This document shows, one piece after another, positions 1-64,000 of a stretch of DNA of 64,000 bases (position 1 is its first letter; each line of letters begins with the position of its first letter). The notes under the pieces were generated by a model, which was not told the DNA's origin, made no database searches, and saw only the letters and a list, made by a program, of their open reading frames with translations. The stretch spans positions 1 through 64,000 of the forward strand of contig JANXVF010000011.1 of assembly GCA_025351785.1 (NCBI GenBank). The letters run 5' to 3'. Source of the DNA: Flavobacterium sp. Lineage in GTDB: Bacteria > Bacteroidota > Bacteroidia > Flavobacteriales > Flavobacteriaceae. The position numbers were made by a program, and so were the translations under genes.

Positions 1-245
1 GCAAATATAACCGCTTTTTAAACAATATCCAAATGTATTATAACCTTTTTTTAATAATTTTTTGTACAAAATCCTGCGAAAAAATAATATGAAAACTATC
101 TAATAAAAAAAAACTCCTGTTATAAATAGTGAAAAAAGTAAGAAATATGAATAAAAAAATTAGTTGTTAGTTGTTGAAAACATCTTCTTTAAGAAAAAAC
201 AAAATAAATCATGAAATAATAACATAATTTAAAGTAGTTAGATTA

Positions 246-920
246 TTATTTTTTTAACTGAGAAGCTTTTTTCAACCAAAAGTCATTTAGTTGTTCAGCA
301 TCAATTGGATTTGCAGATTTTTGTTCTATTAATCTGTGATTATCAAAAGCGCGAGTTAAAATTGTTTCAATTAAATAGTCCTCATTTTCTGTAAATGGAT
401 CATATTTTCTTTTTAAATCAATATCAAATAATTTTGCTGTATTATTGGACCAAAATGCTTTCCATCCACTTTTATAATCTTTTATAAGATCATAAGTCGT
501 GATGCCTGTTTGGCGATGAATGAGCTTAACTAAAATTTGTCCTTGCTTTCTTGAAAGTTTCTTTAATTTTGATTTGAATTCATTCTCCATGTAATCCTCA
601 ATAATTTTAAAATATCGATTTTTCTCTCTATTGGATTTTAATTTTTGTAAATTATTGTTCATCATGGTTAATCTATCACCTGCAGTTTTTGCAAAAGGAT
701 AGGTTACATAAACTCTATTTTGAAGTAATAAAAATTGTTTTTTTGCTTCTGGATCAAGTTTCTCTTTAAAAATATGAACTTCTTGCAAAAGAATAGTATC
801 ATTAACAACAGAATCATTCTCTATCGAATAGTTGTCTTTTTTTAAAGAATCAGATTTTGTTTGACAAAACAAAAAAGAATTTGAAATTAACAAAAAATAT
901 AAAAACAATAGCTTATGCAT
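246..920 (-). CDS. DUF4294-family exported protein
   Basis: ORF 246..974; likely start at internal Met (MHKLLFLYFLLISNSFLFCQ) giving a signal peptide; conserved 'LSRKQGQILVKLIHRQTGITTYDLIKDYKSGWKAFW' block typical of DUF4294. Confidence 0.75.
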   Translation of the reverse strand: MHKLLFLYFLLISNSFLFCQTKSDSLKKDNYSIENDSVVNDTILLQEVHIFKEKLDPEAKKQFLLLQNRVYVTYPFAKTAGDRLTMMNNNLQKLKSNREKNRYFKIIEDYMENEFKSKLKKLSRKQGQILVKLIHRQTGITTYDLIKDYKSGWKAFWSNNTAKLFDIDLKRKYDPFTENEDYLIETILTRAFDNHRLIEQKSANPIDAEQLNDFWLKKASQLKK

Positions 921-1001
921 ATAAAATAAATTTGTTGTAAAAATATACAATATAAATATCAACTGTGATGCCAAATTTATATTTTAGCAAAAAAATATTT
1001 T

Positions 1002-2099
1002 ATGAAATCAAAATCTATATTAAAAGAATCATCAATCAAATTTTTATCAAATTATTTAAATAATGCGTCTCCAACTGGTCAGGAAACAATGGGGCAAAAA
1101 ATTTGGATGGATTATTTAAAACCATTTGTTGATAAATTTACAACCGATATTTATGGGACAGCAGTTGGAATAATCAATCCTGAAGCAGAATTTAAAGTAA
1201 TAATTGAAGGACATTCTGACGAAATTTCTTGGTATGTAAATTACATTACTGACAATGGTTTAATATATGTTATTAGAAATGGTGGTTCTGATCATCAAAT
1301 TGCGCCATCAAAGAGAGTTAATATCCATACAAAAAATGGTTTTGTAAAAGGTGTTTTTGGTTGGCCGGCAATACATACCAGAAAAAGTGGTGATGAGGAA
1401 TCGGCAAAAATCAGTAATATTTTTATAGATTGTGGATGCGCAACCAAAGAAGAAGTTGAAGAACTAGGCGTTCATGTAGGTTGTGTGATTACATATCCTG
1501 ATGAATTTATAATTTTAAACAAAAATAAATTTGTATGCAGAGCAATTGACAACAGAATCGGTGGATTTATGATAGCTGAAGTCGCAAGATTATTATTTGA
1601 AAATAAGAAAACACTTCCGTTTGGACTTTACATTGTTAACTCTGTACAAGAAGAAATAGGGTTACGTGGTGCAGAAATGATTGCAAATACAATTAAACCA
1701 AATATCGCAATTATTACTGATGTTTGTCATGATACTTCTACTCCCATGATTGAGAAAAAAACCGAGGGTGATTTAAAAATAGGCAATGGTCCTGTAATAG
1801 CATACGCACCAGCAGTTCAAAACAATTTAAGAGAATTTATTATAAATACTGCTAATAATAATACCATACCATTTCAACGCAATGCTAATTCAAGATCAAC
1901 AGGTACAGACACTGATGCATTTGCATACAGCAATGGTGGCGTAGCTTCAGCATTGATTTCGTTACCACTCAGATATATGCATACTACTGTAGAAATGGTT
2001 CACCAAGATGATGTTGAAAACGTAATAAAATTAATTTATGAAACTTTATTAAAATTAGAAAACAACCATGATTTTTCTTATTTTAATGATAATAAATAA
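1002..2099 (+). CDS. M42 family metallopeptidase (glutamyl aminopeptidase-like)
   Basis: EGHSDEISWYV, RAIDNRIGGFM, VNSVQEEIGLRGAEM, STGTDTDAFAY motifs. Confidence 0.9.
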   Translation: MKSKSILKESSIKFLSNYLNNASPTGQETMGQKIWMDYLKPFVDKFTTDIYGTAVGIINPEAEFKVIIEGHSDEISWYVNYITDNGLIYVIRNGGSDHQIAPSKRVNIHTKNGFVKGVFGWPAIHTRKSGDEESAKISNIFIDCGCATKEEVEELGVHVGCVITYPDEFIILNKNKFVCRAIDNRIGGFMIAEVARLLFENKKTLPFGLYIVNSVQEEIGLRGAEMIANTIKPNIAIITDVCHDTSTPMIEKKTEGDLKIGNGPVIAYAPAVQNNLREFIINTANNNTIPFQRNANSRSTGTDTDAFAYSNGGVASALISLPLRYMHTTVEMVHQDDVENVIKLIYETLLKLENNHDFSYFNDNK

Positions 2100-2124
2100 T
2101 ACGACAAACTCTTAAATCTATAAA

Positions 2125-3261
2125 TTAATTAATAATAACCTTTTTTACAGTAATTTGGTTATTTGAAGTTAATCTTAAAAAATAAAACCCTGAATTAATA
2201 TTTTCAATACTAAACTCATTTGAAATAAATTCGGGGTTTTTTATGTTTTTAATAATTTGCCCATTGATTGTAACTAGTTCAATTAAGTCAATTTGAATTT
2301 CACTATTGATATTAATTTTTGAATCATCTGAAGGATTAGGATAAACAGAAACTGTTTCCAACTTATCATAATTTGAATTACTAAGCAAATTTCCCCAAAT
2401 CGAAATGGCGTATTCTGGATGATCTATAAATGGATTTCTGTTGTTTTGCCTGTTATAAACTGCTAAATTTCGATCAATTTCTTTTTGACTTACAGGATCA
2501 TTCATACTCCAAGTCAATAAAATATTAATAGCATTGGAGGTAAAAACTTGATTCGAAGTATTATTAAACATCGGATAATTCCAGTTAGCAACCAAATCTT
2601 CATATCGAGTTACAAAATAAAAAATCATTCGAGCTATATCTCCCTTAAACTCATCTATTGGCTCAAAAACTTGACCAGAATAACCAGCAGAATATCCTGA
2701 ATTTAAATTAGTCCCTTTTTTTGAACCATTACTATATGTATTAGAAGCTACACTAACTTTTCCGAAAGGTAAATCTCCACGTTGACCATTGACGTACTTA
2801 TCTGCCGGTGGTATAAAATGTGCATCAGAATACATTGGGGTCGCCGATAAAAATACAGATTGCGGTATTAAATGTTCTCTGTTATAATGTTGCCCTTCGA
2901 TGGTTCCTCCACTCCCATTATCTTGATGTGGAGTTCCATCGGGAAAACTTCCTCCATAAGTATATTCAAAAATATCTGTACCTGAAGGATTTTCTGTATA
3001 CATGTCTAGAACTGTGCCATTATTTTCAAAATAATAATCTTTATCCGACGTAGTATAAGTAGTATACAGACCACTATATCCCCTATCAATATGATTTTTA
3101 ATAATATTATACAACTGTGTTTTTAATTCATAACCAGATCCTGTTGCAGTATCATAATAACCAGGAACTGGCGGAATAGCAACTAAGTTGTTTTTTAAAT
3201 TTTCTTGAGAAAATCCGATAGAAATTAAAAATACGATTAAGAAAGTGTATATTTTTTTCAT
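2125..3261 (-). CDS. Secreted endonuclease I family protein with T9SS type A sorting domain
   Basis: Signal peptide; YNREHLIPQSVF nuclease motif; C-terminal 'VYPNPSDD...GFYFLRLTSNNQITVKKVIIN' T9SS sorting domain. Confidence 0.88.
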   Translation of the reverse strand: MKKIYTFLIVFLISIGFSQENLKNNLVAIPPVPGYYDTATGSGYELKTQLYNIIKNHIDRGYSGLYTTYTTSDKDYYFENNGTVLDMYTENPSGTDIFEYTYGGSFPDGTPHQDNGSGGTIEGQHYNREHLIPQSVFLSATPMYSDAHFIPPADKYVNGQRGDLPFGKVSVASNTYSNGSKKGTNLNSGYSAGYSGQVFEPIDEFKGDIARMIFYFVTRYEDLVANWNYPMFNNTSNQVFTSNAINILLTWSMNDPVSQKEIDRNLAVYNRQNNRNPFIDHPEYAISIWGNLLSNSNYDKLETVSVYPNPSDDSKININSEIQIDLIELVTINGQIIKNIKNPEFISNEFSIENINSGFYFLRLTSNNQITVKKVIIN

Positions 3262-3263
3262 GT

Positions 3264-4490
3264 TTAATTTAATTTTCGTTCCAATAATGCCATATAAAAA
3301 CCGTCATATCCGTGTACAGATGCAAGAAGTTTTGATTCTTTAATAAAATTAAAACTTTTTCCAGTTTCGGTAGACAAAAAATGTTTTATTTGATCTTGAT
3401 TTTCTGATGGCAGAATAGAGCAAGTTGAATAAACAAGTTTTCCTCCTGGTTTAACTATTTTTGAATAATTTTCTAAAATCTCTGCCTGAGTTTTTTTTAT
3501 GTTATTAATAAATTCTGGTTGTAATTTCCATTTTGCATCTGGGTTTCTTTTTAAAACTCCAAGACCACTGCAAGGTGCGTCAATAAGAACTCTATCGGCT
3601 TTTTCATGCAATTTTTTAATAATTTTTGTTGAATCAATTACTCTGTATTCAATGTTAAAAGCTCCGTTTCTTTTTGCTCTTAATTTCAATTGATTCAATT
3701 TACTTTCGTATAAATCCATAGCAATTAATTGTCCTTTATTTTCCATTAGTGAGGCAATATGCAACGTTTTTCCTCCAGCACCTGCACAAGTATCTACAAC
3801 TCGCATTCCTGGTTTAACGTCTAAAAATGCACTTACTAGTTGAGAAGAAGCATCTTGAACTTCAAAAAAACCATTTTTAAATGCATCCGTCATAAAAACA
3901 TTTGCTCGTTCTTTTAAAACTAAAGCATCGTTATTGTCCTGAATAAATTCGGTTTCTATGTTCAAATCCATTAACAAAGCATGAAGTTTTTCCTTAGAAA
4001 TTTTCAAAGTATTGACTCTCAAAATTACTTTTGCCTGCTTGTTTTGCGCCGCTATTTCTTTGCTCCATAAATCTTCACCCAGCTCTTTTACACCTAATTC
4101 ATCCATCCAGTCGGGAATCGATTCTCGCAATGTTCTTATTTTTGTCAACTCATCAAAACGTCCTTTAATTTTTCGCTCTGGTGTACCTTCTAGCTGTCTC
4201 CAATCTGGAATAGGATAACCTCTTAAAACTGCCCATGTTGCAAACATTCTCCAAATATTATCGCGATCAAAAGGTTCCTTAACTTCTGCAATTTCTGCAT
4301 ATAAGCGTTTCCAACGAACAATTTCGTATATAGTTTCTGCAACAAACTTTCGGTCTGCACTTCCCCAACGTTTATCTTTTTTTAAAGCTCGAGCTACCAC
4401 TTTATCGGCATACTCGCCCTCGTTAAAAATAGCATTCAATGAATCTATTGTGGTGTAAACTAAATTTCTGTGTAATCTCATAGTGTTCAA
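3264..4490 (-). CDS. RsmB/NOP family class I SAM-dependent RNA methyltransferase
   Basis: VVDTCAGAGGKTLHIA, DAPCSGLGVLKRNPD, YSTCSILPSEN motifs. Confidence 0.92.
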   Translation of the reverse strand: MNTMRLHRNLVYTTIDSLNAIFNEGEYADKVVARALKKDKRWGSADRKFVAETIYEIVRWKRLYAEIAEVKEPFDRDNIWRMFATWAVLRGYPIPDWRQLEGTPERKIKGRFDELTKIRTLRESIPDWMDELGVKELGEDLWSKEIAAQNKQAKVILRVNTLKISKEKLHALLMDLNIETEFIQDNNDALVLKERANVFMTDAFKNGFFEVQDASSQLVSAFLDVKPGMRVVDTCAGAGGKTLHIASLMENKGQLIAMDLYESKLNQLKLRAKRNGAFNIEYRVIDSTKIIKKLHEKADRVLIDAPCSGLGVLKRNPDAKWKLQPEFINNIKKTQAEILENYSKIVKPGGKLVYSTCSILPSENQDQIKHFLSTETGKSFNFIKESKLLASVHGYDGFYMALLERKLN

Positions 4491-4694
4491 AAATCAACAT
4501 ACAAAGGTATTGTTTAAAATTTAATCTACAATTTTATCAGTCCAATTTATATAATCTGGTTATAAATTTAAAATTGGAAATATCAAAATTCAAAAAAAAA
4601 CTACGCTTTAAATAATTTAATTTTACAATAGAATTCTCATTTACACAAAAATTACAATAATATTTTGCAAATTTGCATTAAAAAAATTTCGACT

Positions 4695-5891
4695 ATGCCA
4701 CATGTATCAAATAAGGGTAAAAATATGCCCGAATCGCCTATTAGAAAATTAGTTCCATTTGCAGATATTGCCAAGAAAAAAGGAAATAAAGTATATCATT
4801 TAAATATAGGTCAACCCGATATAAAAACTCCCGAAGTTGCGTTAAATGCGGTTAGAAATGCTGAAATTAAAGTCTTAGAATACAGTCATTCTGCTGGGTT
4901 TGAAAGTTATAGAACTAAGTTATCAGATTATTATAAAAACCAAGGTTTACCAATTGATCTTCAAGATATTATAATAACCACAGGAGGGTCGGAAGCTTTG
5001 CTTTTTGCAATGGGAAGTATCATGGATGTTGATGATGAGATTATTATTCCAGAACCATTTTATGCAAATTACAACGGATTTTCTGTTGCCTCTGGAGCCA
5101 AAGTTGTTCCTGTAATATCGTCTATAGAAACTGGATTTGCATTGCCTCCAATTTCTGAATTTGAAAAATTAATTACGTCAAAAACTAAGGCAATTTTAAT
5201 ATGCAACCCAGGAAATCCGACTGGATATTTATATTCAAACCATGAAATTTCGCAACTTGCAACCTTGGTTAAAAAATATGATCTCTTTTTGATAGCTGAT
5301 GAAGTGTATCGGGAATTTATTTATGATGAAACAGAAAAACATTATTCTGTGATGAATGTACCAGGAATCGAACAAAACGCTATTATGATTGACTCTGTTT
5401 CAAAACGTTACAGTATGTGTGGTGCTAGAATTGGTTGTATAGTTTCTAAAAATAAAGAAGTTATGGCAACTGCAATGAAATTTGCCCAAGCAAGATTAAG
5501 TCCTCCTACTTATGCGCAAATAGCAAGTGAAGCAGCACTAGACACCCCAAAAAGTTATTTTACAGAAGTTATAAAAGAATATAAAGAACGAAGAGACACT
5601 TTAGTAAACGAATTAAATGAAATTGAAGGTGTAACAGTAGGAATTCCAAAAGGAGCATTTTACTGTATAGCACAACTGCCTGTTAAGAACGCAGATGATT
5701 TTGCGCAATGGCTCTTAGAATCTTTTGATTGTGATGGTGAAACAATAATGGTAGCACCAGCATCTGGATTTTATTCCTCACCAAATATGGGATTAAATGA
5801 AGTAAGAATTGCGTATGTTTTAAAAAAAGACGATTTGATTAAATCAGTGAAAATTTTAAAAGAAGCATTAAAAGTTTACAATTCTAACTAA
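4695..5891 (+). CDS. Pyridoxal phosphate-dependent aminotransferase (class I/II)
   Basis: NPGNPTG, IADEVYREFIYD, DSVSKRYSMCGARIG motifs; start refined to MPHVSNKGKNM inside ORF 4665..5891. Confidence 0.88.
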   Translation: MPHVSNKGKNMPESPIRKLVPFADIAKKKGNKVYHLNIGQPDIKTPEVALNAVRNAEIKVLEYSHSAGFESYRTKLSDYYKNQGLPIDLQDIIITTGGSEALLFAMGSIMDVDDEIIIPEPFYANYNGFSVASGAKVVPVISSIETGFALPPISEFEKLITSKTKAILICNPGNPTGYLYSNHEISQLATLVKKYDLFLIADEVYREFIYDETEKHYSVMNVPGIEQNAIMIDSVSKRYSMCGARIGCIVSKNKEVMATAMKFAQARLSPPTYAQIASEAALDTPKSYFTEVIKEYKERRDTLVNELNEIEGVTVGIPKGAFYCIAQLPVKNADDFAQWLLESFDCDGETIMVAPASGFYSSPNMGLNEVRIAYVLKKDDLIKSVKILKEALKVYNSN

Positions 5892-6008
5892 TTTGCAATC
5901 TAAATATTTGCAAATAATTGATAATTAAAATCAAAATTCAAAGTTGAAATTGTAATTTATTAATTATACATTGCATACAAATATCTAATTTGTTTAAAAT
6001 TTATTTTA

Positions 6009-7796
6009 ATGAATACAATATCTCGATTATTTGATTTTGCATATCACCAATTGATAACTTATAATATTGAAGATGCATTAGTTACAAAACAAAATGGTGA
6101 GTGGATTAAAACCTCATCATCTGAATATGTTTTAAAAGCTAATGCCATTTCTCGTGCACTTTTAAAATTAGGAGTTAAAAAGAATGATAAAATTGCAATT
6201 ATATCCTCAAATAATAGATCAGAATGGCATATTATGGATATTGGAATTTTGCAAACCGGTGCTCAAAATGTACCTATATATCCTACGATTTCAGAAAATG
6301 ATTATCAATTTATTTTAAACCACTCTGAATCAATATATTGTTTTGTATCTGATACTGATATTTTGAAAAAGGTAAAATCAATACAAAATAATGTACCTAC
6401 TTTAAAAGAAATTTACAGTTTCGATGCTATCGAAAATTGTAAAAACTGGAATGAATTGTTATTGCTTGGTAAAGACGAAAGTAATCAAACTGATGTAGAA
6501 AATACAAAAAATCAAGTGCTTCCGACTGATTTGGCTACTATAATTTACACTTCGGGTACTACAGGACAGCCAAAAGGAGTGATGTTATCGCACATTAATA
6601 TTGTTTCAAACGTGTTAGATAGCGCAAGTAGAATTCCGTTTGTTGCGGGAAAAAGTAGAGCATTAAGCTTTTTACCCATTTGTCATATTTATGAACGAAT
6701 GGTGACTTACATTTATCAATATTATGGTTGTTCTATATATTTTGGCGAATCTATTGAAAAAATAAGTGAAAATATAAAGGAAGTTAAGCCAAATGTAATG
6801 ACTGGTGTTCCAAGGCTTATAGAAAAAGTATACGATAAAATTATAGCCAAAGGAACAGATTTGACAGGCTTAAAAAAGAAAATATTTTTTTGGGCTATAG
6901 CATTAGGATTGCAATTTGAACCGTATCAAAAAAACGGATTTTGGTATGAACTTAAACTTAAACTTGCACGAAAATTAATCTTTAGCAAATGGAAAGAAGG
7001 ACTGGGTGGCAATTTAAATCTAATAGTAAACGGTAGTGCAGCCCTACAACCCAGATTAGCCAGAATATTTGCAGCAGCAGAATTACTTGTTGTAGAAGGT
7101 TACGGATTAACAGAAACATCTCCAGTTATCTCAGTAAATGATATGCGAAATCATGGTTTTAAAATTGGTACCGCAGGAAAAGTTATCAATAATATAGAAG
7201 TTAAAATAGCCGATGATGGCGAAATTCTTTGCAAAGGATCAAATGTAATGATGGGATATTATAAAGATCAAAAACTTACTAACGAAGTAATAATTGATGG
7301 ATATTTTCATACAGGTGACATTGGCGAAATTGATTCTGAAGGTTTTCTTAAAATTACCGATAGAAAAAAAGAAATGTTTAAAACTTCGGGAGGAAAATAT
7401 ATAGCACCACAAATTTTAGAAAATGCCATGAAACAATCACGATTTATAGAACAAATTATGGTTGTTGGCGATGGCGAAAAAATGCCTGGAGCTTTGATTC
7501 AACCCAACTTTGAATTTATAAAGGAGTGGTGTAAAATTCATAAAATTTCAGTTGGAACTACAAATCAAGAAATAGCAACAAACCAAGATGTTATTCAAAG
7601 AATAAATGAGGAAGTAGCACTACTTAACGAGAAATTCGGAAATTGGGAAAAAATTAAACGTTTCGAATTAACTCCTACAATTTGGAGTATTGATGGAGGA
7701 GAATTAACACCGACTTTAAAATTAAAACGGAAAATTATTAAAGAAAAATACAATCAACTTTATTTAAAAATTTATCCCCCATCACAATATAATTAA
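6009..7796 (+). CDS. AMP-dependent long-chain fatty acid--CoA ligase
   Basis: IIYTSGTTGQPKGVMLSH AMP-binding motif; GYGLTETSPV; YFHTGDIGEID; DRKKEMFKTSGGKY. Confidence 0.93.
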   Translation: MNTISRLFDFAYHQLITYNIEDALVTKQNGEWIKTSSSEYVLKANAISRALLKLGVKKNDKIAIISSNNRSEWHIMDIGILQTGAQNVPIYPTISENDYQFILNHSESIYCFVSDTDILKKVKSIQNNVPTLKEIYSFDAIENCKNWNELLLLGKDESNQTDVENTKNQVLPTDLATIIYTSGTTGQPKGVMLSHINIVSNVLDSASRIPFVAGKSRALSFLPICHIYERMVTYIYQYYGCSIYFGESIEKISENIKEVKPNVMTGVPRLIEKVYDKIIAKGTDLTGLKKKIFFWAIALGLQFEPYQKNGFWYELKLKLARKLIFSKWKEGLGGNLNLIVNGSAALQPRLARIFAAAELLVVEGYGLTETSPVISVNDMRNHGFKIGTAGKVINNIEVKIADDGEILCKGSNVMMGYYKDQKLTNEVIIDGYFHTGDIGEIDSEGFLKITDRKKEMFKTSGGKYIAPQILENAMKQSRFIEQIMVVGDGEKMPGALIQPNFEFIKEWCKIHKISVGTTNQEIATNQDVIQRINEEVALLNEKFGNWEKIKRFELTPTIWSIDGGELTPTLKLKRKIIKEKYNQLYLKIYPPSQYN

Positions 7797-7883
7797 AGAT
7801 TAAAAGTCAATAAACTTTTAGATTTTGAATCATTTTAAGTTCTGATTTTTGATTAAAATTTATATTTAAATAATAAATTTACT

Positions 7884-9800
7884 ATGAGTAATGCTATAAC
7901 ACAACGAATCGCCGACTTTTTGAAAGAATATGAACCCTTCAATTTTCTTTCTTATGATGATTTAATTAGTATTACAAACTCAATTCGGGTTATTAATTTA
8001 GAAAAACACAAATCGCTTTTTCAAATTAATGATAAACTTCACGATTGCTTTTATGTAGTAGCTTCTGGTGTAATTCATCTAACAATTATTTCAGATGCCG
8101 AGGAAACATTATTGAACAAATGTTATGCAGGTGATATTTTTGGACTTCGACCTTTTTTTGCAAAAAATAATTATCAAATGACTGCAAAAGCACGAGAAGA
8201 AAGTATTGTTTATGCAATTCCAATAACAACTTTTAAACCTTTTGTAGCTCAAAATCAAGAAGTTTTAACTTTTTTGCTCGAAAGTTTTGCCATAAACACA
8301 AAAAATCCGTCTGATAGCAAAAATTCTGGGAAATTACTATCAGACTCTGCTGGTTATTCTGATAATCAATCAGATATGCTTTATTTTCAATCGTTAAACT
8401 ATAACAAAACGCCACTAAAAATAAGTTCAAACAGTACAATAAAAGAAACTGCACAACTAATGACAGAAAATTTAGTAGATAGTGCTCTAATTATTGAACA
8501 AAATTTTCCTATTGGTATAGTTACCGACTCTGATTTTAGATCGAAAGTTGCAACAGCAAGATTCCCTATGACTCATACTGTTGATAAAATTATGTCATCT
8601 CCTGTAATTACTGTTGTCGAAAATATTTCAGTTGCCGAGGCTCAATTAGTAATGCTAAAACACGATGTAACTCACCTTTGTGTAACTTTTGACGGAACAG
8701 ATAAATCTGACATAAAAGGAATAATTTCAGAACACGATTTAGTCGTTGCACAAGCAAACAATCCAGGAATATTATTAAAAGAATTAAAACGTTCTCAATC
8801 TCCTAAAGACTTAAAACAAGTTAGAGATAAATTATCAGAAATTATTCAGGCATCTATAAACAAAAATATTCCATTAGTTCATATAAATAATATTGCTGGA
8901 GAAATTACTTTAGCAATTATAAAACGAGCCGTTGAGTTAGCTATTTTAGACTTAGGTTCACCACCCGCACGATTTGCGTGGTTAAGCATTGGAAGTCAAG
9001 GACGTAAGGAACAACTTTTACTCACCGACCAAGATAGTATATTAGTTTTTGAAGATGTCATTGCAGATAAATACAGAGATGTAAAAGACTATTTTATAAA
9101 ATTAGCCAAAAAAACAAACGCAACTCTCGAAAAATCTGGTTTTCCTTATTGCCCAAATTCTCATATGGCTAGCAACTTGCTTTGGTGTAAATCATTGACC
9201 GATTGGACAAAACAATATAACAGTTGGATGAATACTCCTGGAGAGAATTCAAATGAAATAAGCAGTGTGTTTTTTGATTATGAAATGGCTTTTGGCGAGT
9301 TGAAACTTGAAGATGCAATTACTGAAATCATTTTAAAAAACGCTAAAAATAATGTGCTTTTCTTTGATTATCTTGGTAATGATACTTTAAATAAACCAGC
9401 TCCACTTAATTTTTTTAAGAAATTTAATGTTGAGGAAGTCGGAGAAAATAAAGGTAAATTTGACATTAAAACTCGAGCATTGATGCCTTTAATTGATGGT
9501 GCCAGAATGTTTGTTTTAAGCAACAACATCAAGGGAATCAATAATACATATTTAAGATATAAACAACTTGCAATAACTGACCCAAAACATTCAGAAACCT
9601 ACATCAATTGTGCTGAAGCTTTTTTAGTTTTATCAAAATTTAGAACACTAGAAGGTTTAAAAAATGATAGTTCAGGACAATTTATTGATTTAGAAGAATT
9701 ATCAAAAATAGATAAAGAAAAACTCAAAAATGCACTAGCTCCTATGAAAGAATTGGAGGAAATGATTAAAGACAGATTTCAACTGACACAATTTTCATAA
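7884..9800 (+). CDS. cNMP-binding / CBS / DUF294 nucleotidyltransferase-like signalling protein
   Basis: N-terminal cyclic-nucleotide-binding-like domain, CBS pair (MTENLVDSALII...GIVTDSDFR; KIMSSPVITV), GlnD-like 'SIGSQGRKEQLLLTDQDSILVF'. Confidence 0.88.
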   Translation: MSNAITQRIADFLKEYEPFNFLSYDDLISITNSIRVINLEKHKSLFQINDKLHDCFYVVASGVIHLTIISDAEETLLNKCYAGDIFGLRPFFAKNNYQMTAKAREESIVYAIPITTFKPFVAQNQEVLTFLLESFAINTKNPSDSKNSGKLLSDSAGYSDNQSDMLYFQSLNYNKTPLKISSNSTIKETAQLMTENLVDSALIIEQNFPIGIVTDSDFRSKVATARFPMTHTVDKIMSSPVITVVENISVAEAQLVMLKHDVTHLCVTFDGTDKSDIKGIISEHDLVVAQANNPGILLKELKRSQSPKDLKQVRDKLSEIIQASINKNIPLVHINNIAGEITLAIIKRAVELAILDLGSPPARFAWLSIGSQGRKEQLLLTDQDSILVFEDVIADKYRDVKDYFIKLAKKTNATLEKSGFPYCPNSHMASNLLWCKSLTDWTKQYNSWMNTPGENSNEISSVFFDYEMAFGELKLEDAITEIILKNAKNNVLFFDYLGNDTLNKPAPLNFFKKFNVEEVGENKGKFDIKTRALMPLIDGARMFVLSNNIKGINNTYLRYKQLAITDPKHSETYINCAEAFLVLSKFRTLEGLKNDSSGQFIDLEELSKIDKEKLKNALAPMKELEEMIKDRFQLTQFS

Positions 9801-9803
9801 AAT

Positions 9804-10397
9804 ATGCTTGATTGGATTAAAAATTTAAACAAAGATTATCCAGAATTTTGGAAAAACTATCAATCGAAATTTGACAAAAAATCGAATCGATATGTTGTTT
9901 TATGCACTGAAACGACTGGTTTAAATCCTAAAAAAGATGTTATAATTTCCTTCGGGGCGGTTGCCGTTATAAATGAAACAATAATTGTTGGTGATAGTTT
10001 TGAAGTTGTGATTCCGCAATATAAATTTTTACATGACAATGGAATTTCAAACGATTTTTTACTCGAAAGTAGTCAGCCAAAACTATCAGAACCACAAGCG
10101 CTAGAAAAACTTATAGGATATATAGAAAACGCGGCTTTAGTGGGACACAGAATTCATTTTGATATAGAAATGATAAACGAAGCTTTAGAAAAATTGGGCT
10201 GCGGAAGAGTTAAAAACGAAGCTTTGGATATCGAAGTAATGTATAAAAGATTAAACGACATTAATGATAAAAATTTCTCGTTAGACGATTTGTCTACTAT
10301 TTTTAAAATGCCAAAATCAGACCGAATTTCTAACACTGATGATGCATTTACTATTGCACTTTTATTTTTGAAATTAAAAAGCAGACTTGGTTTGTAA
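9804..10397 (+). CDS. 3'-5' exonuclease (DnaQ-like)
   Basis: CTETTGLNPKKDVIISFGAV, GHRIHFDIEMI, SNTDDAFTIALLF; starts 4 nt after the upstream stop. Confidence 0.85.
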   Translation: MLDWIKNLNKDYPEFWKNYQSKFDKKSNRYVVLCTETTGLNPKKDVIISFGAVAVINETIIVGDSFEVVIPQYKFLHDNGISNDFLLESSQPKLSEPQALEKLIGYIENAALVGHRIHFDIEMINEALEKLGCGRVKNEALDIEVMYKRLNDINDKNFSLDDLSTIFKMPKSDRISNTDDAFTIALLFLKLKSRLGL

Positions 10398-10871
10398 ATA
10401 AACTATTTTCTCGAATTTTCCGTGATGACTTTTTGAAGCCGGATATAATCTTGAACTCGTTTTGTAGTAAGGAATCCCATCAATTTTAAATAAATTACTA
10501 ATATCATTTGAATACCTTATTAAGTCAAAGTTATCGTTAAAATTTATAGCAACTGTATCAACAAAACCATTTTTAATTTTTGTATTTGTTTTAAATTTTT
10601 GACCTTCAAATACCACAATTCCATTATCAAAATCAGGATTTAAACATTCAATTTTTTTTGGATAATATCCTTGTTTTCCTCCATTTTGAATAACAACTTT
10701 ATATACTGCTTCTTTTTTACTCCACAAACTCCATACCGCTTCGTGTTGATTTGAACTTTCCGTAATAAATTTTTGTTCTGATGGAGTAAAAATTTTATCG
10801 AGATAATTTGTGCGTTTCCAGTTGCTTTGAATTTTAGCCAATGCTAAATCTACTACATCGTTTCCAATCAT
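10374..10871 (-). CDS. 4'-phosphopantetheinyl transferase superfamily protein
   Basis: GNDVVDLALA and WSLWSKKEAVYKVV motifs; ATG overlaps the stop of the upstream ACP gene. Confidence 0.88.
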   Translation of the reverse strand: MIGNDVVDLALAKIQSNWKRTNYLDKIFTPSEQKFITESSNQHEAVWSLWSKKEAVYKVVIQNGGKQGYYPKKIECLNPDFDNGIVVFEGQKFKTNTKIKNGFVDTVAINFNDNFDLIRYSNDISNLFKIDGIPYYKTSSRLYPASKSHHGKFEKIVYLQTKSAF

Positions 10872-11305
10872 TTTTCAGAAACTTTTGTTGTAATAATTTC
10901 TAATGCCGATTTCACGTCAATCATGCGCTCCATAGAAACAGTATCAATTTCTATCTTATAAAAATCTTCAATATCTAAAATAACATCTACTAAATTTGCA
11001 GAATTTATTTGTAGGTCTTTAATAAAATCTGTGCTTTCAGAAAGATTTTCAAAAGCTTCTTGATTGTTTATGTAGGGTTTTACAATTATCTTAACTTGTT
11101 CGATTATTTCTGATTTATTCATTACAGGTTTGATTTCAATTTGTGTAGTAAACGTATTTTTAATAAATTGCTTTTCATAGTGCCTATTGCGTCTTGTTTT
11201 TTTTTCATTGGCACGTTTAGCATTTCTTTTGTCATTGATAATTTCGTTCAATCGATTTAAATCTTCAATTTCCTTGATATCCTTTGGTGAATTACGCTTT
11301 GGCAT
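10868..11305 (-). CDS. Acyl carrier protein with a basic N-terminal extension
   Basis: C-terminal PP-binding domain 'INSANLVDVILDIEDFYKIEID'; MPKRN start lies 5 nt after the KS stop; alternative ACP-only start MNKSEIIEQ at 11122. Confidence 0.75.
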   Translation of the reverse strand: MPKRNSPKDIKEIEDLNRLNEIINDKRNAKRANEKKTRRNRHYEKQFIKNTFTTQIEIKPVMNKSEIIEQVKIIVKPYINNQEAFENLSESTDFIKDLQINSANLVDVILDIEDFYKIEIDTVSMERMIDVKSALEIITTKVSEK

Positions 11306-11309
11306 GATG

Positions 11310-12584
11310 CTAAGGTACAAATTTTTTAAAAATAACACATCCATTTACATCACCAAAACCAAAACTAGCTTTTGCAACAATGTTTATTTCGCGTTCAATT
11401 AATTTATTGGGAATTTTACTTTCGTCTACAATAGCTTTAATTTCTGATTTCAAATCTTCGATATTAATATTTGGGAAAATAAAATTTTGACTAATTTGTA
11501 ACACAGAAGCTACACTTTCTATACTTCCCGATGCTGATAAACAATGCCCAACCATCGATTTTAATGAATTTATGTATGGAAAACTCGTGCCTTGCAAACC
11601 CAAAGCTTCACTCCAGTTTATGATTTCTAAACTGTCTTTTGAAGTTGCCGTTAAATGTCCGTTTACTGCATCGATTTCAGAAGCTTTAATTCCGGCATTT
11701 TGCAATGCATCGCTTATACATTTTTGAACTGCAATAGGATTTGGAGCTGTCATTGTACCCAAACCACGTTGACCACCAGAATTTAAATTACCTCCTAAAA
11801 CTTCACAATAAATTTTTGCTTTTCTAGCCAAAGCAGTTTCTAAATCTTCAAGAACCAAAGCTCCACTTCCACTTCCGGGCACAAATCCTGATGCAGTTTC
11901 ACTCATAGGTCGCGAACCTTTTTCGGGTGATGTATTGTGTTTATAAGTACAAACTTTCATAGCGTCAAATCCTCCCCAGATGTATGGTCCAGAATCTGAT
12001 GTACTTCCGGCTAAAATTCGTTTTGCTTTTCCAAATTGTATTCTGTCAAAAGCCATCAAGATACTTTCTGCTCCTGTTGTACAAGCAGAAGAATTTGTTG
12101 AAACAATATTTCCTAAACCCAATTTTCCTCCAAGATAGGCACTTACACCACTATTCATGGTTTGAGCAACAGCTGTACTTCCTAGTTTTCTAGTCTCAAA
12201 AGCATCAATTTTATAAATGCTTTCTCTAAATTTATCGATACCAGATGTTCCTGATCCAAAAATGGTACCCGATTCCCAATCGGGATTTTCATTATTTTCA
12301 AGTTGCAATTCAGCATCTGTCCAAGCATCAATTCCTGCAATAACGCCATATAAAATGCCGGTAGAATTGAAATTTCGCAGTTCTAATTCAGTAAAATAAT
12401 TGCGCTTCAAATCTTCAGAAATTTCTGGTGTCCCCGATATTTGACATGAAAATTGCAAACGTTCCAATTCAAGATTATGTTTTATTCCTGAAATTCCGTT
12501 TTTAATGGCATTTGTAAACGCTTCAAGTCCAACACCATTTGGAGCAACTACACCTAAACCCGTTATTACGACTCTTTTTTTCAA
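11310..12584 (-). CDS. Beta-ketoacyl-ACP synthase (FabF/KAS II-like)
   Basis: NSSACTTGAES (Cys), NGHLTATSKD (His), KSMVGHCLSASG (His) catalytic regions; C-terminal GFGDVNGCVIFKK. Confidence 0.9.
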   Translation of the reverse strand: MKKRVVITGLGVVAPNGVGLEAFTNAIKNGISGIKHNLELERLQFSCQISGTPEISEDLKRNYFTELELRNFNSTGILYGVIAGIDAWTDAELQLENNENPDWESGTIFGSGTSGIDKFRESIYKIDAFETRKLGSTAVAQTMNSGVSAYLGGKLGLGNIVSTNSSACTTGAESILMAFDRIQFGKAKRILAGSTSDSGPYIWGGFDAMKVCTYKHNTSPEKGSRPMSETASGFVPGSGSGALVLEDLETALARKAKIYCEVLGGNLNSGGQRGLGTMTAPNPIAVQKCISDALQNAGIKASEIDAVNGHLTATSKDSLEIINWSEALGLQGTSFPYINSLKSMVGHCLSASGSIESVASVLQISQNFIFPNINIEDLKSEIKAIVDESKIPNKLIEREINIVAKASFGFGDVNGCVIFKKFVP

Positions 12585-12620
12585 AATTAATTATCCTTTT
12601 ATCAAATATTTTGAATATCC

Positions 12621-13040
12621 CTAAATTAGTATTCCAGAAATTGTTCCTCTACAGACTTCATCTTGGTTTGAATTTATCATTTTTACTTTGCATTTTAATT
12701 TTCCAAATCTGAAATATATTTTTTCAGAAATTACAATTACTTTCTCGGCTGGTAAAACTGGTTTTAAATAATCAATTTCAGATGATGTCAATGCAAATTT
12801 TACATCCAAATTAGAATCACCCATCAAATAAATTCCTAAACAAACCAGCCCTATTTGTGCCATGGTTTCGGTTAATATGACTCCAGGAGTTATCGGATTA
12901 TTTTTGAAATGACCTTTGTAAAAATCTAAATCTGAATCAAAAAAAAAGGAACCTGTGACTCCACTTTCAGATATTTGAAGAATTTCATCAACAAACAAAA
13001 AGGGCTTTGAATACGGAAGTTTATCGGTAATATCTTTCAT
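12621..13040 (-). CDS. 3-hydroxyacyl-ACP dehydratase (FabZ-like hotdog)
   Basis: LPYSKPFLFVDEI, GHFKNNPITPGVILTETMAQIG motifs. Confidence 0.9.
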   Translation of the reverse strand: MKDITDKLPYSKPFLFVDEILQISESGVTGSFFFDSDLDFYKGHFKNNPITPGVILTETMAQIGLVCLGIYLMGDSNLDVKFALTSSEIDYLKPVLPAEKVIVISEKIYFRFGKLKCKVKMINSNQDEVCRGTISGILI

Positions 13041-13064
13041 TTCAAATCAAATATATGCCTTTTA

Positions 13065-14117
13065 TTAAAACTCAATTAAAATCATTTGGGCTGTAAATCC
13101 TGGTCCAAAACTCAACATCAAACCCTTTTCGCCTGCATTTGTATTTTTGTCTAAAAACCGTTCTAAAACAAACAAAACCGTAGCACTAGACATATTTCCA
13201 TATTCTCTTAAAACCGCTTTTGTATCTTCAATATTTTGTCCTGAACTCAAAAATAATTCTTCAACAGTTTGTATAATTTTTTTGCCACCGGGATGAAAAA
13301 TTAAATGATTTATATCTTTAATGTCTAAATTATTTCGTTTTAAAAAAGGGTGAATAAATTTTGGAAAATGAGAGGCAATGGTTTCGGGAACTTCTATATC
13401 TAAAACCATTTTTAAACCTGAATTTGTCATTTCAAAACCCATCATGTGTTCGTTATCATAAAAATGATACATCGACTGATCTAAAATTTTTGGTCCGTTT
13501 TCATTTTCATACGATGACAATAATACACAAGCTGCACCATCGCCAAAAATTGCGGCGCTTACAATATTTGCCATCGAAAAATCGTCTAGTTGAAATGTTG
13601 CTGTAGGACTTTCGACTGCAATAACTGCTACTTTTTTATTTGGATTTGATTCAAGAAAATTTTTTGCATAAATCATCCCCGATATTCCTGCCACACATCC
13701 CATCTCGGTAATTGGCAATCGAACAATGTCTTGGCGTAAGCCCAATTTATTAATCAGATAAGCATCTAGCGACGGAATCATGATGCCTGTGCAACTTACT
13801 GTGATTATATAATCTAAATCGGTTGGTTTCCAATTGGCTTTTTCAAGCGCTTTAACTAATACTTTTTCGCCAAGTTTAATAACTTCACGTTTGTAAATAG
13901 CATTTCTTTCTTCAAATGATGTTTTGGTAAAAACTTCTGTTGGTTCCATAATTGAATATCGCTTATCAACATTGGCACCTTCAAATATCTTTTTTACTTT
14001 TTTAACAAAACGTTCCTCTTGACTACTTAGCCAAACATCAAGAAAAGGTAAAATCTCGGCTGTTTCTCTATAATATTCGGGTAGTTGTTTTGAGACTGCT
14101 ACTATTTTTACATTCAT
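13065..14117 (-). CDS. Type III polyketide synthase (chalcone/stilbene synthase family)
   Basis: Cys in TEMGCVAGISG, His in FHPGGKKII, Asn in EYGNMSSATVLFVLER; C-terminal LSFGPGFTAQMILIEF; start refined to MNVKIVAV. Confidence 0.92.
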   Translation of the reverse strand: MNVKIVAVSKQLPEYYRETAEILPFLDVWLSSQEERFVKKVKKIFEGANVDKRYSIMEPTEVFTKTSFEERNAIYKREVIKLGEKVLVKALEKANWKPTDLDYIITVSCTGIMIPSLDAYLINKLGLRQDIVRLPITEMGCVAGISGMIYAKNFLESNPNKKVAVIAVESPTATFQLDDFSMANIVSAAIFGDGAACVLLSSYENENGPKILDQSMYHFYDNEHMMGFEMTNSGLKMVLDIEVPETIASHFPKFIHPFLKRNNLDIKDINHLIFHPGGKKIIQTVEELFLSSGQNIEDTKAVLREYGNMSSATVLFVLERFLDKNTNAGEKGLMLSFGPGFTAQMILIEF

Positions 14118-14189
14118 TTTTTTGCTGTTATTCAAACTTTTTAAATCGAGTTATTATATTATATTTTGAAATTTTTATCTTGTAACATA

Positions 14190-14903
14190 TCAATCATTAA
14201 AAATTATCCATTGGTAACGAAAAGCCCATTTCCAACTTAAACTGTATCTTTTTAATTTCAATTGATTTGAAAAATTTACTAAATCGGTCTTTTTAAAACC
14301 TCGCAAAATAGAAATTAAACCGTCTTCCCGAGACATTGTGTTTAAATTAAAAAGGAAACAAACTAATTGGAATAAGCGATAGGAAAGTTTGCTTCGATGT
14401 AAATCATTTATAACCACACCATTTTTTGCATTTGCCTGAAATAAAGATACTAAATTTGCAATTTCGTCATTATTAAAATGATGCAATGTTAAAGTGCACA
14501 ACACAATATTATACTTCATGGTACAGAAATCTTTTTCAAAAATATCTTCAACTTTATAGCTTATATTTAAAAAATCTGTCGACAATTGCTTAGCATGATT
14601 TATCGTAAAAGCGTTTGCATCAATCCCTATTAATTTGAAATTATAATTATTTTCAAGTCCATATTTGGCAATTACGCGCAACATATCGCCATTGCCACAA
14701 CCTACATCAACTATTGTAATTTCGTTTTGCTTATTTACAGTAGCTAATAATTTTTTAACGCCTTGTAAAGTTAGTTTGTTTCCGCCTAGAAGTTGGTTGA
14801 TTTTTGCAATTTTATCAAGTGCTTCTTTCAACTCTTTCCCTTCTAGTTGAAAGTCATCCATTATTTCGTGTTGGTCGGTTCTGCAATTTAAATTTAGTGG
14901 CAT
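14190..14903 (-). CDS. Class I SAM-dependent methyltransferase
   Basis: IVDVGCGNGDMLRVIAKYG SAM-binding motif; NIVLCTLTLHHF; ATG directly abuts the upstream stop. Confidence 0.88.
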   Translation of the reverse strand: MPLNLNCRTDQHEIMDDFQLEGKELKEALDKIAKINQLLGGNKLTLQGVKKLLATVNKQNEITIVDVGCGNGDMLRVIAKYGLENNYNFKLIGIDANAFTINHAKQLSTDFLNISYKVEDIFEKDFCTMKYNIVLCTLTLHHFNNDEIANLVSLFQANAKNGVVINDLHRSKLSYRLFQLVCFLFNLNTMSREDGLISILRGFKKTDLVNFSNQLKLKRYSLSWKWAFRYQWIIFND

Positions 14904-16016
14904 TTATATAGACTTTCCGTGTGTATTTTTTATAATTTTTGTCATCAAAAAAGGAAAAACTACCAAAATTTTCATCAGTTGATTGGCTAAAAATTCTTTT
15001 TGCAATAGCCTTCCTAAGAATCTTCCTATTTTTAATCTGCTTTTAAAATTATGATTCCATTTTTGCTGATACATAATTTCCATTTTTTTTCTCGAAATTG
15101 AATTTGAAAGAAAATCAATAACAACCTCCGATGCTAATTTTGCACTGTGAATAGCCATTGCCATTCCGTTGCCGCACAAAGGATGAATTAGTCCTGCAGT
15201 ATCGCCAATCATCAAAATATGATTCTCGATACATAGTTTTTTATCAAACGAGATTTGGCTTATAGTTAATGGTTTTTCAAATTTGAGAACAGCATTTTTA
15301 AATATTTTTTTTAAGTTTGGATTTTCGCAAACTACTTTATCTTGGTATTCTTCTATATTTTTATACTTTTTGAAAGTTTCATAATTTGACAGATAACAAA
15401 TATTTACCAAGTTGTTTTCAACTTTCGAAACGCCACAATATCCTCCTTTAAAATGATGTAAACCAACTAAATCGTCTGGAAAATCAAGCTCGTAATGGGC
15501 TTTTACACCCAACCAATTTGCTGGTTTAGTTATAAATATACGTTTAAATTTAATATCTAGATTGGAACGTTTTCCGAATGCTCCTAACACAATTTTTGAT
15601 TGATAAGAATTTTCGTTTGTGATAACATTAAATATATCGTTTGAAAAATTTATATCTAAAACCGATTCTTTATGGATAGTGCAATTTAATTTTAATGCAG
15701 TTTTGTATAAATAATAATCCAATTCGTAGCGACTAATACCGAAACCACCCAATGGCAATTTTGAGACTATAGTTTTGCCCGAAACTAATGAAAAGGAAAG
15801 CGTATTAATTTTTTTGGGATGTAGAGAATCTAAATCTAAATGCAACGATTTTATATACAAAAGTACCTCATTTGAAATATATTCTCCACAAACTTTGTGT
15901 TTTGGATATTCATTTTTCTCGATTATTACAACCTCAAAATTGTGATTACGCAAATGTATAGCTGCTATCAATCCTGATAAACCTCCACCTACAATAATTA
16001 TTTGTTTAGTCACCAT
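14904..16016 (-). CDS. FAD-dependent oxidoreductase (geranylgeranyl reductase / UbiH-like monooxygenase family)
   Basis: IIIVGGGLSGLIAAIHLRNH dinucleotide fold; MIGDTAGLIHPLCGNGMAMAIHSAKLA; start refined to MVTKQIIIVGGG because the ORF 5' extension runs into a terminator hairpin. Confidence 0.88.
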   Translation of the reverse strand: MVTKQIIIVGGGLSGLIAAIHLRNHNFEVVIIEKNEYPKHKVCGEYISNEVLLYIKSLHLDLDSLHPKKINTLSFSLVSGKTIVSKLPLGGFGISRYELDYYLYKTALKLNCTIHKESVLDINFSNDIFNVITNENSYQSKIVLGAFGKRSNLDIKFKRIFITKPANWLGVKAHYELDFPDDLVGLHHFKGGYCGVSKVENNLVNICYLSNYETFKKYKNIEEYQDKVVCENPNLKKIFKNAVLKFEKPLTISQISFDKKLCIENHILMIGDTAGLIHPLCGNGMAMAIHSAKLASEVVIDFLSNSISRKKMEIMYQQKWNHNFKSRLKIGRFLGRLLQKEFLANQLMKILVVFPFLMTKIIKNTHGKSI

Positions 16017-16096
16017 AATCGGTGTAAAAATAAGAAATTGAACTGTGTGCAAGTTATATATTGTATTATAAATTTTATAAAATATCAATCTATAAA

Positions 16097-16125
16097 CAAA
16101 AAAAAGCCTCATTGAAATGAAGCTT
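16097..16125 (-). terminator. Intrinsic terminator downstream of the phosphate transporter gene
   Basis: Minus strand AAGCTTCATT-TC-AATGAGGCTT followed by a T-run. Confidence 0.7.
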
Positions 16126-16146
16126 GTAGTTTTGAAAATAAAATAT

Positions 16147-17508
16147 TTATAAAAATAATTTTAATGTATAATAAATAATTCCTGCTAAAACTGCCGAAAC
16201 GGGTATAGTTAAAACCCAAGCCCAAAGTAAATTTATAGTAACTCCCCATCTAACTGCCGAAACTCGTTTGGTCACTCCAACTCCTATTATAGATCCTGTA
16301 ATAGTGTGTGTGGTAGATACTGGAATTTTAAAATGCTCTGTAAAAAACAAAGTTAAGGCGCCTGCGGTTTCTGCTACAACACCTTCAAATGCGGTTACTT
16401 TTGTAATTTTAGAACCCATCGTTTTTACAATTTTCCAACCGCCACTCAACGTTCCTGCTGCTATCGCAGAATAACAAGCCAATGGAATCCAACCAGGCAT
16501 TTGCCCCGAAACTTCGTTCCCAAGGGCATCTTTTGAAGGTAATTTGACATTCAAATCAAACCATTCAAATGACAAATTTGCATGTGGATTTGAGTGTATA
16601 TAGACAGCTACTGCTGCTGCAATTATTCCCATAACCTTTTGAGAATCATTTCCACCATGACCTAAACTAAAAGATGCGGAAGACAATAATTGCATTTTTC
16701 GCAATATTTTTTCAGACTTTGCTGTCGAAAGATTACTAAAAATCAAATTAAATGCTGCAATACTTGTTATAATTAGTCCAACTAATAACCATTTAATATT
16801 TGATGGTTCAGAAATTATACTTAAAAAATGTGATTCGAACCTTGGTTTTTTTATATTTTGAAATTCAACCATTTCTGTTTTTAAAAACCAAAAAACTAAT
16901 AGTAGTAAACAAACTGTAAATATTTTTGGGAAAATACTTTTTTTTGAAGAATATAATAACCACAGTGAAATAAAATAGGAAATAAACATTCCTAACAAGG
17001 GTGCTAAAACGATGAAGGCTATGATAACAATAACACCAGAAGGCATTCCACCATCTTTTCCAGACGAATACCAATTTACAATATTGTACCAGTGCTTTGT
17101 AACTTGCTTTCCAGCTTCGTCTAAAACAAAATAATCAGAAAATCCGTGAACTGAAATAGAATGTGCAATTGCTGCACCAGCAAAACCTCCAATCAAGGTA
17201 TGTGATGATGAGGAAGGAATTCCTAAAACCCATGTAAACAAATTCCAAATAATTGCTGCTATAACTCCTGAAAGTATTACAACTAAATCTATTTGCATGG
17301 TATCGGCAGTTTTAGCAACTGTATCAGCCACTCCAAATCCAAAAACCCAATAGGCAAGAAAATTAAAAAATGCTGCCCAAACTACTGCTTGAAACGGAGA
17401 TAGCACTTTAGTTGCAACAATTGTTGCTATAGAATTTGCTGCATCATGAAATCCATTTATATAATCAAAAATTAATGCAAGAACTATTATAACAATAAGT
17501 AATGTCAT
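16147..17508 (-). CDS. pit: Inorganic phosphate transporter, PiT family
   Basis: FDYINGFHDAANSIATIVATKVLSP and GHGGNDSQKVMGI; multiple TM segments. Confidence 0.92.
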   Translation of the reverse strand: MTLLIVIIVLALIFDYINGFHDAANSIATIVATKVLSPFQAVVWAAFFNFLAYWVFGFGVADTVAKTADTMQIDLVVILSGVIAAIIWNLFTWVLGIPSSSSHTLIGGFAGAAIAHSISVHGFSDYFVLDEAGKQVTKHWYNIVNWYSSGKDGGMPSGVIVIIAFIVLAPLLGMFISYFISLWLLYSSKKSIFPKIFTVCLLLLVFWFLKTEMVEFQNIKKPRFESHFLSIISEPSNIKWLLVGLIITSIAAFNLIFSNLSTAKSEKILRKMQLLSSASFSLGHGGNDSQKVMGIIAAAVAVYIHSNPHANLSFEWFDLNVKLPSKDALGNEVSGQMPGWIPLACYSAIAAGTLSGGWKIVKTMGSKITKVTAFEGVVAETAGALTLFFTEHFKIPVSTTHTITGSIIGVGVTKRVSAVRWGVTINLLWAWVLTIPVSAVLAGIIYYTLKLFL

Positions 17509-17529
17509 AAATAATATTTAAGGTTTAAT

Positions 17530-18174
17530 TTATGAGTGCTTAACTGAGATTTGCTCCAAAACGTTTGCAACACTTTTACATTTATCAGACGCCATTTCTA
17601 AAGCTGAAAGTACTTCTTTATATTTAATAACATTTTTTGCATCTGTTTCATTTTCAAATATATCAGCCACAGCTTTGTCAAAAACACTGTCGGCTTTACT
17701 TTCGAGTTTATTAATTTTTTTGCAAATGTCATTAATGCTTTTATGATTTGTCAAATCTTTCAATTCTTTTATGGCAATACCAATTAACTGACAAGCTTCT
17801 AGGTTTATCTCTGTTAATTTTCTGATTGATTTTGTGATTTTTTCAACTTGATATAATCGCATTCTGCTTGCAGCACCATGTATATTATCTGCAACATTAT
17901 CAATTGCTTTAATTAACGAATGGATGTCTTCTCTATCAAATGGTGTAATAAAATTTCTACTTAATTCTAAATGGGTTTTATGTGTAATTTCTTCAATTAT
18001 TGCCTCTAATTCCTCAATTTTCAAAAAATAATCTTCTCGCTGTTCTTTTGGTACATTTACAGCGTCATGAAGTGTTTGAGCTAGTACTATTAAATTTGAC
18101 GCAGCTTGTTCAAAAAGAGGAAAAAACTTTTTGTCCTTAGGAACTAGAAATTGAAAAACACTATTTAATGTCAT
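17530..18174 (-). CDS. DUF47 / PhoU-like phosphate transport regulator
   Basis: FFPLFEQAASNL, FITPFDREDIHSLIKAIDNVADNI; paired with pit. Confidence 0.9.
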   Translation of the reverse strand: MTLNSVFQFLVPKDKKFFPLFEQAASNLIVLAQTLHDAVNVPKEQREDYFLKIEELEAIIEEITHKTHLELSRNFITPFDREDIHSLIKAIDNVADNIHGAASRMRLYQVEKITKSIRKLTEINLEACQLIGIAIKELKDLTNHKSINDICKKINKLESKADSVFDKAVADIFENETDAKNVIKYKEVLSALEMASDKCKSVANVLEQISVKHS

Positions 18175-18196
18175 TTTTTTGTAATTTATAATGAAG

Positions 18197-18229
18197 CAAA
18201 TGTAATTTTCTAATGTTAAGTAAACATTA
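18197..18229 (-). promoter_or_regulatory. Putative promoter of the DUF47-pit operon with overlapping inverted repeat
   Basis: Minus-strand TACATTTG (-7, 18197-18204), 22 nt before ATG; perfect IR TAATGTT-AAGTA-AACATTA at 18211-18229. Confidence 0.5.
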
Positions 18230-18408
18230 AGTTACTAGAAAATAAAAAAAATGTAATCGAAATCTGTAAAATAAATAAATTAATTAATTGAAGATACTAA
18301 AATTGATTTATAGCTGTAAAATTAGTTAAAACATAATTTAAAAATCAACAAAAATACAAAACTCTTTTTTTGAAAACGTTTTCGTAAATTAGCCAAAAAA
18401 TAATTTTT

Positions 18409-20037
18409 ATGGATATCAACTTCAATAAAAACGAAGATTACAATAAACTTTTACTATCAGATTTAAAACTTCGCTTTGCAAAAGTTAAATTAGGCGGAGG
18501 AGAGAAACGAATAGAAAAATTGCATGCCGAAGGCAAAATGACTGCGCGAGAAAGAATAGATTATCTATTAGACGAAAATACTAAAGCTATCGAAATTGGT
18601 GCATTTGTAGGAGATCAAATGTATGTAGAACACGGTGGTTGCCCTAGCGGTGGAGTTGTTGTAAAAATAGGTTATATCTCGGGTAGACAGTGTATAGTTG
18701 TAGCAAATGATGCCACTGTAAAAGCAGGTGCATGGTTTCCTATAACTGGAAAAAAAAACTTAAGAGCCCAAGAAATTGCAATGGAAAATAAGCTACCTAT
18801 TATATATTTAGTTGATTCTGCTGGTGTTTATTTGCCTTTGCAGGACGAAATTTTTCCAGATAAAGAACATTTTGGTCGCATTTTTAGAAACAATGCTATT
18901 ATGAGTAGTATGGGAATTACACAAATTGCAGCAGTTATGGGAAGTTGTGTTGCTGGTGGTGCTTACTTGCCAATAATGAGTGATGAAGCTATGATTGTGG
19001 ATAAAACCGGAAGCATTTTTTTAGCAGGAAGTTATTTAGTAAAAGCAGCAATTGGTGAAACTATTGATAACGAAACACTAGGTGGGGCAACAACACATTG
19101 CGAAATATCTGGCGTTACCGATTATAAAGCCAAAGACGATAAAGACGCTTTGAAAAGAATTAAGAGTATCGTAGGCAAAATTGGTGACTACGACAAAGCA
19201 GGTTTTAATAGAATAAAATCAGTAAAACCAGCATTAGAAGAGAAAGATATTTATGGAATTTTACCTAAATCGAGAGCTGAGCAATATGACATGATGGAAA
19301 TTGTGAAACGATTAGTAGATAACTCTGAACTAGATGAATATAAACCCGATTATGGAAAAACTTTAATAACTACTTATGCTCGAATTGATGGTTGGGCTGT
19401 AGGAATTGTAGCAAATCAACGAAAGGTTGTCAAAAATGGAAGAGGTGAAATGCAGTTTGGTGGTGCTATTTACTCTGATTCTGCTGACAAAGCAACCCGA
19501 TTTATTGCAAATTGTAATCAAAAGAAAATTCCGTTGGTATTTATTCAAGATGTTACGGGTTTTATGGTTGGGTCAAAATCAGAACATGGTGGCATAATTA
19601 AAGATGGCGCAAAAATGGTTAATGCAGTATCTAACTCGGTAGTTCCAAAATTTACAGTAATAATAGGAAATTCCTATGGCGCTGGAAATTATGCCATGTG
19701 TGGTAAAGCCTATGACCCAAGATTAATTTTTGCTTGGCCAAGTGCTGAACTAGCAGTTATGGGTGGAACTCAGGCAGCAAAAGTTTTAGCCCAAATTGAA
19801 GCTTCATCATTAAAAGCAAAAGGCGAAGTTATTGACGAGGTAAAAGAACAAGAATTATTTGATAAAATAAAAGCTCGTTACGATGCACAAGTGTCGCCAT
19901 ATTATGCCGCTGCTCGACTTTGGACCGATGCAATTATTGATCCGCTGGAAACTAGAACTTGGATTTCGATGGGAATTGAAGGCGCAAACAACGCTCCTAT
20001 TGAAAAAAAATTCAATCTTGGAGTAATTCAAGTTTAA
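18409..20037 (+). CDS. Acyl-CoA carboxylase beta subunit (carboxyltransferase; propionyl-/methylcrotonyl-CoA carboxylase type)
   Basis: LVDSAGVYLPLQDEIFPD, AVMGSCVAGGAYLPIMSDE, GNSYGAGNYAMCGKAYDPRLIFAWPSAELAVMGG. Confidence 0.93.
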   Translation: MDINFNKNEDYNKLLLSDLKLRFAKVKLGGGEKRIEKLHAEGKMTARERIDYLLDENTKAIEIGAFVGDQMYVEHGGCPSGGVVVKIGYISGRQCIVVANDATVKAGAWFPITGKKNLRAQEIAMENKLPIIYLVDSAGVYLPLQDEIFPDKEHFGRIFRNNAIMSSMGITQIAAVMGSCVAGGAYLPIMSDEAMIVDKTGSIFLAGSYLVKAAIGETIDNETLGGATTHCEISGVTDYKAKDDKDALKRIKSIVGKIGDYDKAGFNRIKSVKPALEEKDIYGILPKSRAEQYDMMEIVKRLVDNSELDEYKPDYGKTLITTYARIDGWAVGIVANQRKVVKNGRGEMQFGGAIYSDSADKATRFIANCNQKKIPLVFIQDVTGFMVGSKSEHGGIIKDGAKMVNAVSNSVVPKFTVIIGNSYGAGNYAMCGKAYDPRLIFAWPSAELAVMGGTQAAKVLAQIEASSLKAKGEVIDEVKEQELFDKIKARYDAQVSPYYAAARLWTDAIIDPLETRTWISMGIEGANNAPIEKKFNLGVIQV

Positions 20038-20203
20038 AATAGTATTTGATATTAAAATTTAATATTTTATGCTTATTCAAATTTAATTCAAATTTTAATA
20101 CTGATAGTTTATTAATTTTGCGATATCGATAGTTTGAAATAGTATTTTCATTTTAATTAAAAATTTCCAACATTTTAGTATTAATTTATAAGCTACACTC
20201 AAC

Positions 20204-21445
20204 ATGAAAAAAATTTACATTCCCTTAATAATTTTGTATTTATTAACCTCAAAATTAATAGCTCAAAATAAAATACTTTTTGATAATACAAAAGCAGAAA
20301 CTGCTTCAAACGCAGATTGGACCATCGATTCCGATTTATTCAATCTAGGAATTGGGAGTTCAGGACCTTATATTGGTGGAAGCCAGTCAAACCCACAACG
20401 ATTTCCCACACCAGCACAAAGCACAATTACTGCAACAACTCCAGAAACTTACTGGACTGGTGGTATCTCTTATTGGGGAATTGACTGCGTAAAAAAAGGA
20501 TATTCTCTAGAAACATTGCCTTGGAATGGTCAAATAACTTATGGTGTGACAACAAATCCTCAGGATTTAAGTAACTACAAAGCATTTGTAGTTGATGAAC
20601 CAAATATACTTTTTACAGCTTCTCAAAAAACTGCTATTCTAAATTTTGTTGCTAATGGTGGTGGACTTTTTATGATTTCAGATCACGATATTTCTGATAG
20701 AAATGGTGATGGTTATGATTCGCCACACATTTGGAACGATTTGATGACGACAAATTCTGTTGCGATCAATCCTTTTGGGATTTCATTTGATTATTTAAAT
20801 TTTAGTGGAACATATTCAAATATTCTGAATTCTCCGTCAGACCCAATTTTACACGGAACTACTGGAAATGTAACTCAAGTAAAATGGTCTGGAGGCACGA
20901 CTATGACTTTAAATACAACTCAAAATTCTAGTGTAAAAGGAGTTGTTTTTAAAACGGGAAACTCTGGTTTAACAAACGTATTATGTGCTTATGGAACTTA
21001 TGGTTTAGGTAAATTTGTGGCTATTGGAGATAGTTCGCCGCCAGATGATGGTTCAGGAGATTCAGGCGATACTTTGTATGATGGTTATATTACTGATGCT
21101 TCAGGCAATCATCAACGATTATTAATGAATGCTACCAATTGGCTAATGTCATCAAATTTGAGTAATCAAACATTTGAAAATAATACCAATTTAAATTTAA
21201 TTGTTTACCCAAATCCTGCTAGTAACGGAGAATTAAATTTGCAGTTTTTCTTGAATAATAACGATCCCATTTTTATCACATTATATGATGCTCTTGGAAG
21301 AAATGTGATGCAAATTTTAGACAATGATTTGAAATCAGGAATTAACAGAATAAAAATTAACACTGAATCTATAGAAAGCGGAACTTATATTTGTAGACTA
21401 AATTCAAATTCGATTTCAAAAAGTATCTATGTAGTTATCAAATAG
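20204..21445 (+). CDS. Secreted protein with T9SS type A sorting domain, unknown function
   Basis: Signal peptide; C-terminal 'VYPNPASNGELNLQF...GTYICRLNSNSISKSIYVVIK'; glutamine-amidotransferase-like 'ILNFVANGGGLFMISDHD' stretch. Confidence 0.75.
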   Translation: MKKIYIPLIILYLLTSKLIAQNKILFDNTKAETASNADWTIDSDLFNLGIGSSGPYIGGSQSNPQRFPTPAQSTITATTPETYWTGGISYWGIDCVKKGYSLETLPWNGQITYGVTTNPQDLSNYKAFVVDEPNILFTASQKTAILNFVANGGGLFMISDHDISDRNGDGYDSPHIWNDLMTTNSVAINPFGISFDYLNFSGTYSNILNSPSDPILHGTTGNVTQVKWSGGTTMTLNTTQNSSVKGVVFKTGNSGLTNVLCAYGTYGLGKFVAIGDSSPPDDGSGDSGDTLYDGYITDASGNHQRLLMNATNWLMSSNLSNQTFENNTNLNLIVYPNPASNGELNLQFFLNNNDPIFITLYDALGRNVMQILDNDLKSGINRIKINTESIESGTYICRLNSNSISKSIYVVIK

Positions 21446-23807
21446 TACATTCTTTTATTGAATAAAATAAATCTTCTTTTGAAACGGGTTTAGATAAATA
21501 ATGATTCATTCCTATTTCTTTAACACGAATCTTTGTAGACTCCATAACATCGGCTGTTATTGCTATTATCGGAATATCTTTTGAGTTAATGCCACTGTTA
21601 CCCTTTCTTATTTCTATTGCGGCTTCATATCCATCCATAATAGGCATTTGTAAATCCATTAAAATTATATCATATTTTGAAGTAGCCATTTTATCTAAGC
21701 ATTCCTGACCATTATTTACATAATCTATCAAAGTATTAAGCCATTTTTTGGTAATCATTTTAATAACCATTTGATTCATAGCATTATCTTCGACAACAAG
21801 AATATTTTTACCTAATAAATCAAAATTATTTTCAACATTTAATTGAATTGATTCAACCCTATCTGCCTTTTGAACATTAAGTTTCAAATTACAAACTGTA
21901 CCTGTTTGCAATTCATTATTTTTTAAGCTAATATCACCTTCATGGAGATTTACTAGTGCTTTAACTATATAAAGACCTAATCCTAAACCTCCATATTTGC
22001 GTTTATTATTAATAGTTTCCTGCGAAAAAGAATCAAATATAGATTGCATCTTTTCAGTCGAAATTCCTACACCAGTGTCAGTTATTGTTAATTCTAATTT
22101 TGTAGTTTCTCCTTCAATAATTGCTTTAATATCAAATTTTATTTTACCCTCGGGAGTAAATTTAAGCGCGTTAAACAATATATTATTTGAAATTTGTCTA
22201 ATTCGGTTAGCATCACCTTTTAACATTTTAGGAATATTAGAATCTAAAATAAACTCAAATTCCAAGTTTTTTTCTAAAGCCCTAGTTTTAATATTATTGC
22301 CAATTTCATTAAATAGTTGATGTGAATCAAAATCAATAATTTCTAGTTTAATTTCATCTTTTTCAATTTTAGAAAAATCTAAAATATCGTTTACTGAGCT
22401 CAATAAACTTTGTGAAGAATATTTAATAATCTCACATTTTTTTTGAATCGAATCACTATCAGTTTCACCATTTATTAACTCAATTAAGTTCATAATTGTA
22501 TTTAATGGAGTTCGCAACTCATGACTAATATTTGACAGGAAATAAGACTTTAACTCGTTCATTTCCTCCGACTTTTGCAAAGCTAAACCTTGTGCTTTTT
22601 CTGATATTTCCTTTAATTCTTTAATTAAATTTGCCATTGATAACGACAAGAAAATCACTTCTACTCCCGAACCTAATTTAGAACTATTTTCGGTTATAAA
22701 ATTATAAGGTAGTAAACTGAAATTTTTTAATATAAAAATTACAAATCCTAAAATTAAAAAGAAAATACCTAGACTAAAAAACACATAAACCCTTTTGGTT
22801 CTTACATAAATATTTACAAGAGATGTTATAATTAATAATAATAAAATTAATCCCAAAACATTCATAGCTGGGTAACAATATTTAAAAAAAGACGGAATAA
22901 AAATAATTGTTAAAAATAAGCATCCGAGTGAAATGTATAAACAATTAAATAATGTATGAAGGGTAGAATTTTCATTTTTAATATTCAAATAATTTTGAGC
23001 ATAATTACCCAAAAAAATTCCCGAAATAACTGCAAAAATTAAAACCGATTTAGTAGAAAACCATCCAGCATCTGGCGAAATATATTGGTAAAAATAACCA
23101 TCTAAAGAAAATTGTAACAGCCCAATAAAAACTACATACAAACTGTAAATTAAAAATACTTTTTCTTTCATAGCATAAAAAAAGAAAAAATATAAGATGG
23201 ATGCAATTAGCAATATTCCATAAAAAAAACCAAAAACAATTTGTTCAAAATAAGTGTTTTCGATTAAATTTTCAGATGTTCTTAATATAACTGGAGCGTT
23301 TATAACCTCGCCATCGCTTTTGAGATGAATATAATAATTTCCTATTTCTTTTGAATATAAATTTATTTTAAAAATAGTTTTCCGATGATTAAAACTGCGC
23401 TCTTTGAAAGGTATATTATCACCACTTTTTTGGATATCAATAATTTTATTTGAATTATCTATTTTATATAAGGTAGCAAAATCGACAATTGGTCTGGAAG
23501 TTTCTAAATAATACTGAACCTCATCGGTTGAATTATTATTAATTTTAAAATGCAACCAATAATTATCATTTGTAAATCCTAAATCAGTATTTTGATTTGA
23601 TAAACTAGAAAATTTAGAATCATTAATTTTTATAACATCAACAACTGATAAATCTTGTTGCTTTAAATTAATTATTTTTGTGTTTTTATGTAAAGTAGCT
23701 TGAGAAAAATCACTTTTATTATTTATAACAAACTGAGCATCAGCACTAAAAGGAAATGCAATTACAAAAAACAAAAGAAGGTTAAGAATTATGTAATGAC
23801 TTTTCAC
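21438..23807 (-). CDS. Hybrid sensor histidine kinase/response regulator with 7TMR-DISM sensor
   Basis: Signal peptide, extracellular DISM-like domain, ~7 TM, FLSNISHELRTPLNTIM H-box, GLGLGLYIVKALV, receiver DIILMDLQMPIMDGYEA. Confidence 0.92.
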   Translation of the reverse strand: MKSHYIILNLLLFFVIAFPFSADAQFVINNKSDFSQATLHKNTKIINLKQQDLSVVDVIKINDSKFSSLSNQNTDLGFTNDNYWLHFKINNNSTDEVQYYLETSRPIVDFATLYKIDNSNKIIDIQKSGDNIPFKERSFNHRKTIFKINLYSKEIGNYYIHLKSDGEVINAPVILRTSENLIENTYFEQIVFGFFYGILLIASILYFFFFYAMKEKVFLIYSLYVVFIGLLQFSLDGYFYQYISPDAGWFSTKSVLIFAVISGIFLGNYAQNYLNIKNENSTLHTLFNCLYISLGCLFLTIIFIPSFFKYCYPAMNVLGLILLLLIITSLVNIYVRTKRVYVFFSLGIFFLILGFVIFILKNFSLLPYNFITENSSKLGSGVEVIFLSLSMANLIKELKEISEKAQGLALQKSEEMNELKSYFLSNISHELRTPLNTIMNLIELINGETDSDSIQKKCEIIKYSSQSLLSSVNDILDFSKIEKDEIKLEIIDFDSHQLFNEIGNNIKTRALEKNLEFEFILDSNIPKMLKGDANRIRQISNNILFNALKFTPEGKIKFDIKAIIEGETTKLELTITDTGVGISTEKMQSIFDSFSQETINNKRKYGGLGLGLYIVKALVNLHEGDISLKNNELQTGTVCNLKLNVQKADRVESIQLNVENNFDLLGKNILVVEDNAMNQMVIKMITKKWLNTLIDYVNNGQECLDKMATSKYDIILMDLQMPIMDGYEAAIEIRKGNSGINSKDIPIIAITADVMESTKIRVKEIGMNHYLSKPVSKEDLFYSIKECTI

Positions 23808-23928
23808 TATTTTAAATGATATTTGGGATTAAATAATATACGTTAATAAAAATTAATTGGTTTTAAGATAAATTTTAATCAAATTTATAGATTTATTACC
23901 ATAAAACTATCACTAAAAATAACTAAAA

Positions 23929-24507
23929 ATGGAACTGATTTTTGCTTCGAATAATATTAATAAAATTAATGAAATTCGTTTGTTGCTTCCAAAAAATATT
24001 GAACTTTTAAGTCTTAACGATATAGGTTGCATCGAGGATATTGCTGAAACTGAAAATACAATTGAAGGAAATGCGATTTTGAAAGCAAATTATGTTACTC
24101 AAAATTATGGTTATGATTGTTTTGCAGACGATTCAGGTTTAGAAGTAGATGTTTTAAATGGTGAACCAGGAGTTTTTTCGGCAAGATATGCTGGTGAATC
24201 GAAAAATGATGATGATAATATGAATAAATTATTATTAAATTTAAAAGATAAAACAAACAGAAAAGCAAACTTTAAAACTGTTATTTGTTTAAATATCAAA
24301 GGGAAACAAAACCTTTTTACAGGAATTATTGAGGGTAAAATTACTACCGAAAAAAAAGGAAATTTCGGCTTTGGATATGATCCAATTTTTATTCCTGATG
24401 GATATGACATTACTTTTGCAGAATTTGACGCATTCGAAAAAACTAAAATTAGTCACCGAGGAATTGCTGTAAAAAAATTAATTAATCATCTTTCAAGATA
24501 TTTTTAA
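23929..24507 (+). CDS. rdgB: Non-canonical purine NTP diphosphatase (RdgB/HAM1 family)
   Basis: IFASNNINKINEIRLLLP, FADDSGLEVDVLNGEPGVFSARYAG, GFGYDPIFIPDGY, SHRGIAVKKL. Confidence 0.93.
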   Translation: MELIFASNNINKINEIRLLLPKNIELLSLNDIGCIEDIAETENTIEGNAILKANYVTQNYGYDCFADDSGLEVDVLNGEPGVFSARYAGESKNDDDNMNKLLLNLKDKTNRKANFKTVICLNIKGKQNLFTGIIEGKITTEKKGNFGFGYDPIFIPDGYDITFAEFDAFEKTKISHRGIAVKKLINHLSRYF

Positions 24508-24647
24508 TTGCAAAAATCACAAGTTAAGACTTCAATAATTTAATTCTTAATTTCTAAATAAATTTAACAATTCTAATAAATTGAAAATCAGATATTAATA
24601 AAAAGTCAAATCTCTATTTATCGTTAGTTATTAACAATTATTTGCCT

Positions 24648-24655
24648 TACCTTTG
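24648..24655 (+). promoter_or_regulatory. Bacteroidota-type -7 element upstream of the DEAD-box helicase
   Basis: TACCTTTG matches TAnnTTTG, 20 nt before ATG 24676. Confidence 0.5.
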
Positions 24656-24675
24656 CAAAATATTTAAAATTTTTT

Positions 24676-26616
24676 ATGAATAAATTTGAACAATTAGGAT
24701 TGAGTGAATCGTTACTGAAGGCGATTTTAGATCTAGGATTTGATAATCCGACCGAAGTACAGGAGAAAGCGATTCCCCTATTATTGGAAAAAAATACAGA
24801 TTTAGTTGCGTTGGCTCAGACGGGTACAGGGAAAACGGCAGCTTTTGGTTTTCCAGTTATTCAGAAAATTGATGCTAACAATAGAAATACACAAGCATTA
24901 ATTTTATCTCCAACTCGTGAGTTGTGTTTGCAAATCACTAATGAAATTAAAAACTACTCAAAATACGAAAAAGGTATTAATGTAGTAGCAATTTATGGCG
25001 GTGCAAGCATTACTGAACAAGCACGTGACATAAAACGAGGAGCACAAATTATTGTAGCAACTCCAGGAAGAATGCAGGATATGATTAATAGAGGTTTGGT
25101 TAACATCACACAAATCAACTATTGCATCCTAGACGAAGCCGACGAAATGTTAAACATGGGTTTCTATGAAGACATTGTAAACATTTTATCTACAACACCA
25201 GACGATAAAAATACATGGTTATTCTCTGCAACTATGCCAGCCGAAGTGGCTCGTATAGCTAAACAATTTATGCACAGTCCAGAAGAAATTACAGTAGGGA
25301 CAAAAAATTCTGGTTCGGCAACAGTATCTCATGAGTTTTATCTTGTAAATGCCCGCGACCGATATGAAGCTTTAAAAAGACTAGCCGATTGTAATCCCGA
25401 TATTTTTTCTGTAATTTTTTGCAGAACTAAGCGAGATACACAACAAGTAGCAGAACGACTTATTGAAGATGGATATAGTGCAGCAGCTTTGCACGGCGAT
25501 TTATCTCAAGCGCAACGTGACTCGGTAATGAAATCTTTCAGAGGAAGACAAATACAAATGTTGGTAGCTACTGATGTAGCAGCTCGTGGAATTGATGTTG
25601 ATAGTATCACACACGTAGTAAATTATCAACTACCAGACGAAATTGAAACATACAATCACCGGTCTGGAAGAACAGGACGTGCTGGAAAACTAGGAACTTC
25701 AATAGTTATCGTAACTAAAAGTGAGTTGCGCAAGATTTCTTCAATCGAACGAATTATACAGCAAAAATTTCATGAAAAAACGCTTCCGTCAGGAATTGAA
25801 ATTTGTGAAATACAGTTACTACATCTTGCCACAAAAATAAAAGATACTGAGGTAGATCATGATATTGATAATTATCTTCCTGCTATAAATACTGTTTTAG
25901 AAGGTTTGTCAAAAGAAGAACTCATAAAAAAAATGGTGTCAGTAGAGTTTAACCGATTTATAAATTATTATAAAAAAACTAGAGATATTTCGGCTCAAAC
26001 ATCTGGAAATGAGAGACGAGAACGCGACGATCGTGAGCCAAGAGAAAATAATAATGGTGGTGCAACTCGGTATTTTGTAAATATTGGTTCACGAGATAAT
26101 TTTGATTGGATGTCTTTAAAAGATTATCTAAAAGAAACTCTTGATCTAGGTCGAGATGATGTATTTAAAGTTGATGTTAAGGAAGGTTTTTCATTCTTTA
26201 ATACTGATCCTGAACATACAGACAAGGTAATGGAAATTCTAAATAACGTACAATTAGAAGGAAGACGCATCAATGTAGAGATTTCTAAAAATGATGGTGG
26301 CGGAAGACGCGACCACAATGGTAGAAGTTCAGGCGGATTTGGCGGTGGACGTAGTTCTAGTGGAGGATTTAGAAGTGATAGAAATTCTGGAGGCGGCGGT
26401 TTTAGAAGCGAAAGAAGTTCAGCTCCAAGAGAAGGCGGTTTTAGAACTGAAAGAAGTTCGGCTCCAAGAGAAGGAGGTTTTAGAAGTGAAAGAACTACAT
26501 CGCCAAGAAGAGAACCAGGGTCGTCGCAAAGAGAAGCTTCATCAGACAGACAACCAAAACCATTTAAGGCTAGTGGTGATGAAACTGGAAGAGTAAAAAG
26601 ACCAAGAAGAAGCTAA
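24676..26616 (+). CDS. DEAD/DEAH box RNA helicase (DeaD/CsdA-like) with RG/RS-rich tail
   Basis: AQTGTGKTAAFGFP, LDEADEMLNMGF, FSATMPAE, HRSGRTGRAGK; DbpA-like RNA-binding domain; SGGFGGGRSSSGGFRS tail. Confidence 0.94.
   Translation: MNKFEQLGLSESLLKAILDLGFDNPTEVQEKAIPLLLEKNTDLVALAQTGTGKTAAFGFPVIQKIDANNRNTQALILSPTRELCLQITNEIKNYSKYEKGINVVAIYGGASITEQARDIKRGAQIIVATPGRMQDMINRGLVNITQINYCILDEADEMLNMGFYEDIVNILSTTPDDKNTWLFSATMPAEVARIAKQFMHSPEEITVGTKNSGSATVSHEFYLVNARDRYEALKRLADCNPDIFSVIFCRTKRDTQQVAERLIEDGYSAAALHGDLSQAQRDSVMKSFRGRQIQMLVATDVAARGIDVDSITHVVNYQLPDEIETYNHRSGRTGRAGKLGTSIVIVTKSELRKISSIERIIQQKFHEKTLPSGIEICEIQLLHLATKIKDTEVDHDIDNYLPAINTVLEGLSKEELIKKMVSVEFNRFINYYKKTRDISAQTSGNERRERDDREPRENNNGGATRYFVNIGSRDNFDWMSLKDYLKETLDLGRDDVFKVDVKEGFSFFNTDPEHTDKVMEILNNVQLEGRRINVEISKNDGGGRRDHNGRSSGGFGGGRSSSGGFRSDRNSGGGGFRSERSSAPREGGFRTERSSAPREGGFRSERTTSPRREPGSSQREASSDRQPKPFKASGDETGRVKRPRRS
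26396..26495 (+). repeat. Imperfect ~45-bp coding tandem repeat in the helicase tail (GGFR[ST]ERSSAPRE)
   Basis: ggcggttttagaagcgaaagaagttcagctccaagagaa / ggcggttttagaactgaaagaagttcggctccaagagaa / ggaggttttagaagtgaaagaac. Confidence 0.8.
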
Positions 26617-26640
26617 ATTATATTTTATTTCTATACTATT

Positions 26641-26687
26641 AATTCCAAATTTTGATATAACCTTTTCAAAATTTGGAATTTTTTTTG
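26641..26687 (+). terminator. Intrinsic terminator after the DEAD-box helicase
   Basis: 15-bp perfect stem AATTCCAAATTTTGA...TCAAAATTTGGAATT followed by a T-run. Confidence 0.88.
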
Positions 26688-26771
26688 TGTTTTGTTAATT
26701 TTTCTATAATAATCTTAAAAAGCTACTATTTATAATTGCTAGTTTTTTACATTTAAACTTTATTTTATAAA

Positions 26772-27539
26772 ATGAAATATTTTACATCTTTATTATTTTT
26801 AATTATCGCTATAAACGGGGTTGCTCAAGAAACACAATTGCCAAAAAAAGTTGCTGCAATTATTATAAATGCAAACACACTACTCCCGCTTTCAAACGTA
26901 AATATTATTAATGTAAATCGTGTAAAAGGAACTGTATCTAACTTGAAAGGGAGTTTTGAAATCGAAGCGAGTCCTACAGATACTTTACATATTACAATGA
27001 TTGGGTTTGAATCTATAAAAGTAAAAGTTACAAACGACTGGTTAAAAAACGGAAATGCAAAAATAAAATTGACCGAAAAGGCAATTGCACTTGATGAAGT
27101 TATCATAAAAAAATACAACTTAACTGGATATTTAGAAGTTGATACAAAATTAATCCCTGAGATTGAAAATTATCGTTACAGTATTTCAGGATTATCTCAA
27201 GGGTATGAAGGAGGTGAATATTCGCCAAACGCATTTTCGAGAGTTATGAATTCTATATTTAATCCCGCCGATATGCTTTATAATTTTTTTGGGAAAAAAC
27301 CAAAGGAATTGAAACGTTTAAAAGAAATGAAAAAAGACGATACAGTAAAACGTCTTTTAGAATCAAAATTTGATAGAGAAACAATATCGGTACTTCTTGG
27401 AATTGACAAAAAGGAAATTGCAGAAATACTGCAACATTGCAACTATTCCCAAGCGTTTATTGAAACTGCAAACGATTTGCAAATTTTAGATGCAATAAGC
27501 CAATGTTATGAGGAATACAAGGTTTTAAAAAAGAAATAA
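26772..27539 (+). CDS. Carboxypeptidase-like regulatory domain-containing exported protein
   Basis: Signal peptide; NANTLLPLSNVNIINVNRVKGTVSNLKGSFEIEASPTDTLHITMIGFESIKV. Confidence 0.8.
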   Translation: MKYFTSLLFLIIAINGVAQETQLPKKVAAIIINANTLLPLSNVNIINVNRVKGTVSNLKGSFEIEASPTDTLHITMIGFESIKVKVTNDWLKNGNAKIKLTEKAIALDEVIIKKYNLTGYLEVDTKLIPEIENYRYSISGLSQGYEGGEYSPNAFSRVMNSIFNPADMLYNFFGKKPKELKRLKEMKKDDTVKRLLESKFDRETISVLLGIDKKEIAEILQHCNYSQAFIETANDLQILDAISQCYEEYKVLKKK

Positions 27540-27550
27540 ACTTTAAAAAA

Positions 27551-28000
27551 TTATAAAGAAATTTGTCGTTTTGCCTCTCCTACTACAAATGCTACCGAAT
27601 TTGCAATATTAAAACTTCGAATCAATTTTGACATTGGAATAGTGAGATGATTTTGAAATATATCTAAAACTTCTTGACTTAAACCTTTACTTTCTTTACC
27701 AAAAACCAACCAATCTTCATCTTGAAATTTGGCATCATAGATTGATTTTGTAGCGTGTGAACTCATCAAAAAAACTCTAGATTTATCAGGAATAATTGCT
27801 ATCCATTCGTCGATATTTTGATATTCGGTTACGTTAAGATGCACCCAATAATCAAGACCTGAACGTTTTAAATTGGCATCATTAATTACAAATCCAAACG
27901 GATGAATTAAGTGCAAACGACTTTCGGTTCCAACACTTAATCGTCCTATATTTCCAGTATTGTTTGGAATTTCGGGTTCTACTAAAACTATGTTTAACAT
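27551..28000 (-). CDS. trmL: tRNA (cytidine(34)-2'-O)-methyltransferase
   Basis: MLNIVLVEPEIPNNTGNIGR, LVFGKESKGLSQEVL, IPMSKLIRSFNIANSVAFVVGEAKRQ SPOUT motifs. Confidence 0.92.
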   Translation of the reverse strand: MLNIVLVEPEIPNNTGNIGRLSVGTESRLHLIHPFGFVINDANLKRSGLDYWVHLNVTEYQNIDEWIAIIPDKSRVFLMSSHATKSIYDAKFQDEDWLVFGKESKGLSQEVLDIFQNHLTIPMSKLIRSFNIANSVAFVVGEAKRQISL

Positions 28001-28020
28001 TAAATTAAATATTTAGATAT

Positions 28021-28602
28021 TTAGACATTAAAATTTTCAACTTCAAAAACTTCTCCTGATTTTAAATCATTTAAAAAGATATTTCCAACACGAATTCGAA
28101 CCAATCGTAACGTAGGAAATCCAACTGCCGATGTCATTTTACGAACTTGGCGAAACTTTCCCTCGGTTATTATTATTGAAATCCAAGAAGTTGGTCCATG
28201 TCGTGCATCACGAATTTTTTTGGCTCGTTCTGGAAAATTTGGAATATCAATCAACATAAAAGCTTTACACTTTTTCGTTAGATATTTCTTTCCGTCAAAA
28301 CCTATCATAACTCCATTTTTTAACTGTTCGATTGCTTCTTGAGTTATAACTCCGTCAACTTGAACATAATATTCTTTTTCTACTTTTTTACTGCGAACAA
28401 TTTCGCTCATCATTCCGTCAGTTGTAAGCAAAAGTAAACCTTCTGAATCTTCGTCAAGTCGACCGATTGCCATTGTATGCTCGGGAAAATTATATAAGTC
28501 GCCCAACAGCTTTTTTGGACGTTTTAATTCATATACAAATTGACTTAAATATCCATAAGGCTTGTAAATTATAAAATGTTGATGATTTGACATTTTGTGC
28601 AA
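28021..28602 (-). CDS. Pseudouridine synthase (RluE/RsuA family)
   Basis: IYKPYGYLSQF, AIGRLDEDSEGLLLLTTDG, ITEGKFRQVRKMTSAVGFPTLRLVRIRVG. Confidence 0.92.
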   Translation of the reverse strand: MHKMSNHQHFIIYKPYGYLSQFVYELKRPKKLLGDLYNFPEHTMAIGRLDEDSEGLLLLTTDGMMSEIVRSKKVEKEYYVQVDGVITQEAIEQLKNGVMIGFDGKKYLTKKCKAFMLIDIPNFPERAKKIRDARHGPTSWISIIITEGKFRQVRKMTSAVGFPTLRLVRIRVGNIFLNDLKSGEVFEVENFNV

Positions 28603-28681
28603 TTTGTAACAAAAATACTAATTATCTAAGAAAGAATTATCACATTTTTTAGTACATTTACATAATATAAATCATAAATTA

Positions 28682-30079
28682 ATGTCATCAGTATTGCCTT
28701 TTTTAATTGTGTTTGTTGTTGCTTTAGCCATTGGTGTTTACTTTGGAAAACAATTTTTTTCTGCCAATTCAAAATCAGAAAAAGCTTCATTAGAAGAAAA
28801 AATAAATGGTTTACTATCCCAAATAAATCTACAAAAAGAACAATTTCAAATAGATAAAATTCAATTTGAAAAACAATTAAAAGAAACTAATTCAGACAAA
28901 GAAATTATTCGAACAGAAAAAGAGTCATTGGCAATTCAATTATCAAAAAAAGAAACTGATTTTGATAATTTACTGGAACGCAATAGAGAACAAAAACAAG
29001 AGGTTGAAAAACTACAAGAGCGTTTTACAAAAGAATTTGAAAATCTTGCAAATAAAATATTAGACGAAAAAACTACGAAATTTACTGAACAAAATAAAGA
29101 AAACTTAAAAAATATCCTTTCGCCACTTCAAGATAAAATTCAATTATTCGAAAAAAAAGTTGAAGATACTCACAAAGAAAGTATTGATTATCATGCCGCT
29201 TTGCGTCAGCAAATTCTGGGATTGAGAGATATGAATGAAAAAATGACAAAAGAAACGGTAAATTTGACAAAAGCTTTAAAGGGAGATAGTAAAATGCAAG
29301 GAAACTGGGGCGAGTTGATATTAGAACGCGTTTTAGAAAAATCGGGTTTAGAAAAAAATAGAGAATATTTTGTTCAACAAAGTCATATAACTGATGATGG
29401 TAGTCGCGTTTTTCCCGATGTTGTTATTAATTTACCCGATGGTAAAAAAATGATTGTTGACTCTAAAGTTACTTTAACTGCATACGAACGCTATGTAAAC
29501 GAAGAAAATGAAGATCTAAAAACACAATATTTGAAAGAGCATATTGTGGCTATTAATAGGCATGTTGAACAATTAGGAAGTAAAAATTACCAAGATTTAT
29601 ACCAAATAGAAAGTCCAGGATTTGTATTATTATTTATTCCTATTGAACCTGCATTTGCACTAGCTATAAATCAGGATACAAATTTATATAGCAAAGCCCT
29701 CGATAAAAACATTATTATTGTTACCCCATCTACTTTGTTAGCTACTTTGAGAACTATTGATAGCATGTGGATAAATCAAAAACAACAAGAAAATGCACTC
29801 GAAATTGCCCGTCAAGCTGGAGCATTGTATGACAAATTTGAAGGATTTGTGATAGATTTATTGAAAATTGGCAAAAAAATGGATGAAGCAAAAATTGAAT
29901 ATCAAGGAGCAATGAATAAACTTGTAGATGGAAAAGGAAATTTAATTACAAGTGTTGAAAAACTAAAAAAAATGGGAGCCAAAGCCAAAAAGACTTTGCC
30001 AGAAAATATTTTAAACCGGGCAACCATATCTGAAAATAATGATTCATTATTAATCCAATCTGAATTGAATTTAGAATAA
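28682..30079 (+). CDS. rmuC: DNA recombination protein RmuC
   Basis: N-terminal TM, coiled coil, GNWGELILERVLEKSGL, FPDVVINLPDGKKMIVDSKVTLTAYERY. Confidence 0.92.
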   Translation: MSSVLPFLIVFVVALAIGVYFGKQFFSANSKSEKASLEEKINGLLSQINLQKEQFQIDKIQFEKQLKETNSDKEIIRTEKESLAIQLSKKETDFDNLLERNREQKQEVEKLQERFTKEFENLANKILDEKTTKFTEQNKENLKNILSPLQDKIQLFEKKVEDTHKESIDYHAALRQQILGLRDMNEKMTKETVNLTKALKGDSKMQGNWGELILERVLEKSGLEKNREYFVQQSHITDDGSRVFPDVVINLPDGKKMIVDSKVTLTAYERYVNEENEDLKTQYLKEHIVAINRHVEQLGSKNYQDLYQIESPGFVLLFIPIEPAFALAINQDTNLYSKALDKNIIIVTPSTLLATLRTIDSMWINQKQQENALEIARQAGALYDKFEGFVIDLLKIGKKMDEAKIEYQGAMNKLVDGKGNLITSVEKLKKMGAKAKKTLPENILNRATISENNDSLLIQSELNLE

Positions 30080-30091
30080 AAAAAATAAAAT

Positions 30092-30460
30092 ATGATACGA
30101 AAAATTGTTATTTACATCGTTTTATCTGTTGCAATATTGTTAACTACCTATTTGTTATTTGTTTATTATGCATCGTACAGTGATGGAGTTCGATCTGGCG
30201 AACTAATAAAATTTAGCAGTAAAGGATATGTATTTAAAACTTGGGAAGGTGAGTTAAGTCAAGGAATATCTGGTGCTCAGATATTTAAATTTTCAGTATT
30301 AGACAGTGATGCTAAAGTAATTGAAGATTTAAAAAAATTTGAAGGTCAGTATGTAAAAGTTATTTATACTGAACGTTATCGAACTTTTCCTTGGTGGGGT
30401 GATACAAATTATTTTTTGAAAAGTGTCACAAAAGAAAATTCTCCCTTTACTGTAAAATAA
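30092..30460 (+). CDS. Small membrane-anchored protein (Bacteroidota family often labelled 6-phosphogluconate dehydrogenase-like)
   Basis: N-terminal TM; SDGVRSGELIKFSSKGYVFKTWEGEL. Confidence 0.65.
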   Translation: MIRKIVIYIVLSVAILLTTYLLFVYYASYSDGVRSGELIKFSSKGYVFKTWEGELSQGISGAQIFKFSVLDSDAKVIEDLKKFEGQYVKVIYTERYRTFPWWGDTNYFLKSVTKENSPFTVK

Positions 30461-30524
30461 TTTTTTAATTTACTTAAATTTCAACTCTTAAAGAATATAC
30501 TGTTTTAAATTTTATACTAAAAAT

Positions 30525-31070
30525 ATGCCCGATTTTAAATCTGTAAAATCCTCTAGAATAACTATTTCCGAATTAATGTTGCCTTCTCACACTAATTTTT
30601 CTGGTAAAATTCATGGTGGATATATTTTATCATTATTAGATCAAATTGCATTTGCGTGTGCTTGTAAATTTTCGGGAAATTATTGTGTTACAGCAGCAGT
30701 TGATACTGTTGAATTTTTAAATCCGATAGAAGTAGGCGAACTTGTTATAATGAAAGCATCTGTTAATTACGTTGGAAACAGTTCAATTATAGTAGGAATT
30801 AGAGTAGAATCTGAAAATATTCAAACTGGAATAATTAATCATTGCAACTCGAGTTATTTTACAATGGTTGCCAAAGATAAGGAGGGAAAAAATGTAAAAG
30901 TTCCTGGTTTAATTTTATCAAATCTTGAGGACGTTAGGCGTTTTTATGATTGCATAAATCAGATAAATCTAAAAAAAGAAAAAAAACTTCATAAAGATAT
31001 TTTCGATCATAAGTCGGCTGATTCCTTACTAGGATTAAAAAATTATAATATTAAACTAGAATTTAATTAA
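30525..31070 (+). CDS. Acyl-CoA thioesterase (hotdog)
   Basis: MLPSHTNFSGKIHGGYILSLLDQIAFACACKFSG. Confidence 0.87.
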   Translation: MPDFKSVKSSRITISELMLPSHTNFSGKIHGGYILSLLDQIAFACACKFSGNYCVTAAVDTVEFLNPIEVGELVIMKASVNYVGNSSIIVGIRVESENIQTGIINHCNSSYFTMVAKDKEGKNVKVPGLILSNLEDVRRFYDCINQINLKKEKKLHKDIFDHKSADSLLGLKNYNIKLEFN

Positions 31071-31147
31071 TAATTTTTTTGTTAAAGTAATTATTTATAA
31101 CAAGTTGTGAAATTTTTTTTTACTTTTGAATAATATCTTTAAAATTT

Positions 31148-32272
31148 ATGAAAAAATATTACCTTCTTGGCATTTTATCAATTTTCATTACGTTAGTAAT
31201 AATTTCATGTTCAAAATCTGACAGCACACCAGAATACATTCCTGTCTCGCAAGTATCAGTAGATTTATCAACAGTTCCTTATCCTAAATTATCGGATTAC
31301 AAATTTTTTGATGGCGATTTAAAAAATTTAAAACCATCACTCGGAGTTTTACCATACGAGCCAGCCAGTAGTTTATTTTCTGATTATGCTCATAAAAAAC
31401 GATTTGTTTGGATGCCAAATGGTACAAAAGCAAATTTTGACGGAGATACAAATGTTTTAAACTTACCTGTTGGTGCTGCTTTAATTAAAAATTTTTATTA
31501 TGATAATGTGCAGCCATCAAATACAACTCGAATAGTTGAAACAAGAATTATGATTAGAAAAACTTCTGGGTGGATCTTTGCAGAATATGTTTGGAATGAT
31601 GCTCAAACTGAAGCCTATTTTGATTTGAATGGTAGCTATACTGATATTCAATGGAAAGATGAAAATAATGTTATTAAAAATGTTAATTATAGAATCCCAA
31701 ATGAAGTTCAATGTATAGTTTGTCATAAAGCAAAAGATATAGTAAATGGAGTTGAGGTAATAAATAATATTCCGATTGGTATTAAACCACAAAATTTAAA
31801 CACTAATTATAGTTACAGTTCGGGCTCAAAAAATCAATTATTAAAATGGATTGAAACAGGTTATTTAGAAAATAATTTTAGTTTACCAACGGCTCAAAAT
31901 TCAACTGTAAATTATAACGATACATCGAAGGATTTAGAAGTCAGAGCGAGATCATATATTGATATCAATTGCGCGCATTGTCACCAACTAAATCGTCATT
32001 GCGATTATAGACCTATGCGATTTGCTTTTTCAGAAACTGCAAGCAATCATGCTAACATGGGAGTTTGTGTGCCTACATCTGATATGCAGGATTTTCCCGC
32101 CGAATTAAGTTCGGTTGTAACACCGCAAAATATTAATCAATCCATGTTATTTTACAGGATTAACACAACAAACGAAAGCTACAGAATGCCTTTGCATGGT
32201 AGAACATTAATACATACTGAAGGTGTTTTATTAATTAAAGATTGGATAAACTCTTTACACGACTGCAACTAA
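31148..32272 (+). CDS. SO2930-family-like diheme c-type cytochrome lipoprotein
   Basis: Lipobox LVIISCSKS; CIVCHK and CAHCHQ heme motifs; LPYEPASSLFSDYAHKKRFVWMPNGTK. Confidence 0.85.
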   Translation: MKKYYLLGILSIFITLVIISCSKSDSTPEYIPVSQVSVDLSTVPYPKLSDYKFFDGDLKNLKPSLGVLPYEPASSLFSDYAHKKRFVWMPNGTKANFDGDTNVLNLPVGAALIKNFYYDNVQPSNTTRIVETRIMIRKTSGWIFAEYVWNDAQTEAYFDLNGSYTDIQWKDENNVIKNVNYRIPNEVQCIVCHKAKDIVNGVEVINNIPIGIKPQNLNTNYSYSSGSKNQLLKWIETGYLENNFSLPTAQNSTVNYNDTSKDLEVRARSYIDINCAHCHQLNRHCDYRPMRFAFSETASNHANMGVCVPTSDMQDFPAELSSVVTPQNINQSMLFYRINTTNESYRMPLHGRTLIHTEGVLLIKDWINSLHDCN

Positions 32273-32299
32273 CAAAACCAAACAAACAAAATTATAATT

Positions 32300-34735
32300 A
32301 TGAAAAAAATTACATTACTTCTTTTTTGCTTAATATTTCAAATATCTAAAGCTCAAAATAGCTGTGCTACAGCTTTGCCTATAACCACAGGAATTAGAAC
32401 AATTACAGTTATAGATGGTGCTAATACTGCCACAACTTGTTCAACAGCAACATTAGCTGAATGGTATGTTTACACACCAACTGCAAATCATAGTGTTACA
32501 GTTACTTCAGATATGCAAGTTAATATTTGTAAAGACACTAATTTTAATATATATACAGGTTCATGTACAAACTTAACGTGTTACAGTGGAGATGACGATT
32601 CTGGAATAATAGCTTGTAATAGCGGAAATACAAATTCATATCTATCAACAAAAACATTCGATGTGTTTGCTGGTACTACATATTATATTGCTTGGGATAA
32701 CCGATGGACTTCGACTGGTTTTGACTTTCAATTGATTGAATCTCCTTATGTGCCTACACCATGTTCTACTGCAACTCCTATTACTGCCGGTATTACAAAC
32801 GTACCATCAATAACAGGAACCAATATTTCAACCACTTGTTCAACTGCTAGTTTAGCAAATTGGTATTCGTATACTCCTACTCAAAATTATAATATTACTG
32901 TAACTTCTGATTTAATTAGTAATATTTGTAAAGACACAAACTTTAGTGTTTATACTGGTTCATGTGCCGCATTATCTTGTGTAGCAAGCGATGATAACTC
33001 AGGAATAATACCATGTAATTCTGGGAATACAAATTCAAATTTATCTTCACAAACTTTTACAGTAAACGCTGGAACTACATATTATATCGTATGGGATAAT
33101 AAATGGAGTACTGCTGGTTTTGATTTTCAACTAACACAAGCTCCAATTCCTCCACCGCCAGTTTCCTATATTTCTCAAAATGTAAGTAGCATTAATAGTA
33201 CTTATAATCTTTGTGTGGTTGATATGAATGGTGATCATAAAGATGATATCGCTGGAGTAAGTGCTAATAATTTAAGAATTAATTATCAAGGTACTGTTCC
33301 TAATGTGTTTTCGGTTTCAGATTTTCCTATAACTGGAACAAGTTTAATGCCAAATTGGAGTTTAGCAGCTGGTGATTATAATAAAGATGGTTTTAATGAT
33401 CTTATACTTGGCAATGGAAGTGGTGCAACTTTTTGGAAATCAAATAGTACAGGAACAGCTTACACGAGCTATACTCCGGGACAATATATTTTTTGTCAAC
33501 GTACAAATTTTGTAGATATTAATAATGATGGTAATTTAGATGCTTTTTCATGTCATGATGTGGCACCAAATTGTTATTATTTAAACGATGGTAATGCAAA
33601 TTTTACTTATTATCAATCAAATACTACTCCTGGTGCTGTAAATTTTGGAACAATCGGTGGAAATTATGCTACACTTTGGTTTGATTATGATAATGATGGA
33701 GACTCTGATGTGTTTATTTCAAAATGTTCAGGACCACCTTGTGAACTTCACCGAAATGATGGAAACGGAATTTTTACCGATATATCTGCAATAGCAACAA
33801 TAAATGTAACCCCTATTCAAACTTGGTCTTCTGGAATTGCAGATTTTGACAACGATGGAGATATGGATATTATTATTACTGCAAGTGCTGGTAGTCATAA
33901 ATTTTTTAGAAATAATTTAGACACAACCAATACAACCGAAGAAGCATTTTCTAATATTACAGCTGGATCAGGTTGGGATACAAATCCAACTACAAATATT
34001 GATAATATTGCTTACGATTTTGATAATGACGGATATGTTGATGTACTTGGCGGAGGAAATAAAATTATGTTTAATAACCATGGTACAAATACATTTACAC
34101 CTGTAGTATATTCTAGCGGTATAAGTGTGGGTGGTGTTGGAGATTTAAATAATGACGGATTTTTAGATTTATTAAACGGAACTACAATAAAATATGCAGT
34201 GCCAAATGGAAACAATTGGGTTAAAGTTGCTTTACAAGGAATACAAAGTAATGGTAACGGAATTGGAGCACGAGTTGAAATTTATGGTGCCTGGGGTAAA
34301 CAAATTAGAGACATAAGAAGCGGTGAAGGATTTAAATATATGAGTAGTTTAAATGCTCATTTTGGTATCGGGACTGCTACCGCAATTACTCAAATAATTG
34401 TTCGTTGGCCATCTGGTATAGTTGATACTTATAATAATCCTTCTATTAACCAAATGCTTATGGCAGTTGAAGGAGCTACATTGTCTGTTAATTCATTTAC
34501 AAACTCTGGTTTTGTAATGTATCCAAATCCCGCAAAAGATTTAATTAAAATAAAATCAGCAAACGAAATTGAATTTTTATCAGCAAAAATATTTGATTTA
34601 AACGGTCGATTGGTTGCAACCCCAAAAATAAATTCAAACACTATATCTGTTCAAGAATTGAGTATCGGTACTTATATTTTATTACTAAGTGATAATAACG
34701 GTAAAGATTATTCTCAAAAATTCTTAAAGGAATAA
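32300..34735 (+). CDS. Secreted FG-GAP/VCBS + ASPIC/UnbV (CRTAC1-like) protein with T9SS sorting domain and duplicated N-terminal domain
   Basis: FG-GAP-like DxDxDGxxD repeats (DYDNDGDSDVF, DFDNDGDMDII, DFDNDGYVDVL, DLNNDGFLDLL); GIGARVEIYGAWGKQIRDIRSGEGFKYMSSLNAHFGIG; C-terminal MYPNPAKDLIKI. Confidence 0.87.
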   Translation: MKKITLLLFCLIFQISKAQNSCATALPITTGIRTITVIDGANTATTCSTATLAEWYVYTPTANHSVTVTSDMQVNICKDTNFNIYTGSCTNLTCYSGDDDSGIIACNSGNTNSYLSTKTFDVFAGTTYYIAWDNRWTSTGFDFQLIESPYVPTPCSTATPITAGITNVPSITGTNISTTCSTASLANWYSYTPTQNYNITVTSDLISNICKDTNFSVYTGSCAALSCVASDDNSGIIPCNSGNTNSNLSSQTFTVNAGTTYYIVWDNKWSTAGFDFQLTQAPIPPPPVSYISQNVSSINSTYNLCVVDMNGDHKDDIAGVSANNLRINYQGTVPNVFSVSDFPITGTSLMPNWSLAAGDYNKDGFNDLILGNGSGATFWKSNSTGTAYTSYTPGQYIFCQRTNFVDINNDGNLDAFSCHDVAPNCYYLNDGNANFTYYQSNTTPGAVNFGTIGGNYATLWFDYDNDGDSDVFISKCSGPPCELHRNDGNGIFTDISAIATINVTPIQTWSSGIADFDNDGDMDIIITASAGSHKFFRNNLDTTNTTEEAFSNITAGSGWDTNPTTNIDNIAYDFDNDGYVDVLGGGNKIMFNNHGTNTFTPVVYSSGISVGGVGDLNNDGFLDLLNGTTIKYAVPNGNNWVKVALQGIQSNGNGIGARVEIYGAWGKQIRDIRSGEGFKYMSSLNAHFGIGTATAITQIIVRWPSGIVDTYNNPSINQMLMAVEGATLSVNSFTNSGFVMYPNPAKDLIKIKSANEIEFLSAKIFDLNGRLVATPKINSNTISVQELSIGTYILLLSDNNGKDYSQKFLKE

Positions 34736-34760
34736 CTCTAAAAACTATTTTTTTTTATAG

Positions 34761-34787
34761 AAACCCAGTAATTTACTGGGTTTTTTA
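34761..34787 (+). terminator. Intrinsic terminator after the FG-GAP gene
   Basis: AAACCCAGTA-ATT-TACTGGGTTT followed by a T-run. Confidence 0.87.
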
Positions 34788-34810
34788 TTAATCTAAAATA
34801 TTATTCATAT

Positions 34811-34825
34811 TTATTCTAAATAAAT
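34811..34825 (+). repeat. Direct repeat box copy 1 TTATTCTAAATAAAT
   Basis: Identical 15-mer recurs at 34872-34886; directly abuts the -33 TTTG. Confidence 0.8.
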
Positions 34826-34856
34826 TTTGTGGATTAAATGTTCATTATTATATTTG
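34826..34856 (+). promoter_or_regulatory. Bacteroidota sigma-ABfr-type promoter of the diheme peroxidase-TonB receptor unit
   Basis: TTTG (34826-34829) - 19 nt - TATATTTG (34849-34856). Confidence 0.8.
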
Positions 34857-34871
34857 CATTATTATTTTTAA

Positions 34872-34886
34872 TTATTCTAAATAAAT
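34872..34886 (+). repeat. Direct repeat box copy 2 TTATTCTAAATAAAT
   Basis: Identical to 34811-34825; between -7 and ATG 34891. Confidence 0.8.
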
Positions 34887-34890
34887 ACAG

Positions 34891-36021
34891 ATGACAACTA
34901 TAATGTATAAAATGAAATTTCATTACGCAGCCTTACTATGTATCATATTAATTTCTACATTATCTAGTTGTAGCGATCAATATACAGAAATAACAGATGA
35001 AAAATTAATACTAAAAGATTCAAAAATTACGCTAGGTGAAAAATTGTTTTTTGAAACAAAATTGTCTAATCCAGAAGGACAATCTTGTGCAAATTGTCAT
35101 GCACCACAAACTGGTTTTAGTGATCCTAATCATCAAATAGTTTCGAATGGTATAAACGGGAATTTATTTAGTAATCGAAATGCACCAAGTTTATCATACA
35201 ATGTTTTTTCCCCAGAACGATATTACAATTTAGTTGATCAAACATTTATTGGTGGATTATTTATTGATGGTAGATCACAAAACTTAGAGACCCAAGCAAT
35301 AAATCCGCTTTTAAATCCTGTAGAAATGAATAATTTGAATATTAATATGATAGTTCAAAAAATTAAATCACTATCCTATTATTCAGATTTTATAAAGATA
35401 TATGGTACAAATACATCAGATACCGAACTTTTAAATCAATTTACAAATGCTATTTCAAATTTTGAAAAATCAACAAAAGTAAATTCATTTACATCAAAGT
35501 TTGATTATTTTTCTAAACAATTAGTTTCATTTTCAAATGATGAACTTGCGGGTTTAGCATTATATAAAGGAAAAGCAAATTGTGCTGCTTGTCATCCATT
35601 AGATCCAGATGAAAATTCGGGGAAAGTTTTATTAACTGATTTTTCATATGATAATATTGGTGTACCAAAAAATCTAAACAATCCTTTTTACTCCATGCCA
35701 GCATCTATAAATCCTGATGGTGCTAATTATATTGATTATGGAATTGGAGCAATTGTAAATATGCCAGAACACAACGGAAAATTTAAAGTGCCTACACTAA
35801 GAAATATAGCTATTTCTGCTCCCTATTTTCACAACGGATTTTATAACACGTTAAGTCAAGTAATTCATTTTTACAATAAACGAAAGGTAGAAAATTTGGG
35901 ACAGCCCGAAATTCCCGAAACGGTAAATACCCAAGAACTCGGCGATTTAAAAATGACAATACAAGAAGAGCAACAACTAGAAAAATTTCTTTTAACACTG
36001 ACAGATCATTACCGTCAATAA
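34891..36021 (+). CDS. Cytochrome c peroxidase / MauG-like diheme lipoprotein
   Basis: Lipobox LSSCSDQ; CANCHAP and CAACHPL heme motifs; KFKVPTLRNIAISAPYFHNGFYNTLSQVIHFYNKR. Confidence 0.92.
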   Translation: MTTIMYKMKFHYAALLCIILISTLSSCSDQYTEITDEKLILKDSKITLGEKLFFETKLSNPEGQSCANCHAPQTGFSDPNHQIVSNGINGNLFSNRNAPSLSYNVFSPERYYNLVDQTFIGGLFIDGRSQNLETQAINPLLNPVEMNNLNINMIVQKIKSLSYYSDFIKIYGTNTSDTELLNQFTNAISNFEKSTKVNSFTSKFDYFSKQLVSFSNDELAGLALYKGKANCAACHPLDPDENSGKVLLTDFSYDNIGVPKNLNNPFYSMPASINPDGANYIDYGIGAIVNMPEHNGKFKVPTLRNIAISAPYFHNGFYNTLSQVIHFYNKRKVENLGQPEIPETVNTQELGDLKMTIQEEQQLEKFLLTLTDHYRQ

Positions 36022-36052
36022 TAATTATCACAAACAAAAATTACATATAAAT

Positions 36053-38227
36053 ATGATCCCTAAGAAAAATATAATTCAAAGTATAATTTTAATTACATCG
36101 TTATACAGCACTGCACAAATAAAAGACACAGTTCGGTTAAAACCAATTGACATAAAACCTTTTAAAACCGTAAATGGTATTGGACATTTGCCAGATTCAA
36201 AAAACGGAATTATTTATGCCGGAAAAAAAAGTGAAATCATTTTAGTGGATAGTTTAGATGCAAATAAAGCTATAAATAATACTAGACAAATTTTAGGAAG
36301 AATACCAGGATTAAATATTGTCGAGACCGAAAGTAGCGGGTTTACAGCCAATGGAATAGCCACTCGAGGATTAAACCCTACCCAAAGTATAGAAATGAAT
36401 ACGCGTCAAAATGGTTATAATGTAAGTGCTGATGTTTTCGGATATAACGAAGCCTATTATTTGCCTCCGATGGAAGCTGTAAACAGAATCGAGCTTGTGC
36501 GTGGCGCTTCATCTTTACAATTTGGTTCTCAATTTGGCGGGTTAGTAAACTATGTCATTAAAGAAATTCCAAAAAGCAAACCTTTCGAAATTTTAACATC
36601 ACAAACTTTAGGTAGTTTTGGATTATATAATTCGTTTAATTCTGTAGGTGGAAATTATAAAAAAATAAATTATTATGCTTTTGTGCAGCATCGATATATA
36701 AATGGTTATCGCCCCAATAGTGAACAAACACAATTATCTGGGTTTGCAAAAATTCAATACAATCACTCAGAAAAATTGAATTTTGGATTAGAATATTCCT
36801 TATTAAGAAATAAGTTACGAATGCCAGGTGGATTAACTGATAGTTTGTTTTATGCAAATCCAAGAGCTTCAACTAGATCTCGAAATTGGTTAGAAAGTCC
36901 GTGGAATATTATTTCAACCTTTGCAAATTTTACTCCTTCAAAAAATAGTACTTTAAGTGCAAAATCAACTTTTTTGTTTAGCAGTCGTTCTCTAGTTTGG
37001 CGTAATGAAGATGGAGGACCACAAGCAACCGACAATATTGACCCTATTACATCAAACTTTGTTGCGAGAGAAGTTGGTATAGAACGCATGAATAATTCAA
37101 CTACCGAGATTCGCTTTTCTCAAAATTATAAACTAAAAAATCAAGTATCTACTTTTGCAGCAGGTATTCGTCAAAGCTATGCCTGGTTTAAACGTTTAGG
37201 TGGTGGACAAGGGACAACTGCCAGCGATTTTGATTTGTCTATATCAGGCAATTGGGGTTATGATTTAAATTTCACTACTTCTAATATTGCTCCTTTTTTT
37301 GAAAATATTTTCAAATTAAATAAAAAATTAACGGTAACTCCAGGATTTAGATTTGAATATTTAAGAAGCACCATTAAAGGAAGCAAAGAAATTGATGGAG
37401 ATATACAAATTTCTAACGAAACAAAAACTAGAACTTTTCCTTTGTTTGGAATTGGATTAGAATTAAAACCAACTAAAAATACGAGTCTGTATGGCAACAT
37501 AAGTCAAGCATACAGACCCATAGATTACAGTCAACTAGAGCCTTTAGGAATAACTTCGCGAATAGATTCTAAATTAAAAGACTCAAATGGTTTTAATTCT
37601 GATTTTGGATATCGAGGCACTATTAAAAATTATTTAAACTTCGATTTTAGCTTGTTCTATTTGGCTTATAATAATCGAATTGGAACTGCACTTGCAGTAG
37701 ATGATACAACAGGAGATTTTTATACCATCAGAAAAAATATTGCAAATAGTATTCATAAAGGAATTGAAAGTTATTTAGAATTTAATTTTATCAAATATTT
37801 TAATCCAAAATCATCATATGGATTTAGTGTTTTCAACTCGTTCGGTTATGTAGATGCTCAATATACCACAGGTGAGTTCAAAGGAAATCGTGTTGAAGCT
37901 GCAACAAAAATAATTAATCGTTTGGGAGCTATTTTAAGTTCAAAAAATATTTCGACTACATTCCAATATAATTATACAGGCGATGCTTTTGGTGATGCAA
38001 CAAATACTGTTGCTAGCGAAAATCCTGTAGCAGGATTTATTCCTGCATATACAGTTTTAGATTGGAGTGCCACATACAAGTATGAAAATTATTCAATAAA
38101 ATTAGGTTGCAATAATATTTTAGATAAATCTTATTTTACTCGACGAACAGATGAATATCCTGGTCCTGGAATTATTCCTGCAATTGGAAGAAGTTTTTAT
38201 ATTGGATTCAGTGCATTTTTTAATTAA
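36053..38227 (+). CDS. TonB-dependent receptor (FecA-like)
   Basis: Plug domain GRIPGLNIVETESSGFTANGIATRGLNPTQS...VELVRGASSLQFGSQFGGLVNYV; C-terminal GCNNILDKSYFTRR...IPAIGRSFYIGFSAFFN. Confidence 0.93.
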   Translation: MIPKKNIIQSIILITSLYSTAQIKDTVRLKPIDIKPFKTVNGIGHLPDSKNGIIYAGKKSEIILVDSLDANKAINNTRQILGRIPGLNIVETESSGFTANGIATRGLNPTQSIEMNTRQNGYNVSADVFGYNEAYYLPPMEAVNRIELVRGASSLQFGSQFGGLVNYVIKEIPKSKPFEILTSQTLGSFGLYNSFNSVGGNYKKINYYAFVQHRYINGYRPNSEQTQLSGFAKIQYNHSEKLNFGLEYSLLRNKLRMPGGLTDSLFYANPRASTRSRNWLESPWNIISTFANFTPSKNSTLSAKSTFLFSSRSLVWRNEDGGPQATDNIDPITSNFVAREVGIERMNNSTTEIRFSQNYKLKNQVSTFAAGIRQSYAWFKRLGGGQGTTASDFDLSISGNWGYDLNFTTSNIAPFFENIFKLNKKLTVTPGFRFEYLRSTIKGSKEIDGDIQISNETKTRTFPLFGIGLELKPTKNTSLYGNISQAYRPIDYSQLEPLGITSRIDSKLKDSNGFNSDFGYRGTIKNYLNFDFSLFYLAYNNRIGTALAVDDTTGDFYTIRKNIANSIHKGIESYLEFNFIKYFNPKSSYGFSVFNSFGYVDAQYTTGEFKGNRVEAATKIINRLGAILSSKNISTTFQYNYTGDAFGDATNTVASENPVAGFIPAYTVLDWSATYKYENYSIKLGCNNILDKSYFTRRTDEYPGPGIIPAIGRSFYIGFSAFFN

Positions 38228-38252
38228 AAAAAAACCGTTCTATTATGAACGG
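38226..38252 (-). terminator. Intrinsic terminator of the FKBP-like lipoprotein gene
   Basis: Minus strand CCGTTC-ATAATA-GAACGG followed by a T-run. Confidence 0.75.
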
Positions 38253-38260
38253 GATATTTG

Positions 38261-39238
38261 TTAATGACAATTTTTATCTAAATGTTTTCGAAGCCTTGTT
38301 GTACTGGTATAATCTGTATTTCCACAATTAGGAATTCCTTTAGGTTCTGTTGTAGTTGGACTAAAAGGATAATGCAATCTGGTTGCAGTTACAGTGACAT
38401 CTGATGCTATTTTTAATGTTTCAGTTTTGGTCAAAAAATTATCACCATCGTCGTCAATATCATACATATTTGCATAACCGTCACCATCGGAATCATATTT
38501 TAAAGGGTTTTTTGTCCAATCAGTCAATGGGTTTATTCCAGATGTTGATCGTTCATCTTTAGATAAAATTCCATCGCCATCATGATCTCGATATTGTAAT
38601 TCATACAGCTTGAAGCTAAAAATAATTGGAGAATAAGATGGAATTATTCCTGCAATATTACTGTAGTAAGCTAATCCTGAAGGCAAAAACATAACTCCGG
38701 CTCCAAAATTATCAAAAGTTGTTGGGTTACTTCCCGTTGATGCTACATAAGTTCCAGTATGAAAATTTGGTAGAATATGACTCCAACCCGAAACAACATC
38801 TTGAATTTTAAACCAAACCGGCGTTTGAGCATTATCAAATTGATCATCTGCAAGAGTGATCCCTCTGTATGAAACATGAATTGAGTCTACTTGAGTTGGA
38901 CGTTTTTGCGTTCCCTCTCTAAATTTTATGAAATAAACTTTATAATTTATACTATCGGTTGCAGTATAACGCTGGTAAACCATCGTATCTTTTAAGATAA
39001 TATTAGTTTGATTTCTAATATTCATAGATGCAACAGTAGTTGTAGAAAAAGTAACATTGTAATTAGAATCAAAGTCAATATGATGCGTGTTTATATATTT
39101 GTCAATCGAATCTAAATCGGCTGCATATTGAACGTTGTAATCTCTTAACGGAACATATTCTGGATCTTTAGATTTTGAACATGAAGCCAAAAAAGAAATT
39201 GTAAAAAAAATAGAAAGTAATTTTAAAAAATTATTCAT
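38261..39238 (-). CDS. FKBP-type PPIase-like lipoprotein with Ca-binding-like DxDxDG repeats
   Basis: Lipobox FLASCSKSK; PPIase-like block (VSGWSHILPNFHTG...FGAGVMFLPSGLAYY); DHDGDGILSKDE, DSDGDGYANMYDIDDDGD. Confidence 0.75.
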   Translation of the reverse strand: MNNFLKLLSIFFTISFLASCSKSKDPEYVPLRDYNVQYAADLDSIDKYINTHHIDFDSNYNVTFSTTTVASMNIRNQTNIILKDTMVYQRYTATDSINYKVYFIKFREGTQKRPTQVDSIHVSYRGITLADDQFDNAQTPVWFKIQDVVSGWSHILPNFHTGTYVASTGSNPTTFDNFGAGVMFLPSGLAYYSNIAGIIPSYSPIIFSFKLYELQYRDHDGDGILSKDERSTSGINPLTDWTKNPLKYDSDGDGYANMYDIDDDGDNFLTKTETLKIASDVTVTATRLHYPFSPTTTEPKGIPNCGNTDYTSTTRLRKHLDKNCH

Positions 39239-39317
39239 TAAAGTGTAAATTTAAAGTGCGCAAGATACAATAATGATTTATTTTTGTAAATAAATTAACG
39301 TGATTTTAGATAAAATT

Positions 39318-39695
39318 ATGAGAGTAGATAAATATTTATGGTGCGTTCGCTATTACAAAACCCGAAATATGGTGACAGAAGCTTGCAAAAAAAATCATAT
39401 TACTGTAAATGGTCAGGTTGCTAAGGCATCAAAAGAGGTATTTGCAACTGATAAAATTACGTTTAGAAAAGATCAAATTACTCAAATCATAATTGTTTTA
39501 GATATTCCAGAAAGCCGTGTTGGTGCCAAATTAGTAGATATTTACAGGAAAAACGAAACGCCAGCCGAGTCTTTTGCTCATTTAGAAATGTTAAAACTAT
39601 CCAAAGAACATTATAGAAAATCTGGAACTGGCAGACCTACAAAAAAAGATAGAAGAGACTTAGACGAAATCGAAATCGGAGAAAACGACAATTAA
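39318..39695 (+). CDS. S4 RNA-binding domain protein (Hsp15/HslR-like)
   Basis: MRVDKYLWCVRYYKTRNMVTEACKKNHITVNGQVAKASKEV; start refined from 39300. Confidence 0.9.
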   Translation: MRVDKYLWCVRYYKTRNMVTEACKKNHITVNGQVAKASKEVFATDKITFRKDQITQIIIVLDIPESRVGAKLVDIYRKNETPAESFAHLEMLKLSKEHYRKSGTGRPTKKDRRDLDEIEIGENDN

Positions 39696-39705
39696 AATAA
39701 AAGAT

Positions 39706-40203
39706 ATGAGCAAAAATATAATTTTAAATCATGCTGAAATTGAACATAAAATAAAACGAATTGCTCTACAAATATTGGAAACATTTGTTAACGAGAATGA
39801 AATAGTTTTAGCTGGAATCTCGTCTAATGGATATACTTTTGCCAAAAAAATTGCTTCCGAAATATCAAAAATAGGCGATTTAAATATTATTTTATGTGAA
39901 GTATTTATAGATAAAATAAATCCACAATCGGAAATTAAAACCTCAATAGAAAAAAATATGTATCAAAACAAAGGAGTTGTTTTGGTTGATGATGTTTTAA
40001 ATTCGGGAACAACATTAATATATGGAGTTAAACATTTTTTAGAGGTACCGTTATCAAAATTAAAAACAGCAGTATTAGTCGACAGAAATCATAAAAAATA
40101 TCCTGTAAAAGTAGATTTTAAGGGAATTTCATTGTCAACTTCTTCTTTAGAACACGTCACGGTGATTTTTGAAAATAATAATAACATTGTTCTATTGCAT
40201 TAA
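39706..40203 (+). CDS. Phosphoribosyltransferase family protein (PyrR-like)
   Basis: GVVLVDDVLNSGTTLIYGV PRPP-binding motif; VLVDRNHKKYPVKVDFKG. Confidence 0.88.
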   Translation: MSKNIILNHAEIEHKIKRIALQILETFVNENEIVLAGISSNGYTFAKKIASEISKIGDLNIILCEVFIDKINPQSEIKTSIEKNMYQNKGVVLVDDVLNSGTTLIYGVKHFLEVPLSKLKTAVLVDRNHKKYPVKVDFKGISLSTSSLEHVTVIFENNNNIVLLH

Positions 40204-40713
40204 GATTTCATTTATCTCATAAACTATTTCTTGTATAGATTTATTATCTACAACAACAATTTTATCAGCTTGATTGTAATAAAAACTTCTTTCAAAAAGT
40301 TGCTTTGCTATAAATTCTTTTATTTCTTCAATTTGTAAATTAACCATAAGGGGTCTGTTTATAAAATCATTTTTCAATCTATCACATAAAGTTTCAACAG
40401 ATGCCTTTAGATAAATTGATATGCAATTTTCGTTATTGTATAATTTATAATTGTCATAATAGCAAGGTGTACCACCTCCCGTACTTATAATAAAATTTTC
40501 AGGACTTTTTAAAATTTCGGAAAAAAGCTGATGCTCAATTTTTCTAAAATAAAGTTCACCTTTTGAAAAAAAAATATCATTTATGCTCATTCCAACATTT
40601 TTAGCAATCAAATCATCTAATTCTACACAAGGAATTGATTTTATTTTAGAAAGTTCCTTACTTATAATTGACTTTCCAGAACCCATATAACCTATCAAAA
40701 TAACTTTTTTCAT
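40192..40713 (-). CDS. aroK: Shikimate kinase
   Basis: LIGYMGSGKSIISKELS Walker A, ELDDLIAKNVGMSINDIF, ISTGGGTPCY. Confidence 0.92.
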   Translation of the reverse strand: MKKVILIGYMGSGKSIISKELSKIKSIPCVELDDLIAKNVGMSINDIFFSKGELYFRKIEHQLFSEILKSPENFIISTGGGTPCYYDNYKLYNNENCISIYLKASVETLCDRLKNDFINRPLMVNLQIEEIKEFIAKQLFERSFYYNQADKIVVVDNKSIQEIVYEINEILMQ

Positions 40714-40783
40714 TAAATAAAACCTTATATATTAAGTCATTAAGAATTAAGACCTAAAAAAGACAAATTTAAAATAAAATTGC

Positions 40784-40815
40784 TTTGTAATATAAATAAT
40801 TACTACATATATTTG
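40784..40815 (+). promoter_or_regulatory. Promoter of the tRNA cluster
   Basis: TTTG (40784-40787) - 20 nt - TATATTTG (40808-40815). Confidence 0.75.
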
Positions 40816-40838
40816 CACCCTCTAAGAAAATAAAAAAA

Positions 40839-40911
40839 GACTCGATAGCTCAGTTGGTAGAGCACATCACTTTTAATGATGGGGTCCTGGGTTCGAGCCC
40901 CAGTCGGGTCA
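40839..40911 (+). tRNA. tRNA-Lys (anticodon TTT)
   Basis: Acceptor GACTCGA/TCGGGTC, anticodon loop CTTTTAA, T-loop GTTCGAGCC. Confidence 0.95.
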
Positions 40912-40935
40912 CTTTTTTTACTTTATTATTGTCAA

Positions 40936-41008
40936 GACTCGATAGCTCAGTTGGTAGAGCACATCACTTTTAATGATGGGGTCCTGGGTTCGAGCCCCAG
41001 TCGGGTCA
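40936..41008 (+). tRNA. tRNA-Lys (anticodon TTT), identical second copy
   Basis: Identical 73-nt sequence, 97-bp period. Confidence 0.95.
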
Positions 41009-41052
41009 CAAAAGTCGTTTGCCGTTGGTTGATGACTTTTTTATTTTTAATT

Positions 41053-41136
41053 GGCTTCGTGGAGAAATTGGTAGACTTGCCACCTTGAGGTGGTGGTGTT
41101 CGAAAGGACGTGTGGGTTCGAATCCCATCGAAGTCA
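41053..41136 (+). tRNA. tRNA-Leu (anticodon GAG)
   Basis: Acceptor GGCTTCG/CGAAGTC, anticodon stem CCACC/GGTGG with loop TTGAGGT, long variable arm, T-loop GTTCGAATC. Confidence 0.93.
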
Positions 41137-41235
41137 CAAACTTGAATTTATTTTATATAATTTCAAATTTCTAATTAATTGAAATCTCTTTCAATTTTAT
41201 TTCATTTCAGAGTTTTTTTAATCGTATTTTTTTAT

Positions 41236-41243
41236 TACTTTTG
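41236..41243 (+). promoter_or_regulatory. -7 element of the MerR-family regulator
   Basis: TACTTTTG matches TAnnTTTG, 21 nt before ATG 41265. Confidence 0.5.
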
Positions 41244-41264
41244 TTTAATGAAATATGAAAATCG

Positions 41265-42167
41265 ATGAACAATATAAAAAATACTTTTAGTATTAAGGAC
41301 TTAGAAAATTTATCTGGGATAAAAGCTCATACTATCAGAATTTGGGAAAAAAGATATAATGTTCTTGAACCAATGCGAACAGAAACTAACATAAGATTTT
41401 ATGATTTAGCCTGTTTGCAAAAACTTTTAAATATCACATTACTTCACGAGTATGGCTACAAAATCTCGAAGATTTCAAAAATTCCTGTTGAAAAAATTCC
41501 AGAATTAGTTAAAGAAATTATTTCTTCTCGTAGTGCAAAAACTCATGCCATAAGTTCATTTAAGTTGGCAATGATGAACTTCGATCAAACTTTATTTTTC
41601 AAAACCTATGACGAATTATTGTCAGAAAAATCTTTTAAAGAAATTTTTTATGATGTAGTAATCCCTTTGATGAATGAAATTGGTTTTTTGTGGCAAACAG
41701 ATACTATAACTCCCGCTCATGAACATTTTATAAGTTATCTGATAAAGCAAAAACTTTTGATAAATACTGAAAAAATACAGATTTTAGAGCCAACAAAAAC
41801 CGATAAGTTATTTGTACTCTATCTTCCTATGAACGAAATTCATGAGTTAGGACTTATGTATCTAAATTATGAAATTATATCTAATGGGTATAAGACAATT
41901 TATCTGGGCGAAAGCGTTCCTACTGAAAGCCTGAAAGATTTAAAAAATTATTTTGATAATATAGTTTTTGTATGTTACATGACTGTCGAACCAGAAAAAG
42001 CCTTTGTTAATAATTATGTAAAATTAATTGAAGATGAAGTTTTAAATGAAAGTTCTGAGTTATGGCTAATAGGAAGAATGACAGAATTTTATGATAAAAA
42101 AAATGAGCAGAATAACATACATTTGTTTAGTTCGATTGAACAATTGGTATATGCTTTGGAAAATTAA
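41265..42167 (+). CDS. MerR-family regulator with cobalamin-binding-like C-terminal domains (CarH/LitR-like)
   Basis: MerR HTH (FSIKDLENLSGIKAHTIRIWEKRY); W-x9-EH (WQTDTITPAHEH); E-x-H-x-x-G (EIHELG); adjacent to crt genes. Confidence 0.87.
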   Translation: MNNIKNTFSIKDLENLSGIKAHTIRIWEKRYNVLEPMRTETNIRFYDLACLQKLLNITLLHEYGYKISKISKIPVEKIPELVKEIISSRSAKTHAISSFKLAMMNFDQTLFFKTYDELLSEKSFKEIFYDVVIPLMNEIGFLWQTDTITPAHEHFISYLIKQKLLINTEKIQILEPTKTDKLFVLYLPMNEIHELGLMYLNYEIISNGYKTIYLGESVPTESLKDLKNYFDNIVFVCYMTVEPEKAFVNNYVKLIEDEVLNESSELWLIGRMTEFYDKKNEQNNIHLFSSIEQLVYALEN

Positions 42168-42198
42168 TATTTAAAATATAAGTTTCTTTAAAATAATA

Positions 42199-43662
42199 AT
42201 GAATAAAAATATTAAGATTATTGGTTCAGGATTTTCAGCTTTGTCAGCCTCATGTTACTTAGCAAAATTAGGGAATTCAGTAACTATTTACGAAAAAAAT
42301 AACACAATTGGTGGAAGAGCAAGACAGTTAATAAAAGATGGATTCACTTTTGATATTGGTCCATCTTGGTATTGGATGCCAGATGTATTTGAAAAATTCT
42401 TTGCTGATTTTAATAAAAAACCATCAGATTATTATGCATTAACAAAATTATCCCCCGCTTACAAAGTGTTTTTTGGAATTAATGAGTTCGTCACAATTGC
42501 AGATAATCTTCCCGAAATTATTACAACTTTTGAATCTATCGAAAAAGGAAGTGGTGCAAAATTAGAATCATTCATTAAAGAAGCGCAAAGCAATTATAAT
42601 ATTGCGATTAAAGATTTAGTTTATCGTCCTGGTGAGTCTCCATTAGAGCTAATAACTATAGAAACTGCTACTAAAGTGAATCAATTTTTTTCGAACATAA
42701 GTAAAGATGTAAGAAAAAAGTTCAAAAACAAAAAGCTCATTCAAATATTAGAATTCCCAGTGCTTTTTTTGGGAGCTAAGCCGTCTGACACTCCATCTTT
42801 TTATAGTTTTATGAACTTTGCAGATTTTGGATTAGGCACTTGGCAACCAGTTGGCGGTATGTATAGCGTAATTTTGGGAATGGAAAAATTGGCAAAAGAA
42901 CTTGGTGTTATTATACATACAAATGCAAGTGTTGATAAAATTATTGTTAAAAATAAAACAGCTGTTGGTATACAAATTAAAGAGGAGACAATTCTAGCAG
43001 ATATTATTTTATCAGGTGCCGATTATCATCATTCAGAAACATTATTGGAACCAGTGTATCGACAATATTCGGAAAAATACTGGCAAAGTAAAACTTTTGC
43101 ACCATCTTCGTTATTATTTTATGTTGGTTTTAATAAAAAACTAGAAAATGTAGTGCATCACAATTTATTTTTTGATGTAGATTTTGACCTACATGCTTCA
43201 GAAATTTACGATTCTCCAAAATGGCCAAAAGAACCTCTTTTTTATGCAAACTTTACTTCAGTAACAAGCGAAGGACTTGCACCTACAGGATGTGAAAATG
43301 GTTTTTTTTTGATTCCAATTGCACCAGGATTAGAGGATACACAACAGTTGAGAGATGAGTATTTTAATAAAATAATTATGCGTTTTGAATCAATTACTCA
43401 ACAAAATGTAAGAAATAGTATTATTTTTACTGAGTCTTTCTGTGTAAATGATTTTATAAAGGAATATAACTCATACAAAGGGAATGCTTATGGAATGGCA
43501 AATACTCTGTTTCAAACTGCATTTTTAAGACCAAAACTTAAAAGTAAAAAAGTAGAAAATTTATTTTTTACAGGACAATTAACTGTTCCTGGACCTGGAG
43601 TTCCACCATCATTAATTTCAGGTAAATTAGTTTCAGATTTGATAAAAAAATACAATAAATAA
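42199..43662 (+). CDS. crtI: Phytoene desaturase
   Basis: N-terminal GSGFSALSASCYLAKLGNSVTIYEKNNTIGGRARQ; C-terminal LFFTGQLTVPGPGVPPSLISGKLVSDLI. Confidence 0.93.
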   Translation: MNKNIKIIGSGFSALSASCYLAKLGNSVTIYEKNNTIGGRARQLIKDGFTFDIGPSWYWMPDVFEKFFADFNKKPSDYYALTKLSPAYKVFFGINEFVTIADNLPEIITTFESIEKGSGAKLESFIKEAQSNYNIAIKDLVYRPGESPLELITIETATKVNQFFSNISKDVRKKFKNKKLIQILEFPVLFLGAKPSDTPSFYSFMNFADFGLGTWQPVGGMYSVILGMEKLAKELGVIIHTNASVDKIIVKNKTAVGIQIKEETILADIILSGADYHHSETLLEPVYRQYSEKYWQSKTFAPSSLLFYVGFNKKLENVVHHNLFFDVDFDLHASEIYDSPKWPKEPLFYANFTSVTSEGLAPTGCENGFFLIPIAPGLEDTQQLRDEYFNKIIMRFESITQQNVRNSIIFTESFCVNDFIKEYNSYKGNAYGMANTLFQTAFLRPKLKSKKVENLFFTGQLTVPGPGVPPSLISGKLVSDLIKKYNK

Positions 43663-43680
43663 TAAGCACTACTAGTTATT

Positions 43681-44520
43681 ATGAAATCAATTTTTGATAA
43701 AGTTTCCTTTGAATGCAGTAAAAATGTAACTAAATCATACAGTACATCGTTTTCGTCTGCAGTAAAAATGTTAGCTCCAAGTATCAGACAGGACATCTAT
43801 AATATTTATGGATTTGTTCGTTTTGCAGATGAAATTGTAGACACTTTTCATGATTATAATAAAGAAGAATTATTTAATCTGTTTGAAAAAGATTTATCAA
43901 ATGCAATTCAAAATAAAATAAGCTTAAATCCCATATTAAATTCTTTCCAACATACAGTTACAAAATATAAAATTCCACTTGAACTTATAAATGCTTTCAT
44001 GAAAAGTATGAAGTTAGATTTGTCAAAAAAAGAATACAAAACTGATGATGAGTATAAAGAATATATTTATGGTTCTGCTGATGTAGTAGGTTTAATGTGT
44101 TTAAAAGTTTTTGTAAATGGTGATATTGCAAAATATGAAGAATTAAAAAATGGAGCTATGAGACTGGGTTCAGCATTTCAGAAAGTAAATTTTTTACGTG
44201 ATTTGAAAGCTGATTTTGACGATTTGAGTCGTACATATTTTCCGAATACAGATTTAACAAAATTGGATGAAATATCAAAACAACAAATAATTAAAGAAAT
44301 CGAAGCAGATTTTGAAGCAGGATATTTAGGGATTTTAAATTTGCCAATAGAAGCCAAATTTGGGGTTTACACAGCATATGTATATTATAAAAAACTACTT
44401 TCCAAATTAAAGAAAACACCTTCACTCGAAATAAAAAATACTCGAATTAGAGTTCCAGATTATCAAAAGTATGGACTTTTTGCTAAATGTTACTTTACTT
44501 ATAAACTCAATATAATTTAA
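43681..44520 (+). CDS. crtB: Phytoene synthase (squalene/phytoene synthase family)
   Basis: SYSTSFSSAVKML, YGFVRFADEIVDTFHDY, GSAFQKVNFLRDLKADFDDLSRTYFP. Confidence 0.94.
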   Translation: MKSIFDKVSFECSKNVTKSYSTSFSSAVKMLAPSIRQDIYNIYGFVRFADEIVDTFHDYNKEELFNLFEKDLSNAIQNKISLNPILNSFQHTVTKYKIPLELINAFMKSMKLDLSKKEYKTDDEYKEYIYGSADVVGLMCLKVFVNGDIAKYEELKNGAMRLGSAFQKVNFLRDLKADFDDLSRTYFPNTDLTKLDEISKQQIIKEIEADFEAGYLGILNLPIEAKFGVYTAYVYYKKLLSKLKKTPSLEIKNTRIRVPDYQKYGLFAKCYFTYKLNII

Positions 44521-44564
44521 GAATAATTTTAAAATTGTTTTACAACAATCAAAATTTTAATCTT

Positions 44565-44572
44565 TAAATTTG
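44565..44572 (+). promoter_or_regulatory. -7 element upstream of crtZ
   Basis: TAAATTTG matches TAnnTTTG, 17 nt before ATG 44590. Confidence 0.45.
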
Positions 44573-44589
44573 TAAATATCAATATTATT

Positions 44590-45033
44590 ATGTGGATTCA
44601 TCTTTTAGTTTTTTTCTTAACATTTTTTATAATGGAGTTTATGGCTTGGTTTACTCACAAATACGTAATGCACGGTTTTTTGTGGAATTTACATGCCGAT
44701 CATCACAAAAAAGATCATGATTCGTGGTTTGAGCGTAACGATACTTTTTTTATTTTTTATGCTGTAGTAAGTATCGGATGCTTTTTATTATGGCAAAAAG
44801 GGATTCTCGAAATCGGAATTTCTATAGGTTTAGGTATTTTTGCTTATGGTTTAGCTTACTTCATCGTTCACGATATTTTTATACATCAACGTTTCAAAAT
44901 GTTTAGAAACGCTAATAATATTTATGCAAAAGGAGTTAGACGTGCACACAAAATGCATCACAAACATGTTGGTAAAGGTGATGGAGAATGTTTCGGAATG
45001 TTGATGGTTCCTTTTAAATATTTTAAAAAATAA
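44590..45033 (+). CDS. crtZ: Beta-carotene hydroxylase (fatty acid hydroxylase superfamily)
   Basis: HKYVMHGFLWNLHADHHKKDH, HDIFIHQRF, RRAHKMHHKH histidine boxes. Confidence 0.93.
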   Translation: MWIHLLVFFLTFFIMEFMAWFTHKYVMHGFLWNLHADHHKKDHDSWFERNDTFFIFYAVVSIGCFLLWQKGILEIGISIGLGIFAYGLAYFIVHDIFIHQRFKMFRNANNIYAKGVRRAHKMHHKHVGKGDGECFGMLMVPFKYFKK

Positions 45034-45062
45034 GTTCAGTTTAACTTATGATATAGTTTATA

Positions 45063-45839
45063 TTACAGTTTTTTAGCCTCATTCCAAAAAACATCCATTT
45101 CTGTCAAAGTCATATCCATTAGGGGTTTGCCAAGCTGATTTGCTTTACTTTCAAGATATTGAAAACGTTTAATAAATTTTTTATTGGTTCGTTCTAAAGC
45201 ATCTTCTGGATTAATATTTAAAAACCGAGCATAATTTATCATAGAAAATAAAACATCTCCAAACTCAGCCTCAATTTTGTCTTGATTTTTAGCTTCAACT
45301 TCAACTTGCAATTCTTGTAATTCTTCTTGCACTTTATCCCAAACTTGGTGTGGCTCTTCCCAGTCAAATCCTACTCCTTTTGCTTTATCTTGTATTCGAG
45401 AAGCTTTTACTAGTGCCGGTAAACTTTTGGGAACCCCTTCTAGGACTGATTTTTTTCCTTCTTTCAATTTTAACTTTTCCCAATTCTGCTTTACTTCTTC
45501 TTCGTCTTTTACAACTACATCACCATAAATATGGGGATGACGATGTATTAATTTATCAGAAATTTCATTACAAACGTCAGCAATATCAAAGTCGTTAGTC
45601 TCACTTCCTATTTTTGCATAAAAAATAATATGTAGTAATAAATCGCCTAATTCTTTTTTAACTTCTTCTATATTATTATCTAAAATTGCATCACCAAGTT
45701 CGTAAGTTTCTTCGATTGTCAAATGTCTCAAAGATTGCATAGTTTGCTTTTTATCCCACGGACAATTTTCACGCAATTCATCCATTATTTTTAGTAATCT
45801 CTCAAAAGATTTAAGTTGAAATTGTAATGAATTTGACAT
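45063..45839 (-). CDS. mazG: Nucleoside triphosphate pyrophosphohydrolase
   Basis: LRENCPWDKKQTMQSLRHLTIEETYEL, KKELGDLLLHIIFYA, EFGDVLFSMINYAR. Confidence 0.94.
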   Translation of the reverse strand: MSNSLQFQLKSFERLLKIMDELRENCPWDKKQTMQSLRHLTIEETYELGDAILDNNIEEVKKELGDLLLHIIFYAKIGSETNDFDIADVCNEISDKLIHRHPHIYGDVVVKDEEEVKQNWEKLKLKEGKKSVLEGVPKSLPALVKASRIQDKAKGVGFDWEEPHQVWDKVQEELQELQVEVEAKNQDKIEAEFGDVLFSMINYARFLNINPEDALERTNKKFIKRFQYLESKANQLGKPLMDMTLTEMDVFWNEAKKL

Positions 45840-45861
45840 ATATTTTTTTTATAAAAATAAT

Positions 45862-45894
45862 AAATCCTGTTAAGAAATTTTCATAACAGGATTT
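45862..45894 (-). terminator. Hairpin terminator between mazG and the DUF5606-like gene
   Basis: 11-bp stem AAATCCTGTTA...TAACAGGATTT. Confidence 0.65.
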
Positions 45895-45915
45895 AAAAAT
45901 TAAATTATTTTGAAT

Positions 45916-46458
45916 CTATTTTTTTGTTTTTGGCTCAGTCGGACCCTTTTTTATAGTCACTTTTTTACTCTTTGTTTCTTTTTCAGATTTTTCAACTTTA
46001 TCAGTTTTCAGAATTTCTTTTGCATCTTCGCCAGAAATTTCTTTTGCTTCAGAGGCTTCAATATTTTTTGGTTCTTCTTTTGAAACTAAACCTTTACTTT
46101 GTAAAATATTATACCAATTAAAAACTTTTTTTATATCTGATGGATACACTCTTGTTGTATCATAATCAGGAACTATTTCTGTAAAATAAGCAATTAATTT
46201 ATCGTTATCTTCTTTGTGGGAAATTGTAGGTCCTTCATTTTCTTTTACTGCAATTTCTCGCATAATTTCTGCAAGAGGTTTTTCAGTAGTATGTGTATAC
46301 ATTGATATTTCCGATAGTAAACTCACATTACTTTTCATTCCTACAGTTATTTTTTTTCCATCAAGTAATGATTCGGCTACAAATCCTGATCTTGTTTGAA
46401 CTTTTAATGCATACAAACCTGGTTTTCCAGAAATGGCTAATATTTTTTCTACATTCAT
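45916..46458 (-). CDS. DUF5606-like protein
   Basis: MNVEKILAISGKPGLYALKVQTRSGFVAESLLDGKKITVG; Lys-rich tail. Confidence 0.78.
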   Translation of the reverse strand: MNVEKILAISGKPGLYALKVQTRSGFVAESLLDGKKITVGMKSNVSLLSEISMYTHTTEKPLAEIMREIAVKENEGPTISHKEDNDKLIAYFTEIVPDYDTTRVYPSDIKKVFNWYNILQSKGLVSKEEPKNIEASEAKEISGEDAKEILKTDKVEKSEKETKSKKVTIKKGPTEPKTKK

Positions 46459-46500
46459 TTTTTAATCTTTATGATTTTTTATAATTTATTGATTTTTAAA

Positions 46501-47088
46501 TTACCTGCCTTTTTTGTTTACAAATCGCATTCGATAGTCAGGAAATGCTTTACCATCCATTATATTTTGCAATTTCTTTTTTATTAATGTTTTTTTTAAC
46601 GAAGATATTTTATCTGTAAATAATATTCCTTCAATATGGTCATACTCATGTTGAATAACTCGTGCAATTATTCCATCATAAATTTCAGTTTTTTTGATGA
46701 AATTTTCATCAAAGTACTCAATTTTTATTCTTTCGTTTCTAGTTACGTCTTCGCGAACATCTGGAATGCTCAAGCAACCTTCATTAAAAACCCACTCATT
46801 TCCTTCTTCAAGTAGAATTTTTGCATTTATAAAAGTTTGTTTAAATCCTTTCAATTGCTGTTGTTCGTCTTTAGACAATTTTTCGCTATCACTAAAAGGT
46901 TCAGTATCTATAACAAAAAGGCGTATCGCTAAACCAATTTGTGGTGCTGCTAAACCAACTCCAAAAGCATTATACATGGTTTCATACATATTAGCAATCA
47001 ACACATTTAAGTTTGGATAATCTGATGAAATTTCGTCACCTATTTTTCTTAAAACTGGATCACCATACCCAACTATTGGTAGTATCAT
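46501..47088 (-). CDS. def: Peptide deformylase
   Basis: GVGLAAPQIG, NEGCLSIPD, VIQHEYDHIEGILF. Confidence 0.95.
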   Translation of the reverse strand: MILPIVGYGDPVLRKIGDEISSDYPNLNVLIANMYETMYNAFGVGLAAPQIGLAIRLFVIDTEPFSDSEKLSKDEQQQLKGFKQTFINAKILLEEGNEWVFNEGCLSIPDVREDVTRNERIKIEYFDENFIKKTEIYDGIIARVIQHEYDHIEGILFTDKISSLKKTLIKKKLQNIMDGKAFPDYRMRFVNKKGR

Positions 47089-47181
47089 TGTATATTCAAA
47101 TTTGGAAATTTAAAAATTTTAATTAAAAAACTTCTACAAAAGTAATGAAAAAAAATAAAGAACTTTAAAATATTGAATGTC

Positions 47182-47213
47182 AAAAAAAAACTCCAACCTT
47201 TCGATTGGAGTTT
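47182..47213 (-). terminator. Intrinsic terminator of the M1 peptidase gene
   Basis: 9-bp stem AAACTCCAA/TTGGAGTTT with minus-strand T-run. Confidence 0.82.
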
Positions 47214-47230
47214 AAAATTAAATATTTTTT

Positions 47231-49474
47231 TTAGTCTTTAGTAAATTCGAAAGATTGACCTGAAATGGATAATGTAAATCCTGTTTTAGCATCATTATAT
47301 TGAACTGTAACTCCAGCTTCTTTAAAAGTAAATTTACCATTTCCTTCATTTTCTAACGGCAACGAAGGCTGACCTGTGGCATTCATAACTAAATTTCCGT
47401 CTTCATCAATAGCTGTTACTTTTATAGGAATTTTTTTGCTAGAAAAATTACCGAGATATGGATCTAAACTAGCCGTTTTCTCAATGCCATTTTTTGCATT
47501 TGTCCATAAATTATTTTCATCATTAATATCAGGAAAAACATTATCAGGATCTAATGTAATCGAATCTAATTCTTCATTTGAATCAAATTTAAAAGTCCAA
47601 GAGTTATTTCGCTCCCAAATTTCGACAGGTAATTTTTTTCGTGTTACAGCACCGCTTTTGGTTTTAATATCTAAAACTACTGGCATCGCTAACTTTTCTA
47701 AATTATCGATTGTGATAATAGCACCGTTTTTAGCATCATTTTTTACATATTTTACTTTTGAAATAGATTGATCTAATTTCCAATTATTAAAAAACCAACC
47801 TCTCCAAAACCAATTTAAATCTTCGCCCGAAACGTTTTCGATTGTTCTAAAAAAATCATCTGGCATTGGATGTTTAAAAGCCCAACGGTCTACATATGTT
47901 CTAAAAGCAGCATCAAAACGATCTTTTCCCAAAATTTCATTTCTTAAAATATCTAAACCAGCGCCTGGCTTAAAATATGCTAAAATGCCTAGATTTTTTT
48001 CTTGCAAATTATCCGGAGCAGCCATAATGGGTTCCATATCAGAATTTGTTAATGTTGTAGCCGCTTGATGCAAATTTGCTGTTGGTTGTTTATATTCTCC
48101 ATTATTAAAATCTTGAGAACTTACACCATTTATAAAAGTATTAAAACCTTCATCCATCCAAGCAAACAATCGCTCATTAGATCCCACAATCATTGGAAAC
48201 CATCCATGACCAAATTCATGATCTGTAACACCCCAAAGCGACTCACCTTTTGAAGTTGATCCACAAAAAACGATACCTGGATATTCCATTCCTCCTGCAT
48301 TTGAAGCTACATTTGTTGCAGCAGGATAAGGAAATTCAAACCATCTTTTAGAATAATTTTCGATTGATGTTTTAGTATATTCGGTTGCTCTGCCCCAAGC
48401 ATCTTGCCCATCACTTTCTACAGGATAAGTAGATATTGCCAGCGATTTTTTACCACTTGGTAAATTAATTCGTGCAGCATCAACAATAAAAGAGGCTGAT
48501 GAAGCCCATGACACATCACGAGCATTTTTTATTTTAAACTTCCATGTCAAATTAGTTTTTCCAGCAGGTCTAGAAGTTGGATTAGTTACTTCATCTGCAG
48601 TTCTTATCATGACAGTTTTATCACTTTTTTTTGCAGCTTCCCATCGTTTTAATTGCTCAGAAGTATATACCTCGTTAGGATTTAATAATTCGCCTGAACA
48701 AACTACAATATGATTTGCAGGAGTTGTAATCGCTACATCAAAATCTCCATATTCTAAATAAAATTCGCCTGCGCCAAGATAAGGATGTGTATCCCAACCT
48801 CGAATATCGTCATAAACACACATTCTAGGATACCATTGTGCAACACAGAAAATTTTACCATTTTTAGTATCTAAAATTCCCATTCTGTCAGAACCATACT
48901 CGGGTGAAATAAATGAGAACTCAAATTTTAATTTAATGCTACCACCGTTAGCATTTAACTGTTCTGGCAATTCAATTTTCATTCGTGTATCAACTACCGA
49001 ATATTTAGCCTCTTTTTCAATCAATTTACCGCCTATTGTAGCACTAATTTTAACCGATTTAAATTTAAATCCACCATCAAAATCTTGACCTTTATCACCA
49101 TTTCTGCTTCCTTTAAGAGGAATTATTGCTTTTCCGCGGGAATCCTTTTTAAATAAATTTTGATCTACATTCAACCATAAAAACCCAAGTTTATCTGGAC
49201 TATTATTAGTATAAGTTAGCGTTTCGCTTCCTGTAATTTCGCTAGTTTTATCATTTAATGTTGCTACAATAGAATAATCAGCTCTGTTTTGCCAATATTT
49301 TGCTCCAGGTTGTCCACTTGCGGCTCTTGTGTCTGTGCCATTTTTAGTATAAAAATTAGTACCAAAAGCTTCATTATAATTATAGTTTGATTTTGGTTTT
49401 TCCTGTGCAAAAGAGAGGAAAAATCCAAAACTTAAAGCCATAACCGAAAATACTTTAAAAAAATTGTTTTTCAT
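47231..49474 (-). CDS. M1 family metallopeptidase
   Basis: [39 protein letters not shown] (HExxH-x18-E). Confidence 0.92.
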
Positions 49475-49596
49475 ATTGATTAGTGTTGAAATTTGATGTA
49501 CAAAAATAATTAAATGTAAGACTCTATTTAATTTATTTGTTACATAATTTTATAAAATAAATTTATTAGGTACATTTACTACATAAAATTTTACAA

Positions 49597-50451
49597 TTGA
49601 TTTCAACTATTTCTAATTTCTTTTTAACTGCTACAATAAATTCGAGAGGAGCTGAATTGACTTTTTTAAAAAATAATGAATCAAATAAAAATTATATTTG
49701 GGATGCAGATCCCACAGTTTGGGCAAAACATGCGCCAGTTTTATTTCCTATTGTAGGTAGCTTAAAAAATAACAGTTATAGCTATAAAAATAGTAAATAT
49801 TCACTTTTTAGACATGGTTTTGCTAGAGATTCAGAGTTTGAAATCATCAGTCAAAATTCTCTTGAAATAAAATATTCTTTAAAATATTCGGAGCATACTT
49901 TAAAAAAATACCCTTTTAAATTTGATTTGCAAATAACTTACACGCTCATTAATAATTTGTTATCTGTTAATTATCATGTTTTTAATTTAGATAAAATAAC
50001 AATTCCATTTTCGATAGGAGGTCATCCTGCATTTTCTTTATCTAAAAATATTGAGAATTATAGTTTAGAATTTGAAACTCAAGAAGTTTTAAATTGTTTC
50101 ACTTTGGTAAATGATTTACTATCAGATGCTACTTATGACATAAATTTAATTGATAAAAAAATGTTGCTTTCATCTGAAATTTTTGAAAATGATGCTTTAA
50201 TATTTAAAAAATTAAAATCTAAATTCATCATACTTTTAGAAAATGAAAAGCCATTACTGAAAATTAAATTTAATGACTTTGAAAATTTAGGAATTTGGAC
50301 AAAAAATCAGGCTCAGTTTATTTGTATAGAACCTTGGCTTGGATATTCTGATTTTGAAAATGCTAGTGGGAATTTGTTTGAAAAAGAAGGAATTCAAATT
50401 CTCGAACAAAATAAAAGTTTTCAATGCAGTTACTCTTTAGAAATTTTATAA
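49597..50451 (+). CDS. Aldose 1-epimerase family protein
   Basis: NSRGAELTFLKN, WAKHAPVLFPIVGSLKNNSY, RHGFARDSEF, GGHPAFSL, CIEPWLGYSD; possible non-ATG or alternative start. Confidence 0.85.
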   Translation: MISTISNFFLTATINSRGAELTFLKNNESNKNYIWDADPTVWAKHAPVLFPIVGSLKNNSYSYKNSKYSLFRHGFARDSEFEIISQNSLEIKYSLKYSEHTLKKYPFKFDLQITYTLINNLLSVNYHVFNLDKITIPFSIGGHPAFSLSKNIENYSLEFETQEVLNCFTLVNDLLSDATYDINLIDKKMLLSSEIFENDALIFKKLKSKFIILLENEKPLLKIKFNDFENLGIWTKNQAQFICIEPWLGYSDFENASGNLFEKEGIQILEQNKSFQCSYSLEIL

Positions 50452-50460
50452 ATTGCTTAC

Positions 50461-51021
50461 ATGTTAGAAATTAATTTTCATCCTTTCAAAAATTTAAAGA
50501 CTAAAAGACTAGTTTTAAGAAGAATAATCGAGACCGATTGTAACGAAATTCTTGAACTTCGTAGCAATCCAATCACTATGAAATATATTCCCAGACCCAT
50601 AGCAAAAACTATAGATGATGCAAAAACACATTTTAAAACTATTGACGAAAAAATTGAAAATAACACAGGGATAAACTGGGCAATAACTCTCAAAAATTCT
50701 GATAAAATGATAGGAATTATTGGTCATTATCGTTTGCAACCTGAAAATTACAGGTGCGAAATTGGCTACATGATTTTGCTAGCATATCAAGGTCAAGGCA
50801 TTATAACTGAAGCTATAAAAGTAGTTTTAGAGTATGGATTTGAAGATTTAAATATGCATTCTATTGAAGCCGTAATTGATCCTGATAATTTAGCGTCGGA
50901 ACGTGTTTTACAAAAAAATGGATTTATAAAGGAAGCACATTTCATTGAAAATGAATATTATGAAGGCAAATTTTTAGATACAGTAATCTATTCCATTTTG
51001 AAAAAAAATTTTAAGAAATAA
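50461..51021 (+). CDS. GNAT family N-acetyltransferase (RimJ/RimL-like)
   Basis: LKTKRLVLRRIIETDCNEILELRSNP, CEIGYMILLAYQGQGIITEAIKVVLEYGFE, NLASERVLQKNGF. Confidence 0.9.
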   Translation: MLEINFHPFKNLKTKRLVLRRIIETDCNEILELRSNPITMKYIPRPIAKTIDDAKTHFKTIDEKIENNTGINWAITLKNSDKMIGIIGHYRLQPENYRCEIGYMILLAYQGQGIITEAIKVVLEYGFEDLNMHSIEAVIDPDNLASERVLQKNGFIKEAHFIENEYYEGKFLDTVIYSILKKNFKK

Positions 51022-51025
51022 AAAA

Positions 51026-52189
51026 ATGAACGAATTTGAAAAACAGTTTCAGGAGTTACTTAGTTTTCTGAAATATGAGGATTTTACTATTTTAACCAAA
51101 CGAATTATTGATTTGACTCTCGATACCGAAGATATAAGTCAGTATAGAAAAACCAATGAATTTTTAATTTGGTTAGATAAAAATGAAATAACATCAGAAG
51201 TAAAAAAGGAGAAGTTTGAACACATTTTGAACGAATTGTATACGATTTTGAGCAAAAAACCAATGGCAGAAAAAACAATCTTGGTAGCTACTTCAGGTTT
51301 ACAAAAAAATTATGGCTTGTCGAGTTTTTCTCTTGGCCCAGTTGAGTTAGAATTGCATCAAGGTGAAATTTTAGGACTTGTAGGAGAAAACGGAAATGGA
51401 AAAACTACTTTACTACGTGTTTTATGTGGCGAATTATTCCCAACATCAGGAAAAATTACTTACAATTTTGATTACCAGGATAGCTACGATTTAAGAACTA
51501 AACTTGTATATATTCCGCAACGAACAGATACTTGGTACGGTTCTATGTTTGAAAATTTACAATTTACAGCGTCAAGTTACGGATATAAACCAGACGAAAA
51601 TGAATTGATTGTCGAACTAATTATTGCACGATTAGGGTTGCGAAAATTTAGAAATCATAGTTGGAAAAACCTTTCCTCTGGCTATAAAATGCGATATGAA
51701 CTTGCTAGAATGTTGCTTAGAAAACCAAAAATTTTATTGATTGATGAGCCTTTAGCAAACTTAGATATACTAGCGCAACAAACAGTTTTAGACGATTTTA
51801 AAGCCATTGCAAAATCGCCTTTTAGACCCATAGGTATTGTAATGAGTTCGCAACAACTGTATGAAGTAGAAAAAACTTCTGATCAAGTAATATTTTTAAA
51901 ACAAGGAAAACAAAAAAATCTACACGAAAAAACTACAACTGATAATTATATAGTTACTGAAACATTTTTAGTCATAGAATTTGAAAGTTCGAATACACAA
52001 AACGAGCTTGGCGAACTTTTTAAAACGTTAGAATTAATTTCATTGCAATATAACGGCGGCACTTTTGTGGCAACTTTTCCTGAAAAATTTACAATTTATG
52101 ATTTTATGAAACTAGTTATCGGAAACAAAATTAATTTAAACTATTTCAGAAATATATCAAACTCAACCCGTCGCTTTTTTGTATCCTAA
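51026..52189 (+). CDS. ABC transporter ATP-binding protein with N-terminal extension
   Basis: Walker A GLVGENGNGKTTLLR, LSSGYKMRYELARMLLRKPKILLIDEPLANLD; ~80 aa N-terminal helical region. Confidence 0.88.
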   Translation: MNEFEKQFQELLSFLKYEDFTILTKRIIDLTLDTEDISQYRKTNEFLIWLDKNEITSEVKKEKFEHILNELYTILSKKPMAEKTILVATSGLQKNYGLSSFSLGPVELELHQGEILGLVGENGNGKTTLLRVLCGELFPTSGKITYNFDYQDSYDLRTKLVYIPQRTDTWYGSMFENLQFTASSYGYKPDENELIVELIIARLGLRKFRNHSWKNLSSGYKMRYELARMLLRKPKILLIDEPLANLDILAQQTVLDDFKAIAKSPFRPIGIVMSSQQLYEVEKTSDQVIFLKQGKQKNLHEKTTTDNYIVTETFLVIEFESSNTQNELGELFKTLELISLQYNGGTFVATFPEKFTIYDFMKLVIGNKINLNYFRNISNSTRRFFVS

Positions 52190-52199
52190 ATAAATTATC

Positions 52200-53738
52200 A
52201 TGCTAAAAAAAATTCAAAAATATCTGCTTATAAATCATCCGTTACTTTGGAATTTAAAAATTGTTCCAGTTACTTTTTGTTTATTAATTTTTAATATTAT
52301 TTTCTTTCTAATTGGTTTCAACCAAGGTAAACTCGACTTTAGTGAGTCTCAAAATAATTATAATTTTAATGATGGTACTATAATTTTCTTTAGTATTTTG
52401 ATAGCTATAATTTCTTTTATTATTTGGATTGTATTGTACTTTAAAAACAATTCGTTCAAATCATATTATCCAAAAAAAAGTTTTTCGTTGTTCAAAGAGT
52501 GGATTTGTGTTTTTATAATTAGCTTTTTGATTACAACCTTTATAGTCAGTTTTTTAGTAGGAAAAGATGTTAGAGTACGAAGTTATTATACTGAAAAAGA
52601 AGCAAAAAAACTTTGCGAAACATTAAGTTTAGGTTCATATTTTCTCGAAAATTCCTATGAAAACTATGAATATACAACTTTAGATACCGTACAAAATGAT
52701 ACTGGAAAAACTGTAATTCCTATAAAAAATAATTATGTAATATTTAATTCAAAAAAATATGGTTTACAATCACTGCTAAACAAAAATTTATCAACCTTTA
52801 CTTTTTTTAGTCAATCTGATGATTCATTACATAAAATAAAAATAAAAAACTGGTTAGTAAACAACCAAAAAGATTCCGTACAATTATTATTTAAAAATTA
52901 TTTAGCAATTTCAAAAGAGCATGGATTGTTGTCAAATATCGACGACAAAAAATGGTTGCAATTAACATTTGATTACCCAAGTTTTGAAAATTACAAAAAT
53001 ATTGGCAAAAAGGAATCTGATTATAATGCAGCTTTTTATGCTACTAACCAAAATAAATATGAAACGGCAAGCACACAAGTAGCTTTGCCAAAAATAGATA
53101 CAGCGTCACAATACATAAAAATTATAGGCAAACAAGAATATGTCTTCAATAAATATTTTGTCCCGGCAGATAAATTAGAGTTTTCATACAACAAAATATC
53201 CGAAAGTTACAACCATCCAAGCATCAATTTTGACACTTTTATAATCCCAATTTATGTAGCTCTAGCACTATCATTACTAGTATTTACATATAGAGTAACC
53301 TCAAGAAGAAATTGGCTAATTGCATTAATTTCACTCGGAATTATCAATATAATTATAGGAATTTTTAGTGCAATATCATCCTCTGGAATTTTCTATTTAA
53401 TGGCTGTTGGACTTCTCACATTAGGTTTATTTATTTACTTTGTACTAATTTTAACTCGCAAAAAAGGAAAAGGAATCTCGGGCATAACACTAAATGCATT
53501 ACTGTGGCTTTTACCAACATTTATTCCTGTTATTTATTATCTCTTTATCGAATTTTTAAAAATTTCAAGCAATTATTATTCGCTCGACTATAAATTAAAA
53601 AATAAAAGTTTTCCCTTAATCAATTCACTCGAAGAAAATTCAATATTCATGTTTTATGTTACGATTTTATTTGTCATTACAAGTATGATTTACTTTTCAT
53701 TTTCAATAAAAAAGTGGAAAGGATTAGCAGAAAGTTAA
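52200..53738 (+). CDS. Uncharacterised polytopic membrane protein, probable partner of the upstream ABC ATPase
   Basis: Several N- and C-terminal TM segments around a ~200 aa soluble region; 10 nt after the ATPase stop. Confidence 0.7.
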   Translation: MLKKIQKYLLINHPLLWNLKIVPVTFCLLIFNIIFFLIGFNQGKLDFSESQNNYNFNDGTIIFFSILIAIISFIIWIVLYFKNNSFKSYYPKKSFSLFKEWICVFIISFLITTFIVSFLVGKDVRVRSYYTEKEAKKLCETLSLGSYFLENSYENYEYTTLDTVQNDTGKTVIPIKNNYVIFNSKKYGLQSLLNKNLSTFTFFSQSDDSLHKIKIKNWLVNNQKDSVQLLFKNYLAISKEHGLLSNIDDKKWLQLTFDYPSFENYKNIGKKESDYNAAFYATNQNKYETASTQVALPKIDTASQYIKIIGKQEYVFNKYFVPADKLEFSYNKISESYNHPSINFDTFIIPIYVALALSLLVFTYRVTSRRNWLIALISLGIINIIIGIFSAISSSGIFYLMAVGLLTLGLFIYFVLILTRKKGKGISGITLNALLWLLPTFIPVIYYLFIEFLKISSNYYSLDYKLKNKSFPLINSLEENSIFMFYVTILFVITSMIYFSFSIKKWKGLAES

Positions 53739-53744
53739 TTTTTT

Positions 53745-53856
53745 TTAGGAGCAATAAGTTTAGGATTTATCAAGTATGGCAATTCCAGCTTTCCCTCCAA
53801 AACTCTTGTTCCAAAAAGAAAGAACAAGAGGTTTTTCCTCGTCAATCTGGGCTAAA
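53745..53856. repeat. Intergenic hairpin-bearing element, candidate dispersed flavobacterial repeat
   Basis: ttaggagc...CTCTTGTTC-(10 nt)-GAACAAGAG...ggtttttcctcgtcaatctgggcta; 9-bp perfect stem at 53803-53811/53822-53830. Confidence 0.5.
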
Positions 53857-53941
53857 TCTAAACTATTTTGAAAGTCGATTTAATTTTTAAAAAATCAAAC
53901 TATCTAAAGTTAAAAACTAAAAAATCATAAATCAAAAATAG

Positions 53942-53949
53942 TATCTTTG
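53942..53949 (+). promoter_or_regulatory. -7 element upstream of ffh
   Basis: TATCTTTG matches TAnnTTTG, 23 nt before ATG 53973. Confidence 0.5.
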
Positions 53950-53972
53950 CATTTCAAAAAAAATACAATACT

Positions 53973-55301
53973 ATGTTCAATAATTTAAGCGATAAACTAG
54001 ACAAAGCCTTTCATATCCTTAAAGGCCATGGCAAAATTACCGATGTAAACGTAGCCGATACTTTAAAAGAAGTTCGTCGTGCTTTGCTCGATGCCGATGT
54101 TAATTTTAAAATCGCTAAAGATTTTACAACTAGAGTTAAGGAAAAAGCTTTAGGCCAAAACGTTTTAACAACTTTGCAACCTGGACAATTATTGGTAAAA
54201 ATTGTTAAGGACGAATTAACAGAACTTATGGGTGGTGAAGCTTCGGGAATAAATCTTTCTGGCAATCCAACCGTTATTTTAATGTCGGGTTTGCAAGGTT
54301 CGGGAAAAACCACTTTCTCAGGAAAGCTAGCCAATTATCTAAAAACAAAAAAAAATAAAAAACCACTCCTTGTTGCTTGCGATATTTATCGACCTGCAGC
54401 TATAAACCAGTTGCATGTAGTTGGAGATCAAATAGGTGTTGAAGTATACTCGGAACCAGAAAATAAAAATCCTGTCGAAATTTCGCTAAATGCAATTGCT
54501 TACGCAAAATCAAACGGATTTAATGTAGTAATTGTAGACACAGCAGGACGATTGGCAGTTGACGAGCAAATGATGAACGAGATTGCAAATGTTCACAAAG
54601 CAATTAAGCCACAAGAAACCTTATTTGTAGTTGATGCAATGACAGGTCAAGATGCAGTAAACACAGCAAAAGCTTTCAATGATATTCTAAATTTTGATGG
54701 AGTTATTTTAACAAAATTAGACGGAGATACTCGTGGTGGTGCAGCAATTTCGATAAAATCGGTAGTAGATAAACCTATAAAATTTATTGGAACTGGCGAA
54801 AAGATGGATGCTATCGATGTGTTTTATCCAACTAGAATGGCAGAAAGAATTTTAGGCATGGGCGATGTTGTATCGCTTGTAGAAAGAGCTCAAGAACAAT
54901 ATGATGAAGATGAAGCAAGAAAAATTCAGAAAAAAATTGCTAAAAATGAATTTGGTTTTGACGATTTTTTATCACAAATTCAACAAATAAAAAAAATGGG
55001 AAACATGAAAGATTTAGTTGGAATGATTCCCGGTGCTGGTAAAGCATTGAAAGATGTTGAAATAGAGGATGATGCCTTCAAGCACATCGAAGCTATAATA
55101 AACTCAATGACACTTACTGAAAGAACAAAACCATCAGTAATTGATATGAAAAGAAAAACCAGAATTGCAAAAGGATCTGGAACTAAGATTGAGCAAGTAA
55201 ATCAACTAATGAAGCAGTTTGAGCAAATGAGTAAGATGATGAAAATGATGCAAGGTCCGGGAGGAAAAAATATGATGCGAATGATGAGTGGCATGAAATA
55301 A
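53973..55301 (+). CDS. ffh: Signal recognition particle protein
   Basis: MSGLQGSGKTTFSGKLA, VDTAGRLAVDEQMM, TKLDGDTRGGAAISI, Met-rich C-terminal M domain. Confidence 0.96.
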   Translation: MFNNLSDKLDKAFHILKGHGKITDVNVADTLKEVRRALLDADVNFKIAKDFTTRVKEKALGQNVLTTLQPGQLLVKIVKDELTELMGGEASGINLSGNPTVILMSGLQGSGKTTFSGKLANYLKTKKNKKPLLVACDIYRPAAINQLHVVGDQIGVEVYSEPENKNPVEISLNAIAYAKSNGFNVVIVDTAGRLAVDEQMMNEIANVHKAIKPQETLFVVDAMTGQDAVNTAKAFNDILNFDGVILTKLDGDTRGGAAISIKSVVDKPIKFIGTGEKMDAIDVFYPTRMAERILGMGDVVSLVERAQEQYDEDEARKIQKKIAKNEFGFDDFLSQIQQIKKMGNMKDLVGMIPGAGKALKDVEIEDDAFKHIEAIINSMTLTERTKPSVIDMKRKTRIAKGSGTKIEQVNQLMKQFEQMSKMMKMMQGPGGKNMMRMMSGMK

Positions 55302-55309
55302 AAAAGTAG

Positions 55310-55336
55310 AAAGGCGCAAAATTTTGTGCCTTTTTT
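55310..55336 (+). terminator. Intrinsic terminator after ffh
   Basis: AAAGGCGCAAAA/TTTTGTGCCTTT followed by a T-run. Confidence 0.87.
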
Positions 55337-55366
55337 AATTTACTGAAAATCTTAATACATAAGAAT

Positions 55367-56254
55367 ATGCAATTGTTAGATGGCAAAAAAGTTTCTGAAG
55401 AAATTAAACTAGAAATAACAGACGAGGTAAATTTGATGAAAGCAAAAGGAGAGAAAGTACCTCATTTGGCTGCTATAATTGTAGGAAATGATGGTGCAAG
55501 TTTAACTTATGTAGGCAGTAAAGTAAAATCCTGCCAGCGTGTTGGCTTTGAATCGACACTTATAAAAATGCCTAGTACAACATCTGAAACCGAATTGTTA
55601 AAAAAAATTAAACAACTTAATGATGATGATGATATTGACGGATTTATAGTGCAACTTCCTCTTCCGAAACAAATTGATACCCAAAAAATTCTAATGGCAA
55701 TAGATCCTAGCAAAGATGTAGATGGATTTCATCCTGAAAATTTTGGGAAAATGGCTCTCGATATGACCACTTTTATACCAGCCACACCTTTTGGAATTCT
55801 CGAATTATTAGAGCGTTATAATGTTGAAACCAAGGGAAAGCACACTGTAGTAATTGGAAGAAGTCACATTGTAGGTCGTCCTATGAGTATTTTAATGGGG
55901 CGAAAAGGATTTCCTGGAAACTCGACTGTAACTTTGACACACAGTTATACTAAAAATATTGCTCAAATTACAACACAGGCAGATATTATAATTACAGCAC
56001 TTGGAGTACCAAATTATTTGAAAGCAGAAATGGTAAAAGATGGTGCCGTAGTTATAGATGTTGGAATTACAAGAGTTCCCGACGAAACTAATGAAAAAGG
56101 CTACCGAATAACTGGTGATGTTGACTTTGAAAATGTTTCTTTAAAAGCATCTCATATAACTCCAGTACCAGGAGGCGTAGGACCTATGACGATTGCTATG
56201 TTATTAAAAAACACACTTTTAGCTCGAGAACAAAAATTATTGAAACTAAAATAA
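55367..56254 (+). CDS. folD: Bifunctional methylenetetrahydrofolate dehydrogenase/cyclohydrolase
   Basis: VGNDGASLTYVGSKVKSCQRVG, DGFIVQLPLPKQID, VVIGRSHIVGRPMSILM, TPVPGGVGPMTIAMLL. Confidence 0.96.
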   Translation: MQLLDGKKVSEEIKLEITDEVNLMKAKGEKVPHLAAIIVGNDGASLTYVGSKVKSCQRVGFESTLIKMPSTTSETELLKKIKQLNDDDDIDGFIVQLPLPKQIDTQKILMAIDPSKDVDGFHPENFGKMALDMTTFIPATPFGILELLERYNVETKGKHTVVIGRSHIVGRPMSILMGRKGFPGNSTVTLTHSYTKNIAQITTQADIIITALGVPNYLKAEMVKDGAVVIDVGITRVPDETNEKGYRITGDVDFENVSLKASHITPVPGGVGPMTIAMLLKNTLLAREQKLLKLK

Positions 56255-56742
56255 TGACAATTTTAGAAGCAAAAAAAGAACAACTTTCTATAATTAAGGA
56301 TTTAGCCTTTTTAATTTGGCCCATCGCTTACGGTAAAATTCTCTCTAAAAATCAACTAGATTATATGTTAGATAAATTTTACTCAATTTCTTTTCTGGAA
56401 AATCAGATGAATACAGGACAAATTTTTCTGTTAGCAGAAAATGATGGTGTTTTCAATGGATTTGCATCTTATGAATTGAATTGTATCGAAAATAAAACTA
56501 AGATTCATAAATTGTATGTAGTACCAAATATTCAGGGTATTGGTATAGGTAAAAAAATTGTTGACTATATTAAATTGGAGTCACAAAAAAATAATAATTC
56601 AGGAATTTTTTTAAACGTAAATCGGTTTAATACTGCTATAGAATTTTATGAAAAACAAAATTTTATAATTTCTGAAAGTGTGAATATCGAAATTGGAAAT
56701 GGCTTTTTAATGGAAGATTTTGTTATGGAATTAACTTTTTAA
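56254..56742 (+). CDS. GNAT family N-acetyltransferase
   Basis: KLYVVPNIQGIGIGKKIVDYIKLESQ, LNVNRFNTAIEFYEKQNFII; 1-nt overlap with the folD stop. Confidence 0.87.
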   Translation: MTILEAKKEQLSIIKDLAFLIWPIAYGKILSKNQLDYMLDKFYSISFLENQMNTGQIFLLAENDGVFNGFASYELNCIENKTKIHKLYVVPNIQGIGIGKKIVDYIKLESQKNNNSGIFLNVNRFNTAIEFYEKQNFIISESVNIEIGNGFLMEDFVMELTF

Positions 56743-56937
56743 AATAGTAAATGATTTTAATTTATGATTATAAAATATTACAAAGTAATTAGTTATAATT
56801 ATTTAAAAACAAAATCTAATGATGGCATATTTGAAATAGAAAATTAAAATATCCGATTTCTCATAATTCTATTGTTGTTAAATTGTTTTATTTCAATTTT
56901 TAATACTTCAAATCTTAATTTACTTATTTATTGGTTT

Positions 56938-57366
56938 TTAGCAAGTTTCGTTTTTTGTTATTACATGGGCAAAAGAAAGTGAAATCATTTGTTTTAAAAC
57001 ATCAATATTTACATCAGATAATCTTTTTATGTAAACACACGCTTTAGCGCTTTTGTGTTTCCCTAATTTGGCTAATACTAATTCCCTATCCTGAAAACTA
57101 GAAGATAGATAGAGTGAAATTTCAGCTTTTCTGGGCGAAAAAGCAATTAGAGGTGCATCTCCCTCGCGACCAGATTCATATTTATAGTGATAGGAACCAA
57201 ATCCTACAATGCTTGTTCCCCACATTTTGGGTTCGACCTGTGAAATTTCTTGCATAAATGTTATCAAGTTAAAACAGTCATTTCTTTTGGTTTCATCAGT
57301 TACTGTGTTGATAAAATCAGTCACGCTAAATTGTGTTTCAAAGGTTTTATTGTGTGATTTTGACAT
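56938..57366 (-). CDS. DUF1801 domain-containing protein
   Basis: EPKMWGTSIVGFGSYHYKYESGREGDAPLIAFSPRKAEISLYL. Confidence 0.85.
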   Translation of the reverse strand: MSKSHNKTFETQFSVTDFINTVTDETKRNDCFNLITFMQEISQVEPKMWGTSIVGFGSYHYKYESGREGDAPLIAFSPRKAEISLYLSSSFQDRELVLAKLGKHKSAKACVYIKRLSDVNIDVLKQMISLSFAHVITKNETC

Positions 57367-57460
57367 GGTTTTGGTATTGTTAGGTAAGCCGAATATTTGA
57401 AATTATCTAATAACTATTTTATAGCAAATATATTAGTGGTTTACTAAATAAAATTAAAAC

Positions 57461-57495
57461 AAAAAAGCCGTATCAATTTTAATTCGATACGACTT
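57461..57495 (-). terminator. Intrinsic terminator of lpdA
   Basis: Minus strand AAGTCGTATC...GATACGGCTT followed by a T-run. Confidence 0.8.
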
Positions 57496-57513
57496 GTTTT
57501 ACTTATTTTTTTT

Positions 57514-58902
57514 TTACAAATGAATCACCTCGCCATATGCATCGGCAACAGCTTCCATTACTGCTTCGCTCATTGTTGGATGCGGGTGAATTGTTTTTAA
57601 AATTTCATGACCTGTAGTTTCTAGTTTACGAGCTACGATTGCTTCTGCTATCATATCAGTTACACCTGCACCTATCATGTGACACCCTAACCATTCGCCA
57701 TATTTTGCATCAAAAATTACTTTTACAAATCCGTCAGGTGTGCCTGATGCTTTTGCTTTTCCTGAAGCCGAAAACGGAAATTTACCAATTTTTAATTCAT
57801 ATCCTTTTTCTTTGGCTTGTTTCTCGGTCATTCCTACCGATGCAATCTCTGGTGTTGCATATGTACAACCTGGAACATTACCATAATCTATAGGCTCTAC
57901 ATGAAGTCCTGCAATTTTTTCTACACAATTAATTCCTTCTGCAGAAGCTACATGTGCTAATGCCTGACCTGGTGTAACATCGCCAATAGCGTAATATCCA
58001 GGAATGTTTGTTTGTGCATAAGCATTTACTAAAATTTTATCCTTATCGGTTGCAATTCCCACTTCTTCTAGACCAATATTTTCAATATTTGTTTTTATTC
58101 CAACAGCAGATAATAAAATTTCAGCTTCTAAAACTTCTTCTCCTTTTGCTGTTTTTACAAACGCTTTTACCCCTTTTTGCGAAGTATCAATTTTTTCAAC
58201 AGATGATGATGTCATAATTTTAACACCTGCTTTTTTCATAGAGCGTTCCATTTGTTTCGAAATATCTTCGTCTTCTACAGGAACAATATTGGGCATAAAC
58301 TCTACAATTGTAACTTCTGTTCCCATAGCATTATAAAAATGTGCAAACTCTACTCCTATTGCTCCCGAACCAACAATTATCATAGATTTTGGCTGAGTTG
58401 GCAACGTCATTGCTTGTCTATATCCAATTACTTTTACACCATCTTGAGGTAGATTTGGCAATTCTCGCGAACGTGCCCCAGTTGCAATAATTATATGATC
58501 TGCCGAGTATTCGGTTACTTTTTTATCTTTGTCAGTAACATCAATTTTTTTTCCTGGTTTTAATTTTCCAAAACCATCAATCACGTCAATTTTATTTTTT
58601 TTCATCAAAAATTGAACGCCCTTACTCATATCGCCGGCTACACTTCTTGAACGATTTACAACAGCGTTGAAATCTTTATCATATTCTTTAATGGTTAAAC
58701 CATAATCGGAAGCGTGTTTTAAATAATCGAAAACCTGAGCCGATTTTAAAAGTGCTTTCGTTGGGATGCAACCCCAGTTTAAACAAACACCTCCAAGGCT
58801 TTCTTTCTCGATTACAGCAACTTTAAAACCTAGTTGTGAGGCACGAATTGCCGTTACATATCCTCCAGGTCCTGAACCTAAAACTATAATATCGTATTTC
58901 AT
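57514..58902 (-). CDS. lpdA: Dihydrolipoyl dehydrogenase
   Basis: GSGPGGYVTAIRASQLG, GGVCLNWGCIPTKALL, AIGDVTPGQALAHVASAEG, HPHPTMSEAVMEA. Confidence 0.96.
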   Translation of the reverse strand: MKYDIIVLGSGPGGYVTAIRASQLGFKVAVIEKESLGGVCLNWGCIPTKALLKSAQVFDYLKHASDYGLTIKEYDKDFNAVVNRSRSVAGDMSKGVQFLMKKNKIDVIDGFGKLKPGKKIDVTDKDKKVTEYSADHIIIATGARSRELPNLPQDGVKVIGYRQAMTLPTQPKSMIIVGSGAIGVEFAHFYNAMGTEVTIVEFMPNIVPVEDEDISKQMERSMKKAGVKIMTSSSVEKIDTSQKGVKAFVKTAKGEEVLEAEILLSAVGIKTNIENIGLEEVGIATDKDKILVNAYAQTNIPGYYAIGDVTPGQALAHVASAEGINCVEKIAGLHVEPIDYGNVPGCTYATPEIASVGMTEKQAKEKGYELKIGKFPFSASGKAKASGTPDGFVKVIFDAKYGEWLGCHMIGAGVTDMIAEAIVARKLETTGHEILKTIHPHPTMSEAVMEAVADAYGEVIHL

Positions 58903-59070
58903 TTTTTGCTTTTTTATTTGTTATTTGTAAAAAATGCAGTCGCAAAAGCTCGTGTCATTTTTTGCTTTTTTATTTGTTATTTGTAAAAAATGCAGTCACT
59001 CTTGCATGTATCATTTTTTTCAAAAGGTTATTTTATTTATTCAAAATACACTTGCAAAGGCTTATTGCAT
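58899..59070 (-). repeat. 56-bp-period tandem repeat upstream of lpdA carrying in-register ATGs
   Basis: Perfect 43-bp copies at 58899-58941 and 58955-58997 plus a degenerate third unit; minus-strand ATGs begin at 58902, 58958, 59014 and 59070. Confidence 0.92.
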
Positions 59071-59155
59071 TTATTGAGAAAATATATTTTTAACGTTGAG
59101 CGAAATTAATCATTTATTTCAAAAATACACTCCAGTAATTATTAAAATTTAATCG

Positions 59156-59668
59156 CTATAAAGTCAATTTTTCGATCAAATTTTTCATTTCTTTCATTTG
59201 ATTTACATATTTATTTTGAAGTTCTGAATTTTCTCCCATTTTGTTATAATAATCCAAACCTCGTTGTGCAAAAAACTTTTTATGATAATCAGAAATTTCT
59301 GGCACTAGCGGAAAATGAGTATGAAAATTCATTTCGTAATAAGCCTGAAATTCACGTTCATTTTTATCTAAAACAAATGGTTTTATTGTTTTTTGACGCA
59401 CATGTATCAACTCGTGAGCCAGCAAAGTAATTATTAAATCGAGCTGGAACTCAAACAAATTTTGAGGTATTCTAATTTTTTGAGATACATTAAATTCGCC
59501 TTCGGTAGTTAATAAAATAAATTCTGGTTTTGCACTTTCTCTAAAAATAAATCCTTCTAGATTTGAAGTTTTCATTTTATACTTTTTTAATACCCAATAT
59601 AATGCAGTAATTGTCTGATTTTTTTTATAATATTCTGAAACTCTATTTTCGATATTTTTAAAAGTCAT
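59156..59668 (-). CDS. Putative zinc-metalloprotease-like protein (HELIH motif)
   Basis: LIITLLAHELIHVRQKTI; length and composition fit a small SprT/peptidase-like protein. Confidence 0.6.
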   Translation of the reverse strand: MTFKNIENRVSEYYKKNQTITALYWVLKKYKMKTSNLEGFIFRESAKPEFILLTTEGEFNVSQKIRIPQNLFEFQLDLIITLLAHELIHVRQKTIKPFVLDKNEREFQAYYEMNFHTHFPLVPEISDYHKKFFAQRGLDYYNKMGENSELQNKYVNQMKEMKNLIEKLTL

Positions 59669-59680
59669 AACTAGGTTTTT

Positions 59681-61435
59681 TTAAATAGCAACCGAAAACT
59701 GTGAATCGTACAAATTTTTATAATATCCATTTTTTAAATTAACAAGCTCCTGATGTGTGCCCGATTCTACAATAAAACCTTTATCCATAACAATAATTTT
59801 TGAAGCTTTGATGATGGTTGCAAGACGATGCGCAATTACAATAGAAGTTCGATTTTTAGTAATAGTTTCTGTTGCTTTTTGAATCAATTCTTCGCTATAA
59901 GTATCTATAGATGATGTTGCTTCGTCTAAAATTAAAATACTTGGATTGCTAACATAAGCTCTTAAAAAAGCAATCAGTTGGCGTTGTCCAGACGATAACA
60001 TGACACCGCGCTCTTTTACATTATAATTATAACCATCTGGTAAACTCATTATAAATTCATGTACCCCAATTTTTTTTGATGCGGTAATTACTTCTTCCTC
60101 ACTAATTTCTTTATTGTTGAGTGTAATATTATTATATATTGTATCAGCAAAAAGAAAAACATCTTGCAAAACAATTGCTATTTGCTTGCGCAAGCTTTCG
60201 AGCGTAAACTGGTTAATATTTTGATTATCAATATAAATTTCGCCAGAATTTATTTCATAAAACCGATTTAATAAGTTTATTATTGTCGATTTTCCGGCAC
60301 CCGTAGCTCCAACAATTGCAATAGTTTCGCCCGATTTTACTTCGAATGAAATTCCTTTTAAAACCTCTTGATTATCTATATAACTAAACTGAACCTTATT
60401 AAAATTTATATTCCCTATAAAATGTTTTGCTTCAATTTTTCCATCATTTTGAATACTATTTTCGTCATCTATAATATCAAAAACTCTATTTGCGGCAATC
60501 ATACCTAGTTGCATTTCATTAAATTTATCTGCAATTTGTCTGAGCGGATTAAATAATAAAGTGATAAACATTGTGTATGAAAATAAATCGCCAAATGTGG
60601 TAAATTTATCTCCATCTAAAATATGAAAACCTCCATATAACACTACAAATCCAAGACATAAAGACGAAATAATATCGGCAATTGGAAAAAAAATCGAATT
60701 GTAAAGAATTGTTTTTATCCAAGCAACATTATGCTTTTGATTAATCTCCTTAAATTTTTCAAACTCAATAGCTTCTCTATTAAAAAGTTGCACTATTTTC
60801 ATTCCTGTTACTCGTTCTTGAACAAAGGTATTTAAATTTGCAACTTGTGTTCGAACTTCTTCAAAGGCTACTTGCATCTTCTTTTGAAAAATTCTGGTAA
60901 TAAAAACCAAAATTGGCATAGCTGCAACAACTATCCATGTTAATTTCCAGTTCATGTAAAACATAAAAATTAGGATAACAACCATTTTAAGTAAATCGCT
61001 AATGATCATAAAAAGACCTTGACTAAAAATTCTTGCAATTTGCTCAATATCCGAAACTGAACGTGTTACTAACTGACCTACAGGAGCATTGTCATAATAC
61101 TTCATTTTGAATTGAAGTAAATGTTGAAATAATTTAGTACGAATATCTTTTACAATATCTTGACCCAGCCAGTTTGCCCAATACACAAAATAAAACTGCG
61201 AAAGTCCCTCAAAAAGTAGCACAATTCCCATGAGAGAAACATAAATTAAAAGTCCATGTTTGTCTTTAGGTTGTAAATATTCATCTACAGTATGTTTTAA
61301 CAAATAGGGTCTTAGAGCAGCAAAAATTGATAATGCAATGGCAAACAAAATAACACCGTTAAATCGTTTTTTATAGGGTTTGGTGTATTTTAAAATTCGT
61401 TTAAACAAACGAGTATCAAATGCTTTTGCTTTCAT
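59681..61435 (-). CDS. ABC transporter ATP-binding/permease (MsbA/MdlB-like)
   Basis: TM domain plus IVGATGAGKSTIINLLNRFY, LSSGQRQLIAFLRAYVSNPSILILDEATSSID. Confidence 0.94.
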   Translation of the reverse strand: MKAKAFDTRLFKRILKYTKPYKKRFNGVILFAIALSIFAALRPYLLKHTVDEYLQPKDKHGLLIYVSLMGIVLLFEGLSQFYFVYWANWLGQDIVKDIRTKLFQHLLQFKMKYYDNAPVGQLVTRSVSDIEQIARIFSQGLFMIISDLLKMVVILIFMFYMNWKLTWIVVAAMPILVFITRIFQKKMQVAFEEVRTQVANLNTFVQERVTGMKIVQLFNREAIEFEKFKEINQKHNVAWIKTILYNSIFFPIADIISSLCLGFVVLYGGFHILDGDKFTTFGDLFSYTMFITLLFNPLRQIADKFNEMQLGMIAANRVFDIIDDENSIQNDGKIEAKHFIGNINFNKVQFSYIDNQEVLKGISFEVKSGETIAIVGATGAGKSTIINLLNRFYEINSGEIYIDNQNINQFTLESLRKQIAIVLQDVFLFADTIYNNITLNNKEISEEEVITASKKIGVHEFIMSLPDGYNYNVKERGVMLSSGQRQLIAFLRAYVSNPSILILDEATSSIDTYSEELIQKATETITKNRTSIVIAHRLATIIKASKIIVMDKGFIVESGTHQELVNLKNGYYKNLYDSQFSVAI

Positions 61436-61644
61436 TTTTTATTTTAGATAGAATTATTTGAATGGTTTTCAACCCCAATCAAACATAATTTTTTTTTGCT
61501 TTATTTTTATTTGTTACAGAGCATAAGTTACAAATATATAGTAAACCCAAAAGAGTTAAATTATTTATTTTATGCTATGTATTTGTATAATTACATCTTT
61601 TTATCTAACGATTACACTAATTTATATTTTTATACTTAAAATAT

Positions 61645-62382
61645 TTATTTAATATAATTATATTCAACTTTTGTAAGATATAAACCGTGTGCAGGAACAG
61701 AAAATCCAGCTTTAGAGCGATCTTTACTTTCAATAATGGAAATAAAATCGGTTAAAGATATTTTTTCTAATCCTACATTTATAAATGTACCAACAATTGC
61801 TCGAACCATGTTTCTTAAAAACCGATCTGCCGAAATGGTAAACACTATTTTATCTTTTTCTTTTTTCCAATATGCTTCATAAATCTTACAATTAAACGTG
61901 TTCACATTAGTATGAACTTTTGAAAAACACTCAAAATCAATATACTCAATTAAGATTTTACAGGCATCATTCATTTTTTCAATATCCAGATCATTTTGAT
62001 GGTACCAAGAGTTGTCACTTTCAAAAGCATCTTTTTTAGTATGAATGTGGTATTCATAAGTTCGCTTTGTGGCATCAAATCGGGCATGAGCATCGTCATG
62101 AACTTTATGAAAATCTAAAACCGCAATATCTTTTGGTAAAAAGGAGTTTATTTTGTGACTAATATGTAAAATATCAATTGCTAAATCACAATCAAAATGA
62201 GCAAACATTTGCTTTGCATGTACACCAGAATCAGTTCTCCCAGCTCCAACTAAATCAATTTCTTGTTTTAAAATTGTAGTAAGAACTTTAGTCAAAGTTT
62301 CTTGAACAGACTTTGCATTTGGCTGATATTGCCAACCGTGATAGTTAGTTCCTTTATAAGCAAATTCTAAAAAATATCTCAA
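61645..62382 (-). CDS. truA: tRNA pseudouridine(38-40) synthase
   Basis: EFAYKGTNYHGWQYQPNAKSVQ, LVGAGRTDSGVHAKQMFAHFD, DRFLRNMVRAIVGTFI. Confidence 0.96.
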   Translation of the reverse strand: MRYFLEFAYKGTNYHGWQYQPNAKSVQETLTKVLTTILKQEIDLVGAGRTDSGVHAKQMFAHFDCDLAIDILHISHKINSFLPKDIAVLDFHKVHDDAHARFDATKRTYEYHIHTKKDAFESDNSWYHQNDLDIEKMNDACKILIEYIDFECFSKVHTNVNTFNCKIYEAYWKKEKDKIVFTISADRFLRNMVRAIVGTFINVGLEKISLTDFISIIESKDRSKAGFSVPAHGLYLTKVEYNYIK

Positions 62383-62539
62383 TTGTTAGTTCCGAGTTAT
62401 AAAAGTTTAAATTTCCGTGTTTAACTCGCACAAATTTACAAAGATTTTGATAGAATGAATGTTTAAAGTTTTACTAAATAAGTAACTTTGTAGCTAAGTG
62501 TTTTGAAGGCAAATTAATACTGAATCAAGCGCAACATAA

Positions 62540-63034
62540 ATGAAGAAAATTCTGTTACTTTCAGATACCCACAGTCACATTGACGATACAATTTTGAAAT
62601 ATGTAAACCAAGCTGACGAAGTTTGGCATGCTGGCGATATTGGCGATTTGAATGTAACCGATACCTTAAAAAATTTAAAACCGTTGAGAGCTGTTTATGG
62701 AAACATCGATGATGATAAAGCTCGAATGGAGTTTCCATTAAACAACCGATTTATTTGCGAAAATGTAGATGTTTGGATTACTCATATTGGAGGTTATCCA
62801 GGGAAATATAATCAGGCAATTCGTGAGGAACTTAAAAGTAATCCTCCTAAATTATTCATCTGTGGACATTCACACATATTAAAAGTGCAATTTGATAAAA
62901 GTTTAAATTTATTACACATGAATCCTGGTGCCTGCGGAATTTATGGTTTTCATCAAGTGCGCACGATGCTTCGATTCGAAATTGATGGCGATAAAATTCA
63001 GAAATTAGAAATTATTGAAATTGGGAAGAAGTAA
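62540..63034 (+). CDS. Metallophosphoesterase (YfcE/MJ0936 family)
   Basis: LLSDTHSHIDDTIL, VWHAGDIGDL, VYGNIDDDKAR, ICGHSHILKV, LNPGACG-like MNPGACGIYGFH. Confidence 0.94.
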   Translation: MKKILLLSDTHSHIDDTILKYVNQADEVWHAGDIGDLNVTDTLKNLKPLRAVYGNIDDDKARMEFPLNNRFICENVDVWITHIGGYPGKYNQAIREELKSNPPKLFICGHSHILKVQFDKSLNLLHMNPGACGIYGFHQVRTMLRFEIDGDKIQKLEIIEIGKK

Positions 63035-63149
63035 GTTTTTAGATTTCAGATTTCAGTTGTCAGTTTATCAATTTTGTATATTAGATTTCATAGAAAGTTG
63101 TTGGAATTTAAAATTATTTATATATTCGATAAAACAATTCTAAAAAAAT

Positions 63150-63341
63150 ATGGAAAATAGTACCAAGAAATCTTCATTTATTATTATGATACTTGGCGGA
63201 GTATTAGTTTTAGGAGATTACTCTTTAAAATTAATCAATGAAGAAAAGCATACTACAAATAATATTATTATAATATGTTGTTCTTTAGTTTTTATTTGTA
63301 CAATTTTATTTGCTTATTTTAAAGGCAGTAAAAAAGTATAG
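63150..63341 (+). CDS. Small two-TM hypothetical membrane protein
   Basis: 63 aa, two hydrophobic segments, intergenic location. Confidence 0.45.
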   Translation: MENSTKKSSFIIMILGGVLVLGDYSLKLINEEKHTTNNIIIICCSLVFICTILFAYFKGSKKV

Positions 63342-63501
63342 TTTACATATCTAACTTTTATAGCCCAGATTGCAATTGAAAAACTTGTAACGAAAACTGG
63401 ATTGGATTCAAGAAAAAAAGAATCTGAAACAAGTTCAGATTTAATAAAAAAAATCCTAAACTTTCGTTCAGGGTTTACTTTGCACTAATAAATTTATAGA
63501 T

Positions 63502-63936
63502 TTACCTCAATCGATCAACAGATTTTACAAGATCCTCATCCTTCTTGATAGCTTTGTTGGCCAAAACTAACATTACAATAGCTATAATAGGAAGAAACAT
63601 TCCAATACATTTCTCAGAAACTACAGGAGTTTCTGAAGATAAATTTAATGAACGATAAACAAATAATCCTAATAAAATTAAATTTAAAATCATATTCAAC
63701 CTGTTAAATACAAATTGCTGTTGTCTTTTTTTAAAAGATATGATACTCAACAAAGCAAGAGTTGTACTCAGTCCAAACAAAATTTGATAGGCCATCGTGC
63801 TCATAAAGTAACACTCTTTTCCATCTGCCAATTTCCATAACGGAAAAAAAAACGGAAGAATTCCTGCAAGTAAAAATACAATCGCTAAATATATTGTTTG
63901 AATTCGTTGTAACATTATCACTTTTTTATGAAGCAA
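63502..63936 (-). CDS. DUF4293 family membrane protein
   Basis: MLQRIQTIYLAIVFLLAGILPFFFPLW; RSVDRLR-type C-terminus (KSVDRLR); four TM segments; start possibly at MLQRIQ. Confidence 0.82.
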   Translation of the reverse strand: MLHKKVIMLQRIQTIYLAIVFLLAGILPFFFPLWKLADGKECYFMSTMAYQILFGLSTTLALLSIISFKKRQQQFVFNRLNMILNLILLGLFVYRSLNLSSETPVVSEKCIGMFLPIIAIVMLVLANKAIKKDEDLVKSVDRLR

Positions 63937-64000
63937 AAATATATTTTCTTTTTTTAAAAAACTATTGCTTGAATGAAATTTATTCGTATTATTGCAATGC

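Follow-up and report, generated by a model that had tools for sequence, protein, structure and literature searches.

The stretch of Flavobacterium sp. DNA analyzed here (64,000 nucleotides, hereafter the window) carries on its minus strand the dihydrolipoyl dehydrogenase gene lpdA (57514–58902), a 462-codon ORF whose full-length relatives show 82–95% identity and which we regard as the probable host gene of an insertion. Directly upstream lies the top-scoring tandem repeat of the window. In agreement with the initial annotation, four minus-strand ATGs (59070, 59014, 58958 and 58902) were found exactly 56 bp apart in the window sequence, and the two units nearest the gene, unit 1 (58959–59014) and unit 2 (58903–58958), both on the minus strand, share a perfect in-register core of 43 bp, the ATGA after each unit included, and are identical at 48 of 56 positions overall. 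Two occurrences of this 43-mer were counted in the window, against none expected. The mini-ORFs of the two units, MIHARVTAFFTNNK and MTRAFATAFFTNNK, each closed by a stop codon, and the 11-nt gap AAAAGCAAAAA also read as claimed, and the third repeat (unit 0, 59015–59070, minus strand) is a decayed relative, as had been proposed. Unit 0 is identical to unit 1 at 31/56 and to unit 2 at 35/56 positions, levels that 20,000 mononucleotide shuffles reached at a rate of 0.0001 for unit 1 and 0 for unit 2, and it retains the fold AAAUGCA/UGUAUUU (-4.5 kcal/mol). A short-hairpin model (R1), whose training set includes window units 1 and 2, scored unit 2, an intact short-form element, at 49.9 bits (E 4.6e-8), unit 1, a second short-form copy, at 35.4 bits and, weakly, unit 0 at 16.6 bits (E 0.9). 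Unit 2 also matched a long-element model (R2), built without any lpdA copy, at 25.6 bits (E 0.024; L001 1520–1579). In unit 1 the inner stem is altered, CA..UG replacing GC..GC, and pairing is still possible.

Four parts can be distinguished in unit 2, all on the minus strand. Its left boundary is an NTGA, here ATGA (58955–58958), placed by comparison of empty and filled sites at lpdA (L014/L098 and L109/L144) and at xerD. It is followed by a hairpin, H1 (58937–58954), of the form CA-[CGA]-GC-UUUU-GC-[GAC]-UG, whose loop varies freely in relatives and whose stem pairing is mostly kept. Next comes an arm, CATTTTTT (58929–58936), complementary to AAAAAATG at the start of lpdA; across the leaders of 62 relatives the arm matches the start region better than chance. 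The right end, AAAAAATGA (58899–58907), as read from the sequence, holds the present lpdA start codon (58902–58900), which takes the same position as the start supplied by the element in long copies. The -7 consensus of Bacteroidetes promoters is TAnnTTTG, and a probable -7 box of lpdA, TAATTTCG, lies at 59101–59108 on the minus strand, a TTAAATTCGC-like box recurring upstream of lpdA in relatives; this candidate would probably put the repeats inside the 5' UTR. No further unit was found elsewhere in the 2.86-Mb Flavobacterium genome (G000, an assembly of 176 contigs, in which a copy may have been missed) by BLAST, by a pattern search with two mismatches or with the short-hairpin and long-element models. 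The window holds one other repeat of note, a 39-bp tandem repeat (26395–26508) in a DEAD-box RNA helicase ORF (24676–26616), within its Gly/Arg/Ser-rich C-terminal tail; this is an ordinary in-frame repeat.

Comparison of copy number at lpdA, which the initial annotation had suggested, showed that it does vary: the leaders of other Flavobacterium species hold 0–4 units at a spacing of 54–59 bp, the last of which lies ~25–30 nt upstream of lpdA. Most of the leaders examined carry a hairpin of the H1 kind, with tetraloops as different as TTTT, GAAA, GTTA, GCAA, GTAA and ATTT, and with stems that are lengthened in some units (for example, GGCCTTGCC and GCCGTTAGGC). Two near-identical lpdA leaders in a metagenome assembly (G137; L092 and L116) differ by one unit, reflecting either a strain copy-number polymorphism or contamination.

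Copies were also recovered at other genes, the names of which were read from the protein starts. Immediately ahead of lpxB, four species (L112, L113, L150 and L253) carry a hairpin of the type found at lpdA (type A), and 28 of 30 other lpxB leaders lack such an insert. The remaining two (L156 and L159) carry a different one, a further start-codon element of the same plan and with another stem (ATGAAATCGCC..GGCGATACCATATATGACC..CATATATGA) that also occurs at L365, L325, L327 and L412; L157 is an empty lpxB site. A looser pattern run over 300 Flavobacterium genomes gave far more matches than the reversed control, some of them chance matches within genes, at sites that precede purK, tgt, gcvP, murG, carA, a cysteine desulfurase, a dihydroorotase and other genes. 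With a strict 17-mer we detected a long form of ~90 bp in 67 of the 300 genomes, with a single reversed-control match in total, and this long form sits exactly on the starts of unrelated genes; it too occurs in tandem (L439). Elements of ~121 bp (L406, L410, L412, L418–L421 and L424) have a type-A-like hairpin, CGAGCGATAGCGA..GGCGAAGC, nested in the H1 region. The short and long forms most likely belong to one family, of which the window copy would be a distant member, because at purK (L237 and L239) a short type-A hairpin is fused to the right half of the long form and because R2 recognizes short lpdA copies in relatives (E 7e-8 in L114, 2e-6 in L010 and 1.5e-5 in L110). This link rests on the intermediates and on common anatomy, the window copy itself reaching just E 0.024 with R2.

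The abundance of the family differs strongly between genomes. Model and pattern searches provided all copy counts, and in eleven genomes chosen for having matches, and thus not typical, R2 found 31, 23, 20, 18, 16, 10, 9, 8, 6, 5 and 3 copies; it found none in G000. A one-mismatch pattern, about a dozen of whose loci were read individually, matched in 43 of 400 Flavobacteriaceae genomes and in 39 of 237 genera, with few reversed-control matches, and no element copy was found in the plasmids, phages and viral contigs searched. The suggestion in the initial annotation that the 56-bp unit is a small dispersed element delivering a start codon, to be traced by comparing it with this genome and its relatives, is supported by the relatives, where copies occur at unrelated gene starts; in G000, lpdA is the sole locus.

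The common order of parts is an NTGA target, hairpin H1, an arm CATnnn, an A-rich spacer of 25–27 bases and n'n'n'ATGA, the last being the new start of the host gene. Elements range from 55 to 120 bp, without a nuclease. The foot of H1 contains tandem G.A mismatches (GAGC..GCGA). The left end of long elements reads NTGA|AATGAGC and the right end GCGAATTACATnTGACC...n'ATGA, and alignment of element copies revealed no terminal inverted repeats (left ATGAAATGAGC, right CAACATATGA). RNAalifold, unprompted, predicted H1 together with a helix between the arm and the right end. In 84 of 89 long copies, the variable base of the arm can pair with the one that immediately precedes the new ATG (A-T 54, T-A 15, C-G 11 and G-C 4), the other five being exceptions, against a mean of 40 and a maximum of 58 in 10,000 shuffles, which ignore the shared ancestry of the copies; the left flank has no such link. 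The presence of four pair types across several subfamilies is strong evidence for arm/right-end covariation in these alignments. The short form behaves in the same way, the mean run of complementarity between arm and right end in 62 lpdA leaders being 3.47 (shuffles: mean 2.81, maximum 3.13), and that between arm and left side, the upstream ATG copy, being no better than chance at 2.45 (shuffles: mean 2.31, maximum 2.63). A pairing of AAAAATG/CATTTTT with the upstream ATG copy had been considered and was rejected, as it breaks down in relatives with unlike sequences on the upstream and downstream sides. The arm/right-end match lengthens to nine bases in L147 and L085 (CATTTTGTA/TACAAAATG), and a further subfamily of the same plan has the stem ATCGCC..GGCGAT, and CATATATG..CATATATG.

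Sites with and without the element could be compared directly. At xerD one species (G205) is filled and 26 readable orthologues are empty: the filled leader runs from AATAGCTTTACTTTGCTTCT into ATGAAATGAGC...CAATAT and then ATGAATTGG, and that of the nearest relative (G139) runs from AATAGCGTTACTTTGCTTCC straight into ATGAATTGG, a clean insertion at NTGA. Clean empty sites were also found at lpxB. At lpdA, an empty (L014) and a filled (L098) leader have near-identical 45-nt flanks up to the ATGA, and L109 and L144 differ by whole units between flanks identical at 49 of 50 positions, a difference that gain or loss by slippage may explain equally well. The same 94 bases are present at two unrelated genes in one genome (G296, L365/L373), and identical copies at two unrelated genes occur in another (G271, L367/L374). 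Empty sites together with identical copies at unrelated genes are, in sequence comparisons of this kind, the signature of a mobile element. The ATG at which a long copy ends opens an ORF of 60 codons or more in 85 of 89 distinct copies; among the exceptions, the ORF at L373 falls just short with 59 codons, a second element and then a gene come after L412, and at L411 a candidate start lies ~40 nt downstream. Chance placement fails to account for this, because only 37% of the ATGA sites outside coding interiors in the window (starts plus intergenic sites) are starts. The location may reflect either targeting or the survival of harmless insertions. The first base of the left flank is A in 85 of the 89 long copies, and the alternative starts GTG and TTG also seem to be used (GTGA in L366 and TTGA in L407), then being replaced by ATG.

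Taken together, these results make it probable (about 0.8) that the repeats at lpdA are a few tandem copies of a non-autonomous miniature insertion element that resides at start codons. Aligned copies place the family directly 3' of NTGA at gene starts, in the orientation of the gene. Comparison of filled with empty leaders shows that the 3' end of the element supplies a new A-rich leader and ATGA, leaving the ORF intact and the old start upstream, and the pattern of base changes shows complementarity between the arm and the right end of the same element, new ATG included. Arrays such as that of lpdA would arise because the right end recreates ATGA, at which another copy could insert at the same site, or between whose repeats slippage could gain or lose copies. 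A target-site duplication is indistinguishable from a target plus element end. The arm probably pairs with the right end as a step in recognizing the ends on single-stranded DNA, in the manner of the guide sequences of IS200/IS605 elements, rather than acting as a riboswitch. On the best reading the element would be mobilized in trans, and the most speculative step is that it moves, or once moved, with a putative transposase of NTGA specificity, which was not found at the Y1 loci of 12 genomes. That the element recurs at lpdA throughout a genus could be due to functional retention instead of mobility. We tentatively entertain, at less than even odds, the broader idea of a mobile-element class that targets the start codon itself, its own mobilization guided by the arm CATnnn against the n'n'n'ATG end, and that rewrites leaders genome-wide with genes left unbroken.

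Two other readings confine the array to lpdA or to translation. The initial annotation had proposed for it, among other ideas, a leader-peptide system, a chain of minicistrons coupling translation to lpdA. The mini-ORFs are indeed open in both window units, and MTRA(F/L/K)ATAF recurs in type-A units. However, neither length nor frame is conserved in relatives: type-A mini-ORFs extend from two codons (MT, then stop) to ~16, one unit being open to 32 codons and another running into lpdA, some units stop at once (MTRA or MTQA, then stop), and among 38 different readings several are truncated or frameshifted (for example, MARAVRRLHFVQITNK, then stop). This variation follows stem pairing, not codons; insertions in the stem such as GGCCTTGCC shift the frame, and the hairpin and the complementarity of the arm to the start codon persist. 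Long copies have ATG AAA TGA at the old start, a two-codon ORF, in place of the mini-ORF. The peptide recurs because the H1 DNA is conserved and is best read as a by-product of it; a translational coupling system is highly improbable. Somewhat less improbable, yet still poorly placed, is the view that slippage simply duplicated a unit in tandem at lpdA alone, without any mobile ancestor. The units are flanked by direct repeats (AAAAATGA), copies inside the arrays of several species are near-identical (L015, L033 and L125), L109 and L144 differ by whole units between almost identical flanks, and lpdA is the sole locus in G000. Slippage alone would, however, leave the same element at lpxB, purK and many other starts unaccounted for, as well as the different subtypes that stand side by side in tandem within single lpdA leaders (L085, L099, L134 and L147). 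As the initial annotation had allowed, slippage between the direct ATGA repeats on either side of each unit may have changed the copy number, and it is a likely source of such change within arrays. A two-gene regulon of lpdA and lpxB was dropped once further genes appeared.

The strongest competitor, though still unlikely, is a cis-regulatory 5' UTR RNA of lpdA and some other genes, in which the arm pairs with the start codon and hides it, H1 modulates this and extra copies tune expression. The arm/right-end helix does contain the new AUG, two full long elements fold better than their shuffles (z -2.5 and -4.6), and retention of an H1-type hairpin in most of the Flavobacterium lpdA leaders is in line with such a role. 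Against this, the same element stands before many unrelated genes that differ by genome, with clean empty sites, and the fold of the window copy leaves the lpdA start free, its stability falling short of significance (z -1.67 and -0.29). A regulatory role is in any case compatible with mobility, as a mobile element may acquire one. We retain the start-codon insertion element as the preferred reading.

Small non-coding insertion elements are a known kind; the replacement of the start codon and the covariation of arm and start distinguish this family. IS200/IS605-derived elements (PATEs and REP/REPIN, mobilized by Y1 transposases or RAYTs) are short and without an ORF, have a subterminal hairpin and no terminal inverted repeats, and insert beside a fixed tetranucleotide, an internal arm pairing with the end; guides of the IS608 type lie 5' of the hairpin. 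The start-codon family shares the small size, the absence of an ORF and of terminal inverted repeats, the subterminal hairpin, the adjoining tetranucleotide (NTGA, at its left end) and the pairing of an arm with the end, but its arm lies 3' of the hairpin, unlike IS608-type guides, and it sits on start codons and re-supplies one. A motif scan over 30 loci, with partial reading of the flanks (the transposase gene was placed in 4 of 25 loci), found Y1 transposase loci in 12 genomes to be without the element ends, and G151 has element copies and no Y1_Tnp match; a Y1 transposase as the partner was rejected, the loci tested sharing no ends with the element. Repeated palindromes (CCTCCAGCTAAAGCTGGAGG; GGCTTTAGCC..GGCTAAAGCC) border three Y1 transposase genes (L275, L276 and L291) and suggest that Flavobacterium has a REP/RAYT-type system. 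IsrB, a nuclease of the IS200/IS605 world, recognizes NTGA as its TAM and has an omega-RNA of roughly 300 nt (PMC9581776). The family likewise has NTGA (here ATGA, rarely GTGA or TTGA) beside its left end, as in HEARO and IsrB/IscB, but at 55–120 bp without a nuclease it is far shorter than that RNA, and cmscan with permissive E-values gave no match to HEARO (RF02033) in the window leader and 20 element loci. Because the Y1 ends are unmatched, G151 lacks Y1 and HEARO gave no match, we do not class the family with IS200/IS605.

Like MITEs such as Correia elements, the family is small, non-coding and dispersed in many copies, has clean empty sites and alters the leaders of genes, but it differs from them in the lack of terminal inverted repeats and in its near-strict start-codon location and orientation. 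Flavo-1 RNA (RF01705) is also flavobacterial, structured and near some of the same genes, but differs in sequence and position, its matches lying elsewhere in the loci and none over the element. These Flavo-1 matches (L244 1234–1314, L258 1031–1110 and L264 1136–1205) are well above the gathering score, near element-bearing genes (tgt and carA). No Rfam family covers the element in the window leader and 20 element loci, and no description of it was found in Rfam or among the open-licence papers searched, which for a literature search of that scope is weak evidence; the family is apparently undescribed so far.

Insertions usually damage genes, whereas the copies described here lie on start codons and replace them. 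Each host gene would thereby acquire another leader and another region for ribosome loading, which would feed regulatory variation across Flavobacteriaceae and also account for odd repeats and misplaced start annotations. The family points to a natural start-codon-specific insertion system, the enzyme of which can be hunted.
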